From positions 1 to 51,907 of the forward strand of contig MWCD01000025.1 of the NCBI GenBank assembly GCA_002069885.1: a DNA stretch of 51,907 nucleotides. Direction: 5' to 3'. The notes below the pieces were generated by a model. It worked only from the letters and a program-made list of their open reading frames with translations, ran no database searches and had not been told where the DNA came from. This document shows positions 1 to 51,907 of this stretch, one piece after another (the first letter of the stretch is position 1; every line of letters starts with the position of its first letter). Position numbers and translations under genes: made by a program. Source of the stretch: a bacterium ADurb.Bin236. GTDB taxonomy: Bacteria; UBP15; UBA6099.

Positions 1-443
1 GGCGGGGGCGGAGGCGGCGGGGGCGGCGGCGGCGGGGGCGGAGGAGCGGGTTCAGGTTCCGCCTTGGGCGCGGGAGCAGCAGCGGCGGGAGCCGCGCTTC
101 CGTCCTCGTAACTCCCGTTTTCTATCTTCAGCAGTATCCCGTCTATCACATCCACTTTCTGGAATATCGCGTCGAGAAACTCTTTGTCAACCGCCGGAAA
201 CTTCTTCTTCAGTTTCTCCATCACGTCTTCGATTTGGTGGGCTATCTCGGAGACGTCCATGAATTCGAGCATGGCCGAAGAGCCTTTAATGGTATGGACG
301 TTGCGGGAGATGCGTTTTATCAGCTCCTCGTCGGTGTCTCCGCCTTCAAGCTCGACTAGGTCCTGATTCAGGTTCGTGATATATTCCTTGCACTCGTCAA
401 GGAACAGTTTGATGGTCTTCGGCGTTTTGAACGATTTTGCCAT
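1..443 (-). CDS. cheA: CheA-type histidine kinase, N-terminal part (cut by window edge)
   Basis: Read on the minus strand from the ATG at 443, the frame stays open to base 1, so about 147 residues are visible and the C-terminus lies outside the window. The visible part is an Hpt (phosphotransfer) domain with the motif HTIKGSSAML, whose His is the phosphorylation site. An Ala/Pro-rich linker with a run of about fifteen prolines follows, which makes bases 1-60 strongly G-rich. The kinase core and CheW-like domain would follow but are not seen. The gene starts five bases after cheR ends, at the distal end of a two-component operon. In the CheA family the domain autophosphorylates and passes phosphate to CheY-like receivers such as the one at 1277-1645. 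The Hpt call is firm; the full CheA architecture is inferred from context. Confidence 0.85.
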   Translation of the reverse strand, partial: MAKSFKTPKTIKLFLDECKEYITNLNQDLVELEGGDTDEELIKRISRNVHTIKGSSAMLEFMDVSEIAHQIEDVMEKLKKKFPAVDKEFLDAIFQKVDVIDGILLKIENGSYEDGSAAPAAAAPAPKAEPEPAPPPPPPPPPPPPPP

Positions 444-448
444 CCGAG

Positions 449-1276
449 TCACCCCGGTTGTTTCTGAAAGATCACGCAGTCTTTCATCGGTGTAAGTTTG
501 AAGCCGTCCACGAGGCCGCGGATCATCTCCGTAGGCCCGAGGAACAGCCAGCCGTCGTCCACGAGAGAGGCGTGAAATCTCTCGAGTATGCTTTTCTTGT
601 CTTCATCCCTGAAATATATCAGCACGTTGCGGCAGAAGATTATGTCGAACCCTGCCATGTAATAGGAGTCGAAGAGGTTGGCGTAGTCGAACTCGACCAT
701 CTTTTTGACAACGTTGTTGATTATGTATTTGCCGTCTTTAAAAGTGAAATATTTGTCCAGAAGTTCTTTGGGGAGGCGCTCGACCGCGCGTTTGGAGTAC
801 ACTCCCTCCATCGCTTTTTCGAGCACGGCCGTGGAGATGTCGGTGGCATAAATCTGGAAGTTCCATATAGAGTGGAACCTGATCGACTCCATGAGGGCCA
901 TCGCGATGGTGTAAGGCTCCTCGCCGGTTGAGCACCCCGCGCTCCATATCCTCATCGTCCTGTCCCCGGCCGCTATCTTTTTATCCGCCAGTTGCGGCAG
1001 TATGAAGTTCCTGAAGCAGTCTATCTGGGACTCGGAGCGGTAGAAATAAGTCTCGTTTGTTGTGACGATATTGATTAGGGTGGAAAGCTCGGCGCGGTCG
1101 TCTTCCGATGAGATGGCTCGCCTGTACTGTTCGGGGTCGATTATGCCTGTCTCGGCCATCCGGGAGCGTATCCTGTTGCCGAGTATCGACAATTTAGAGT
1201 CGCCGAACCAGAGGCCGCAGGCCTTCCAGATGATGTCCCTGAACGCGACGAGTTGTTTTTCAGAAATCTCAGTCAT
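449..1276 (-). CDS. cheR: Chemotaxis protein methyltransferase CheR
   Basis: 275 residues, the usual length for CheR. The family transfers methyl groups from S-adenosylmethionine to glutamates of chemoreceptors. Visible motifs are the substrate-side NETYFYR (residues 74-80), the SAM-binding WSAGCSTGEEPY (111-122) and the later FCRNVLIYF. The start ATG directly abuts the stop of the upstream response regulator and the gene ends five bases before cheA, so translation is probably coupled. No chemoreceptor, CheW or CheB is visible here, so whether the pathway drives taxis or another output cannot be decided. Confidence 0.95.
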   Translation of the reverse strand: MTEISEKQLVAFRDIIWKACGLWFGDSKLSILGNRIRSRMAETGIIDPEQYRRAISSEDDRAELSTLINIVTTNETYFYRSESQIDCFRNFILPQLADKKIAAGDRTMRIWSAGCSTGEEPYTIAMALMESIRFHSIWNFQIYATDISTAVLEKAMEGVYSKRAVERLPKELLDKYFTFKDGKYIINNVVKKMVEFDYANLFDSYYMAGFDIIFCRNVLIYFRDEDKKSILERFHASLVDDGWLFLGPTEMIRGLVDGFKLTPMKDCVIFQKQPG

Positions 1277-1645
1277 TTATTTCACGAATCGCCTGATTAC
1301 TTCCTTCACTTTCGCATAGTTGAAAGGTTTTGTTAGATATTCGTCCGAGCCGGCTTTGAGGCCCCAAATCCTGTCCGTCTCCGCGCTTTTGGCGGTGAGC
1401 ATGACGATGGGGATGTGCTTGAAAGCCGGGTCTCTCTTCAGCAGCTTGCAAACTTGGTAGCCGTTCATTCGCGGCATGTCGATGTCGAGCAGTATGAGGT
1501 CTACGCTATGGCGTTTGACCGCGTCGAGGGCCTCTATGCCATCAGCCGCGGTGAACACCTTAAAACCGTCTTTGATCAGCGCCTCGCTTACCGCCTCGAC
1601 GACGACCGGGCTGTCGTCCACGACGAGTATGGCGGAATCCTTCAT
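1277..1645 (-). CDS. Single-domain response regulator (CheY-like)
   Basis: 122 residues forming one receiver domain. The acidic pair is at D10-D11, the phosphoacceptor is D54 in LLDIDMP, the switch Thr is in VMLTAK (T84) and the conserved Lys is K106 in LTKPF. The frame is open further upstream, but the start at 1645 is preferred because the domain begins there, a purine-rich site (AGGGAGAG) precedes it, and its ATG overlaps the TGA of the upstream gene as ATGA. It lies between a REC-GGDEF protein and cheR and is a likely phosphate acceptor for the CheA protein. No output domain is present, so it probably acts by protein-protein contact. Confidence 0.93.
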   Translation of the reverse strand: MKDSAILVVDDSPVVVEAVSEALIKDGFKVFTAADGIEALDAVKRHSVDLILLDIDMPRMNGYQVCKLLKRDPAFKHIPIVMLTAKSAETDRIWGLKAGSDEYLTKPFNYAKVKEVIRRFVK

Positions 1646-3129
1646 TGGGAAGCTCTCCCTTCGGGAGTGTATAGGGCCACCCGGTTGCGGCCCCCTCTTT
1701 TGGCCTGATACATCGCCTCGTCGGCTCTCGCTATCAGGTCGAGCCTTGTCTTTATGTTGTCGTCTGGGTATCCGGAAACGCCGAAGCTTGCCGTCATCTT
1801 CAACGGCTCGTCCCGGCCCTCGAACTCCATATTTTCTATCATTTCCCTCATCCGTTCCGCGACTATCACCGCGTTCTTTTTCGGCGTCTCCGGCAATATC
1901 GCCACGAACTCCTCGCCTCCATACCGCGCCACGAGGTCGATGTCTCTCACGCACCTTCTGAGCACTCCAGCCATCCCTTTTAGCACGACGTCCCCCTGCT
2001 GGTGTCCGTAGGTGTCGTTAAGGTCCTTGAAATGGTCTATGTCCATCATTATCAGCGATAGCGAAAGGTTGAACCGTCTCGACCTGCTGTATTCCTTTTC
2101 AAGCTGCTCTTGAAAATACCTGTGGTTGTGAAGCCCGGTCAGCCCGTCGGCGACGGCGAACCTTTTTATTTTTTCGTACATCCTCACGTTGTCCACCACG
2201 ATGGCGGACTGTCTGGCTATGAGGGAAAAGATGTCTCTTTCCTCCTGCTTGAACTGTCCCCGATGGCCGCGCGCCATCATGAACATTCCGAAATTTTCGC
2301 CTTTCGATTCGAGCGCGGCGGCCTCGAATCCTGCCAAGCTCATTTCTTCCGCCGCTTTCATCATGTTGTGTTCAGGATCATGAAGCTCCACATCGATGCC
2401 TTCCCGCTCGAGTTCCCCGGAATCCGCGTCCTTCATCAACTCGTCCATCAGACGCTTCTTAGCCTGAACGAAGAAATCGCGCGTGGTGGGTCGATATATG
2501 TACACGAAAAGCTTAAGCCTGTTGTCATCCTTGAGCAGAATCATTGCTATGTCGAACTCGACGACGGACGACAGGGTGTCGGATATCGCGCGGCAAGTGT
2601 CGACCAAGTCGCTCTGCCTCGTGGCTATCTGGTATATGCTGTTGACAAGCGTCATTTTGAAAAGTTTGGTTTCCTGAACCTCGCCAGCTCTGAAGATAAG
2701 GTCGGAGCCGTCGTTGTCGGAAGACAGCGCTACGGTCAGGTCCTTGGGGCTTTCGCTGCGCCGCTCTTTTTCGGACATCACTCTTTGCAGAGTTTCGAGA
2801 AGCTCGTCGCGGTCGAAAGGCTTCGTCATGTACGCGTCCGCGCCTGTCTCCAATCCCCAGAATTGGTCCTGTTTCTGGCCTCGCGCGGTGAGCATTATTA
2901 TCGGGAAATCCTGAAACTGAGGGTCGTTCCGCAACATGCGGCAGACCTGAAGGCCGCTTATGCTCGGCATATCGATGTCGAGGAACATGAGGTCGAACCC
3001 TCCGCTCCTTACCGCTTCGAGACCCTCTATGCCGTCGGGCGCGGCGGTCACGCTAAAACCCTCGGCCACCAGAATCTCCTCCAGCATTTTCCGGATGACT
3101 GCGCTGTCATCCACGACAAGTATTCTCAT
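1642..3129 (-). CDS. Response regulator with GAF and GGDEF domains (diguanylate cyclase)
   Basis: 495 residues when started at 3129, where the receiver domain begins. Domains in order are a receiver (about 1-120, phosphoacceptor D51, Lys K103 in MTKPF), a GAF-like domain (about 165-318) and GGDEF (about 325-485). The active-site signature is GGEEF at 404-408. An RxxD inhibitory site (R395-D398) lies five residues before it, so product inhibition by c-di-GMP is expected. The family makes c-di-GMP from two GTP. The start overlaps the stop of the zinc-ribbon gene as TGATG and the stop overlaps the next regulator as ATGA. Phosphorylation by the operon kinase is inferred. Confidence 0.93.
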   Translation of the reverse strand: MRILVVDDSAVIRKMLEEILVAEGFSVTAAPDGIEGLEAVRSGGFDLMFLDIDMPSISGLQVCRMLRNDPQFQDFPIIMLTARGQKQDQFWGLETGADAYMTKPFDRDELLETLQRVMSEKERRSESPKDLTVALSSDNDGSDLIFRAGEVQETKLFKMTLVNSIYQIATRQSDLVDTCRAISDTLSSVVEFDIAMILLKDDNRLKLFVYIYRPTTRDFFVQAKKRLMDELMKDADSGELEREGIDVELHDPEHNMMKAAEEMSLAGFEAAALESKGENFGMFMMARGHRGQFKQEERDIFSLIARQSAIVVDNVRMYEKIKRFAVADGLTGLHNHRYFQEQLEKEYSRSRRFNLSLSLIMMDIDHFKDLNDTYGHQQGDVVLKGMAGVLRRCVRDIDLVARYGGEEFVAILPETPKKNAVIVAERMREMIENMEFEGRDEPLKMTASFGVSGYPDDNIKTRLDLIARADEAMYQAKRGGRNRVALYTPEGRASQ

Positions 3130-3428
3130 CAGACTCGATTCTCCGCGCGGTCCCCTGCCGCCGCCACCGCATCCATCGGGCTTCCGCAGGCGGGACAGAA
3201 AAAATCGTACTCGGCGACTTTTTCGCCGCAGCCGGAACACATCTTATGCCCGGGGCGTTTGTCCAGTATTTCAGGTTCCTGGGCCGCTGCCGGACCGCTT
3301 TCTTCCTCAGTCGCGCTTTCTCTCGCCTGCTGCTTCTTCAACTGGCTTTTCTTCACCCCGGACGACACCATATAGGATGCCGTTGCCGCCGCCGCCGCGC
3401 CGATTACTATTTTCCAGAAATTGTTCAT
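3129..3428 (-). CDS. Small membrane-anchored zinc-ribbon protein
   Basis: 99 residues. An N-terminal hydrophobic Ala-rich helix (about 5-22) is followed by a charged Lys/Glu linker and a C-terminal zinc ribbon with C64-x-x-C67 and C78-x-x-C81. The ribbon should face the cytoplasm or the periplasm depending on helix orientation, which is not decidable here. The start overlaps the stop of the large TPR gene by four bases and the stop overlaps the GGDEF gene, so it is embedded in the operon. The specific function is unknown. It is too short to be a transcription factor of a known type and may be an assembly factor or scaffold. Confidence 0.8.
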   Translation of the reverse strand: MNNFWKIVIGAAAAATASYMVSSGVKKSQLKKQQARESATEEESGPAAAQEPEILDKRPGHKMCSGCGEKVAEYDFFCPACGSPMDAVAAAGDRAENRV

Positions 3429-6400
3429 TGATCCGCGCTCCTTCTAGATCCTCCGCGCGCCCCGCCGCCCCTCAACTGGCGCTCCTGCGCGCACAATCCT
3501 CTGTCCTGTTCTATCTTAGCCTGCGCCATCTGATAATTCGGGTCCACGTCCCTGAGTATTTTCTGAAACGAGTCTATCGCCTCGCAATACTCTCCCTTGC
3601 TCTCCAGCGCCTCTCCCATCTGATATAATGCGTCCAGATTGTTCGGCTCTATAGCGAGAAGCTTATTCAGCGCTTCCGTCGCCATGTCCAACTCCCTCTC
3701 CGCCAACGATGTCTGGTTTCGCTGCGCCAGCTTTTCCGCGTTGTCCATTCTTATCCGAGCGATCCTTTTCAAGGGATCAGTCTGTTTTTCGTTTATCTTT
3801 GCCGCCTTCTCATAAAAATCCAAAGCGTTCGCCATGTCCCCGGCGGCGTAATATTTCCTGCCTTGGCTGTAGTGATATGTGTATAGCACCTGTTTGTATG
3901 AGAACAGGATAGCCAGCGCGATCGCCAGAACGCCAACAGCCACCGCTCCGAGTTTCATCATCTTCGGGAGCGCCGTGTTCAATTCCATTACAGGTTTGCG
4001 CCCCCGCTTAATCTCGAATTTCGGCGGCTGATACGGGTCCGCAGCTTCGAGGCTCTGCAAATATTCGTCGTATTCTTCGCCCTCGCCGGGACGCGCCCCT
4101 TCTTCGCCGCCGCCGTATTCTGAAGTCGGCTCCGCGTATTCGCCCTGCCCGCTATCCGAAGGCTGCTCATACTCCGACTCTGCCGCGTATTCATCAATGG
4201 AAGTCTCTGCCGCAGTCTGCCCCGGTTCTGAAAACTCGAACGGCTCGAATGCCGGCTCCCCGGACAATCCGCCCGGCTCCGACAAATCAAACTGTTCCAG
4301 AATAGGCTCCGGAGCGGGAACCGGAGCTGGAGCGGACTTCTTCTTCGCAGCCGGTTTCTGCTCCGCCGTCCCTCCGACGCTTTCTATAGTCACGGTCTTC
4401 ACCGCGAAAGAGCCTACGCTTGGATTTGACGCAGAAAGTGTGGCCGACCCCGCCCCGGCGGCCACATACACCGCCCTCACTTCCCCGTTCGCGTCGCTCA
4501 TCTGCTCTCCCTGATTTATCGTTCCCGGCGTTCCAGTGTAATCGTCCAGAGCCACCGACACGAACTCTCCGGGGGCCGGATTTCCGTGCCTGTCGGATAT
4601 CGTCGCGGTGACCATCGTTTTTTCTCCGACAGCCAGACTCGTCTTTGCCGTCTTCAGCACTATGGAGGCGGGAACCCCCGGAGCAATATTAACTATCGCC
4701 TGCCTGCTCACATCGCCTGCGGACACCGTAACTCCGAACGAGCCGCATACGCCGGGGACCTGTATGCTGGCCACCGCCTCCCCGGCCAAGTCCGGCTGCA
4801 TCTCCGCCGTCTTCTCTCCCTGCATTCCGCTCATGGACATGAAGAACGCGCCCAAATCCTCGCCGCTCTTTTCCTGTATGGAGAACAGCAGAGTGACTCC
4901 GAGAGAAAGCGGTTTGCCTTTCAGATCCGTCGCTTTCGCCTTGAATGGCAACAGTTCACCGGCGCGACACGTGATTTCTTCCGATTCGATATGAATCTGC
5001 ATGTCGGGAACTTCGGATATGACCGGCCTTGCCGTAAAATCCGGTTCCGGGATTTGCTCCATCGCAGGCTCCTCGTGTGAGATTTCAGACTGAGGTTCAA
5101 GGGATGTTTCGCCGTATCCGTAGTCGTCTGTTTCCGAAGCGGGTTCCGAAACAAAATCATCTGTCGGAACGGCGGGTTGAGAATCGAAGGCAGGCTCTGC
5201 TTGAACCGGAGCCGGACCGTCAGCGTCGAAATCGAGTCCTTCGAGCGCCGCCGCTCCTCCGGGAATTCCTCCCGGCTTCAACTCTTCCTCAGGAGCAAAA
5301 ACATCCTGCCGCCCCGCGTCCGCGTCGAGCGATATTTCAGGAAGCCCCGAAAGGCCGTCCGAACCTATATCGAGGTCGGAAAAAGTTTCAGGGGTTGGAG
5401 ATTTGCCTGTTGGCGCGGCGATATCCCCTCCCGCTACCGGAATAAGCTCTTCGTCTCCAAAATCGAAATTGTCGACGTTCCCAGCGGAGGGAGCCGCGCC
5501 CGAATCGAATGTCTCTTCAGCCGCGCTTAGTTGCGTCGCGCCGCCTTCCGTCTCCGCTCGCGCTTCCGTCTTCAGTTCAGGCGCAAGCGCGTCCGTTATA
5601 GCCTCAAACACCGCCTCCGCGCCTTCTTCCGCCGGGGCTGTCACTTTCGCGGTGACGCTTCCGTCCTCTCCGGTGATTTCTTCCGACGCGCTATCGAGCA
5701 GCCAGTCCCCCCCCGACGATTCCTTTAGCGCTATCGCCGCGGGCAACCCCTCGATTGGATTGTCAAACTCATCCATCAAGCGCAATTTCAACGTGTACGT
5801 CGCGCCCGGAACCGCTTTCTTCCTCGCGGGTATGAACATCATCGAGCTTGCTTTTCCGGGAACCACATTGAATTTCTTTTCCGCTTTGAAACCAGCCTGT
5901 TTCTGAAACGCTTCAAGAACGCATTTCGTGTTGCCCCGCGTCGGCATCTCGAATTCGCAGGTCGCCTTGCCTTCGGCGTCCGTCTTTAACGTGGCGTTGT
6001 TGACAACTTCCCATTCATGTCGTTTCTTAGCGCGAAGAGCTATCTCCAAAGTCAAATCCTGTATGCGGTTTCCGAACGCGTCGAGCGCGAGGAAAGAGAA
6101 CGAAACCCTCTGAGCTGTCGAGAAGACGTTTTCCGCGGGGCCGATGTCCAGCTTTGCCAGTTCGGCCGAATGCGTATTGTCAACAAACATCGCGGGCGAC
6201 ATCCCTTCCGCCCTGACTTCAAGATTGTTCGCCCCGACAATCTTGGCGCGTTTCATATAGACTGTCGCCCGTCCGTCGCCGTCGGTTTTAACAGTCAGTT
6301 CTTTCGGCCCTGAAGAGGCAGACATCGCCGCGGCGGCGGCTCCGAGGAATGCGTCAGCCTGCTCCGGACCATTCTTCAGTTTGAATATGACCGGGCAATC

Positions 6401-6937
6401 GGCGGCGGGGATGTCTTTGGCTCCGAGGACTTCGACCGCTACCCAGTCGAAACCGCCTGCGGGAGTGGAGACGCTCGTCTCTCCGGGCTTGAAGAGCATC
6501 TTCAACGGCTTTATCCCGGCCTGCCCTCTCTGTTTTTCTTTTTTTATCGCCGGAGCGGTTTCCTGCTCTGCGTCGGACATCTCGCGGGTGGAAAGTCCCG
6601 CCAGAGCCGCTCCCGGCTTGGTCGCCAGCCCCTGCTGCTTTTTAAACTGGGCCACCGCCTTTCCAAGCGGCCCGGACAGCAATGTGTCCAGCCCGGTGTC
6701 TATGTGCTGCGTCGCATACATCGGGTTCAGCTCAATGGCCCGCATATAACTCTCGTATGCTTTTTCGTCCTGTTTCTTCGCCTCGAGCGCCTCGGCTAGA
6801 TGCAAGTGCGCGGCGGCATAGTCGGGCTGCATCGCTATGGCTTTCTCGAACTGCGATATCGCCTCGTTGTATTTTTTCTCCTCTGCAAGCTTGTTGCCGA
6901 GGGTGTGGAGTTTCACCGCTTGCGGGTTCGGAGCCAT
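3425..6937 (-). CDS. Large TPR / Ig-like (Big-type) repeat membrane protein
   Basis: 1170 residues. The N-terminus carries two or more TPRs (about 10-85) and has no signal peptide. The middle holds several Ig-like modules with typical phrases such as DxxGNP and ANG/DGxATV (about 150-460 and 640-850), separated by Glu/Pro/Ala-rich low-complexity stretches. One transmembrane helix lies at about 997-1016, and a second TPR block follows (about 1025-1150). The combination of soluble TPRs with Ig modules usually found outside the cell, around a single late membrane span, is unusual; topology is unresolved. It starts one base before the end of rpoN (rpoN stop 6939-6941), so it belongs to the same transcript. 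Function unknown; a scaffold for a signalling or envelope complex is a guess. Confidence 0.85.
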   Translation of the reverse strand: MAPNPQAVKLHTLGNKLAEEKKYNEAISQFEKAIAMQPDYAAAHLHLAEALEAKKQDEKAYESYMRAIELNPMYATQHIDTGLDTLLSGPLGKAVAQFKKQQGLATKPGAALAGLSTREMSDAEQETAPAIKKEKQRGQAGIKPLKMLFKPGETSVSTPAGGFDWVAVEVLGAKDIPAADCPVIFKLKNGPEQADAFLGAAAAAMSASSGPKELTVKTDGDGRATVYMKRAKIVGANNLEVRAEGMSPAMFVDNTHSAELAKLDIGPAENVFSTAQRVSFSFLALDAFGNRIQDLTLEIALRAKKRHEWEVVNNATLKTDAEGKATCEFEMPTRGNTKCVLEAFQKQAGFKAEKKFNVVPGKASSMMFIPARKKAVPGATYTLKLRLMDEFDNPIEGLPAAIALKESSGGDWLLDSASEEITGEDGSVTAKVTAPAEEGAEAVFEAITDALAPELKTEARAETEGGATQLSAAEETFDSGAAPSAGNVDNFDFGDEELIPVAGGDIAAPTGKSPTPETFSDLDIGSDGLSGLPEISLDADAGRQDVFAPEEELKPGGIPGGAAALEGLDFDADGPAPVQAEPAFDSQPAVPTDDFVSEPASETDDYGYGETSLEPQSEISHEEPAMEQIPEPDFTARPVISEVPDMQIHIESEEITCRAGELLPFKAKATDLKGKPLSLGVTLLFSIQEKSGEDLGAFFMSMSGMQGEKTAEMQPDLAGEAVASIQVPGVCGSFGVTVSAGDVSRQAIVNIAPGVPASIVLKTAKTSLAVGEKTMVTATISDRHGNPAPGEFVSVALDDYTGTPGTINQGEQMSDANGEVRAVYVAAGAGSATLSASNPSVGSFAVKTVTIESVGGTAEQKPAAKKKSAPAPVPAPEPILEQFDLSEPGGLSGEPAFEPFEFSEPGQTAAETSIDEYAAESEYEQPSDSGQGEYAEPTSEYGGGEEGARPGEGEEYDEYLQSLEAADPYQPPKFEIKRGRKPVMELNTALPKMMKLGAVAVGVLAIALAILFSYKQVLYTYHYSQGRKYYAAGDMANALDFYEKAAKINEKQTDPLKRIARIRMDNAEKLAQRNQTSLAERELDMATEALNKLLAIEPNNLDALYQMGEALESKGEYCEAIDSFQKILRDVDPNYQMAQAKIEQDRGLCAQERQLRGGGARGGSRRSADQ

Positions 6938-6938
6938 G

Positions 6939-8393
6939 TTATCTCGCCCTTCTGCGTTCGTAGGTTGACGGAATTCCCATCTCGTTTCTGTAGTTCGCCA
7001 CCGTGCGGCGCGCGATGTCTATCCCCTGCTTCGCCAGACGGTCTCTTAGTTCGCCGTCCGATATCGGATCGTCCGGGTCTTCCTTAGCTATTATGTTCCT
7101 TATGTATTCCTTCGGCCTTACGGAAGAATCAAAGAAGAAATCGAAACTCAGGATTTTTCCATCGCGCTCTCCGCGAAGCGCCGGGATGATAACGTATTTG
7201 CCCGACATCGCGCGCGACACTGTGGACTCGTGCAATCCTATCTTGTCCGCCAGCCTGCCCTGCGTCAGTTCGCTGTTGAAGTGCGGCAGCCCGATGGTAA
7301 GGAATTCCTTCTGCTCTTCGCACAGCGCTGCGGCGATTTTCTCCATCGTTTCCCGCCTCTGGTTGATGCTGTCTATGAAAAACTTGGCCCGCCGAAAATA
7401 GTTCTTTATGTGAGCCATCTCCGACCTTCCGGCGCGACCATCCTCCGTCTGCCCGCTCTCATACATGTCTAAGTAGATCTTGTTCACCCTCAAATTGAAA
7501 TCGGACATCTCGAGTATCTCGTAGCTCAGAGCGCTCCCGTCGTATTTTATGGCTATGGCAGGCTTCGCAAGCTCCACCATTTCCGCCGCGCGACCGCTGT
7601 ACGCCCTCGCAGGATACGGCGTCAGGTTCCTTCTGATGTAGTCGAGCGCGGCAAGAACTTCAGACTTTTCTATCCCAAGCGCCTTGGCGATGACGTCGTG
7701 CCTGCCCTTCCCCAAATCCTCAAAATGATCAAGTATTATTCTCTCCGCCGTCTCATTTCCCAAGCCCTCTTCGGACAGAACCTTGATCTGTATCAGGAGA
7801 GCTTCTCTCGCGTTCGCCGCCCCAACCCCAGCCGGTTCGAGCGTTTTAATTATCTCCACTATTCCCTCAACGTCCTCCGCGCCGGCTCCGAACTTCTCTT
7901 CCAGTTCAGCAAAATCAAACGCAAGAAACCCGTCGTCGTCCACCGAGTAAATCAGATACTCCGCCAATTCGCGAAGCTCCGGTCTGTACGGTGTCGCCAG
8001 AAAATTCGTCATCAGAAAATCGTGGAATCCCCCGGCCCTCTGCGCGTACTGCTCCAGCGGAACATCGTCCCCGTCTTCGCCGGACGACTGAGAATCATAA
8101 TACTCCTCGTCTCTGTCGTAGTTCATTCTCTGCTGCTCTATGAACTGTTCGAGCCTTTCGTTCTCCAAGTCCTGTTTGTTGCCGCAATGCTCGCACCTGC
8201 TCCCGCTCATCGGGCGATGGCAGTGCGGACACGTCGTTATCTCGACAATCTCAAGCGCAGGGTTCTCCGCCAGCTCCGTCGTTATCTCCTGCGCAAGCTC
8301 CATCGTCGTCATCTGCAACAGTCTTTGAGACAGGATGAACTGGGGGCTGACCGTCAGCGTCTGCCGGAGATCTGTCGATTGCCTTAACTCCAA
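6939..8393 (-). CDS. rpoN: RNA polymerase sigma-54 factor with zinc-ribbon insertion
   Basis: 484 residues. Region I (about 1-50) contains the Gln/Leu-rich helices typical of sigma-54, including SPQFILSQRLLQM. The core-binding region follows. The C-terminal HTH (HESTVSRAMSGKYV) and RpoN box (ARRTVANYR, about 461-469) recognise -12/-24 promoters. Between region I and the core-binding region is an extra zinc ribbon, C55-x-x-C58 and C67-x-x-C70, not part of standard RpoN. The start codon is TTG at 8393; an in-frame TAA lies six bases upstream, so no longer start exists. It is the first gene of the operon running to cheA. No NtrC-type activator is in the window. Confidence 0.95.
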   Translation of the reverse strand: MELRQSTDLRQTLTVSPQFILSQRLLQMTTMELAQEITTELAENPALEIVEITTCPHCHRPMSGSRCEHCGNKQDLENERLEQFIEQQRMNYDRDEEYYDSQSSGEDGDDVPLEQYAQRAGGFHDFLMTNFLATPYRPELRELAEYLIYSVDDDGFLAFDFAELEEKFGAGAEDVEGIVEIIKTLEPAGVGAANAREALLIQIKVLSEEGLGNETAERIILDHFEDLGKGRHDVIAKALGIEKSEVLAALDYIRRNLTPYPARAYSGRAAEMVELAKPAIAIKYDGSALSYEILEMSDFNLRVNKIYLDMYESGQTEDGRAGRSEMAHIKNYFRRAKFFIDSINQRRETMEKIAAALCEEQKEFLTIGLPHFNSELTQGRLADKIGLHESTVSRAMSGKYVIIPALRGERDGKILSFDFFFDSSVRPKEYIRNIIAKEDPDDPISDGELRDRLAKQGIDIARRTVANYRNEMGIPSTYERRRAR

Positions 8394-8698
8394 CTTTTAC
8401 CGGCCTTTCGGACACATATATATTAAATACACGTTTCAGTGTTAATTCAAACAATATTCTATCAAATAATGAATTGTTATATCAAGAACAATGCCAAAAT
8501 GTGCGCGACAGACGGAAAGAAAGATTGCAGACATTAAACAGCGACTGACATATTTGCGCAACAAACACAAATATTGCTAGTTTATAAGTGATTTTTCACG
8601 GCTCAATGATGAACTGCCGACTCGAAACCAAGTTCCAGATCAGTCTTCGCGGCCTAGCAAAAAAGTGTCCGGATGCGATGTGCGCGCGGCGGCGCGGA
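8394..8698. other. Intergenic region between leuD and rpoN
   Basis: About 305 bp without a gene, more AT-rich than its flanks. It holds the probable rpoN promoter (8456-8485) and the 3' flank of leuD. I see no sigma-54 consensus, no strong terminator and no credible small reading frame. Confidence 0.6.
8456..8485 (-). promoter_or_regulatory. Candidate sigma-70 promoter of the rpoN-cheA operon
   Basis: On the minus strand TTGATA (8480-8485) and TAGAAT (8456-8461) are separated by 18 bp, giving a 5' leader of roughly 55 nt to the TTG start of rpoN. This is a match to hexamer consensus only. Confidence 0.5.
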
Positions 8699-9202
8699 CT
8701 ATTTGACGCTTTCGCGCGCCTTGACCCACTCGATTAGCCCGCCGGCGGATATTATCTCTCTGACGAATTCGGGATACGCGGCGGTTTTATACTCCCGGTT
8801 TTTCGTGATATTTCTGAGGATGCCTCCGGTGGGATTCGCTTCAAGGACATCGCCCTGTTCCGCCTGATCCCACACGTCCGCCGCTTCGATCACAGGCAAC
8901 CCGATGTTTATCGCGTTCCTGAAGAAAATCCTCGCGAAAGACGTCGCCACCACGCAGGATATGCCAGCCGCGCGGATGCACACCGGCGCATGCTCCCTCG
9001 AACTGCCGCACCCGAAATTCTCGCCCGCCAACAGGATGTCGCCGGGCATCACCGCTTTCCTGAATTCGGGGAACTCGCCCTCCATGCAGTGGTCGGCGAG
9101 CTTTTCCGGGTCGGTCGTGTTCAGGTACATCGCCGGAATGATTATGTCGGTGTCGATATTGTGTCCGAATTTCCAGACTTTTCCTTTGAATGTTTCGCTC
9201 AT
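8699..9202 (-). CDS. leuD: 3-isopropylmalate dehydratase small subunit
   Basis: 167 residues, the short LeuD form shared with archaeal and homoaconitase-type enzymes. The family pairs with LeuC to isomerise 2-isopropylmalate to 3-isopropylmalate in leucine synthesis. Characteristic motifs are the N-terminal FGHNIDTDIIIPA and the swivel-domain GENFGCGSSREHAP, followed by the conserved SFARIFFRNAINIGLP. It begins seven bases after leuC ends, so the subunits are co-translated. leuA and leuB are not in the window. The related homoaconitase or methylmalate activity cannot be excluded from sequence. Confidence 0.93.
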   Translation of the reverse strand: MSETFKGKVWKFGHNIDTDIIIPAMYLNTTDPEKLADHCMEGEFPEFRKAVMPGDILLAGENFGCGSSREHAPVCIRAAGISCVVATSFARIFFRNAINIGLPVIEAADVWDQAEQGDVLEANPTGGILRNITKNREYKTAAYPEFVREIISAGGLIEWVKARESVK

Positions 9203-9209
9203 GGCAACC

Positions 9210-10472
9210 TCACATTATGTCTTCGGGATGAACAATTTCGCCCGCGACGGCGGACGCCGCCGCCACCGCCGGGTTGGAAAGATAGACCAAACTTTTCACA
9301 TGGCCCATCCTGCCTATAAAGTTCCTGTTAGTGGTGCTGACGGCGACCTCGCCCTCCGCCAGAACGCCCATGTGGCCGCCGAGACACGGCCCGCACGTGG
9401 GAACGCTCACCGCTGCCCCAGCCTCCGCAAAGATATCCAGCAGCCCTTCCGCCATCGCCGCGCGGTATATCCTCTGCGTCGCCGGTATCACTATCATCCT
9501 CACTTGCGGATGCACTTTCTTTCCCTGTATCACGCTTGCGGCCAGCCTCAGGTCCGGCAGCCACCCGTTCGTGCACGAGCCGACGAACGACTGGTCTATT
9601 TTGACGCCTTTCAATTCGCGGACGGGTTTCACGTTCTCCGGCAGGCTGGGGCACGCCACCACAGGCTCCATGCCTTCTATGTCAACTTTCACGACGTCCG
9701 CGAACACGGCGTCCGTGTCGCTCTTATAGATTTTTCCTTTCCGCGCCGGAGTCCCGGCAAGATACTCGGCCGTCTTTTCGTCCGCCTCGAATATCCCGTT
9801 CTTTGCCCCCGCTTCAATCGCCATGTTCGCCATCGTCAGGCGGTCATAAATCGACATCGCGGCGACTCCCGGCCCCCTGAACTCCATCGCCCGGTATCTT
9901 GCTCCATCGACTCCGATCATGCTGATTATTTTCAGTATGACATCTTTGCCAAACGCCCATTTGGAGGGAGCGCCGGCGATGTCGAAAGCGATTGTTTCAG
10001 GCGTTTTTAGCCAAATCTTGCCAGTAGCCCAAGCGGCAGCCAGATCGGTGCTTCCCACTCCGGTGGCGAATGCCCCCATCGCGCCGTGCGTGCATGTGTG
10101 GCTGTCCGCCCCGATAACCACGTCGCCGGGGGCCACCAGCCCCTCCTCCGGCAGCAGCGCGTGGCACACCCCTGAACGCCCCACCTCGAAGTACTTCTTA
10201 ATGCCCTGCTCGCACGCAAATTCCCTCATTGCCTTCGCGAGCGCCGCGCTCATTATGTCCTTGTTCGGCACGAAGTGGTCGTTCACGAGAGCGATTCGGT
10301 CAGGGTCTTTGACCTTCGCCGCGCCCGTCTTCCTGAACTCGTTGATAGCGGGAGGCGCGGTCACGTCGTGGCCCATCATCAGGTCGCATTCGGCGAGAAC
10401 AATCTCTCCGGGTCGCACCGACTCCCGCCCGCTGCTCGCGGCCAATATTTTTTCCGTCATCGTCATTCCCAT
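9210..10472 (-). CDS. leuC: 3-isopropylmalate dehydratase large subunit
   Basis: 420 residues, the length of the LeuC-2 (homoaconitase-like) class. Cysteines expected to hold the 4Fe-4S cluster are C300 in SCTNG and C360/C363 in TCGPCLGGH. Other family motifs are DHFVPNKD and GADSHTCTHGAMGAFATGVGS. The ATG at 10472 has GGAGG ten bases upstream; in-frame ATGs at residues 3 and 5 are less well placed. It precedes leuD by seven bases. It follows cysS with a 66-bp gap that shows no leader peptide or T-box-like element. Confidence 0.94.
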   Translation of the reverse strand: MGMTMTEKILAASSGRESVRPGEIVLAECDLMMGHDVTAPPAINEFRKTGAAKVKDPDRIALVNDHFVPNKDIMSAALAKAMREFACEQGIKKYFEVGRSGVCHALLPEEGLVAPGDVVIGADSHTCTHGAMGAFATGVGSTDLAAAWATGKIWLKTPETIAFDIAGAPSKWAFGKDVILKIISMIGVDGARYRAMEFRGPGVAAMSIYDRLTMANMAIEAGAKNGIFEADEKTAEYLAGTPARKGKIYKSDTDAVFADVVKVDIEGMEPVVACPSLPENVKPVRELKGVKIDQSFVGSCTNGWLPDLRLAASVIQGKKVHPQVRMIVIPATQRIYRAAMAEGLLDIFAEAGAAVSVPTCGPCLGGHMGVLAEGEVAVSTTNRNFIGRMGHVKSLVYLSNPAVAAASAVAGEIVHPEDIM

Positions 10473-10538
10473 CTTAAAAAAACCTCCGTTAAAGCCATGT
10501 TTTAGATAATCGGCGTTCGCCTGTGTCGCGGGCGATTC

Positions 10539-12014
10539 TCAATTTTTCCTTCGCCAAGACGTCCCCGCCGGGCCGTCCTCGATTATAAAACCGAGCTTGT
10601 CAAGCTCGTCTCTCACAGCGTCCGACACCGCCCAATCCTTTTTCGCGCGCGCGCCGTCTCGTATGCGGACGAGCAATCCGAGAAGCGCGTCCACAAGCCC
10701 GCTGTCTTCTGAGCGAGCGGTCGAAACGCTGCCTTGGAACAATCCGAAGATGCCGCCCAATTCGAGCGCGACGTCCTTAGCCGCCATCAGGGCGTCCGCC
10801 TCCGCGCGGGTCGCCCGCGCGCCGGGGGCCGACTCGATTTCCGCCATTGCAGTGTTCGCGGTTCGAACCAGAGTGAACAGCGCCGCGAGCGCCGCCGGGG
10901 TATCGAAGTCGTCGTCCATAGCGGAGATGAAGTCCGCGCGCGCCTTGCTTGCCGCGTTCCTAACCGCCTCCGCCCTGTCCCCGCCATCCCCCTGCCCGGC
11001 CCGCGCGACCGCCGCCTCAACCTTCGCAAAAAATGTCTCGAACCGCGCCAGTCCCTTTTCCGCCTCCGCCAGCCTGTCGTCCGAATAACTCACCGGAGAT
11101 TTGTAGTGCGCGGACAGAAACAGCAGCCGGAGCGCGTCCGGACGGGTCTTCTTCAATATATCTCTTAAATGTATGACATTGCCGAGAGACTTCGACATCT
11201 TTTCCTTGTCCAGTTCCACAAAACCATTGTGCAGCCAGTATTTTGCGAACGGTTTGCCGGTGAAGGCTTCGGACTGAGCGATTTCGTTTTCGTGGTGAGG
11301 AAATATGAGGTCGCGTCCGCCGCCATGAATGTCGAGTGTCGGCCCCGCGATTCCGACCGCCATCGCCGAGCATTCCAGATGCCAGCCGGGGCGGCCTTTG
11401 CCCCACGGGCTATCCCACCACGGCTCTCCCTCTTTAGCAACTTTCCAAAGCGCGAAATCCCTTCGCTCCCTCTTGCCCGGCTCGGTCAGTCCGTCCGCCG
11501 CCGCCGCGTCGCCCTCCGTGCCGGCCATCCGTCCGTACCCGTCGAACGTCGACACGCTGTAATAGACGTTTCCCTCCGCCTCGTACGCGTGCCCTTTTTC
11601 GATAAGCCCTGAAATCATCTTTATCATCGGCCCGATGTGATCGGTCGCCCTCGGATACGCCGCCGCCCTTTTCACTCCCAGCGCGTCCATCGTCTCGAAA
11701 TAACTCTCCTCATGCTTCCTCGCCAGCTCGCTGAAACTGATTCCCAGTTCGTTTGCCTTGTTTATTATCTTGTCGTCCACATCAGTGAAATTTTGAATGT
11801 GGAACACGTCGTAGCCTTTGAATTCTAGAAATCTGCGGATGACGTCAAAGCTGATGTAGCATCTGGCGTGCCCGATGTGGCAGTGGTCGTAGGCGGTGAC
11901 GCCGCAGACGTACATATTCACTCTGTCGCCGTTTACAGGCGAGAAAGGCTCTTTCGTCCGCGTCAGGTCATTTGTCACCATCAAAGCGTTGTCGCCGTCC
12001 GCTGTCTTTTGCAT
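10539..12014 (-). CDS. cysS: Cysteinyl-tRNA synthetase
   Basis: 491 residues. It charges tRNA-Cys with cysteine in the cytoplasm. The class I signatures are HIGH at 46-49 and KMSKS near residue 272. Zinc ligands include C37 and the HGGGRDLIFPHHENE segment. The C-terminal anticodon-binding region is Ala/Asp-rich. The ATG at 12014 has GGAGG five bases upstream, which supports this start although a second Met at residue 12 is also plausible. It lies between the isochorismatase-like gene and leuC on the same strand. Confidence 0.97.
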   Translation of the reverse strand: MQKTADGDNALMVTNDLTRTKEPFSPVNGDRVNMYVCGVTAYDHCHIGHARCYISFDVIRRFLEFKGYDVFHIQNFTDVDDKIINKANELGISFSELARKHEESYFETMDALGVKRAAAYPRATDHIGPMIKMISGLIEKGHAYEAEGNVYYSVSTFDGYGRMAGTEGDAAAADGLTEPGKRERRDFALWKVAKEGEPWWDSPWGKGRPGWHLECSAMAVGIAGPTLDIHGGGRDLIFPHHENEIAQSEAFTGKPFAKYWLHNGFVELDKEKMSKSLGNVIHLRDILKKTRPDALRLLFLSAHYKSPVSYSDDRLAEAEKGLARFETFFAKVEAAVARAGQGDGGDRAEAVRNAASKARADFISAMDDDFDTPAALAALFTLVRTANTAMAEIESAPGARATRAEADALMAAKDVALELGGIFGLFQGSVSTARSEDSGLVDALLGLLVRIRDGARAKKDWAVSDAVRDELDKLGFIIEDGPAGTSWRRKN

Positions 12015-12085
12015 TCATTCCTCCAAAACAAAAACAAAACGCGCGGCCCGCGCCGCGCCGTCCATTCCGAGCAACTAAACCGGAA

Positions 12086-12607
12086 TCATATAAGCTTCGC
12101 GCCGAGAGTGCGCTCCATTTCCTTCAGAGCGAACTCGTGGGCCGCGCGGTCGAAAGTGTCCACGCACCGCCTGTCCACTCTCACCGACAGCCCGCGCGCG
12201 CGCGCGTCCGCGCATGTGTATAACACACAAATATTAGTGCATACGCCGCACAGTTCCAGCGTGTCGATTTCCTTCTCTTTGAGCAGTTCCTCGAAATTAG
12301 TTCCGAAGAAAGCGCTGAACCTTTTTTTCAAGACCACCGCGTCGTCCGGCCTCGGGCGCAGGTCTTTGTGAATCTCCGCGCCCCGGCTCCCGGCAGTGGC
12401 GTGCTTGGGAAACATCTCGAATTCGGCGTCGTCCTCGTCGTGGTTGTCGCACACGTATATCACGGGGATTCCGCTCTCCCGGCATTTCGAGATTTTCTTC
12501 TGTATTTCAGGGATTATCTTGCCGACAGTTTCGCCTATGTAAAGCGCGCCGTCCTCGCAAACGAAATCATTCAACATATCAATAACGATAAGCGCCTCGT
12601 TGCTCAT
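12086..12607 (-). CDS. Isochorismatase-like cysteine hydrolase (nicotinamidase family)
   Basis: 173 residues of the isochorismatase-like fold. The catalytic triad is visible: D10 in LIVIDMLNDF, K94 in LKKRFSAF and C127 in GVCTNICVLYT. The metal-site histidines typical of PncA nicotinamidase are not obvious, so substrate assignment (nicotinamide or another amide) is open. A clear ribosome site (GGAGGAGAG) abuts the ATG. It follows ftsH by fifteen bases and probably shares its transcript. Confidence 0.85.
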   Translation of the reverse strand: MSNEALIVIDMLNDFVCEDGALYIGETVGKIIPEIQKKISKCRESGIPVIYVCDNHDEDDAEFEMFPKHATAGSRGAEIHKDLRPRPDDAVVLKKRFSAFFGTNFEELLKEKEIDTLELCGVCTNICVLYTCADARARGLSVRVDRRCVDTFDRAAHEFALKEMERTLGAKLI

Positions 12608-12622
12608 CTCTCTCCTCCGGAA

Positions 12623-15172
12623 TCACGCGGTCGGACTGAAGAAACCGCCCATGTCCTCTCCCGCCTTCTTCTCCCAGTCCTGAAACTTCTTCTCGATTTT
12701 CTCTATTTCGCCCCGGTCATTAATGAAGTTGGCGAAAGACACTTTCTTCCGACTGAATTCCTCGTTAAAAATTCGCAGGAAGCCAACAGCTCCGACGAGC
12801 GATTTTTCGGTTTCGCGGCCAAGATTTTCTGACGCCGCGTAGAGAGCCGCCGTAATCTCCTCGGCGGCCCTGTCGGCGCGCCCCAGCGCGGTGTAAAGCA
12901 TCGCCAGCCTAAGCCTGAATCCCGCCTCAAGCGCGCCTTCATCGCTCTCCCTGACCAGACGTCTCAAAGCCAGCTCGGCTGCTTTCGACTGGCTTCCTCT
13001 TATCAACTCTTCGACCGCTCCCAGAGCGAGTTTCATCCTCTCGTTTTCTAAGAACGGCGCGGTGACCTCGCCGAACGCTTTCTTGAGGGCGCGGTAACAG
13101 CCTGCGGTAAGCCCGCCCGCTCTCTCAAGGGCGATTTCCAGAGCTCGCATGTCCGCGTTGGATTCATCCGCGCCGGGCGCGGCGTCCGTTTTCTCTTCGA
13201 CTGCCTCGCCGGCTCGATCCCCGCTCTCTTTTTTCTCGGCGGCGGCCGCAAGTTCCTCTTTCTCTTTAGCCTCTTTTTTCTCTATCCGCGCCTTGTTCTT
13301 CTCTTCGTCTATCTTCTTCTTTTCCTCTTCCAACCGCTCGATTTCTTCTTCTGACAAGTCCTTGCCTTCAAGCAGGCTTTCTAACCTGACGCCTTCGAGG
13401 AATTCGCGTTCAATTAGCTTTTCGGCCACAAGCTCCAGTTTTTCCTTGTGTTCGGAAAGCATTTCCTTCACCTTGGAATGGCAGCTCTCGACGATGCCGC
13501 GAACCTCGCCGTCGATCTTCGCTGCGACCTCTTCGCTGTAGTCCCTTTCGCGGGCAAGGTCCCTGCCGAGAAATATCGCCTCAGTTTTATTGCCGAACGA
13601 CAACGGGCCGAGCGACTCGCTCATCCCGAACTCCGTGACCATCCTACGGGCTATCCGGGTGGCGCGCTCGATATCGTTCGACGCCCCGGTCGTGATGTCG
13701 TCGAACATTAACTCTTCCGCCGCCCGGCCGCCGAGCAGCACGCATATCTCGTTCACAAGAGCCGTCTTCGATTCAAGGTATTTATCCTCGGTCGGCAACT
13801 GGAGCGTGTATCCCAGCGCCATCCCTCGCGGCAGTATCGATATCTTATGCACCGGGTCGGAGTCCGGCAGCGTCTTCGCCACCAGCGCGTGCCCCGCCTC
13901 GTGATACGCTGTGACCTTCCTGTCCTTTTCGGACAACAGCCTGCTGCGCCGCTCCGGGCCTGCAATATTTCTATCAATGGACTCTTCAATATGCCTGCCG
14001 GTGATAATCTCAGCGTTTTCCCTCGCGGCCAGAATCGCGGCCTCGTTCAGAACATTTTCCAAGTCCGCGCCGGTGAACCCCGGAGTTCGCCGGGCGATAA
14101 CATCCAAGTCCACCGCCACATCAAGCGGCTTTCCTTTGGCGTGAACGTCCAGAATGGCGCGCCTGCCGTTCAGGTCCGGGCGGTCAACCACCACCCTGCG
14201 GTCGAAACGTCCCGGACGCAGCAACGCCGGGTCCAGCACGTCCGGCCTGTTCGTCGCCGCTATGAGAATGACGCCTTTGTTGGCGTCGAAACCGTCCATC
14301 TCGACAAGCAACTGATTGAGAGTCTGCTCCCTTTCGTCGTGACCGCCGCCAAGCCCGGCCCCGCGCTGCCTGCCCACCGCGTCTATCTCGTCCACGAACA
14401 CGAGGCAAGGCGCGTTCTTTTTAGCTTGGTCGAACAAATCTCTCACTCTCGACGCGCCCACCCCGACGAACATCTCCACAAAGTCAGAGCCGCTCATGTG
14501 GAAGAAAGGAACCTGAGCCTCTCCGGCGATAGCCCGCGCAAGCAGAGTCTTGCCCGAACCCGGAGGCCCCAGCAACAGCACTCCCTTGGGAATCTTCGCC
14601 CCCATCTTCTGGAACCGCCCCGGGTCTTTCAGGAACTCCACAATTTCCCTAAGTTCCTCAATCGCTTCGTCCACCCCGGCAACGTCCTTGAAGCTCACCT
14701 TCGGCAGGTTGTCAGTCAACACCTTGGCCTTGCTGCGGCCGAAGCTCATAGCCTGACCGCCGCCCACGTTCGCCTGCCTCATTATCAAAAACCATATCGC
14801 GAGGATAAGCACCACAGGCACGATTATCACAGCAAGAAACTGCCCCGCGTTCTCTTTGAGTCCGGGATTCTCGGCGGTGAATTTGATATTGTTGGCGCGC
14901 AGAGTTTTAACAAGATCGGCATCCGTCGGCGCGTCCACCATGAACCGGGTCTTGTCCGTAAGCGTCCCTTTCAGCTTGTTGCTGCTGTTGATTATCGAAA
15001 CTTCCGACACCTTCTTGGACTCGACGAGATTAAGGAACTCGCTGTAAGAAATTTTCTGTTGCTCCCCGCCCATAGGGTTCCTGATGAATAAAGAGAAAAC
15101 GATGAAAGAAATCATTATTATGACGAGGAAAGAATATTTCGAGAACTTGTTCTGGCCCTGTTGTGACTGCAT
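12623..15172 (-). CDS. ftsH: ATP-dependent zinc metalloprotease FtsH with long C-terminal extension
   Basis: 849 residues against about 610-650 for most FtsH. Membrane spans lie at about 13-30 and 112-131. Walker A is GPPGSGKT (202-209), Walker B the [10 protein letters not shown] segment, then the SRH region and the protease zinc site HEAGH (424-428) with the distal Asp in GASNDIE. The family degrades membrane and short-lived cytosolic proteins. The conserved core ends near residue 605. About 245 further residues follow: a highly charged Glu/Lys coiled coil (about 600-660), then an Ala/Leu/Glu-rich helical domain resembling TPR-like repeats. It is upstream of the isochorismatase-like gene. 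Confidence 0.97.
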
Positions 15173-15303
15173 AAATAAACCGCGCCGGTTTCCGCCCGGC
15201 TCCTTTCAGCGTTCTCTATTTATAACAGATTATAAAAAAAAATCAAAATTGCGCGCGGGCGACCGAATTAATGTGACGCATTTAGCCATGAAGAAATAAA
15301 CCA

Positions 15304-15322
15304 GAATCCTTTGTTGGGATTC
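15304..15322 (-). terminator. GAATCC-N7-GGATTC hairpin 3' of the MBL-fold gene
   Basis: A six-base perfect inverted repeat with a seven-base loop, between the end of the MBL-fold gene and the start of ftsH. The following bases on the minus strand are only moderately T-rich, so termination strength is doubtful. The same hairpin type recurs at 41163-41181. Confidence 0.35.
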
Positions 15323-15424
15323 GGGATTAATGCCTATTTGCTTGTGTGGAAAAACAGCAGGGTTGCGCTATTTGTCTTTTTTTAGATGGCTTCTGTGACT
15401 ACGTTTGCCAGACAGTGAAAGCTA

Positions 15425-16402
15425 TCAGATGTCTACTTCCATGCCTTCGTGGGCGGCGAAAATGTGGATGTCCGGCCTGCCCTTCTCGGCAACGAGCTTC
15501 TTGCAATAGTTTTCCATCTCGTCCACGGCGTTGTCCGCGCGGGTCGGCTCGTGATGGAATAGGGCCACTCTTTTAACGTTGGCTGTGATGGCGGTCTCGA
15601 CGGCGTCGTCGAGAGTGCTATGGCCCCAGCCGACTTTGTTCATCCCGCCTGCGGGCGGCATGTATTCTTCTTTGGTGTATTGGGCGTCAAATATCAGCAG
15701 GTCGGCGTCCCGGGCGAATTCTTTTATGCGCCTGTTCATGTCGTCGACAACTTGGTCGGCGTGGGCTTCCTCGCCTTCTTCCTCGCCGCCTCCGCCGCCG
15801 CCGAACAGAAAATCGTCCACTTCGTCCCCGCCGGATTCCGCTTTGTCTTTTTTCTTGAACACATTGGTGTAAGGCTCGGTGTCGAACTCAGTGACGACCA
15901 CTTTGCCGGCGTACTCGAACCTGTAGCCGAGCGTCAATATCGGGTGGTTGAGGTACTTCGCGGTTATCTTAACTCCGTCCACCTCGAAAGTGGACTCCTT
16001 CAATTCGACGAAGTCGATTTTAGCTGCCATGTGTTCGAGTTTCACGGGGAAATAAGAATATTTCATCTGCCCGGCCACGATGTCTTCCAAGCGTTCGTTG
16101 AAGTTGACGGGACCGTAGAAGCAGAACTTGTTGCCGGGGATGAAAGCCGGGACGAAGAAAGGCCAGCCGTGAATGTGATCCCAGTGGGTGTGGGAGAGGA
16201 AAATTTTGGCGTCGACTCTGCCGATGTTGCCGCGTCCCATCATGTTGAGGCCGAGTTCGCGGATGCCGGAGCCGGCGTCCATGATAAAAAGCTGTCCGCC
16301 GCCGGGCTGAATCTCCACGCACGACGTGTTTCCGCCGACTCTAACCGTCTTCGGGCCCGGCGTGGGTATGGAACCTCTCACTCCCCAGAATCTTACAAGC
16401 AT
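15425..16402 (-). CDS. MBL-fold metallohydrolase (PhnP / cyclic phosphodiesterase-like)
   Basis: 325 residues. The N-terminal FWGVRGSIPTPG and the metal motif HTHWDH (H71, H73, D75, H76) place it with beta-lactamase-fold hydrolases related to PhnP and cyclic-nucleotide phosphodiesterases. Later ligands are in DTEP, FDAQYT and the final HHEPTRAD region. A hydrophilic insertion at about residues 181-216 contains six consecutive Gly followed by Glu-rich sequence and is not part of the fold. It follows the HDOD gene by 57 bases. Substrate unknown; a signalling cyclic nucleotide is only a family-based possibility. Confidence 0.85.
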   Translation of the reverse strand: MLVRFWGVRGSIPTPGPKTVRVGGNTSCVEIQPGGGQLFIMDAGSGIRELGLNMMGRGNIGRVDAKIFLSHTHWDHIHGWPFFVPAFIPGNKFCFYGPVNFNERLEDIVAGQMKYSYFPVKLEHMAAKIDFVELKESTFEVDGVKITAKYLNHPILTLGYRFEYAGKVVVTEFDTEPYTNVFKKKDKAESGGDEVDDFLFGGGGGGEEEGEEAHADQVVDDMNRRIKEFARDADLLIFDAQYTKEEYMPPAGGMNKVGWGHSTLDDAVETAITANVKRVALFHHEPTRADNAVDEMENYCKKLVAEKGRPDIHIFAAHEGMEVDI

Positions 16403-16459
16403 CTGATTGCTCCGTGTTTGAAATTTGGATTGGGCTCGCGCCGGCGGCGCGGCAAGCGG

Positions 16460-17329
16460 TCAGCCTTTGTCCGACGACTGGAGGAACACCGACGCGCGCT
16501 CGACGCCCTCCATCAGGAACCCTTCCATGTCGGCCAGCGCGTCTTCCGTCAGGCCCACCTCGCGCCACATCTCGGGGGCTATCTTCTCAACGTACGCGTT
16601 CCCCCCGAAACCGGCTTCGAGCTTCTTGCAGTAGTTGTTCGATATGTGCACCGCGAACACAAGTTTCTTGTTTTCGTCTTTGACTTCAGCCAGACAGTGA
16701 TGCTTGCTCATCGCCTCTATCAACTGGGACTGAAGGCCCCATTTCTCTCCGAGCAGCCGTCCTATCTCCCCGTGATTGATTCCGAAAACGGCGGTCTCGA
16801 AAAGGTGTAGCGGCTTCTGTTTTTCCCGCGCCGCGCCGATGACTTTTCCGTATCCGACCGGGTTAATCCTATTGAGGATAACCTTGCCGATGTCATGCAT
16901 GAGGCCGCCGAGGAAAAAATCTTCGAGGAAATTCTTGTGGATGCCGATTTTTCTTGCGATGAGTTTGGCGCAAACGCCGGTGGCGAGCAGATGCCGCCAG
17001 AATTCGTCCATGTCCAGCCCGCCCTTTGCGCTGCCCGCCATCGCTTCCAGAGCCGCCGTGCTCACCGCAAGGTTCTTGATGGTGTTCAGGCCAAGCATAA
17101 CTATTGCGCGAACAGTGGACGTGACCTGCTCTGAAAATCCGAAGTATGCGGAGTTGACAAGTTTGAGAACTTTAGCGGCGAGAACCGGATCGAGAGAGAT
17201 GACTTTGTTCAGGTCGTTGGCCGAAGATGTGGGATCATTAGCGACCTGAAGTATCTTGGCCACTGTCGGCGACAGGCTCGGCATCCTGTCTATGTGACGA
17301 AGCACAATTGCGGCTTTGCTGTCATCCAT
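16460..17329 (-). CDS. HDOD domain protein
   Basis: 289 residues, nearly all one HDOD domain, a catalytically degenerate relative of HD phosphohydrolases found in bacterial signalling. Typical signatures are LPSLSPTVAKILQ-like MPSLSPTVAKILQVANDP near the N-terminus, VLKLVNSAYFGF, and MLGLNTIKNLAVS. A later LGGLMHDIGKVIL retains an HD dipeptide, and NHGEIGRLLGEKWGL follows. No receiver or GGDEF domain is attached. It starts 29 bases after hslU. HDOD proteins often act beside chemosensory or c-di-GMP systems, but no partner is adjacent. Confidence 0.9.
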   Translation of the reverse strand: MDDSKAAIVLRHIDRMPSLSPTVAKILQVANDPTSSANDLNKVISLDPVLAAKVLKLVNSAYFGFSEQVTSTVRAIVMLGLNTIKNLAVSTAALEAMAGSAKGGLDMDEFWRHLLATGVCAKLIARKIGIHKNFLEDFFLGGLMHDIGKVILNRINPVGYGKVIGAAREKQKPLHLFETAVFGINHGEIGRLLGEKWGLQSQLIEAMSKHHCLAEVKDENKKLVFAVHISNNYCKKLEAGFGGNAYVEKIAPEMWREVGLTEDALADMEGFLMEGVERASVFLQSSDKG

Positions 17330-17358
17330 TCAGGCGGTTTGTTCTCCCGCTGAGAAAT

Positions 17359-18807
17359 TTACAGTATATATCTACTCAAGTCAACATCATCTATGATGTC
17401 TTTTAGGGTTTCCCGGACGTGATTTTTGTCAATTTTCATATCCCCTTGCGCCACGTCTGGAGCGTTGAAGGAGATGTCTTCGAGGACTTTTTCAAGCATT
17501 GTGTGCAGGCGTCGCGCGCCGATGTTCTCTGTCTGTTTGTTGACCCTTGAAGCAGCGTCTGCGATTTCGTCTATCCCGTCCTCGGTGAACGTCAGATTCA
17601 CGCCGTCGGACTCCATAAGCGCGATATATTGCTTTATCAAAGCGTTTTTTGGCTCTGTCAGTATCCGCTTGAAGTCGTCCCGCGAGAGATTTTCCAGTTC
17701 CACCCTTAACGGAAACCTGCCCTGAAGTTCAGGTATCAGGTCCGACGGTTTGCTGTGCGAAAACGCGCCGGCGGCGATGAAAAGCACGTGATTCGTCTTG
17801 ACCGGGCCGTACTTTGTGTTGACCGTGCTGCCCTCGACGATGGGGAGAATGTCCCTCTGCACGCCTTCGCGGGAAACGTCCGGGCCTGAGCCTGATTTTT
17901 CCCGCCCCGCTATTTTGTCTATCTCATCAATGAAAATAATTCCGGACTGCTCCACAAGCTTGATAGCCTCTGCTGCGGCGTCGTCCATGTCGATCATTTT
18001 CTCCGCTTCGGCGGCGGTCAATATTTTTTTCGCCTCGGCGACGGTGGTCTTTCTCTTCCGCTTCTTCGAGGGCATAAGGCCGCCGAGCATGTCTTGAAGG
18101 TTGACGCCCATCTCCTCGATCCCGGCGTTGGAGAATATCTCAACCATCTTGGGTTGCGAGTCGGCAACTTCTATCTCGATTTCGTTTCCGTCCATCTCAG
18201 CGGCAGAGATTTTTCTGCGGAGCCGCTCCCGGAGCCGGGATATCTGGTCGGAATCGTCGTCGAGAGCCTGTTCGGCGGCGGCGAACTCTTCCTGAGCGGG
18301 GAACTGCCTGCGGCGGGGCCGGTGGTGCGTCATCGCGTCCAAGATTATCTCGATGGCCATCGCCTCGGCGGCGGCCTCCACAGCTTCGCGCTTCCGGTTT
18401 TTCACCATCCTTACGGCGGATTCGACAAGGTCGCGCACCATGCTCTCTACGTCCCTGCCGACGTATCCGACCTCGGTGTATTTGGTGGCTTCAACTTTGA
18501 TGAACGGAGCGCTCATGAGAGTTGAAAGCCGCCGAGCTATCTCAGTTTTGCCGACTCCGGTGGGGCCTATCATCAGGATGTTCTTGGGGATTATCTCGTC
18601 CTGCAGTTCGCCTTCGACGCGGGCGCGCCGGGCGCGGTTGCGCAACGCTATCGCCACCACCCTTTTTGCCTGTTTCTGGCCGATGATGTAGCGGTCCAAG
18701 TAATCCACAATTTGAGTTGGGGTAAGGTCCGGGCCGGAGATGTCCCGGCTGGCCGGCACGAGCATATCCCGCCTCGCAACCGCTTCGTCTTGATTTTCGA
18801 TATTCAT
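17359..18807 (-). CDS. hslU: ATP-dependent protease ATPase subunit HslU
   Basis: 482 residues, slightly longer than usual (about 440-470), with about 27 extra residues before the conserved [17 protein letters not shown]. Walker A is GPTGVGKTE from residue 81, Walker B is [10 protein letters not shown], and the C-terminal tail DLSRYIL is the segment that docks into HslV. The intermediate domain (about 110-240) is acidic and Arg-rich. It unfolds substrates for HslV. Its start overlaps the hslV stop by four bases (ATGA), so the two are coupled. Confidence 0.97.
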
Positions 18808-19340
18808 GTGAGGGTCTCGATTGTGATGTTGTTATTTGTGAAAACGCAGATTTCGGAGGCGGCCGTGAGCGCTTCGCGTGCGATCTCCTCGGCGGAGAGA
18901 GCCGTGTGTTTGAGAAGGGCGCGCGCGGCGGCCAGCGCGGGAGCGCCTCCGGAGCCTATAGACGCGACATCGTCGTCCGGCTCTATGACTTCCCCGTTGC
19001 CGGACAGAAAGAGAAGGTGCGTTCTGTCCGCCACGAGGAGCATGGCTTCGAGCCGCCGCAGATATTTGTCCGTGCGCCACTCGCGCGCGAACTCCATAGC
19101 CGCGCGAGGCAGGTTGGACTGATACTTTTCGAGCATGGCGTCGAACTTCTCGAAAAGCGTCAGCGCGTCGGCCACCGAACCGGCGAAGCCGGCTACGACT
19201 TCCCCGTTCGCCATCCTTCTGACTTTTTTCGCTTTCGTCTTGATAATCTGGTTGCCGATTGACACTTGACCGTCGGCGGCGAAGGCGACTTTTCCGTCCC
19301 GCCTTACCGCGACGACGGTGGTTCCGTGCATGCTCGTCAT
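18804..19340 (-). CDS. hslV: ATP-dependent protease proteolytic subunit HslV
   Basis: 178 residues from the ATG at 19340, chosen because GGCGGA lies seven bases upstream and it leaves a short propeptide. A TTG twelve codons further upstream is also in frame. After MTSMHG comes [19 protein letters not shown], so Thr7 would be the nucleophile exposed by autocleavage, as in the family. The conserved GFAGSVADA and [16 protein letters not shown] segments are present. It forms double hexamers that associate with HslU rings. It is directly downstream of tRNA-Gln. Confidence 0.95.
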
Positions 19341-19424
19341 ATCGTTTCCGCCTGACAAAATATCGCCTCCGGGCAATCGCCGGGCGGGATCGCGGAGCGA
19401 ACAGGCTCCGCGCGCCCATGTCCA

Positions 19425-19495
19425 CTGGGGCGGCAGGATTCGAACCTACGATGCCGGGACCAAAGCCCGGTGCCTTGCCGCTTGGCTACGCCCCA
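19425..19495 (-). tRNA. tRNA-Gln (anticodon UUG)
   Basis: A 71-nt cloverleaf on the minus strand. The acceptor arms TGGGGCG and CGCCCCA pair fully, the D arm is AGCCAAGCGGCAAGGC, the anticodon stem CCGGG/CCCGG encloses the loop CTTTGGT with TTG at positions 34-36, and the T arm holds TTCGAAT. The discriminator is G, usual for Gln. CCA is not encoded. It lies between spoVG and hslV on their strand. Confidence 0.95.
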
Positions 19496-19595
19496 AAGCG
19501 AGTTTAATTATAATGTCGCGTCGGCGATAATCAATCCGTCCGGAGAGGTTCCGGGCGGAGGCGGGAGATTTTCGGCTGGCGGGGCGCCGTCTTCG

Positions 19596-19895
19596 TCAGA
19601 CTTGCGCCCGCTGCTCGGACAGGGCTTCGGGAGCTTCGCATTCCTCTTCGCGGTACTTATCGATGAGCGCGTTCTGCACCTTCTGCCTGAAGTCCCTGCA
19701 CACCGGATGGGCGATATCCTCGTGGGATCCGTCCGGTCTCTTCCTGCTCGGCATCGCCACGAACAGCCCTCTCACGCCTTCGATGATCTTCATGTCGTGA
19801 ACCACGAATGATCCGTCAAAGACCACCGACGCGAAAGCTTTAAGCTTTCCATCCTCCGAGCGATGCCTGCGAATGCGAACTTCCGTGATTTCCAT
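19596..19895 (-). CDS. spoVG: SpoVG family regulator
   Basis: 99 residues, the usual length. The start MEITEVRIRRHRSEDGKLKAFASVVFDG and FVVHDMKIIEG followed by LFVAMPSRK are hallmark SpoVG sequence, and HPVCRDFRQKVQNALIDKY completes the fold. The family binds nucleic acid and regulates development or gene expression in spirochaetes, Firmicutes and Deltaproteobacteria. A GGGGTG site six bases upstream supports the start. There is no sign of sporulation genes nearby. It lies downstream of a MobA-like nucleotidyltransferase. Confidence 0.95.
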   Translation of the reverse strand: MEITEVRIRRHRSEDGKLKAFASVVFDGSFVVHDMKIIEGVRGLFVAMPSRKRPDGSHEDIAHPVCRDFRQKVQNALIDKYREEECEAPEALSEQRAQV

Positions 19896-20003
19896 CTGGT
19901 ATCACCCCTTGATGAGTTGGCGGCCTTCGCCGCGCCCGAAACGCGCGCGGTTTATAATCGGTCGCCGCCTTCCGTTGCCGCTGTGTTTTATCTCCGCGAC
20001 TTC

Positions 20004-20762
20004 TCACTCAAGGACTTTTTTCACCAGCAGGTAATCGCTCTCTTTGTCAACGTCCACTCCTATTTCCGGGTATTGCGTCATGACGGGCTTGCCTTTGCAA
20101 CCCGTGATGCGCTCCACTTTTTGCTCTATTACCGGGATTGACAGCTTGTGCAACAGGAAACCCACAATGAACCCGAACCCAAGCATCCCAATTATCTTCC
20201 ACGGTTTCTTGCGAGCCGCGAGTATCCTGTCTATGTAGCCCCAGTTTTCGAGCAATGCCGCCGGATTGAGCAAAAACACATTGCCGCCGGTGAAAACGCC
20301 CTCCTTTAAGCGGAAATACGTCCGCTTAGTCTCAGGAAATTTTTGATCGTTAAGTTTTTTCTCTACTATCGGGTAGTATAAATCAGCCTGCTCATTTTTG
20401 CAAGCCCGAAGAAACCCTTCGATCATCTCCGGTTTCACCAGCGGTATATCGCATGTGACCACTAACATTCTCTTTTTGTTTTTGAACCTTTCCACTCCCA
20501 TTTTCAGGTTGTCGAGCATTCCGGGCTTCGACTCCAGAACGGCGTCCACCCTGCCGCCGAGGACTTCTTCCAGCGGCTGCTTCAACCCCACCACGACGAT
20601 CTCGCCAATCTCCGGCGTTCCGCGCAGCGCGTCGACGACGTACTCAATCATTCGCTTTTCGCCGATTTTGAGCATGGCACGATTGTCATACCCCGAACTA
20701 TATTTCTTCAGGTCTTCGCTAAGCGTGCCGCCCGCAAGAATAAGCGCGTCCGTCTTTTCCAT
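20004..20762 (-). CDS. MobA-like nucleotidyltransferase family protein
   Basis: 252 residues from the ATG at 20762, which has GGAGG seven bases upstream; the frame is open further but without a better site. The N-terminal ALILAGG and MLKIGEKRMIEYVVDAL segments, then VTCDIPLV, are nucleotide-sugar or molybdopterin-type transferase features. The C-terminal third has a hydrophobic stretch (GMLGFGFIVGFLLHKL) and ends with DVDKESDYLLVKKVL, as in related proteins where Asp binds metal. Substrate is unknown. It is divergent from the RelA/SpoT homologue and upstream of spoVG, an arrangement that may be functional or accidental. Confidence 0.8.
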   Translation of the reverse strand: MEKTDALILAGGTLSEDLKKYSSGYDNRAMLKIGEKRMIEYVVDALRGTPEIGEIVVVGLKQPLEEVLGGRVDAVLESKPGMLDNLKMGVERFKNKKRMLVVTCDIPLVKPEMIEGFLRACKNEQADLYYPIVEKKLNDQKFPETKRTYFRLKEGVFTGGNVFLLNPAALLENWGYIDRILAARKKPWKIIGMLGFGFIVGFLLHKLSIPVIEQKVERITGCKGKPVMTQYPEIGVDVDKESDYLLVKKVLE

Positions 20763-20915
20763 GCGTCGTCCTCCGCGGCCCGCGTTGACTTCCGCCCGGC
20801 CGCTTCTCAGGAATACTATCAAACTCCGAAACTTCATTCAAGAATAAATATATCTATATATTGCGCGCTCGTTATTATCAGCTTCGACGGCATGCCCGCG
20901 CAGCGATTAAAACAA

Positions 20916-21021
20916 CCCGCATCGGTGAACAATGCGGGCTATTCGATTTTCCGGATTTTTCACCAGAAGAATCCGGCATAGGCGCTTTTGCGCTAGAATA
21001 ATATCAACGCCGCGCGCGGCG
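20916..21021 (+). promoter_or_regulatory. Cluster of hairpins upstream of the RelA/SpoT homologue
   Basis: Four inverted repeats follow one another in about 105 bp: CCCGCAT/ATGCGGG (20916-20938), a ten-pair stem around the loop CACCAG (20951-20976), GGCGC-TTTT-GCGCT (20981-20994), and the palindrome CGCCGCGCGCGGCG (21008-21021), which ends two bases before the GGAGGG ribosome site. They could structure the leader mRNA of the downstream gene. None has a T tract, so simple termination is less likely. Confidence 0.5.
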
Positions 21022-21032
21022 CCGGAGGGTCC

Positions 21033-23249
21033 ATGCCCGTAGCTTTCAAGGACAGCCTTGACGGCATTCTCATCAAAGCCGGACAGTACATGGAGTACGA
21101 CGGTCTCGAGACTATCCGCAAGGCGTATGAATTCACCCTCGAAAGCAACAGGCGTTTCGATTTCCTGCGCATGTCCGGCGAGCCGGCAATCGTTCATCCT
21201 CTGGCGGTGGCCGCGCAGCTCGTGGAATGGCGCATGGACAGCGAGACCGTCGCAGCGGGCATTCTGCACGACACCATTGAAGACCCCAACATCCACAAGT
21301 TACAGCTTCGCGCCATCTTCGGCGACACTGTGGCGCAACTCGTCGAGGGCGTCTCAAAACTGAAAAAATATGAGTTGCCAGAGACTTTCAGCGAGGACGA
21401 CGCCTACTACATGCGCATCTTTATGGCGGTGGCAAAGGATATCCGGGTGGCGCTCATTAAGATGGCCGACAGGCTCCACAATATGAGCACGCTACACGCG
21501 CTGCCCGCCTACAAGCAGATTAAAAACTGCGTCGAAACGCAGATGATATTCATCCTCATGGCCGAAAGGCTCGGCATGCGCGAGGCGATGGAGGAGATGC
21601 GGGAAACCGCTTTCATGTATCTCGAACCGGATGAGTTCGAGGACGCCGGGCTTATGATGGAAAAACTAGCCCCGGAGGAGAACGCGGTCTTTGAAGCAGC
21701 CGAAACCGAGCTTCGCGCCTCGCTCGACGACATCGGATTGGAGTACTCTCTGGAGCGAGTCCCGCACACACCCTACTTCATAGGCAGGCTGGCTTCCGAC
21801 CCGGCGAAACCTCAAAGTCTACTGAAAACAGGGCATTTGGAAATCGTAACCACGGAAACCCCGGACGCCTACCGCGCGCTGGGCGTCGTCCACAAAATCT
21901 TCAGCCCGTTCTCTAGGGACTCCGAATTGCGCGGAGTGGTGCACGGGTTTATCGACACGATGCACCACCCTTCCGGCGACCTCAAGCGCTCGATAGAAAC
22001 CATCGTGGTAGGCCCCGGCGGCGCGGCAATCTCGATAAACATCCTCACAGAAGAAATGAGACTGACCAACAGCCGGGGCGTAGTGTCGCTTCTGGCCGCC
22101 GGAAGCTCTCTGCGCGATCCGGGATTCCTCGAAGAACGCGTAAAAGACCTGCAGAGAATGATTGGCGAGCAATCCGGGCTTGCGGAGGGCGAGGACGCGG
22201 AAAAACAGATCGACAGGTATCTGCGCCTGTTCAGAGAAAAGAAAAATTTCGTGTTCGCCTCTGACGGCAGCGCGCTGGTGCTTCCGGAGTCCGCCACCGT
22301 GCTCGACTACGCGTACAAAATGAGCGTGGCAACCGGCAACGCGTTTAAGTCCGCCATTATAAATAAAAAAGAAGTGGGGATGTGCCATGTGCCGGGCAGG
22401 TTCGAGCATTTGGAAATCATAACAAATGAAGCTGCGACGCCGAGGGTTGAGTGGCTTGAATGCGTCTCGACCGACTATGCGAAAAACGAGATAATGAAAC
22501 GGCTTACGGCGCTGCCCCGCGCGGACGCGGTGAAAGAAGGCCGTCGCGCGCTTCTCCAAAAATCGTATGAGGCCGGCCTCTGCCCTTCCAACAGAATCGA
22601 AGACTTGGAGCAGATGCTCTCGATGGTCGCGGACGATTTCGAGATAAGGGAAATCGACGACATCTATCTGAACATCGTCAGAGGAGAAATCAACCTCCAG
22701 TTCGTTCTGGAAGTGGTAAGGACCCTCTACAAACGAATAATCCGGCTGGAGGATTTCGAAAAAGCGCCCCGTATCATCGGCCACCCCGCTTACGACGGCG
22801 AGGCCGATCCGGCCGCTTTCATCTTCGACAAACCTTTGAGGTCTTCGCTATATCTCGATGAAATATGCTCCCCTCTGCCCGGCGACGAAATTGCCGTCTA
22901 CGGCGGCCTGAAAAAAGCCGTCGTCCACCGCAAAGACTGCCGAAATAGACGCAGCAGGCCCATATTCCTAGGCAGAAAAACCCCCGCACTATGGGGCGAC
23001 ACATCGGGGTCGAAGTTCCCCGCCAGATTCAAGATAAAGTTCTTCCCCGCAAAGGACATCCAAAGGCAGATACTCAACATCATCGAAAAATCCGGCGGGG
23101 AGATAATGTATCCAAACGACGTCAACACGAGCGGACGCCATCTGCAACTCATGGAAGTCGTGGCGCTCGTGTACAACGCGGCTCACGCGGCGAACATCTG
23201 CGAAGAACTTCTCAACCTGCAGGAAATCGCCGTCGCCGAGCGCGTATGA
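21033..23249 (+). CDS. RelA/SpoT homologue with intact hydrolase and degenerate synthetase
   Basis: 738 residues with the long-RSH layout. The HD hydrolase domain (about 20-200) keeps H55, the HD pair H79-D80, E83-D84 and the DRLHNM motif (146-151). The synthetase region (about 220-360) is recognisable by YRALGVVHKIFSPF and VVGPGGAAISINILTEEM, but the arginine/lysine-rich and acidic catalytic motifs seen in RelA and SpoT are not found. A TGS-like domain follows (about 412-470), then a zinc-finger-like segment with C and H (EICSPLPGD, VVHRKDC) and a C-terminal ACT domain. A strong GGAGGG precedes the ATG. I infer that it hydrolyses (p)ppGpp without making it; another synthetase would be needed elsewhere. 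Confidence 0.88.
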   Translation: MPVAFKDSLDGILIKAGQYMEYDGLETIRKAYEFTLESNRRFDFLRMSGEPAIVHPLAVAAQLVEWRMDSETVAAGILHDTIEDPNIHKLQLRAIFGDTVAQLVEGVSKLKKYELPETFSEDDAYYMRIFMAVAKDIRVALIKMADRLHNMSTLHALPAYKQIKNCVETQMIFILMAERLGMREAMEEMRETAFMYLEPDEFEDAGLMMEKLAPEENAVFEAAETELRASLDDIGLEYSLERVPHTPYFIGRLASDPAKPQSLLKTGHLEIVTTETPDAYRALGVVHKIFSPFSRDSELRGVVHGFIDTMHHPSGDLKRSIETIVVGPGGAAISINILTEEMRLTNSRGVVSLLAAGSSLRDPGFLEERVKDLQRMIGEQSGLAEGEDAEKQIDRYLRLFREKKNFVFASDGSALVLPESATVLDYAYKMSVATGNAFKSAIINKKEVGMCHVPGRFEHLEIITNEAATPRVEWLECVSTDYAKNEIMKRLTALPRADAVKEGRRALLQKSYEAGLCPSNRIEDLEQMLSMVADDFEIREIDDIYLNIVRGEINLQFVLEVVRTLYKRIIRLEDFEKAPRIIGHPAYDGEADPAAFIFDKPLRSSLYLDEICSPLPGDEIAVYGGLKKAVVHRKDCRNRRSRPIFLGRKTPALWGDTSGSKFPARFKIKFFPAKDIQRQILNIIEKSGGEIMYPNDVNTSGRHLQLMEVVALVYNAAHAANICEELLNLQEIAVAERV

Positions 23250-23301
23250 CCCACATTTTTTTCATCGATGCAGTCAAAAAACACACCTAGGAGACCGCCA
23301 C

Positions 23302-23853
23302 ATGACCGAAACCATCCGCGCATTCATAGCGCTAGACATCCCCGCAAACACGAAAGCTTTCATTTCCAAATATCAGAAAGTTGTCAAAAACTCCTTCCCC
23401 GCTGCCAGATGGACCCGCCCGGAAGGATTTCATTTCACTCTGAAATTTTTAGGCGAGATAGAAACTTCTAGGATTGACGATGTGCTCGAAGCCGCGCAAG
23501 GAGCGGCGCGGGCGAAAAAGTTCTTCGCCTGTTTCGGCGCGGCGGGAGTTTTCCCGAACGCGCTCGGCGCGCGCGTGTTGTGGCTAGGGCTCGACAAGGG
23601 AGCCGACAGCGTCCGGGCGCTCGCTTCCGGCCTGTCATCAGCTTTGGCTCCTCTCGGATTCCCAACCGAATCCCGCCCCTTTACCGCGCACCTTACCCTC
23701 GCCCGCTTCAGAACCCCCTGCCGTTTCGATCCGGCCTCCCTGCCCGCGCACTCCATGCCGGATTTCGAGGCCGCGCGCGTTTCATTCTATAAAAGCGACC
23801 TTAAATCCTCCGGTGCGGAATACACCCCTCTGGCCGTCTTCGATCTGGAATAA
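23302..23853 (+). CDS. thpR: RNA 2',3'-cyclic phosphodiesterase (2'-5' RNA ligase family)
   Basis: 183 residues with both HxTx catalytic motifs of the 2H phosphoesterase superfamily: H44-F-T46-L and H130-L-T132-L. Members open or form cyclic phosphate ends of RNA; ThpR in bacteria hydrolyses 2',3'-cyclic phosphates. The start is supported by AGGAG about eight bases upstream. It lies 52 bases after the RelA/SpoT homologue on the same strand. The end is convergent with the alpha/beta hydrolase gene and no clear terminator is seen between them. Confidence 0.92.
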   Translation: MTETIRAFIALDIPANTKAFISKYQKVVKNSFPAARWTRPEGFHFTLKFLGEIETSRIDDVLEAAQGAARAKKFFACFGAAGVFPNALGARVLWLGLDKGADSVRALASGLSSALAPLGFPTESRPFTAHLTLARFRTPCRFDPASLPAHSMPDFEAARVSFYKSDLKSSGAEYTPLAVFDLE

Positions 23854-23932
23854 CAGCAACCGACGCGTAAATATACACTGTCCGGCATAAATCAATAATT
23901 TGCGGACGCAGATAACGAATTGCCAATCGCGG

Positions 23933-24763
23933 TTAAAGTCTCTTATCGATCCAGTCCGCGGCGGTGCCCAGTATTTCGTCTTTCTCGAACTCGTTGTATA
24001 TCTCGTGGTAGAGGCCGGGATAAAGGATGAATTGTTTATCCGTAGATGCGATATTGTCGTGGAACTCGCGCGCGCCTTCAGGCGAGCACAGGCGGTCGTC
24101 TCCGCCGTGCTGGAACAACACGGGCGGCTTGAATTCGCCCGCGCGTTTGTTGAGGTCTTCCATCGCCCAAATAAGCTGCGCGGCAAATCCGAGAGTGTTC
24201 ACTTTGAACACTAATGGGTCGTTCTCGTACTCCCGGACGACTTCTTTGTCGCGGCAGACGTCTGACGGCGATATCTCTCCGGGGATTGCCAGTTTCGGAA
24301 CTATCTTTGAGAGCAACATGCCGGTTTTCAGTTTCAGCGGATTCACCTTCATGGCCATGCGCGCGAGGATACCGGAAAGAACGACGCCGCGAACGCCCGC
24401 CGCGTGCTTGAGACAGTAGCGGGCGGTGATGAGGGAACCGTTCGAGTGTCCGAGCAGGAAAAGGGGCGCGCCGCGCAACTTATCCTCGACCACGAGAGTT
24501 CTGAAACCGTGAAGATCGTCCACGTACTGGTCATAATTGTCGATGTGACCGCGCGCGCCGGGAGATTTCCCGTGTCCCCGGTTGTCCATCATGTAAAAAG
24601 ACATGCCGCGCGAGTTGAAAAACGCCCCGACATGGTCGTATCTTCCGATATGTTCGGCGAACCCGTGAGTACCCATTACCACCGCGCGAGCGCCTTCAAC
24701 CTCATGCTCGACATATCTGAACCGCCCGCCGCCGTTATTTGTGAAAATGTCTTCTCTTTTCAT
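23933..24763 (-). CDS. Alpha/beta hydrolase, monoacylglycerol lipase-like
   Basis: 276 residues of the serine-aminopeptidase / monoacylglycerol lipase type. The oxyanion segment is THGFAEHIGRY, the nucleophile elbow is GHSNGS with S107, and the acid and His are expected in GGDDRLC and YHEIYNE near the C-terminus. DNRGHGKSPGARGHIDNYDQY is a hallmark of MGL-type enzymes. No signal peptide, so cytoplasmic. It is divergently oriented to the DUF115 gene with an 115-bp gap. Substrate unproven. Confidence 0.88.
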   Translation of the reverse strand: MKREDIFTNNGGGRFRYVEHEVEGARAVVMGTHGFAEHIGRYDHVGAFFNSRGMSFYMMDNRGHGKSPGARGHIDNYDQYVDDLHGFRTLVVEDKLRGAPLFLLGHSNGSLITARYCLKHAAGVRGVVLSGILARMAMKVNPLKLKTGMLLSKIVPKLAIPGEISPSDVCRDKEVVREYENDPLVFKVNTLGFAAQLIWAMEDLNKRAGEFKPPVLFQHGGDDRLCSPEGAREFHDNIASTDKQFILYPGLYHEIYNEFEKDEILGTAADWIDKRL

Positions 24764-24866
24764 CTTCGTCGCGCCTCCCGCTCATCAGCGTTTACAAATT
24801 ATACATTAATTCCGGGCGGCGCGCGTCTTTCGCTTCCCGGCGCTTCTATCCTTGTACCAGCGGGTT

Positions 24867-24872
24867 TATAAT
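24867..24872 (+). promoter_or_regulatory. TATAAT placed for a leaderless transcript
   Basis: A perfect TATAAT ends seven bases before the A of the ATG at 24879, where transcription would begin at or next to the start codon. No purine-rich ribosome site precedes the ATG, which agrees with leaderless initiation. A clear -35 is not seen. Confidence 0.5.
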
Positions 24873-24878
24873 GGCGCC

Positions 24879-26288
24879 ATGCGGGATTGGACCGAATCGA
24901 ACATGGCGGCTCTTGATACGGCGGGACATATTTATTTTCCTCCCGAACCGGACGATGAAATCCGCGCCTCAATAGAGACGAGCCGCGAAGATGGAGCTCC
25001 AACGCTTAAGGTATCGGCTCCCTGCAAAGAAATTTATATCCATAGCAAATATAATCCGCGAAAAGACGCTGCCCGGTGGGCTGAAAACAGGAAACCCGGC
25101 GGTTCCGGGTTCGCTTTCGTGTTCGGGTTCGGGCTGGGGTATCACATTGAGGCGCTTCTGGAAAAAAGGCCCGACATAAAGAAGATAATTGCAGTTGAAG
25201 CCGGGGCGGAGATTTTCCGCGCCGCGCTCTCCGCCCGCGACATGTCGAGCCTGCTGTCTAATCCCAGACTTAAACTGCTCGCCGGGAGTTGCCGGGAGCT
25301 TATGCCGCTTGTGAGCAGATTGATCAATGAAATGTCAGGCATATACGGGGCGAGCGAAATGGGAATTTTTCTTCATCAACCCTCAGTGGACGCGTTGCCG
25401 CGAGACGCCGCCGAGCTGAGAGACATACTTGAATACCTGCGTCTTTCCGGCTCCAACAAAGAGGTCATGGCGGAGGAAAGAGAGCGCAACATCGAGGCCA
25501 ACAAGGAAATCTTCGAGGCGGCGCGCGGAGTGGCTGAACTGTTTGGAACGAGAGCGGGCAAACCCGTCATTGTCGCGGGAGCCGGGCCGTCGCTGGACAT
25601 CAGCCTCAGAGTCCTTAAAAGCCGCGCCGAGATACCGGAGATAGTCGCGGTCGATTCCGCTCTCGCCTCATTTCATCTGACGGGGTTGCGGCCGGACTTT
25701 GTTGTTAGCGGAGACCCGCAGGAGTTGGCATCCAGATTTTTCAGCGGGTTGGACATCGAAAAAGAGAAACTGATTTTTTTCCCGTCATCAAATCCGGAAG
25801 TAGCGGCGGCTTTCGGCGCCGAGCGCTCGTTTGCGGCCTGTTCGTCGATCTCCGAGACCGAAAAAAAGATTGACGAAATCCATCATAAAGGAGGACTTCG
25901 ATTTTCCGGCACTGTTCTTATGGCGGCGCTTGATTTCGCTTATAAGACGGGGGGAGACCCTATTCTTCTGATAGGTTGCGATTTCTCGTTCGCCCCAGAC
26001 CGCACGCACGCCTCAGGCAGCCGCGCCGAGGGCGTTGTCTCAAGACACGGCAGACTCAGGCAGACTCCCGGAATAGACGGCTCACCGGTGGCGACATCTG
26101 ACGTTCTGTATCTCTTCAAGCGCGTTGTCGAGGACTACTATAAATACGAAATGCGGGGGAATACCAATCTCGTGAATTGCACGGCGAGGGGCGCGTTGGT
26201 CGAAGGCATTCAACACTCGACTCTGGAATCCGCCCTCGACTCCGCGACCGGCTCCCGCGCGCAAGAGCCTCTCAGTCAAGGAACCTGA
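24879..26288 (+). CDS. DUF115 / motility-accessory-factor-like protein
   Basis: 469 residues from the ATG at 24879; a TTG nine codons upstream is in frame but lies within the promoter-like region. The central block matches the DUF115 (6-hydroxymethylpterin pyrophosphokinase MptE-like) family: PVIVAGAGPSLD (about 230), VAVDSALASFHLTGLRPDFVVSGDPQ and ILLIGCDFSFAPDRTHASG. Related bacterial proteins are linked to glycosylation of flagellin or surface structures. No flagellar or pseudaminic acid genes are in the window. The last 17 bp overlap the end of the convergent gene. Function uncertain. Confidence 0.82.
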   Translation: MRDWTESNMAALDTAGHIYFPPEPDDEIRASIETSREDGAPTLKVSAPCKEIYIHSKYNPRKDAARWAENRKPGGSGFAFVFGFGLGYHIEALLEKRPDIKKIIAVEAGAEIFRAALSARDMSSLLSNPRLKLLAGSCRELMPLVSRLINEMSGIYGASEMGIFLHQPSVDALPRDAAELRDILEYLRLSGSNKEVMAEERERNIEANKEIFEAARGVAELFGTRAGKPVIVAGAGPSLDISLRVLKSRAEIPEIVAVDSALASFHLTGLRPDFVVSGDPQELASRFFSGLDIEKEKLIFFPSSNPEVAAAFGAERSFAACSSISETEKKIDEIHHKGGLRFSGTVLMAALDFAYKTGGDPILLIGCDFSFAPDRTHASGSRAEGVVSRHGRLRQTPGIDGSPVATSDVLYLFKRVVEDYYKYEMRGNTNLVNCTARGALVEGIQHSTLESALDSATGSRAQEPLSQGT

Positions 26289-28143
26289 ACGTTTCCATGA
26301 ACTTCATGTATTCGGGCAGCAGCGAGTCGTAGTTGTTCTTGACCGCCCACCACGTTATAACGTGAGTAAAGTCCGGGCCGAAGACCTCTGTATAAGTTAT
26401 TTTCAAAGGGACAAACATCGAGCCGGTGAAAGTCACGCTCCTTGCCGGGGCGCCCGCGACCGTTGAGGTTTTCTCCTCCACCCGCTTGAACCCCTGCATC
26501 TGCGCTTTCATGAAATCCACCATCTGGTCGACGGGGTTTTCCCGCTCTTCGGGAGAATACTTGTTGAACGTAAAAATGGTAAAGTTTGAGCCGACGCTCT
26601 TGGTGTTCACTGCGGTGAACTCGGAAACGAACTGGTTGCCGAGATGCAACCTCTGAAAATTCCAGTCCGGGCCGGGTCTGCGCAGAGTGTACTTGTGTTT
26701 TCCATTTATGAACGCATCGCCCTCGACCCGCCAATCCTCTCCCGCCGGGGGAATAGCGACATTCGTGTTGGAGAACATTCCCATGAACTGGCTCAACTGG
26801 GTGATGAGGGCTTCAGGGTCGGGTTGCCGCAGTTCGGGCGGAGGAGTTCTGGTGGGAATCTTGACTGACTGCCAGACAAGCCCGGATAGTTCGGGAGCCA
26901 TATCCGCGCGCGGAACGATAACTGCGACGGCGTCCCTGCCGATGGAGGATACTTCGATATGCGCGTCGGCGGCGAAAGCCGCGCGCGCGGCGCGCCTGAA
27001 CACGCCGGCGAACAGTTCGGCGTCCGGCGCGGAATCCCACACGGTAAAGAACGCGCCAGCTATCTCTCCGCCGGGCAGTTCGTATATGAGCAGCCTGTCC
27101 CCCGCCCAGCCTGAAGCGGCGCTCGACGCTTCGGAATCGTCTTTCATCCACGCCGCCAACAACCGGCGCAGTCCCCACTCGCCCAATGTGTCCTCGTATA
27201 TCTTCGCCGAGCCTTCGGGCAGCGCGGCGTACAGTTCCGGAGTCTCCACTTCCACCGGGTTGTCCCTCGACTCGAAGAACTTTTCCGGATGAAGAATCTG
27301 CTCGGAACTGACCGGCAGCGAGAAGTAAGCGCTGTCCATCAGCGGCCCCGCTCCGGTTGCACGAAGGACTGCGGCGAACTTCGCGCCCGCGGTGTGGGGA
27401 AACGCGGCGTCCCGCGCCAAGGCCTGCGGCGCGGCTTCAAGCTCCGTCTTCGGTATGTGCGTCACGAGCGGAATAAACTGCGAAACTACGCCCTCCGCGT
27501 TGGGCAACAGGGTCGATTTGACCCCGTAGTTGCGCAGCATATAGTCCATCAGCATCAGGTTAGCGTCGCCGTTCAGCAAAGCTAGCGCGGCCATCCTCAT
27601 ATCGGACGGCATCGCCGGGTCGGCGAGTTTGTCGAATATTCCGAAGTTTGAGTCGAGCAGGGCTAGCGCAAACTGGCGCGCCAGAGCAAACTCAGGCTCC
27701 TCGACCTTGAGAACTTCCATTGTCTTGGCTATCAGAGGGGAATTCCATCCGGGGGCGGTTAAGTCGCTTGCCAGAACCACCGAGCGGGTTTCCGGGTCGT
27801 AGAAAGCCCTTGCGCCCGCGCGAGCGAATCCGTCGATAGCGCCCTGCAAGTCCCGCTCTTCAGGAATCAGTCGAAGGAACTTCCACGCCGCTTGCGCGGC
27901 CTTTCCGTCAGGCCCTGCAGCCAGAGGAAAATATCTTCCGGCCAACCTCGCGGCCCGCGCGCCCGCCTCCCTCGCGCCGACTATCTCCACCTTCGGCTCG
28001 AACTTGTATTCGAGGCCTCTTAGCAATTCATGAGTTATTCTTATTTCTTCGATAACCTTTTTATTTGCAGGGTCGCCGCCGGAGGCAAACGCCGCTGAAC
28101 ACGCTAGTGCCGTCAGCGTTAATGCCGCGATTATTGTTCTCAT
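26272..28143 (-). CDS. Secreted pseudo-metallopeptidase-like protein
   Basis: 623 residues with a signal peptide (about 1-20). The middle resembles a family of secreted gluzincin-like peptidases: FYDPETRSVVLASDL (about 114-128), then LARQFALALLDSNF (154-167) where relatives have LAHELTHALQDQ-type sequence, then ALLNGDANLMLMDY (188-201) matching the downstream EGDA motif. The HExxH residues correspond to R156, Q157 and L160, so zinc binding appears lost. The C-terminal quarter (about 480-623) looks like a PsbP/DcrB-type domain. Probably non-catalytic and periplasmic. It follows the triple-lipase gene on the same strand. The homology is from memory of the motif spacing and is moderate in certainty. 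Confidence 0.6.
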   Translation of the reverse strand: MRTIIAALTLTALACSAAFASGGDPANKKVIEEIRITHELLRGLEYKFEPKVEIVGAREAGARAARLAGRYFPLAAGPDGKAAQAAWKFLRLIPEERDLQGAIDGFARAGARAFYDPETRSVVLASDLTAPGWNSPLIAKTMEVLKVEEPEFALARQFALALLDSNFGIFDKLADPAMPSDMRMAALALLNGDANLMLMDYMLRNYGVKSTLLPNAEGVVSQFIPLVTHIPKTELEAAPQALARDAAFPHTAGAKFAAVLRATGAGPLMDSAYFSLPVSSEQILHPEKFFESRDNPVEVETPELYAALPEGSAKIYEDTLGEWGLRRLLAAWMKDDSEASSAASGWAGDRLLIYELPGGEIAGAFFTVWDSAPDAELFAGVFRRAARAAFAADAHIEVSSIGRDAVAVIVPRADMAPELSGLVWQSVKIPTRTPPPELRQPDPEALITQLSQFMGMFSNTNVAIPPAGEDWRVEGDAFINGKHKYTLRRPGPDWNFQRLHLGNQFVSEFTAVNTKSVGSNFTIFTFNKYSPEERENPVDQMVDFMKAQMQGFKRVEEKTSTVAGAPARSVTFTGSMFVPLKITYTEVFGPDFTHVITWWAVKNNYDSLLPEYMKFMETFRFLD

Positions 28144-28205
28144 AGGATCAACCTTTTATCCGGAATCGCCGTCAAACAAAGCGTGTCCGGAGCGATTTTT
28201 CACAA

Positions 28206-28222
28206 CGGCGAGCGCTTCGCCG
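28206..28222 (-). terminator. Hairpin after the triple-lipase gene
   Basis: CGGCGA-GCGCT-TCGCCG forms a perfect six-pair stem eight bases past the lipase stop codon. There is no T tract on the minus strand, so it may act as an mRNA 3' end or processing structure rather than an intrinsic terminator. Confidence 0.4.
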
Positions 28223-28229
28223 CCGAGCT

Positions 28230-31200
28230 TCAGGGCAGATTCAAAAGACAGCCGTCGTACGCTCTCAGCAGATAGGCGCGGAGCGGTAGAAGTCTGGCGG
28301 CCGGTTTGTACTCAGAGCCGTCGAACTCCAATATCGATTTGGCGACGATTCCCCTCGCCGCCGCGTCCGCAAGCGAAATGGTTTCCCCGCCGAAAGTTAT
28401 CGTCACAGCCGAAGGATCCGCCGACGCCGCGCCGGACACTCCGATTATGTTCCAGCCCCTGTCCAGCATCACAGTTCTAGCAGAGGAAGAGGCTTTAGCT
28501 ACGAACCGCTTGGCGGCCGGGGTCCTGACTTCCACCCATACAGCCCTGCCCCCGCGAGCGTTCATCGCCTGCAGCGAACTTCTGAAATCGCGGTCGCTTA
28601 TGTCGAACATCGTGGCCCCGGAGTCTATAAGCTCCGACAGTCCCCGTTTAAATTCTTCCGGAAGCTCTTCGGGCAGATATATCAGGTTCCAGCCTTTGAC
28701 GAGAGACAAGTCAATCTCGGATTCAGCTGCCGTGATAACGGCATCAACCTCGTCTGCGATTTCCTGAGCCGTCTCGCGCGCCGCGTCCGCAGCGTGGCTT
28801 GCGGCTTCCGCCACAGCCGTGGCGTCCGCCTTCGACGCCACTATAGTTTCGCTTACGTTACCTACGGAGTCGTGCAGTTTGACATAAACCTTCCCGGCGC
28901 CGCCGGCAGGCAAAGTTCGGGTTTTTCTGCTGGAGAACGACTCCCACGCCGCCCCAGCGAAATCCGGCGAGTCGGACACCATCATGCCCGTCACTCCAAG
29001 GCCGGGGATGCCATAAGAGACATCCGGGCGGGCGATATTGAAGCGCGAAAAAACGTCCGAGTTGTCAGCAGCCGCTATAGCCAGCTCGACATCGCCGTCT
29101 GAGCCGGACACGGGCAGAAGAACCGCCGAGCCTGAAGGAGCGGTTCTGTCTATCACGATGTAGTCCGCGTACGCGGGCGACTCGACCCCGCCCTGCGCCG
29201 CTCTGAATTTCACGTAAACCGCCTTCAATCCGTCCCCGCCGTCTATCGTCCAGTTGGCTGAATTCGAGAACGGCTGCCACGCCGCGCCCCTGAACGACGG
29301 GTCTCCGGATATCATCATTTCTCCCGCCGGAAGCAACGGCGCGTTATGGTTGTAGTAGTTGAGGCTCAGCAACACATAGGGCGACGATGACGCCATCCCG
29401 CTTTTTATTATTCTGACGGGAAGCTCGGAGTCCCCTCTCCCGGTGTCAACCGAAAGAGCGCTCTTAACAACCTGATACACTCCGTCGTCCAGAAGTATGG
29501 TCGCATGCGTAAGACCCGTCCTGACGACATTGATCGCGCCATCGTAGAACGCGTTTTCAGCCGGGACAACCACGCCGTCGTCCGTGGAGAAAATCGCCGT
29601 ATAGTCCACCATTCCGGGAACGCTGTCGCCGGAGTTGAGACTGGCGAGGAAATCGCTGGACACCGTCATCTGTCTTGCCGCTTCGCCGGGCCCCACCGCG
29701 GCGATAACCGTGCCCCTGTGCGGGGTGGATATCGTCACAAGGTCGTCGACCGAGGCGACTCCGCCAAGCTCCTTTATATAATATCGGGCGACCAGACCGC
29801 CCTCGCTGTGTGCCACAATGTCAACCTTTTCCGCGCCGGTTTCGCGGAGAACGCCTTGCACGAAATCCCTCAGTTTTGCGGCGCTCGCGATAACATCCCC
29901 CATCCCCGCCGCGTCCAGCGCTATCACATGCGTCGAATACCCTTCTTTTTTCAGCCGCTCCGTGTAGTAGAGCCAGTTGATTTTCGAGGTCAGTTCGGAC
30001 GCCACCGCGCCATAGCCGTGAACGAAAACCACCGGGGCGCGGCCCTTCTCTGCGGCGACGAATCCGTTGACCGGGCTGAACATCTGTGTCGACACCGAGC
30101 GGGTCTGAGACACGTTTCCGGCGGCGTCCCGGAAGCGGACATACGCCGTCTTCTCTCCCGTTCCAGCGCTCACTGTCACAGTCTTCGAGCCTGCTAGTGG
30201 CTCCCACGACGCCCCGGCGAATCCAGAAACCGTCGAGACCTGCATATCTCTTGCTCCTATGCCCAGTATCCCATAGGCCTCGAGCAGATTGGTCACTTTG
30301 AAATAACCGTATTTTTCAGCGTTGTCGGCCGCGGAAATCTTCAGCGTCATCGTCGATTTTTCAGCGTCCGTCGCGGATATCGAGACCGTTCCTGTAGGAG
30401 TCTCGCGGTCGATTATTATATAGTCAGCGTAGGAGGGAGACTCGACGCCGTCAGCCCCTCTGAATTTCACATGGACGCCCAGAAGCCCCCCGTCCTTGCC
30501 TGAAATATCCAGATTCACCGAATTCGAGAACGGCTGCCACGACACCGCTCCGTGGAACATCCCGTTCGTGGCCACCATCATCTCCGTGACAGGAGCCTGC
30601 GGGGAAAAATGGTTGCAGGGTTTCAATCTGACTTCCACTGTGTTCTTGTTTGTGGACATCCCCGGCTCGACTATCTCGACCGGGCGCTGTCCTTTCGAGA
30701 ACAAATATTTGTACGATATGGCGGACCGCAGAACTTTGTACGGTTCCGGCGCGAAAAGAATCCCGCCGTGGCCGAGCAGCATGAAATTCACGTTCACCGC
30801 GCCGTCGAAGAACCCGTTCGTGCCGGGCAGCACGATCTCGTCGGCATGGCTGAACATCGCGGTGTACTCGACTCCGCCGAACAGGGTGTCGCCGGAGTTA
30901 AGCTCCTGAATGAACGGGCTGGCAACCTCCATCTGGCTAGTTCCCTCGCCGAGCAGTCCCATGCCCGCATGGGCTACGGTTGTGCCCCTATGCGGGGTGC
31001 TGATCGTCACCAGATCGTCGACGAACTGCGCGCCGCCGAGCTCTCTGATGTAATATCTCGACACCAGACCGCCCTCGCTGTGAACCACCAAATCGACCTT
31101 CGGGGAGCCGGTCCTCGCCACTGTCGCGGCAACGAAATCGCGAAGCTCGCGCGCGCTCTTTTTTATGTCCTGCATCGCCGCGTTGCCCAGCGTTATCTCC

Positions 31201-32696
31201 GTAACGTCGAACCCCTCGCTCTTGAGCCTTCCGCCTATGTAAGACCAGTAAACAGCCACGCTCAGGTCGCCGAGTATCGAGCCTGAATGACCGTGCACCA
31301 ACACGACCGGCTGCCTCGCCGCTTCGGACACCATGCCGATGTCCGGAGCATTGACGTCAATGACCCTGATGTTGCCCGTGGCCACCGCGCTGACGTTGCC
31401 GGCGGCGTCTCTCGTTTTAACATAAACCGTCTTCATGCCGCTGCCGGCGCCGAGGTTGACGACCGCGCTCTTGGCGAAAGGCTGCCATGACGCGCCCGCG
31501 AACGACGGGTCCGCGCTGACCATCATCTCCTTCACGCCGAACTCTTCCATCCCGTAAGCGAACAGCGCGTTCCACACCTTGAACTTCTTGTAGTCGTCCG
31601 TATTGTCCGAAGCGTCTATGCCTATCGTCGCCGAAGATTCAAGCGTCACATCGGGAAGAGCGGTTATCGACGCCTTCGGAGCTTCCCTGTCTAGGAAGAT
31701 ATAGTCAACGTAAGTCGGAGATTCCTTGGGGAAAAGAAAATTGCCGCTGTGCCTGAACTGGACGTAAACGGCTTTCATGCCATCGCGGGAATCATCCAGC
31801 GTCCACTGCTTGGTGTCGGCGAATGAATGCCAGTCCGCGCCGTGAAGGAACTGCTTGTTGCTTATCCTCATCTGACGCATGTCTTCGTCGTCGTGGAAAT
31901 GGTTAAACTTCTTCAGCCTCAGGGTAACGTTCGGGTTGTTGGTCACCATTGCCGACTTCACAATCTGAATCGGGATGGCCCTGCGGCCCTCCCCGGTGTT
32001 GTTCTGTAACGCGCCGCGCGTCATCTTATAGACATCTTCATTGAACATTATTCCACCGTGCCCTAGCAGGTTAACGTTCATGTTTACCGCGCCCGCGAAA
32101 AAACCGTTTTCGTTCGGAACTACCATCTCGTCGTGATTGCTGAAAATCGCCGTGTAGTCGATGTCGCCGGTCAGAGTGGGCGGCGTGTTCAGCTCTCGAA
32201 GAAAGGAACTGTAAATCTCCATTTGGCGAGCTGCCTCGCCGGGGCCGATATGCGCCACGCTTGTGCCCCTGTGCGGAGTGGCTATCGTCACCAGATCGTC
32301 AACCTTGCCCGCGCCTCCGAGATGCTTGATGTAGTACCGGGAGATCAGACCGCCCTCGCTGTGCGTGACCAGATCCACCTTCGACTTGCCCGTCCGAGCC
32401 AACGTCGCGTCGATGTAGTCGCGAAGAACCGCCGCGCTTCGCGGGATGTCCTCCATGGCCCCATCCGGCAGGGCTATCTTGTACACGTCGAATCCGTCGA
32501 GTTTTAGCCGCGTTGATATGAACGACCAGTATAGCTCGACCGAAGTCTGGCCGGCTATCGAGCCGAAATAGCCGTGAACCAGCACAACCGGCTGCTTGGA
32601 GCTTTCAGAAGACAACATGCCCGCCGCCTCAGCGCGCGCGCACACTGTTGCCAGAGCTATGACTATCGCGATCCCGGTTGCCGCTCTTCTTTTCAT
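28230..32696 (-). CDS. Secreted protein with three tandem lipase-like (PGAP1/triacylglycerol lipase) domains
   Basis: 1488 residues with a signal peptide (about 1-25). Three alpha/beta-hydrolase units begin at about residues 35, 462 and 886, each starting with PVV(L/F)VHG and carrying a nucleophile elbow HSEGG: S113 in the first, with equivalent VHSEGG and AHSEGG in the others. Each has a likely acid in IFSxxDE(M/I/V)V.P and a His in LGHGG(I) or LTHATI, then TPHRGT. Each hydrolase is followed by Ig-like modules with SFAGASW(Q/E)PF and KTVYVKTRDAAGNVS-type phrases. The C-terminus (about 1331-1488) is a separate beta-rich domain starting KGWNLIYLPEE. All three sites look intact. Substrate is probably a lipid or ester outside the cell; not determined. 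Confidence 0.88.
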   Translation of the reverse strand: MKRRAATGIAIVIALATVCARAEAAGMLSSESSKQPVVLVHGYFGSIAGQTSVELYWSFISTRLKLDGFDVYKIALPDGAMEDIPRSAAVLRDYIDATLARTGKSKVDLVTHSEGGLISRYYIKHLGGAGKVDDLVTIATPHRGTSVAHIGPGEAARQMEIYSSFLRELNTPPTLTGDIDYTAIFSNHDEMVVPNENGFFAGAVNMNVNLLGHGGIMFNEDVYKMTRGALQNNTGEGRRAIPIQIVKSAMVTNNPNVTLRLKKFNHFHDDEDMRQMRISNKQFLHGADWHSFADTKQWTLDDSRDGMKAVYVQFRHSGNFLFPKESPTYVDYIFLDREAPKASITALPDVTLESSATIGIDASDNTDDYKKFKVWNALFAYGMEEFGVKEMMVSADPSFAGASWQPFAKSAVVNLGAGSGMKTVYVKTRDAAGNVSAVATGNIRVIDVNAPDIGMVSEAARQPVVLVHGHSGSILGDLSVAVYWSYIGGRLKSEGFDVTEITLGNAAMQDIKKSARELRDFVAATVARTGSPKVDLVVHSEGGLVSRYYIRELGGAQFVDDLVTISTPHRGTTVAHAGMGLLGEGTSQMEVASPFIQELNSGDTLFGGVEYTAMFSHADEIVLPGTNGFFDGAVNVNFMLLGHGGILFAPEPYKVLRSAISYKYLFSKGQRPVEIVEPGMSTNKNTVEVRLKPCNHFSPQAPVTEMMVATNGMFHGAVSWQPFSNSVNLDISGKDGGLLGVHVKFRGADGVESPSYADYIIIDRETPTGTVSISATDAEKSTMTLKISAADNAEKYGYFKVTNLLEAYGILGIGARDMQVSTVSGFAGASWEPLAGSKTVTVSAGTGEKTAYVRFRDAAGNVSQTRSVSTQMFSPVNGFVAAEKGRAPVVFVHGYGAVASELTSKINWLYYTERLKKEGYSTHVIALDAAGMGDVIASAAKLRDFVQGVLRETGAEKVDIVAHSEGGLVARYYIKELGGVASVDDLVTISTPHRGTVIAAVGPGEAARQMTVSSDFLASLNSGDSVPGMVDYTAIFSTDDGVVVPAENAFYDGAINVVRTGLTHATILLDDGVYQVVKSALSVDTGRGDSELPVRIIKSGMASSSPYVLLSLNYYNHNAPLLPAGEMMISGDPSFRGAAWQPFSNSANWTIDGGDGLKAVYVKFRAAQGGVESPAYADYIVIDRTAPSGSAVLLPVSGSDGDVELAIAAADNSDVFSRFNIARPDVSYGIPGLGVTGMMVSDSPDFAGAAWESFSSRKTRTLPAGGAGKVYVKLHDSVGNVSETIVASKADATAVAEAASHAADAARETAQEIADEVDAVITAAESEIDLSLVKGWNLIYLPEELPEEFKRGLSELIDSGATMFDISDRDFRSSLQAMNARGGRAVWVEVRTPAAKRFVAKASSSARTVMLDRGWNIIGVSGAASADPSAVTITFGGETISLADAAARGIVAKSILEFDGSEYKPAARLLPLRAYLLRAYDGCLLNLP

Positions 32697-32900
32697 CTCG
32701 CACCCCGCGTTTTGTTGTTTGTACGTTGTTGTTTCGATTCAATCAGCCCGCCGCGGCACGCCTAAATAAATAGTCAGGCCGCCGTCGGAACTGTTCGGAA
32801 AAGAATTATACTTCAATTGTTATATTCAATATCAAATTAAATAAAAAAATCGGTTATTCAGGCGGACACAACGCGTTGGCCTATGTAAAAAACTTAACCC

Positions 32901-32919
32901 GAATCCTAATGAATTATTC
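32901..32919 (+). repeat. Degenerate copy of the GAATCC hairpin element
   Basis: GAATCCTAATGA followed by ATTATTC. It matches the minus-strand reading of the element at 41163-41181 at 16 of 19 positions, but its right arm is eroded. It lies just past the end of the S1-domain gene. Confidence 0.4.
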
Positions 32920-32936
32920 GTTTTGACCGGTGCCAG

Positions 32937-33389
32937 TTATTTGTTTTTATTCTTTTTTTTCTTTATGCCGCGCTTGGATTCTATGTTTCTTTTTATGTCG
33001 ACCATTCTGTCTTCGCTCTGACGCATGAACATTTTTAGTTTTCTTTCGAAAGAGTCCTCCTCGCGCGATTCCTGATAGCGCGGGGGCGTTCTTCTGACAT
33101 CTCGGCGCTGAACATCCGGCGACTCGCCCTGTTGATCGCCTTCGGACAGACCATCTTGAGGAACGTTTTTCAGAGAAAGTTGAATCCTGCCTCTATCGTC
33201 TATGGAGACGATTCTCGCCATTACGCGGACGCCGGGAGAAATGTGGTCAGTTATATCCCGAACGAATTCATTGCTTATCTGGGAAATGTGAACAAGCCCT
33301 GTTTTACCGTTGCGCATTTTCACAAACGCGCCGTACTTCACAACTTCGACAACAACGCCTTCGACAATAGACCCGACTTCGGTCTCCAT
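32937..33389 (-). CDS. S1 domain RNA-binding protein (YabR/CvfD-like)
   Basis: 150 residues from the ATG at 33389, chosen because the S1 fold starts at once: METEVGSIVEGVVVEVVKYGAFVKM, then GLVHISQIS and RGRIQLSLKN. The rest is a charged tail rich in Arg, Gln, Glu and Lys, ending in a run of Lys/Asn. The frame extends 14 codons upstream and the GGAGG is about 13 bases from the chosen ATG, so the start is not certain. Stand-alone S1 proteins of this type bind the ribosome or mRNA. In Bacillus the gene yabR follows divIC, as here. Confidence 0.88.
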   Translation of the reverse strand: METEVGSIVEGVVVEVVKYGAFVKMRNGKTGLVHISQISNEFVRDITDHISPGVRVMARIVSIDDRGRIQLSLKNVPQDGLSEGDQQGESPDVQRRDVRRTPPRYQESREEDSFERKLKMFMRQSEDRMVDIKRNIESKRGIKKKKNKNK

Positions 33390-33455
33390 GCGATGACAGT
33401 CGCCTCCCTGCTTCTGCGTTAAACCGCGCAAAGAGAGCCGTCAAATCCCGCCTTC

Positions 33456-33851
33456 TCAGTTTTTCCTGTTTTGTTCAGCGGGTTCTTCGGCTGACTCCGG
33501 CGCGCTCGGCTCCTTCGTCACATCGGGTGTTATCCTTATCGGCACTTCCTTCGTGTCCATAAGGTACAACTCCCTGCGAGCTATTCCCTTCAAATACTCC
33601 GGGTCCTGCAATCTGAGCGCTTCTTCCCTCAATTCCTTTATCCGCGCCGTTTTCATTGTGTGTTCGGTCTTTATGGCTCTTAATTTCCGGTTCATGACCA
33701 CATAATTTTTATAATGGTAGGCCCCGAAATAAACGGTGATATAAGAAATAAGGACGGCGCAAACCAACGACCATAAACGACGGTTCGCACGCTCGTTTTT
33801 CTCTCTGGCGAGCTTTCTTTTTTTCGCTTTGTCCGCTATTTCTTTTTTCAT
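33456..33851 (-). CDS. Septum formation initiator, DivIC/FtsB-like
   Basis: 131 residues. A basic cytoplasmic N-terminus is followed by one membrane span (about 27-45) and a coiled-coil segment (about 50-85), then the conserved LQDPEYLKGIARRELYLMDTKEVPI motif region typical of FtsB/DivIC. It links divisome components FtsL and FtsQ/DivIB. A Pro/Glu-rich tail (about 112-131) is extra. It lies 28 bases after the SLBB gene and 66 bases before the S1 gene, all on one strand. Confidence 0.9.
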   Translation of the reverse strand: MKKEIADKAKKRKLAREKNERANRRLWSLVCAVLISYITVYFGAYHYKNYVVMNRKLRAIKTEHTMKTARIKELREEALRLQDPEYLKGIARRELYLMDTKEVPIRITPDVTKEPSAPESAEEPAEQNRKN

Positions 33852-33879
33852 CCCTTGATATGGCTTCCCTCAGCCTCCG

Positions 33880-34812
33880 TCAGTCTGTCGTCGATTTGAT
33901 TAAATTCAAAAGAGAAAGATTCTGAATTACTTTTGCTATATCGACTCTGGAAGTCTCCGGGACAAAGACCACATCGCCGTCCTTTAGAACGATATTTTCC
34001 TTAAGGTCGCCAAATTTCATGAGCGATTTCACGTCGGAATTTATAATTACCGGTTCTCCGTCCACAACGCGAATTACATACGTGTTCCCTATCGCCGCTC
34101 TGCCGACAGTTCCTCCGGCTCTTCCTAGAAGGTCAAGAATCTGCGTGCCTTCCGGAACGAACACCGTTCCGGGACTGGTCACTTTTCCAAGAACAATCAC
34201 CCTCATCTTCATTGCCGGCTGTGTGTACGGCACTATTATCATGTCGCCCGCCTGCATCAGGATGTTGGAGCTAAGGTCTTTCCCTTCCATCATCAGCCTA
34301 ATGTCAATGTATCGGACAGGCTCGGTTCCTCTGAAAAGAGCCAGCTTCGACAAGTCCGCGTCCGGAAGAGGCCTCGACTTGATAAGCGCGTCCATCAATT
34401 TCATTCCGTCGAAAAATCTATGCGCGTACTGTTCCGTCACCGCGCCGAAAATCGAAACTGCAAATCCCGGACGCACTCCGTATGCCACGAACTCCATGTT
34501 CACGACAGGCGATTCGTAATACTTGCTCATGCGGCTAATCACAAGCTCTTCGGCTTTTTCAAGGGTCAGCCCATCCACCTTAAACCCTCCCAGATCAAGC
34601 CCATGCTCGAGTATCGGGAAGAAGAACCTTCCTGTTTCGTCGATAGTGTATTCCCCGCTCATAGCAGGCTCCGTCGGCACTCTCACCAGCAACCTGTCGC
34701 CCTGACCTATTTGCCTTGTATCAACTTCTGCCGCCATCCCGGCGACCGCCGACAAAATAAACATTGCCGCCAGAGCCGCTGAAATTTTCGCCACTCTCAT
34801 ATCATTCACCAT
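33880..34812 (-). CDS. Polysaccharide export protein (Wza-like, SLBB domain)
   Basis: 310 residues with a signal peptide (about 1-28). The start of the mature part, IGQGDRLLVRVPTEPAMSGEYTIDETGRFFFPI, is the Poly_export domain. A first SLBB-like segment contains VSIFGAVTEQ, and a second contains VIVLGKVTSPGTVFVPEGTQILDLLGRAGG, with LKDGDVVFVPE at the end. Such proteins form outer-membrane channels for capsule or exopolysaccharide. There is no lipobox Cys and no polymerase, glycosyltransferase or Wzc-like kinase nearby. The ATG at 34800 is an alternative start. It supports an outer membrane in this organism. Confidence 0.9.
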   Translation of the reverse strand: MVNDMRVAKISAALAAMFILSAVAGMAAEVDTRQIGQGDRLLVRVPTEPAMSGEYTIDETGRFFFPILEHGLDLGGFKVDGLTLEKAEELVISRMSKYYESPVVNMEFVAYGVRPGFAVSIFGAVTEQYAHRFFDGMKLMDALIKSRPLPDADLSKLALFRGTEPVRYIDIRLMMEGKDLSSNILMQAGDMIIVPYTQPAMKMRVIVLGKVTSPGTVFVPEGTQILDLLGRAGGTVGRAAIGNTYVIRVVDGEPVIINSDVKSLMKFGDLKENIVLKDGDVVFVPETSRVDIAKVIQNLSLLNLIKSTTD

Positions 34813-35089
34813 TTTTTTCTGTGTTCATTCGCATCTTTAGTTTCCGGCAATTGAATTATACAATAACCGGCGCGTCGTGTTCAATTCAACCAAAAAAATC
34901 AAACGCAGGAGCTATTGCGCTCTTTAATATAATTTCCGCTGTTTTTCGAATATTTGCCCCTCTCAATTTAAAGTTTCTTTTAAGGACGTTAAAATATCAT
35001 TAAAATACAATTGAGGTTGCGGACGGCTGGAAACGCATTTGTTCCACTTTCATCAATAGCTCCGGCCCGCAAAGAAACTAGGCGTCCCG
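34813..35089. other. Divergent intergenic region between the SLBB gene and the RiPP cassette
   Basis: 277 bp, AT-rich, between two divergently transcribed units, so promoters for both are expected here. Several TAAAAT and TATCAT words lie at 34990-35006 on the plus strand, but no hexamer pair stands out enough to name a promoter. Confidence 0.5.
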
Positions 35090-35368
35090 ATGGGCGAAGT
35101 TGTTTTTAAAAAAAGCGGTAGCCTGATTGAAAGAAGAATCGAAGGGGAAGCGATTCTGCTGGACATCAAGAGCGGAGTGTACTACGACCTGAAGAACGTA
35201 GGTGTTTTCATCTGGGAGATATTATCCGGAGGGGCATCAGCGCGACAAATCGCGGCCGCCGTGGCAGAAAACTTCGATGTGGACGCCGAAACTGCCCTTG
35301 CGGACACGCTCGAACTGCTTAATGACCTCGAAACTGAAGGCTTGATTGTCAGAAACGCGGAGGGCTGA
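35090..35368 (+). CDS. PqqD-like RiPP recognition element protein
   Basis: 92 residues, the size of stand-alone PqqD. The winged-helix recognition fold is indicated by ERRIEGEAILLDIKSGVYYDLKNVGVFIWEIL near the start and by NFDVDAETALADTLELLNDLETEGLIV at the end. In the family this domain binds the leader of a precursor peptide and presents it to the modifying enzyme. It begins the cassette and is followed three bases later by the radical SAM gene. The partner peptide is encoded at 36421-36549. Confidence 0.9.
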   Translation: MGEVVFKKSGSLIERRIEGEAILLDIKSGVYYDLKNVGVFIWEILSGGASARQIAAAVAENFDVDAETALADTLELLNDLETEGLIVRNAEG

Positions 35369-35371
35369 TTT

Positions 35372-36424
35372 TTGCTTCAACTGCCCAGACACGCGCTTCA
35401 CAAAAAACTGGTTGGCCGGGCGAATCCCATGCGGATTCAACTTGAGATCACCCGACGTTGCAACCTTGACTGCGTGCATTGCATTCAGGGCGGCTGCTCG
35501 TATGTCGCCGGAGAAATGACGGCGGCGGACTACGAGCGGCTTCTGCCCAGAATGAGCGCGGCAGGTGTATTCAGCGTCAGTCTCACCGGCGGTGAATTTC
35601 TCTGCCATCCTGAAATCATGGTTATTCTGGAGCTTCTTCTCCGCTCCGATTTTTGGCTCGCCCTGCAGACCAACGGAACGCTGCTGGATCAGGATACGGT
35701 TGATTTTCTGGCCCGTAGCAGAGAAAAAATCCGCGCTGTGGCCGTAAGCCTGTACGGAGCGACCGCCAAGGCCCACGAGTCAGTAACCCGCTCGCCCGGA
35801 AGTTTCGAGAAAACCATCCGCGCCATAGACATGCTCTCCGAAGCAGGTTTCAGAGTCGAAGTTATTTCTCTTCTTATGACGATGAATCAGGAGGAAGCGC
35901 CGCAGATTCAGGAACTGTGCCGGGAACGCGGCCTATTCCACCAGTTCAATTCGATAATCGCCCCCAGAAAAGACGGGGAGACGTCCTCCCTTGAGTGCAG
36001 ACTCTCTGAAGAGCTTCTCAAAAAGCTTCCCCGACCATGGGAGACTTTCACGGAGAACTTCATCCCGCACGAGCCGGACGACTTCTCTCCGGACAAGACA
36101 CTAGACGCATGGTGCACGATGGCCCGCACGTCAGGATATATAGATTCCAAAGGCAACCTGCTCCCATGCTCAATCATGGACCTACCTGCCGGGAATGTGA
36201 AAGACCGCCCGTTTGACGAACTGTGGCATGATTCCGCCGTGTTCAACGCGCTGAGAAAACTTAAGATCGGGGAATTCGAGTGTTCCCGCTGCGGCCACTT
36301 TCCAACTTGCCGCCCGTGCCCCGGCCTTGCCTTCCTCGAACACGGCAATATGTTTGAAGCTCCGAAAGAAATATGTAGAATAATAGAGTTGTTCCTAGGC
36401 GACAAAGAGGTGAAAAAAGCATGA
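35372..36424 (+). CDS. Radical SAM/SPASM peptide maturase
   Basis: 350 residues, starting at TTG 35372, which has GGAGG eight bases upstream inside the end of the pqqD-like gene. The radical SAM cluster motif is C30-x3-C34-x2-C37. The SAM-binding LTGGEF is at 71-76. The SPASM domain provides seven cysteines (C248, C266, C304, C307, C313, C316, C335) in the classical spacing for auxiliary 4Fe-4S clusters. SPASM enzymes modify peptide side chains, for example by thioether or C-C crosslinks. Its stop overlaps the start of the peptide gene as ATGA. The expected substrate is the peptide with its single Cys. No second maturase is present. Confidence 0.92.
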   Translation: MLQLPRHALHKKLVGRANPMRIQLEITRRCNLDCVHCIQGGCSYVAGEMTAADYERLLPRMSAAGVFSVSLTGGEFLCHPEIMVILELLLRSDFWLALQTNGTLLDQDTVDFLARSREKIRAVAVSLYGATAKAHESVTRSPGSFEKTIRAIDMLSEAGFRVEVISLLMTMNQEEAPQIQELCRERGLFHQFNSIIAPRKDGETSSLECRLSEELLKKLPRPWETFTENFIPHEPDDFSPDKTLDAWCTMARTSGYIDSKGNLLPCSIMDLPAGNVKDRPFDELWHDSAVFNALRKLKIGEFECSRCGHFPTCRPCPGLAFLEHGNMFEAPKEICRIIELFLGDKEVKKA

Positions 36425-36549
36425 ATAAGAATGAGAAAGAAAACAAAAAAACCTATTCCAAACCCGTCCTGACGAAGTACGGAACGGTGAAGGACGTGTA
36501 CACCGGGCCGTCGTGCAAGGCGATAATGGAAGCCGAAGCGGACAAGTAA
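36421..36549 (+). CDS. Putative RiPP precursor peptide, 42 residues
   Basis: A short gene whose ATG overlaps the radical SAM stop as ATGA. The N-terminal ten residues are Lys/Asn/Glu-rich. Residues 12-28 carry Y12-x-x-P15-x-L17-x-x-x-G21-x-V23 and T28, a layout like the leader that PqqD-like recognition proteins bind in lasso-peptide systems. The C-terminal 14 residues are GPSCKAIMEAEADK: G29 would be the first core residue in a lasso reading, with E37 at core position 9. There is one Cys (C32), so a Cys-based crosslink to a neighbouring residue is possible. No lasso cyclase or B2-type protease is nearby. The reading frame is certain; precursor status is inferred from position, size and leader. 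Confidence 0.75.
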   Translation: MNKNEKENKKTYSKPVLTKYGTVKDVYTGPSCKAIMEAEADK

Positions 36550-36610
36550 AATAGAATCCGCGCCTACTGCCTCCTTTTCGTCTCTTTGTCGGGAACGTCT
36601 CGTTTTTGTG

Positions 36611-36640
36611 TTGTGCCGCCCCTGTTTTCTGCCTTATAAT
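36611..36640 (+). promoter_or_regulatory. Candidate promoter between peptide and HPr-kinase-like gene
   Basis: TTGTGC (36611-36616) and a perfect TATAAT (36635-36640) are 18 bp apart, which would start an mRNA about 97 nt before the next ATG. This would let the downstream four genes be transcribed independently of the cassette. Confidence 0.5.
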
Positions 36641-36743
36641 TAAATCAGATTTGTCAAAATCTTCGGATTCGGCATTCGCGCGCAAGTCCGACTAATCCGG
36701 AGCGAAAGGAATTGACAATCCGGCCGCTGCCGGCCATCCAGCC

Positions 36744-37697
36744 ATGAACAAACTCAAGGACGCGTCGCCGGCGTCCAGAAAATTTTATGAGATAAGCCTC
36801 TTCGGCAGACGGTTTGCTATAGACACCGACCGCCCCGACGTCATAGAAACTTTTTTTGTTTCTTTCTACGGCGACGCGCACAACGCGATGGCCGCCCCGC
36901 CGAAAAACAGCGAAAAAAATTTGTTCCGCCTGAGCGTCAATCACAGCCACCCCGGAAAAATCAAACAGAATTCAATAGCCGAGCCTATTCCGATTCCGGA
37001 ACCCGGAATGCAGTTGTTTCTCGAATGGGAGCCTGAGAGTGGCGCGGCTGTATTCAATGTCCCTCCCTCGCCGGAAAACCGCGTCACTCAAATCGTCTGC
37101 GCGGCGGCTTCCAATTTTATTTACCTGACGCTGATGAGCGCCGGCGTTTTCTTCTATCATGCGTCCTCCGCCGCGCGGGCCGGCGGAGCCGTCATGTTCT
37201 GCGGCCCCAACGGCAGCGGAAAATCGACCGTGATGCGCGCCGCGCTCGCGCGCGGAGCGAGATATCTTTCAGACGACGCCTGCGCAACCGTGAAAAACGA
37301 TTGCGGCGCAGTCTGTGTCTATCCCGGTCGCGAAGCGGTCGAAATCGCCGATCTTTCGACGGATGAGATCAGTCTTCTTAAGGAAAAAGGATTCAGGCCA
37401 AGTCCGCACGAAAAGTTCCTCTCGCCGCCTGCAGCCGGGCTGCTATCGCCTATCAGGGCGTTATATTTTCTTTCAGGAATGGAAGGAATCCCCACAGTCA
37501 GGCCATTATCAGCGAGGGCTGCGGCGGTAAGACTGATGAGGCTGCACAGAATGCCGATGACGGAGCGCGCATGCGAGGAACTCATGCGTATGAGCGGAGA
37601 CATCGCCGAGCAGTCCCGCGCCTTTGAATTTGAACTGGGAGCGGACGCTGAATCCGGTTGCCGCGCGGTTATGGAACATGTCGAGTCGATTATTTAA
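36744..37697 (+). CDS. HPr kinase/phosphorylase-like P-loop protein
   Basis: 317 residues. The P-loop GPNGSGKST begins at residue 154, followed by YLSDDACA (D177, D178), the pairing seen in HprK-type kinases and in the HPr-kinase homologues that accompany some lasso-peptide and PqqD clusters. An upstream HAS segment (H139) also fits the fold. The N-terminal 110 residues are a distinct domain not recognised. No HPr (ptsH) gene or PTS gene is near. No clear ribosome site precedes the ATG. In paeninodin-type clusters a related protein phosphorylates the peptide; that this one acts on the 42-residue peptide is inference from proximity. Confidence 0.78.
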   Translation: MNKLKDASPASRKFYEISLFGRRFAIDTDRPDVIETFFVSFYGDAHNAMAAPPKNSEKNLFRLSVNHSHPGKIKQNSIAEPIPIPEPGMQLFLEWEPESGAAVFNVPPSPENRVTQIVCAAASNFIYLTLMSAGVFFYHASSAARAGGAVMFCGPNGSGKSTVMRAALARGARYLSDDACATVKNDCGAVCVYPGREAVEIADLSTDEISLLKEKGFRPSPHEKFLSPPAAGLLSPIRALYFLSGMEGIPTVRPLSARAAAVRLMRLHRMPMTERACEELMRMSGDIAEQSRAFEFELGADAESGCRAVMEHVESII

Positions 37698-38808
37698 AAT
37701 TGCGGCGATGTGCCTGCTGATACTGGCGGCACGCGCTCCCGCGTTTGCCTACTCCGGCGATTTCGACGCTCTGGTGTTCGATTTCGATGTCGAGAGCGAT
37801 TTTCCGGAAAAATGGGCGGCTCCCGCTCTCACCGACTACGCTATTCGGGCGATTTCCCTAAATTCAAAAGAACGCGCGATGCCCCGCGACGCCCTCAAAA
37901 GGCTCGCTTCCAGATGGGCGGCGGCGGGAAGACGCGAAATGGCGTTCGAGACTCGCGACGCGCTGCGGCAACACACCGGAGCCTCTTTCATCGTCGACGG
38001 TTCCCTGTCGCGCGACCGCTCCGGATTCCAGTTCACCGGTTCGGTCATAAATCCCGACACCGGGCTTGTGCGCGACATATCGTTCTCCCTGAAAGAATTC
38101 GACATTGAAGCGGCGCGCGGAGCGTTGCGCGGGACGCTTGAAACCGCTCTCGGCAGAAAACTGCCGAACGACAAATCGGCGCTTCTCGGAACGACAAACT
38201 CCTCGGCATCCGCCGCGCATTGGAAAGGCGTCTGGCAATACGAACGGAACGAGACCGAAAAAGCTATAGCGTTCTTCCAGCAGTCGATGTCAGCCGATCC
38301 TGCTTTCATAGAGCCTGCCCTCTCCCTTGCAAGAGCGCAGATGGACAAAGCGCTATTTTCGGACGCGGCGGCGATCCTCAGAAAAGCTATCTCGTCCGCC
38401 CCGAAAGAGCCGCGCGCCCATTTTCTCCTCGGCCTCTCTCTTCACTTCCAGAGACAAAAACAGCTCTCTCTCGAATCTCTCGGAACCGCCGCTAACCTCG
38501 AACCCCGCAATCCGGAATACCTATTCCAACTCGGCGTCGTCCACAAGGAATCCTTCAGATATCCTGAAGCGATTTCAAATTTTGAGAAAGCGCTCGCCAT
38601 AGACAAATCGTACGACGCTTGGTTTCCTCTGGCTGAGATTTACGCGACAACAAAACAAGAGCAAAAAGCGATACACAGCCTCGAACAGGCCGCTGTCTGG
38701 AGCCGGGCGGGGTTGCTCAACAGGCTGAAGAACGACGCGGATTTCAACTGGCTTCGCACGAACGCGCGTTTCCAGCTTCTAATAAAACAACTGGAGAGGC
38801 AACCATGA
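37678..38808 (+). CDS. Secreted TPR protein
   Basis: 376 residues from the ATG at 37678, inside the end of the HPr-kinase-like gene (20-bp overlap), chosen because a signal peptide (about 1-24) begins there. The N-terminal part (about 25-170), with DALVFDFDVESDFPEKWAAPALTDY and DGSLSRDRSGFQFTGSVIN, is like the FlgO/TolB-N type of envelope protein. Four or more TPRs follow (about 180-340). It is likely periplasmic. The stop overlaps the next start by four bases, so translation is coupled. Function unknown. Confidence 0.82.
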   Translation: MSSRLFKIAAMCLLILAARAPAFAYSGDFDALVFDFDVESDFPEKWAAPALTDYAIRAISLNSKERAMPRDALKRLASRWAAAGRREMAFETRDALRQHTGASFIVDGSLSRDRSGFQFTGSVINPDTGLVRDISFSLKEFDIEAARGALRGTLETALGRKLPNDKSALLGTTNSSASAAHWKGVWQYERNETEKAIAFFQQSMSADPAFIEPALSLARAQMDKALFSDAAAILRKAISSAPKEPRAHFLLGLSLHFQRQKQLSLESLGTAANLEPRNPEYLFQLGVVHKESFRYPEAISNFEKALAIDKSYDAWFPLAEIYATTKQEQKAIHSLEQAAVWSRAGLLNRLKNDADFNWLRTNARFQLLIKQLERQP

Positions 38809-39389
38809 GGCGGGCCGTCAGGGCGATAACGGCATTGGTGGCAACGGCCTTCATAGCCGCCGGGTGCGCGGGCGCGCGCAGAGCCTCAGCCCCGGCTTCT
38901 CCGCTTCCTTCCGCCGACTCGATACAGAGCGAAATCATACACACGATTTCCAAACGCCTGACCGCCGGACTGCCTGACTCAGGCAGACTAAAAGCGGCGC
39001 GCGAAAGGGGCGTCCTTCGTGTCGCCGTCGTCTTTTCGCCCGACAATGCGCTTTGCCATTTCGATCCTGATATCGGCGCGCCGCGTGGATTCATCCCCGA
39101 GCTTGCGGCCGAGATTGCCCTCATGCTGGAAATCAAACCCAACGTTGAATTGCTCAATCAAGGCGAACGCCCCGGCCCGGAAATCGACATTGTTTTCCTC
39201 CCTGAGGGCGATAGCGGTTGCGAGTCAAATAATCTTATTCCTTATTATTACACTCCTGAACTGGGGTGGAAACACATCTGCGTGATGGATGACGGCGAAT
39301 CGCTCAAGGAGGCGGTCGCGAGAATCCTGTCCCACATGAACTCGACGGGCATATTCGCGCAACTGCACATGGCGCATGTCGAAAACTAA
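38805..39389 (+). CDS. Short solute-binding lipoprotein
   Basis: 194 residues. Signal sequence with lipobox FIAAGC, so Cys is lipidated and the protein is tethered to a membrane. The mature part carries segments of a family 3 solute-binding fold: ARERGVLRVAVVFSPDNAL and GAPRGFIPELAAEIALML, then LEGDxxGC-like regions. It is shorter than usual (about 230-270) so one lobe may be incomplete. It overlaps the histidine kinase gene by 14 bp. A role as ligand sensor for the kinase is inferred from context. Confidence 0.75.
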   Translation: MRRAVRAITALVATAFIAAGCAGARRASAPASPLPSADSIQSEIIHTISKRLTAGLPDSGRLKAARERGVLRVAVVFSPDNALCHFDPDIGAPRGFIPELAAEIALMLEIKPNVELLNQGERPGPEIDIVFLPEGDSGCESNNLIPYYYTPELGWKHICVMDDGESLKEAVARILSHMNSTGIFAQLHMAHVEN

Positions 39390-41106
39390 ACGGACAACGA
39401 TGTTCGGCAAGCTGATGAGGTCGAACCTGCTGACGCTTGCGTTCGCGGCGCTGATATTCGGCGCGGCATACTCGGTGTTCGCCGCGCGATACCTTAAATC
39501 CGCCGCCGAAGAGGACATGACTCGCGCAGCTCTGCTGGCAAGCAGCGTCATATCCCGAAACCTCGAAGGAGCGGCGCTCACATCCCGCCTGCTTGCGCAG
39601 AATTACGAGATACGCTCAGGACTTCCAGCCGGAGACAAGGATCGCATATCGGCGGAAATAGAAAAGGAACTGAAAAATATTGAAGCGGATTTCATAACCG
39701 TCGCCGGAGCGGACGGAGTTTCGACGATTAGAGCATCCCGCCGTCCTCTCCCGCCCGAATTTGAAACATCCGCGCTTTCCGAGCCTCTTTTCCTAAGCCC
39801 CGCGTTCCATCGAGCCTCGACATCCGGAGAGCCGGCCGTCGGCATAGAGCCTGTATTCCCCGGCGGTCTCGGCATTGTCGCCATCGCTCCGACAAAAGGC
39901 GAAGACGGCGAAATCATAGGATTCGTTCGCATCGGATTCCATCTGGACGACAGGTTTGTGGAAACGGTGAGAGAGATGACGCAAGCCGATCTGGCGATAG
40001 AGCGTCGGGGCGAGATAATCGCGTCCACAGCGCGCGCTTCAGGACAGGAGCCGCTTCTTGCTTCGGCTCTATCGAAATCTTACCTCATTCACAGTTCGGA
40101 GATGCCGAGCGAGGGAACGGAACCGGCGCGCCTGCTCGCGCTGTACCCGAAAAACAGAATTGCTAGAGCGCTGAAGCAGGGATTAGCCGCGATTGCGGCC
40201 ATAGCAGCAGTCGCGCTGGCCGTCTCCGCGTTCGCGAGCGCCCGCCTCTCCCGCCGTATCGTGTCGCCTATCAGCGATTTGATTTACGGAGCGGAAAGGA
40301 TACAAGCGGGAGATTTCGGGCGTCGGCTCGACGCCTCCGGGCCTGACGAGCTTCGAGAACTTGCGACAGCTTTCAACAGGATGGCCGAGGCTTTGACCCA
40401 GCGCGACGCGGAGATAAAAATCAATCAGGACCAGCTTGTGGAATCCGGCAAACTGGCGGCGGTCGGAGAGCTTGCTGCCGGCGTCGCCCACGAAATCGGA
40501 AACCCGCTAGCCGCCATACTAGGCTATGTTCAATTGATTAATACGGCTCCGCCGGAAAAAATCAGCCACTATCTGGAACGCATCGCCCAAGAGGCAGGGT
40601 TCATCGATCAGACGATTAGAGACCTTCTGGAATTCTCAAGACCAGCAGCGGCGGAAGATCAGGTTTTCGCCGCAGACGACGCGGTGGACGAGGCCCTCCG
40701 CATGCTGAGTTTCCACAAGATGATGAAACACATCGAAGTGAAACGAACTAGGCCCCAGAAGTCCCCGCTGATCAAGGGCGGAAAGAAAGAGATAACTCAG
40801 GCGGTGATGAACATCGCGCTGAACGCGGCGCAAGCCATGAAAGGACACGGAACGCTTGATGTCACAACAGGCTCTGAAGGCGCGACTGCGTTCATAAAAA
40901 TCCGCGACACTGGCCCCGGCGTGAAACCCGAAAACATAAAAAGAATATTCGACCCCTTCTTCACGACCAGAGGCGACGGAGTTGGTCTGGGGCTTTCGAT
41001 AACATACAAAATAATCGAGCGGCACAACGGTTCGATTCAAGTCCTCTCGCCTCCCGGAAGCGGGGCGGAGTTCGCTATCCTTTTGCCACTCGCCGCTCAG
41101 GCGTAA
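39376..41106 (+). CDS. Membrane sensor histidine kinase with HAMP domain
   Basis: 576 residues. TM1 at about 14-38, a periplasmic sensor region (about 40-270) with double-Cache-like character, TM2 about 275-295, HAMP (about 295-345), then HisKA with H372 in VAHEIGNP and HATPase with N-box NIALNAAQAM, DTGPGV, FDPFFTT and GVGLGLSI. The AtoS/NtrB-type kinase core usually pairs with NtrC-type regulators, which matters because rpoN is in the window, but no response regulator is adjacent. The first residues overlap the lipoprotein gene. Confidence 0.93.
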   Translation: MSKTKRTTMFGKLMRSNLLTLAFAALIFGAAYSVFAARYLKSAAEEDMTRAALLASSVISRNLEGAALTSRLLAQNYEIRSGLPAGDKDRISAEIEKELKNIEADFITVAGADGVSTIRASRRPLPPEFETSALSEPLFLSPAFHRASTSGEPAVGIEPVFPGGLGIVAIAPTKGEDGEIIGFVRIGFHLDDRFVETVREMTQADLAIERRGEIIASTARASGQEPLLASALSKSYLIHSSEMPSEGTEPARLLALYPKNRIARALKQGLAAIAAIAAVALAVSAFASARLSRRIVSPISDLIYGAERIQAGDFGRRLDASGPDELRELATAFNRMAEALTQRDAEIKINQDQLVESGKLAAVGELAAGVAHEIGNPLAAILGYVQLINTAPPEKISHYLERIAQEAGFIDQTIRDLLEFSRPAAAEDQVFAADDAVDEALRMLSFHKMMKHIEVKRTRPQKSPLIKGGKKEITQAVMNIALNAAQAMKGHGTLDVTTGSEGATAFIKIRDTGPGVKPENIKRIFDPFFTTRGDGVGLGLSITYKIIERHNGSIQVLSPPGSGAEFAILLPLAAQA

Positions 41107-41162
41107 TCGGATACTGACAGCTCATATTTATATCCCTTGTCGATGTAGAATTGATTTAGTCC

Positions 41163-41181
41163 GAATCCGTCATTAGGATTC
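41163..41181. terminator. Convergent GAATCC-N7-GGATTC hairpin
   Basis: A perfect six-pair stem with a seven-base loop (GTCATTA), between the end of the histidine kinase gene and the end of pgk. No long T tract on either strand. Same element type as 15304-15322. Confidence 0.45.
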
Positions 41182-41187
41182 TGCGCG

Positions 41188-42378
41188 TCACTTGTCGGTG
41201 AGTGCCTCGACGCCGGGAAGTTTTTTGCCTTCCAGCATTTCGAGGGAGGCCCCGCCGCCGGTGGACACGTGCGAGAACTTGTCCGCCAGCCCCATTTTCC
41301 GCACCGCGCTCGCGGAGTCTCCCCCGCCGATTATCGAGACGCAGTCCGAACTTGCCGCGGCTTCCGCCACCGCGCGGGTTCCAACCGCGAACCGCTCCAT
41401 CTCGAACACGCCCATCGGGCCGTTCCACACGAGCGTCTTGCACGCTTTGATTTTTCCGGCGAATAGCTCGGATGTCTCCGGGCCTATGTCCAGCCCCATT
41501 CGGTCCGCAGGTATCGCGTCTGCGGCGACAACCGCCGCGTCGGCGTCCTCCGCGAATCTGTCGGCCGCCACGATGTCCACGGGTAGAACAAGCTCCGTGC
41601 CCCTGTCGCGCGCAAGCGACATCAGCCGCGAGGCGTCCTCAAGCCTGTCCGCTTCGAGTTTGGAGGAGCCTATCTCGCGTCCCATAGCCTTTAGGAACGT
41701 GAAAGCCATGCCGCCTCCGACAAGTATCGAATCGACTCGCCCGATGAGGTTCTCGATGACGAGAATCTTGTCAGACACTTTGGCGCCGCCAAGCAGAGCG
41801 ACGAACGGCCTGCCGGGATTAGACAGAGCGTTGTCCATATATTCTATTTCTTTTTTCATCAGGAACCCCGCCACCGCCGGTTGCAGGAACGCCGCGACTC
41901 CTGTCACGGACGACTGTTCCCTGTGCGCGGCTCCGAACGCGTCGTTCACGAACAGGTCTCCCAACTCCGCGAGCTGCTTAGTGAATTCAGGATCGTTCTT
42001 GGTTTCGCCCTTGTGGAATCTGACGTTTTCAAGGAGAAGGACGGCTCCCGGCTCCAAGTTCGCCGCGAGTGTTTTTACCGATTCGCCTATGCAGTCGTCC
42101 GCAAGGTCGACCGGAGCGTCTAGGAGTTTCCTTAGAGAGTCCAGAACGGGGCGCATGCTGAATGCCGAGTTCCATTCGCCTTTGGGCCTGCCGAGATGGC
42201 TCATTAGGACGGCAGAGCCGCCGCCGCCGAGGATGTGCTTTATAGTGGGAAGAGTGGCTCTTATTCGAAAATCGTCAGCCACCGCGCCCGATTCATCCAG
42301 AGGCACGTTGAAGTCCACGCGCACGAGCGCGCGTTTGCCTTTAAAATCGACGTCTTCAACAGTCATTTTTTTAAGCAT
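41188..42378 (-). CDS. pgk: Phosphoglycerate kinase
   Basis: 396 residues, the standard length. It converts 1,3-bisphosphoglycerate and ADP to 3-phosphoglycerate and ATP. Hallmarks include GKRALVRVDFNVPL, SHLGRPKG, LLLENVRFHKGE, NDAFGAAHR, LGGAKVSDK, LVGGGMAFTFLKA, VWNGPMGVFE and the final HVSTGGGASLEMLEGKKLPGV. A GGAGA site eight bases upstream fits the ATG. It lies 120 bases after gap on the same strand. Confidence 0.98.
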   Translation of the reverse strand: MLKKMTVEDVDFKGKRALVRVDFNVPLDESGAVADDFRIRATLPTIKHILGGGGSAVLMSHLGRPKGEWNSAFSMRPVLDSLRKLLDAPVDLADDCIGESVKTLAANLEPGAVLLLENVRFHKGETKNDPEFTKQLAELGDLFVNDAFGAAHREQSSVTGVAAFLQPAVAGFLMKKEIEYMDNALSNPGRPFVALLGGAKVSDKILVIENLIGRVDSILVGGGMAFTFLKAMGREIGSSKLEADRLEDASRLMSLARDRGTELVLPVDIVAADRFAEDADAAVVAADAIPADRMGLDIGPETSELFAGKIKACKTLVWNGPMGVFEMERFAVGTRAVAEAAASSDCVSIIGGGDSASAVRKMGLADKFSHVSTGGGASLEMLEGKKLPGVEALTDK

Positions 42379-42498
42379 GGCGTTTCTCCTTGCGGACGCG
42401 ACCGCGCAGAAGCCGCGGCGTCTGTCCGATATTGCGCGGAACGCTCCGCGCTCGTTGTTGTAGAATCGCGCTGGCGGGCCGGCGCCGGGGACGCCTCG

Positions 42499-43533
42499 TC
42501 AGAGGCTCTTGCCCATGATGGCGCAAAGGTCTACCATCCGCGCCGAGTACCCCATCTCGTTGTCATACCACGAGACGACTTTCACGAGCGTTCCGTCGAT
42601 GACGTCCGTCAGGGTGGCGTCGAAGCTCGACGACATGTGCGAGCCTTTGAAGTCCATTGACACAAGCTCTTCGTCGCAGTATTCGAGATAGCCCTTCATC
42701 GGCCCGTCCGCAGCTTTCTTCATGGCCGCGTTGACTTCATCTATCGAGCAGGGCTTCGACGTGACGACTGTGAGATCGACAACCGAAACGGTGGGCGTCG
42801 GAACGCGCAGCGCATAGCCCTTCATTTTGCCTTTCAGCGACGGTATGACGTCGCCGATGGCCTTTGCGGCTCCGGTGGACGAGGGGATTATCGAGAGCGC
42901 GGCGGCTCGCGCGCGCCTCAAATCCTTGTGCGCAAGATCGAGTATCCGCTGGTCGTTCGTGTACGAGTGAATCGTGCACATCAGCCCGTGAACCACTCCG
43001 AAATTGTCCGCGAGAACTTTTGCGACCGGGGCGAGGCAGTTTGTCGTGCATGACGCGTTCGATATGACATGGTGCGAATTCGGATCGTAGATTTCGTCGT
43101 TTACTCCGAGGACGATGGTGGCGTCCACCGGGTCTTTGCCGTCTCCGGGCGCGGACACTATGACTTTCTTCACGGTGTCGCCGAGATGGATGGCCGCTTG
43201 GGCGCGTTTCCTGAACAGCCCGGTCGACTCGACCACTATCTGAGCGCCGGATTCCGACCACGGTATTTCCTTCGGGTCTTTGCATTTGTAAACCGCTATC
43301 TTTTTGCCGTTCACGGTTATGGAGCCGGGCTTGCCGTCTTCTGCCGACTCCTCGAACGCAACGCTCGCGTTCAGCCTTCCGAAATTCGAGTCGTATTTTA
43401 GAAGATGCGCCAGCGCCTGAACATTGGTCAGATCGTTGATCGCGACCACTTCAACGCCTTGCTTTTCCAAGCAGCAGCGAAGCATGTTCCTTCCGATTCT
43501 TCCAAACCCATTAATTCCGATTTTTACCGTCAT
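42499..43533 (-). CDS. gapA: Type I glyceraldehyde-3-phosphate dehydrogenase
   Basis: 344 residues from the ATG at 43533, with GGAGG eight bases upstream; earlier in-frame ATGs at 43557, 43548 and 43539 are badly placed for ribosome binding. It makes 1,3-bisphosphoglycerate from glyceraldehyde-3-phosphate using NAD(P). MTVKIGINGFGRIGRN is the nucleotide-binding start, and SNASCTTNCLAP contains the catalytic Cys. A TATAAT at 43567-43572 lies between the yvcK stop and this gene, so an additional promoter is possible. It sits between yvcK and pgk. Confidence 0.97.
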   Translation of the reverse strand: MTVKIGINGFGRIGRNMLRCCLEKQGVEVVAINDLTNVQALAHLLKYDSNFGRLNASVAFEESAEDGKPGSITVNGKKIAVYKCKDPKEIPWSESGAQIVVESTGLFRKRAQAAIHLGDTVKKVIVSAPGDGKDPVDATIVLGVNDEIYDPNSHHVISNASCTTNCLAPVAKVLADNFGVVHGLMCTIHSYTNDQRILDLAHKDLRRARAAALSIIPSSTGAAKAIGDVIPSLKGKMKGYALRVPTPTVSVVDLTVVTSKPCSIDEVNAAMKKAADGPMKGYLEYCDEELVSMDFKGSHMSSSFDATLTDVIDGTLVKVVSWYDNEMGYSARMVDLCAIMGKSL

Positions 43534-43577
43534 ATTCATCTCCTCCATAAAATTCAAAGTAAGTTTTAATTATAGCG

Positions 43578-44912
43578 CTAACCGCCCAGATTCATAAGCT
43601 TCTCGCGCAATTTTTCCAGATCGAAAGGCATTGCGGCGGGTCCGGCCGCTTTAAGCTCGTCGCGGGCGATTCTCATTACGCACGCCGCCAGCTTGTCCGG
43701 GTCGTGCCTCACTAGCTCGTCTTCTCTGACAAGGTCTTCGGCTATTACGTTCCTGATTCCGAGCCGGGCTATGTTCTCGCGGTCCACCTTGACCGGTCGC
43801 GCGCCCTCCGCCTCGTATCTCGCCAGCAGCCTCGACGGGTATTTTTTGTTTACGACTATGTGGTCGATTGAGTTGCGCCCTGTCAACTTGATGACGCGCG
43901 ACGCGTGATCCGCGGCGGTGAACCCGTCCGTTTCGCCCGGCTGCGTCATCACGTTGCATACGTACACTCGGGTCGCCCTCGTGCGGCGCACAGCGTTCAG
44001 CAGATCCTTGACCAGCAGATTGGGCATTATGCTCGTGAACAGCGAGCCGGGGCCTATGACGACGATGTCCGCGTCGATTATCGCCGCGACCGCCTCCGGG
44101 AGCGCCCGCGCGTCCGCCGGCGACAGGAACACCCTGTTGATCTTCGCCGGGTCCGCCGTTATGCTCGATTCACCGGTCACTATCAGGCCGTTTTCCATCT
44201 CCGCGCACAGCGTCACGTTCTGCACTGTGGATGGCAGCACGCGCCCGCGAACGTTCAAAACCTTGCTCAGCTCCTGAACCGCCAGATTGAAATCGCCATG
44301 CTTCAACTCCGTCATCGCCGCCAGAAGAAGGTTGCCCACCGAGTGTCCTTTGAGTGGCCCCTCGCCATGAAAACGGCTGCTAAAGAGGTCTATCATAGAT
44401 GTCTCTGACGGCGCGAGCGCGGCAATGCACTGACGTATGTCCCCGGGGGGCAGAATGTTAAGCTCGTCCCTCAGCCGCCCCGAACTGCCTCCGTCGTCGC
44501 TCACCGTCACTATGGCTGTGATGTTAGATGTGTATTCCTTAAGACCGCGAAGCAGCGAGTGAAGGCCCGTGCCGCCGCCGAGAACGACAATTTTTATGCC
44601 CTTGCTGAGCATCACTTCCTCGTACAATCGGTCTATGAGCTTGTCGTTGCCCCCGTCCGGCATGAAAACCCCTATCACGCGCCCGTTGAGACGCCGCACT
44701 CCGTAGATAATGAAAGCTATGCCGAGCAGCGACAGCGAAATCCCGAACACACCCTGCCTGACATAGGATGTCACCAGAAGATAGAACTCGCGGGGGATGT
44801 TCTTGCCCATGATGAAGACCGCGCCGAGACTTAGCATTAGGGCGCCGAGAGCTATCACCGCCACCCATCTTTTTATACGGAGTCCCGGAAGGAACCATTT
44901 CCAACCGTTCAT
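43578..44912 (-). CDS. yvcK: YvcK/CofD-family protein with N-terminal membrane anchor
   Basis: 444 residues, longer than the usual 310-330 because of two N-terminal transmembrane helices (about 15-37 and 50-72). The cytoplasmic part begins KIVVLGGGTGLHSLLRGLKEY, then TVSDDGGSSGRLRDEL, the DIRQCIAALA and GHSVGNLLLAAM segments, and GPGSLFTSIMPNLLV. YvcK proteins bind UDP-N-acetylglucosamine and support cell-wall synthesis and gluconeogenic growth in Bacillus. It lies 27 bases after rapZ, a pairing conserved in Gram-positives, and 20 bases plus leader before gap. Confidence 0.95.
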   Translation of the reverse strand: MNGWKWFLPGLRIKRWVAVIALGALMLSLGAVFIMGKNIPREFYLLVTSYVRQGVFGISLSLLGIAFIIYGVRRLNGRVIGVFMPDGGNDKLIDRLYEEVMLSKGIKIVVLGGGTGLHSLLRGLKEYTSNITAIVTVSDDGGSSGRLRDELNILPPGDIRQCIAALAPSETSMIDLFSSRFHGEGPLKGHSVGNLLLAAMTELKHGDFNLAVQELSKVLNVRGRVLPSTVQNVTLCAEMENGLIVTGESSITADPAKINRVFLSPADARALPEAVAAIIDADIVVIGPGSLFTSIMPNLLVKDLLNAVRRTRATRVYVCNVMTQPGETDGFTAADHASRVIKLTGRNSIDHIVVNKKYPSRLLARYEAEGARPVKVDRENIARLGIRNVIAEDLVREDELVRHDPDKLAACVMRIARDELKAAGPAAMPFDLEKLREKLMNLGG

Positions 44913-44939
44913 GGCCTGCCTCGCTCGCGGGCGCGGGCG

Positions 44940-45833
44940 TCAGCCCGCGGAAATGTCCCTGTGTTTGACCGACACGTTGTATCCATGCTGGGTTAAAATC
45001 CTGCAAAGCTCGATGGAGAGAACAACCGATCTGTGGTGTCCTCCCGTGCAGCCGACCGCCACCACCAGATTGCGCCTGCCTTCGGCTATGACGTGCGGCA
45101 GCGTGAACAGCAGAAGGTCGGCCGTTTTCGAGATGTAGTCCTGCGTCACTTGACTCGTCATCACGAACTCGCGCACTTCCCTGTTCTCTCCCGAAAAATT
45201 CTTCAGCGATTCCTCATAGTAAGGATTCGGCAGGAAGCGCACATCAAGAGCCACATCGGCCTCCGGCGGCAGACCGTACTTGAAACCGAATGATATTATG
45301 GTGACCGAAAGCCCGGCGGACTGCTCGTCTCCGAGTATCGCCTTTGAAATTTCTTTTTTGAGAGCCGCCGGCGTTTTTGTGGATGTGTCTATGTAGTAGT
45401 CCGCTCGGTCCTTGAGCCTCTTGAGAGCTTTTCGCTCCGCGTGAACGCCCTCGATTATCGTCGTCTCGTCGTTCGCCAGAGGAGGCAGTCTGCGAGTCTC
45501 CTTATAGCGGCGCAGCAACGCCGAATCGTTCGCGTCGAGATAAATGATTTTGTAGCTGTAAGCCGCGCGGTCCAGAGCGTCCAGAGCCTTGAACAGTTCG
45601 TCGAAGAACTCCCCGCCCCTGATGTCTATCACCAGCGAAACGCGGTCTATCTTCCTGCTCGAATTCGCCGCCAGTTCCGCAAAATGCGGGATCAGCGCCG
45701 GCGGCAGATTGTCGACGCAATAGAAACCCATGTCCTCTAGGCACTTGTTGGCGAACGTCTTTCCCGCCCCGCTCATGCCTGTGAGGATGTAAAACTCGAC
45801 CTTAAGATTCTTTTTTTGCGTAGTCATAGTCAA
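44940..45833 (-). CDS. rapZ: RNase adapter / nucleotide-binding protein RapZ
   Basis: 297 residues if started at 45833; MTMTTQKKN may include upstream non-coding residues, and no good ribosome site is seen. The P-loop GMSGAGKT (about 19-26) and the C-terminal GCTGGHHRSVVLS, which forms the RapZ sensor pocket, are clear. The family controls glucosamine-6-phosphate synthesis in E. coli and has related roles in others. The first 32 bases overlap the end of the riboflavin synthase gene in another frame, so they are translationally linked. yvcK follows. Confidence 0.94.
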   Translation of the reverse strand: MTMTTQKKNLKVEFYILTGMSGAGKTFANKCLEDMGFYCVDNLPPALIPHFAELAANSSRKIDRVSLVIDIRGGEFFDELFKALDALDRAAYSYKIIYLDANDSALLRRYKETRRLPPLANDETTIIEGVHAERKALKRLKDRADYYIDTSTKTPAALKKEISKAILGDEQSAGLSVTIISFGFKYGLPPEADVALDVRFLPNPYYEESLKNFSGENREVREFVMTSQVTQDYISKTADLLLFTLPHVIAEGRRNLVVAVGCTGGHHRSVVLSIELCRILTQHGYNVSVKHRDISAG

Positions 45834-46449
45834 AAAGTTTTTTCAACAGGGAGGCGTCCCCTCCCCTGTTCGCCGCGTTCACGGCGTATCTTGCGAGCAC
45901 GTCCGCCTCAAGGTTCACCGTAGCGCCCGGCTTCTTTTCTCCAAGAGTCGTCTGCGCCGCGGTGTGAGGAATGACATACGCCTCGAAAACGTCGCCCTTC
46001 GTCTCGCCGACAGTCAGGCTGATACCGTCAACCGCCACGCTGCCTTTCTTGGCGATGAACGGAGCAAGCTGCGCCGGATGCCTAACTCCGAACGTTATCT
46101 GAGTCGTCTGCGGCCGGACGTACGCTATCAATCCGACCGCGTCCACATGGCCCAGCACCCAGTGCCCGCCAAGCTTGTCGCCGACCCGCAACGACGGCTC
46201 CACGTTCACACGCCCGCCCCGCTTCAACCCCGATAGAGTGGTCAGCCTGTGCGTCTCCTCGCCGACATCCATCGTCAGCATGTCTCCGTCTATCAAAGTG
46301 ACCGTCAGGCAAACCCCGTCCACTGCCACGCTGTCACCCAGATCCGCCTCCGCCGCCGTCTGCGGACATATCAGCGAAAGCGCCAAAGACCCGGCTTTAC
46401 GCCTGATGTCTTTCGCTATCCCTATCTCTCTTATTATCCCTGTGAACAA
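45802..46449 (-). CDS. ribE: Riboflavin synthase, alpha-type
   Basis: 215 residues with two lumazine-binding repeats, each with VAVDGxxLTV (VDGVCLTV about 43 and VDGISLTV about 140). It dismutates two 6,7-dimethyl-8-ribityllumazine molecules into riboflavin. The start codon is TTG at 46449, reading MFTGII as is usual, with GAGG just upstream. No ribA, ribB, ribH or ribD genes are nearby, and no FMN riboswitch is visible upstream. It is first in the operon ribE-rapZ-yvcK-gap-pgk. Confidence 0.95.
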   Translation of the reverse strand: MFTGIIREIGIAKDIRRKAGSLALSLICPQTAAEADLGDSVAVDGVCLTVTLIDGDMLTMDVGEETHRLTTLSGLKRGGRVNVEPSLRVGDKLGGHWVLGHVDAVGLIAYVRPQTTQITFGVRHPAQLAPFIAKKGSVAVDGISLTVGETKGDVFEAYVIPHTAAQTTLGEKKPGATVNLEADVLARYAVNAANRGGDASLLKKLFDYDYAKKES

Positions 46450-46993
46450 TATCCGTCCTCGCCTCTCTCTGCGCGAAGTTTCATATATTCTATTTTAATG
46501 TAATCGAATAATCAATCAGCCGCAAACATGCCAACCTCGACATCTTTGTTTAACTAACGATATGTCATTTCTAATATGCTGATTCCGAAGTCGTCGAAAA
46601 CGCATTGGATTGACCGCACGGTGAACTTATCCTCTTGTCCGAAACGCTCGAACACATCGCCCCGACAATTACGGCAAAAAAACAATCGTTTGTCTGATCG
46701 GTCAACATGGCGCAAAAACATTTCTCGAAAGATTGATAAACGCTATTTGTGCCATAGAACAATGTGCGATAAATGCCTGTTTTTTGCATTTTAGGCATAC
46801 AATGTCAATGTCCGCTCTTGTTTCGAAGTCTTTTTGAACAGAAAGCTAAAATTTGTGTGTTTTGTTAAAAAAACAGTTTATGACACAATTGCACCTAAAA
46901 AATATTATTTTAAATATTCTTTTTATCATGAGTTTATTTTATTGCCATGAAACAGTAAACGATAATGAAAAAATAATTTTTTAAAAAAATGTT

Positions 46994-47022
46994 TTGATTT
47001 GTCAGTTGTCGGGTAATATAAG
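46994..47022 (+). promoter_or_regulatory. Candidate promoter of the repeat-protein gene
   Basis: TTGATT (46994-46999) and TATAAG (47017-47022) with 17 bp spacing, giving a start near 47029. The first TTTGTCA word lies between the two hexamers and starts inside the -35. Confidence 0.45.
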
Positions 47023-47106
47023 GCAGGTTGGAAAATATGTGACTTTTGTCATACTGTGTCGGGATCAAAGTCATCAAAATGATGAAAACCGGGCAAATCT
47101 GACAAA
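46998..47106. repeat. TTTGTCA / TGTCGGG direct and inverted repeats (candidate operators)
   Basis: TTTGTCA at 46998-47004 and 47045-47051, and inverted at 47100-47106. TGTCGGG follows the first two at 47007-47013 and 47057-47063, with spacers of two and five bases. The first pair overlaps the promoter and the second lies just past the expected start of transcription, a layout that fits a repressor binding site. The protein at 47140 is a candidate binder. Confidence 0.5.
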
Positions 47107-47139
47107 TACAACAATTTAATTGGGATGGAGGGGTTTCAA

Positions 47140-47757
47140 ATGACGGAGAATCTTCATCAACCGTGGAAAAGGGAGTTAGTGATAGTAGAGCTGAAGAGGA
47201 TTATAGCGGACGGAGGCTCTTTAAGGTTTGACCCGGACAGAAAAGACACATCGCTGGAAGACGCGGTTTATGACGTTTTCGGCGGGTGGCGGACCGCATT
47301 TATTGAGGCGGGAATAAACCCAAAAACGAAACTGATAAACTACTGGACGGAAGAAGAAGTGATAAAAAGGCTCAGACAACTTGCGGAGCGCGAAGAGCCT
47401 CTAAACACATTGCACCTAGAGATGAATCATCCCCGTTTGTGGAATGCCGCAAGAAGGTTCTTCTCAAACATAGAGAACGCCATAGCCGCAGCAGGGATGG
47501 AATACTCCGAAGTCAAGAAACGTCAGTCATGGAGCGAAGACAAGATATCTGGAAAAATCTGCCAGATGTTCGAGAGAGGCGAGGATATCTCGCAGATATC
47601 GCTGATGAAAAAAGATTCCAAGCTTCTAGCGGCCGGCCAGAAATGCTACGGCTCATGGCGTCAGGCGGTGGAAGCCGCGGGCATCAAATACGAAGACGTC
47701 AAGCATCGCAGGCGCTCAAGAAAGGCCTCGTCAAAAGCTGTCTGCGCTCAGGCCTGA
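47140..47757 (+). CDS. Protein of homing-endonuclease-associated repeats without nuclease domain
   Basis: 205 residues from the ATG at 47140, preceded seven bases upstream by GGAGGGG. It is built of three repeats of about 55-60 residues, each opening with W(K/T/S)xExxIxx and closing with a W or N/FxxAxxxAG(I/M) motif (WRTAFIEAGI, IENAIAAAGM, WRQAVEAAGI). These are helix-turn-helix-like DNA-binding repeats usually attached to HNH or other homing nucleases. No catalytic motif is present here. The C-terminus is basic (KHRRRSRKASSK). A strong terminator follows. A DNA-binding regulator is inferred. Confidence 0.8.
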   Translation: MTENLHQPWKRELVIVELKRIIADGGSLRFDPDRKDTSLEDAVYDVFGGWRTAFIEAGINPKTKLINYWTEEEVIKRLRQLAEREEPLNTLHLEMNHPRLWNAARRFFSNIENAIAAAGMEYSEVKKRQSWSEDKISGKICQMFERGEDISQISLMKKDSKLLAAGQKCYGSWRQAVEAAGIKYEDVKHRRRSRKASSKAVCAQA

Positions 47758-47824
47758 TTTCTGTTTTTTGATATCCAACTAACTTTGCATCGCGCTTTTG
47801 CTCTATCAATACAATAAATCGAAC

Positions 47825-47870
47825 CCGCCTTCGGCCTCGGAAAGAACGAAAGCTGGAGGCGGTTTTTATT
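47825..47870 (+). terminator. Rho-independent terminator of the repeat-protein gene
   Basis: CCGCCTTCGGC pairs with GCTGGAGGCGG over eleven positions with two wobble pairs, loop near CTCGGAAAGAAC, and is followed by TTTTTATTT (47863-47871). This is the strongest terminator in the window. Confidence 0.85.
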
Positions 47871-47999
47871 TCTGCATCGATTTGATGTTCACCTTGATAT
47901 TCAAGCAAAAAACTGACTGGTTCGACAAATCGGTTTTCGATAATTATAATACTGACGCCTGCGGCAAGAGGCGACATTCTTCACTTGGGGGACGCTCTC

Positions 48000-49022
48000 A
48001 TGGATCTCAGCAAAATCGACATAAAGGTTTATAACGACTTGGCTAAGTTTCCGTGGTTTATGATAGGCGACGACGGAAAGCTGAGAGTGCGCCCAGACTC
48101 CGGGGTTCCGGCGGTGATCGACGACCACTCGCATCTGGGCTGGAGCTATTTTTTCGGCGGCGTGGTGGACCACCTAAAATACTACGGGCCGACGCAGTAT
48201 TTCTACAACTACGACGAGCCGCAGGATGTTCTCAATGAGAAAGCGCATCCGACGGACGCCGAAGCTAAGATGATTGAGAAAGACATCTATATGATGTTGT
48301 TCAGGTGTCCGCCCATAGCCCGCTCGCAGACCGTGCCCAACCTGCTCGAAGAGATGGACCGCTTCAACGTCACGCACATAATGTCTCTGCCTATCGAGGT
48401 TCCGATACGGTCTAGGCACGCGCGGCAGACGATGGCGGCTTGCAAAACTAGCGACAGGCTTATCCCGTTCGCGGCGGTTCATCCGCAGACGCCCAGCTAT
48501 GAGAAAAGGATAAGGGATATGGCGGCTGACGGCGCTCGCGGGCTGAAATACCACCCCGAATTCCAGTTCTGCGCTCCGGACAACAAACGCGCGCTTCGCA
48601 TCTTTGAGGTTTGCGAAGATCTTGACCTACCGGTTCTCTGCCACGCCGGATCGACCGGCTCCGAGCCTCCATTCATGCAGAAACTCGCGCAGATGCACAG
48701 ATACCGGGTGGTGTTCGAGTCTTTCCCGAAACTCAAGTTTATCCTAGGCCATTCAGGTCTGAACAATATCGACGAAGCGCTGGCGTACGCCAAAGAATTC
48801 GAGCATGTCTATCTGGACCTCGCCGGACAGCCCGTCAACCAGACGCGTTATATCATCCAGAACGCAGACGTAAACAAAGTCCTGTACGGATCGGACTGGG
48901 CGTTTTATCCAATGGGAGTGACGCTCGGCCGGACTCTTGTCGCCACAGAGGGCATGCCGGAAGAAGTGCGGCAGAAAGTGCTGCACGACAACGCCGCCCG
49001 GCTGTTCAAAATAGGCAACTGA
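48000..49022 (+). CDS. Amidohydrolase family (amidohydrolase_2-like) metal-dependent hydrolase
   Basis: 340 residues from the ATG at 48000, with GGGGGA eight bases upstream; a TTG five codons upstream is in frame. The N-terminal metal motif is HxH at H43 and H45 (DDHSHLGWS), a later His is in LCHAGST, then HSGLNNIDEAL and the metal Asp in GSDWAF. The C-terminus NAARLF is typical. The TIM-barrel family includes decarboxylases and hydrolases of aromatic or small carboxylic compounds; the substrate is unknown. The end is convergent with the acetyl-CoA hydrolase-like gene. Confidence 0.87.
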   Translation: MDLSKIDIKVYNDLAKFPWFMIGDDGKLRVRPDSGVPAVIDDHSHLGWSYFFGGVVDHLKYYGPTQYFYNYDEPQDVLNEKAHPTDAEAKMIEKDIYMMLFRCPPIARSQTVPNLLEEMDRFNVTHIMSLPIEVPIRSRHARQTMAACKTSDRLIPFAAVHPQTPSYEKRIRDMAADGARGLKYHPEFQFCAPDNKRALRIFEVCEDLDLPVLCHAGSTGSEPPFMQKLAQMHRYRVVFESFPKLKFILGHSGLNNIDEALAYAKEFEHVYLDLAGQPVNQTRYIIQNADVNKVLYGSDWAFYPMGVTLGRTLVATEGMPEEVRQKVLHDNAARLFKIGN

Positions 49023-49090
49023 ACTGCCATCAAAATGTTTTGATATAGATTTGCGCTAAAATAATTTTTGGCATGTTTTATGTGTGAAAT

Positions 49091-49109
49091 GGGCGCGGGA
49101 ACCGCGCCC
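49091..49109. terminator. Perfect GC-rich convergent hairpin
   Basis: GGGCGCGG-GAA-CCGCGCCC: an eight-pair stem with a three-base loop, between the convergent amidohydrolase and acetyl-CoA hydrolase-like genes. No long T tract on either strand, but the minus-strand side has ATTTCA. Likely a bidirectional terminator or attenuating stem. Confidence 0.65.
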
Positions 49110-49162
49110 CTGCCCGGCAATACTATCGACAATTCCGCATAGATCGATCAATCCGAATCGAA

Positions 49163-51313
49163 TCAGATGACGCCGTCTTCGGCGAGGGCGTAGAGGACGA
49201 GTTTCTGGATGATTTTCTCTTTGCGGTCCAAGGGCGAATCGAGTTGCATGCGTTCGAGATAAGGTTTTGCGGCGGCGGGCGGCCTGAACGTTTTGCCTAT
49301 GGCGGCTCCGGTCGGGCGGAACCCTTTTGGAGTCAGCCGCGCCTTCAGCCCGCGAAGCGCTTTTGCAAGCCCAAGCTCTTCCTTGGTCAGTTCCGTTCCG
49401 TACGGGAATGTGGGGAACAGGCCCTCTTTGATGAAAGGCTTGGCGAGGTTCGCCACCGCCTCAGGCAGATTGCCTCTGAAAGCCAGCGGTATCTGGTAGT
49501 CGGCGGGAACTTTGCTGTTCTCCTTTGCCTTTTTCAACAGAGCCTGCTGGAACCTCGAATCTGTTATCTTGAGAATTTCTATGATTGTGTCGCGGTCGGT
49601 TTTGCCGCGGACATCTGCGATGCCATATTCGGTGACGAAGATGTCGCGCAGGTGCCGGGGGATTGTGAGGTTGCCTACGCTGAAGACGATGTTTGATTCC
49701 GGGCCGGAGGAGCCGGCGCGGACGCTACGCACGACGATGATTGAGCGCGCTCCGGGAATCTCGTGCCCCATAGACACGAAGTTAAATTGGCCGCCGACGC
49801 CGCTGATGACCTGATTATTGTCCAGCGTGTCGGAGGCGACGCCGCCGAGGATTGTAGCCATCATTGCAGTATTGACGAAGCGGCCGTGCAGCCGTTGCAG
49901 GAGCTTCAGTTCGTCTTGTCCGGGAATCTGGTTGACGAAGCTGATTTCGCGCATCTTGATTTCGCGGCGGCGGGCGTCGTCCATGCTCATCAACTGGTCG
50001 TAGAACCATCGCGAGCCGATGAAGAAGCCGGCGTGGATGAGAAGCCCGTTGGTCAGCTTGTCGCCGAGGCACTCGTTCACCACGCGGTTGCGGGCGACGA
50101 TGTCCCGCATGTCGGCGGGAATTCTATCGCCGTTCGGCAATACAAGGCAGCCGTCGTTCCACGCCACGTTGTCCTTAAAAATCCCGAACTTGCGCAGCGC
50201 GCGGAAGACTTCTTCGGTTATCCACGGGCCGATTATTCCCCGGTCGAGCAGCACGTTTATGTTGTCGGCGGTGACTTCCTCTCCGATGACGCCTTCGTTG
50301 AGCAGGCTTTGAAGGATGGGATGATCGTAAACGCGGCGCTTGATGATGCCGCTGTCCATGAGGCGGATAAAACCGTCGAAGATGAACTCGGAGCAACCGT
50401 AAAGCCCTTTCTCAAAAGGCTCCTCCCCGCCCACTTTCTGAATGATGGGCATGAACTTCTCGTCGACTTTCGTGTCTCTTACGATTCTTCTGTATACATC
50501 GTTTTTCTCGTGACGCAGTTGTAAGGCGTACACTATGGCGTCCGCCAGCGAGCCGAAGCCGACCTGAAAAGTGCCGCCGTCTTTGATGAGGGCGCTGACA
50601 TGGAAACCAATGGAATAATCGGTGACTGTTATCGGCTCTTTGGGAGGAGCAAAAATCGGGTGATGTCCGGCGTCGCAGTCGAGTATGCCTGTGAATTCTT
50701 CAGGCGAACACTCTCCGGCTCCATACATGTACGGCATGTTGCGGTTGACCTGAGCGAGGATGGCGACATTGCGTCCGGCGGCTCGCGCCCGGTTCATGTC
50801 CCAAAGCTGCATGACGGTGGCGTCCGCGTTGCTTCCCGTGCTGTATTTGCCTGCGGCTGATTGCTCGGAGACCATGATGGCGACCGCGTTGCAGCCGGCG
50901 GCTTCTATGTCTCTTGCGACATGCGTGTAATTGCTGGACATGTAGCCATGCTGCATGGCTGGTTTGCCAAGCCCGGTTCCCGGAGAAAGATAAATCTCCT
51001 GAAGGTCTACGTTGGCGGGAAGTTTCCCCGCGTGGGCGTCCCTCATGTACACCGGGTCAGGATAGCCGCCGAAGAGCCTTTCGCAGAGCGGCTGTATCAG
51101 CCTGCGCTCAATGTCGCTATTCCATGCGGGCGTCTGCAGAGTCAATCCGCTCATCATAGTAAGTTTGATGCTCGGATCGGCTTTCGCCCTCCTGTAGAAT
51201 TCGTTCGCGATCACCGTGGGTTTGCCGACTGCTATCGGCAATCCGAGGATAATGTTTTTTCCGATGGTGGATATCGCGTCGTCCACAATTCTTTCGACGT
51301 CTTTGTAAATCAT
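49163..51313 (-). CDS. Acetyl-CoA hydrolase/transferase family protein
   Basis: 716 residues, longer than the usual 430-550 of acetyl-CoA hydrolase or 4-hydroxybutyrate CoA-transferase. The N-terminal part has LGLPIAVGKP, the PxGxGLGKPAMQ-like LSPGTGLGKPAMQ and MVSEQSA. A middle stretch includes the TLDNNQVISGVGGQFNFVSMGHEIPGARSIIVV segment, which is the family's CoA-transfer core. A C-terminal ~100 residues is extra. It would move CoA between acyl groups. The ribosome site GGAGG stands seven bases before the ATG. Exact acyl substrate is unknown. Confidence 0.85.
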   Translation of the reverse strand: MIYKDVERIVDDAISTIGKNIILGLPIAVGKPTVIANEFYRRAKADPSIKLTMMSGLTLQTPAWNSDIERRLIQPLCERLFGGYPDPVYMRDAHAGKLPANVDLQEIYLSPGTGLGKPAMQHGYMSSNYTHVARDIEAAGCNAVAIMVSEQSAAGKYSTGSNADATVMQLWDMNRARAAGRNVAILAQVNRNMPYMYGAGECSPEEFTGILDCDAGHHPIFAPPKEPITVTDYSIGFHVSALIKDGGTFQVGFGSLADAIVYALQLRHEKNDVYRRIVRDTKVDEKFMPIIQKVGGEEPFEKGLYGCSEFIFDGFIRLMDSGIIKRRVYDHPILQSLLNEGVIGEEVTADNINVLLDRGIIGPWITEEVFRALRKFGIFKDNVAWNDGCLVLPNGDRIPADMRDIVARNRVVNECLGDKLTNGLLIHAGFFIGSRWFYDQLMSMDDARRREIKMREISFVNQIPGQDELKLLQRLHGRFVNTAMMATILGGVASDTLDNNQVISGVGGQFNFVSMGHEIPGARSIIVVRSVRAGSSGPESNIVFSVGNLTIPRHLRDIFVTEYGIADVRGKTDRDTIIEILKITDSRFQQALLKKAKENSKVPADYQIPLAFRGNLPEAVANLAKPFIKEGLFPTFPYGTELTKEELGLAKALRGLKARLTPKGFRPTGAAIGKTFRPPAAAKPYLERMQLDSPLDRKEKIIQKLVLYALAEDGVI

Positions 51314-51429
51314 TGAATTCCTCCGCAGGTGAACATCCCGTGCCGCTCCAAAATTGGAGCATATTATAAGCGCCGAAACGGTTTAAATAAAGCTTTCGCG
51401 CTCTGTTTTGAGCCGGGGCGGGGGTTTTC

Positions 51430-51459
51430 TTGACAAGCGCTCTTTAAGGTCATTACATT
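51430..51459 (+). promoter_or_regulatory. Candidate promoter for the last gene
   Basis: TTGACA (51430-51435) and TACATT (51454-51459) with 18 bp spacing on the plus strand. A second TATAAT at 51489-51494 is an alternative -10. Confidence 0.45.
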
Positions 51460-51524
51460 AATTATGCGCGTCGGCGACTAATGCTCGCTATAATTAGCTT
51501 CAGGAGCGACGAGCCGGGGCGACT

Positions 51525-51560
51525 ATGAGAAGCCGCTCCTGCCGACGCTTGTCATCATGA
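51525..51560 (+). CDS. Possible Arg-rich leader peptide (MRSRSCRRLSS)
   Basis: An eleven-codon frame from ATG 51525, with GGGG five bases upstream, ends in a TGA that overlaps the start of the next gene as ATGA. Five of eleven residues are Arg. It could be a coupled leader or a chance frame. Confidence 0.25.
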   Translation: MRSRSCRRLSS

Positions 51561-51907
51561 ATGTGAATGGCTCGACAACCGTGCGCGCGGCAAGGTTCCT
51601 CGCGACGAACGCAGACGCCCTGTTCCTACTGGCGGCGTGTTTCATCGTGCTGACTCTGCTTCGCGAGCAGACGAATGTTCTCCACAAACAATGGAAAACG
51701 GCTATGTGGTCGGACGAAACGCTGCTTGAGCGCCCGTCTAAGTATTCGCATATTAGCGTGCTCAACATGCTGCCGCAGCCAATTAAGAAAGCGACGGCGA
51801 ATGTGTTCTGGATACGAGCAATGTCTCTAAAAGCGGATCAAGCGTTCGAGATGCGAAAGGAGCAGGCTTCCGGGGCCAAGCTATCGGGGCTGATGGCGCA
51901 GGCGGGC
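51557..51907 (+). CDS. Membrane protein, N-terminal part (cut by window edge)
   Basis: At least 117 residues, open to the last base. After a short hydrophilic start there is one transmembrane segment (FLATNADALFLLAACFIVLTLL, about 14-35 read in two parts), then a soluble region (HKQWKTAMWSDETLLERPSKY) and WIRAMSLKADQAFEMRKEQ, which looks helical and TPR-like. No strong ribosome site is seen, and the frame is open 21 codons upstream to a TAA. Not recognised as a known family. Confidence 0.6.
   Translation, partial: MNVNGSTTVRAARFLATNADALFLLAACFIVLTLLREQTNVLHKQWKTAMWSDETLLERPSKYSHISVLNMLPQPIKKATANVFWIRAMSLKADQAFEMRKEQASGAKLSGLMAQAG

Follow-up and report, generated by a model that had tools for sequence, protein, structure and literature searches.

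Organization of the locus

The window (the whole stretch of DNA analysed, 51,907 nucleotides, belonging to a genome of 3.87 Mb that is 93% complete) carries a compact cassette encoding a PqqD-like protein, a radical SAM/SPASM protein and a 42-residue peptide (Table 1). A 3-base gap separates the first gene from the second, which overlaps the peptide gene at ATGA. This arrangement had already been described in a sequence-only reading of this DNA, and Pfam confirmed the PqqD, Radical_SAM and SPASM assignments. Judging by spacing alone, the cassette genes are probably transcribed together. The same interval is closed by a gene for an HPrK-like kinase, which the earlier reading had overlooked.

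Genes for an exported TPR protein (its start was placed at the ATG ahead of a signal-like sequence), a 194-aa protein without a Pfam match and a sensor histidine kinase follow, each overlapping its predecessor. The TPR protein is also present in the order relative G005 and probably in G006, where the gene is cut by the contig end. A gene for a Wza-type polysaccharide export protein lies divergently upstream of the cassette in every lineage read. No leader peptidase or exporter is encoded within the operon. The terminator-like site downstream of the peptide gene (36590-36602) is weak and falls within the general excess of such sites. Taken together, the conserved polysaccharide export, exported TPR and sensor kinase neighbours may hint at a role of the product in the envelope or in signalling. 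Elsewhere in the window (28230-32696, minus strand) there is a gene for a 1488-aa protein with three lipase-like alpha/beta-hydrolase modules in a single chain (VVLVHG ... HSEGGLISRYY).

Table 1. Features of the cassette and its neighbourhood (positions within the window).
Feature	Position	Strand	Basis
Wza-type polysaccharide export protein (Poly_export, SLBB)	33880..34812	-	divergent, upstream of cassette
PqqD-like protein, predicted discrete RRE of lasso-B1 type, 92 aa	35090..35368	+	Pfam PqqD; PDB match TbiB1
Radical SAM/SPASM maturase, 350 aa, TTG start	35372..36424	+	Pfam; alignment of 7 orthologues; PDB match SkfB
Precursor peptide gene, 42 aa	36421..36549	+	conservation in 7 genomes; synonymous substitutions
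Leader motif Y12-S-K-P-V-L-T-K-Y-G21	36454..36483	+	sequence
Core GPSC, residues 29-32, invariant, with the only cysteine of the peptide	36505..36516	+	orthologue alignment
C-terminal Asp-Lys, invariant	36541..36546	+	orthologue alignment
HPrK-like kinase, 317 aa	36744..37697	+	HprK_rel_A match; positional orthologues; alignment
Exported TPR protein, overlapping the kinase gene	37678..38808	+	Pfam
194-aa protein, lipoprotein-like N-terminus	38805..39389	+	open reading frame
Sensor histidine kinase (dCache, HAMP, HisKA, HATPase)	39376..41106	+	domain matches

Conservation of the precursor peptide

The peptide, MNKNEKENKKTYSKPVLTKYGTVKDVYTGPSCKAIMEAEADK, contains the pattern Y12-x2-P15-x-L17-x3-G21, and so the leader motif claimed earlier is indeed present. 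YxxPxLxxxG occurs twice in the six frames of the window, compared with a mean of 0.87 in block shuffles. The motif alone is thus not significant, being found at a near-chance frequency, which speaks for the view that this short frame is open by chance and that the real substrate is another protein. Conservation decides whether the peptide is real. The comparison set comprised 7 genomes of three families, i.e. the window genome, 3 relatives from its genus, 1 from its family and 2 from its order. In all seven genomes the peptide is encoded directly behind the radical SAM gene (E-values of 4e-10 to 5e-19). Between the window and the relative from another genus of the same family, codon positions 1, 2 and 3 show 2, 1 and 20 changes, respectively, and 18 codons differ synonymously against 3 non-synonymously. 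The peptide is under purifying selection and is a real gene. With its frame, place and sequence kept in seven genomes of three families and the codon changes mostly synonymous, a chance frame can be practically dismissed. The absence of the frame or of the leader motif from relatives, which the earlier reading had equated with chance, was not what we found: both are conserved across the 7 genomes, and the peptide gene constantly accompanies those for the PqqD-like and radical SAM proteins. That the peptide is the maturase substrate is a strong inference.

Nineteen residues are invariant among the 7 orthologues, including P15, L17, Y20, G21, K24-Y27, G29-C32 and D41-K42, while Y12 is replaced by Phe in one lineage. 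A search of 386 genomes confined the full-length peptide to these 7; outside the order, the matches were partial and covered mostly the leader. Two relatives have an extra gene, encoding a B12-binding radical SAM protein, immediately after that for the peptide (L044:7243-8754 in G005:C175, and at the end of L043 in G004:C48); this insertion is absent from the window.

The PqqD-like protein, the maturase and the kinase

The PqqD-like protein scored 66 bits against Pfam PqqD (above the curated cut-off). When its family profile was compared with the PDB, the best match was TbiB1 (1.2e-16), followed by TfuB1 (5.6e-8), with PqqD itself reaching just 3e-4. By these matches, the protein is closest to the RREs of lasso systems, B1 type. 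The peptide scored 21.7 bits against lasso_cyano (cut-off 33) and 16.5 bits against lasso_leader_L3 (cut-off 19), both somewhat below the thresholds. Together with the RRE matches, these scores make recognition lasso-like on both sides, the binding protein and the leader motif. The sequence-only reading had proposed lasso-type recognition combined with the chemistry of another class. The proximity of the RRE to TbiB1 supports the proposal, but the YxxP motif itself cannot be counted as lasso-specific, since in a 2025 survey of RREs (PMC12710340) the W/Y/LxxP/L/I recognition groups span RREs of lasso peptides (FusE, McjB), PQQ (PqqD) and sactipeptides (StsC), and such recognition is not specific to a RiPP class.

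The maturase scored above the curated cut-offs for both Radical_SAM (85 bits) and SPASM (34 bits), and in the alignment of its 7 orthologues in the order the CX3CX2C motif and seven SPASM cysteines are invariant. SkfB was the best PDB match of its profile (1.2e-23), followed by cytosylglucuronate decarboxylase and by entries 5v1q/5v1s/5v1t, which we take to be the thioether enzyme CteB. The protein falls far under every curated NCBIfam subfamily cut-off, hence outside the characterised subfamilies, and its reaction is therefore not fixed by homology. Near-identical maturases are found in records such as UBP15_UBA6099. A phylogeny built from 52 radical SAM proteins grouped L163/L180 with the window family (support 96/85); their cassette has a peptide that starts with MTIKKKYIKPVLTKY and has two cysteines later. 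A third radical SAM/SPASM protein of the window genome (L048:1446-3321, G000:C22) is close to the maturase in the tree; it is paired with a metallo-beta-lactamase-fold protein, with no adjoining PqqD gene or peptide.

The kinase matched HprK_rel_A with 28.6 bits, below the cut-off of 200, and P-loop matches dominated the comparison of its profile with the PDB. Two other families have orthologues (28-29% identity) at the corresponding position. Walker A is kept, H139, K160 and D177 are invariant in 8 proteins, and D178 is present in the window protein. These residues fit the His-Lys-Asp-Asp motif of lasso tailoring kinases, which phosphorylate a C-terminal Ser (reviewed in PMC9266682); the window peptide ends with Asp-Lys, without such a Ser.

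The cassette as a possible lasso system

The leader, the RRE and the HPrK-like kinase would all suit a diverged lasso system with cyclase and protease genes at other sites in the genome and with the radical SAM enzyme serving for tailoring. A possible protease exists: in 6 of the 7 genomes a lasso-B2-like Transglut_core3 protein was identified, encoded beside unrelated genes and not near any PqqD gene. In the window genome it is a single-copy protein on a separate contig (L086, G000:C26), with another example being L090 (G005:C171). The G000 protein runs on into an apparent membrane domain.

The remaining evidence is against a lasso product. As stated in the earlier reading, no lasso cyclase or protease is present in the window, where neither an Asn-synthetase-like nor a Transglut_core3-like protein was detected. 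The only Asn_synthase match in the whole genome is weak and partial (24.8 bits), both PqqD genes of the genome adjoin radical SAM genes, and the cyclase is absent from every cassette read. Within the peptide, Gly29 is kept as the core Gly1 position, but the lasso Thr(-2) position is Tyr and there is no conserved Asp/Glu ring acceptor at core positions 7-9, position 9 being E, N, A or G across the order. By the tests run, the cassette does not appear to be a lasso system, and after the whole-genome searches one with a remote cyclase is very unlikely.

Proposed maturation of the peptide

We consider it reasonably probable that the locus is a RiPP cassette combining an RRE of lasso-B1 type and a YxxPxL leader with a SPASM enzyme acting on Cys32 (thioether), kinase tailoring and leader removal in trans. 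In this scheme, the discrete PqqD-like RRE would bind the leader of the 42-residue precursor, a step for which the evidence is strong, and would present the precursor to the radical SAM/SPASM enzyme. The latter would most likely act on the core around the invariant Cys32 to form a sactipeptide- or ranthipeptide-like thioether, with Asp41 as one candidate partner; here our confidence is moderate. The HPrK-like kinase would probably phosphorylate the peptide, Ser31 being the candidate site, and the leader would have to be removed in trans, for which the unlinked lasso-B2-like protein is one speculative candidate; the kinase site and the protease are weak assignments.

Of the features expected of a sactipeptide or ranthipeptide, a SPASM auxiliary-cluster domain and a core cysteine (the single, invariant Cys32) are present. 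A thioether is most likely judging from the maturase, which is nearest to SkfB with CteB near the top of the matches, from the invariance of the Fe-S cysteines and of Cys32, and from the cysteine that follows the motif in most of the motif ORFs surveyed beside other PqqD and radical SAM genes (see below). Against it, thioether peptides would be expected to have more than a single cysteine, and the maturase lies far under the subfamily cut-offs; the terminal Asp-Lys, in place of the Ser used by lasso kinases, counts against kinase tailoring, and the lack of a peptidase and an exporter in the operon counts against the scheme as a whole.

The same RiPP cassette could instead perform another SPASM chemistry, such as a C-C crosslink (e.g. 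Lys24/Tyr27), an epimerisation or a change of the C-terminal Asp-Lys. This we regard as less likely, though with an appreciable probability: K24, D25, V26, Y27, D41 and K42 are likewise invariant and the maturase subfamily is uncharacterised, but K24-Y27 sit where lasso-type leaders end and so may serve in recognition, the cores are rich in cysteine in relatives whose leaders are similar, and the closest PDB match, SkfB, is a thioether enzyme. Far less probable is a reaction of the spliceotide type, for which X-Tyr-Gly splice sites are known, with the radical SAM enzyme excising tyramine. The triplet K/R-Y-G at residues 19-21 is invariant in the order, but its YG belongs to the lasso-like leader, and at this place KYE is found in L163, which is the closest relative from beyond the order. 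Since the precursor has been firmly identified in an uncultured lineage, the thioether and the other chemistries become testable by co-expression of the three genes.

Related cassettes in the order and in other lineages

A paralogous cassette comprising a PqqD-like protein, a radical SAM protein (33% identical to the window maturase), an HPrK-like kinase and a peptide occurs in the same genome (L049:9153-10360, G000:C60) and elsewhere in the order, in loci L051, L052 and L053. Its peptide, KRPYSKPRIKSSSIKDTFLACGKCGSGPVEMFVCVVFPELS, has a CGKC core and a C-terminal Ser, and the cassette adjoins polysaccharide export genes. In L053:10142-12463 (G004:C112) an NTP_transf_5 nucleotidyltransferase and a Wza-type Poly_export/SLBB protein share one ORF; in G000:C60 the two are separate, overlapping ORFs.

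PqqD loci of other lineages were surveyed with the strict leader motif, classes being assigned by small home-made HMMs. A matching short ORF was found at 27 of 73 loci with PqqD and radical SAM genes (first set, 16 of 39; second set, 11 of 34). Three scrambled versions of the strict motif yielded 9, 1 and 0 ORFs in the first set, where the motif itself yielded 16, and 3 combined in the second set; a few motif ORFs (L144, L161 and L293) look spurious, so the counts still include some background. The stricter motif and scrambled controls were adopted, partly post hoc, after a loose peptide criterion had failed to separate the second set from its opposite-strand control (16 versus 15 loci). A cysteine follows the motif in 26 of the 29 motif ORFs and the terminal residue is exactly serine in 14 of 29; both patterns were first noted in the first set and then held in the second (11/13 and 7/13, respectively). 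The two motif ORFs that lie beside Asn-synthetase genes have no cysteine.

Cassettes with PqqD, radical SAM and a YxxP peptide thus recur across lineages, often with an HPrK-like kinase. With W/Y/LxxP recognition also common to several RiPP classes, the earlier suggestion of a new radical-SAM peptide class is not supported; the cassette is better described as a combination of radical SAM/SPASM chemistry with recognition and tailoring of a lasso-like kind, one of many across bacteria. Within the part of the literature covered, no paper was found that combines radical SAM with YxxPxL, HprK, PqqD or StsC. In two further loci, L183:7935-12549 (G231:C7) and L155:3551-6317 (G048:C14), PqqD-like, B2-like, radical SAM and HPrK-like genes are clustered with no Asn-synthetase-like match; at L183 there are two cysteine-free peptides, each with a YTKPTLTKHKPLRDITA leader.

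Comparison with known systems

The lasso systems of paeninodin (PadeK) and pseudomycoidin (PsmK/PsmN) have the RRE family, the YxxPxL leader and an HPrK-like kinase in common with the window, and the NTP_transf_5 nucleotidyltransferase near the second cassette of the order is a further likeness. Unlike them, the window has a radical SAM/SPASM enzyme, with no Asn-synthetase-like cyclase or linked B2 protease, and its peptide lacks both a C-terminal Ser and a conserved ring acceptor. With the sactipeptide streptosactin (StsA/StsB/StsC) it shares a SPASM-type maturase and a discrete PqqD-like RRE with recognition of the W/Y/LxxP type (PMC12710340), but the maturase reaches only 82 bits of the 625-bit StsB cut-off, and the precursors seem unrelated beyond the leader type.

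SkfB and CteB are the closest solved radical SAM relatives of the maturase; in contrast to them, the window maturase scores 58.6 of 300 (the curated SkfB cut-off), the RRE is a separate protein and the core has one Cys. The NCBI cassettes of unknown product SynChlorMet, GeoRSP and HPr-rel-A also combine PqqD-like, HPrK-like and/or radical SAM/SPASM proteins, but the window proteins are all far below the cut-offs of the models (ScmD 32.6/100, ScmE 91/400, HprK_rel_A 28.6/200).

Seen across lineages, the pattern suggests that the chemistry which forms the ring is not tied to the modules for recognizing the leader and for kinase tailoring, which move independently of it. If this is true, a lasso product should not be deduced from an RRE and leader of lasso type, and this signature could be used to find precursor families with no Pfam or NCBIfam model above cut-off. 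As a tentative generalization, the lasso toolkit (B1-type RRE, YxxPxL leader, HPrK-like kinase for a C-terminal Ser and, in some cases, a nucleotidyltransferase or B2-like protease) might be a general chassis in which a radical SAM/SPASM enzyme has widely been substituted for the cyclase, yielding kinase-tailored, cysteine-crosslinked peptides. The window family would then be a single-Cys GPSC branch that lacks the C-terminal Ser and is linked to a sensor kinase and a locus for polysaccharide export.
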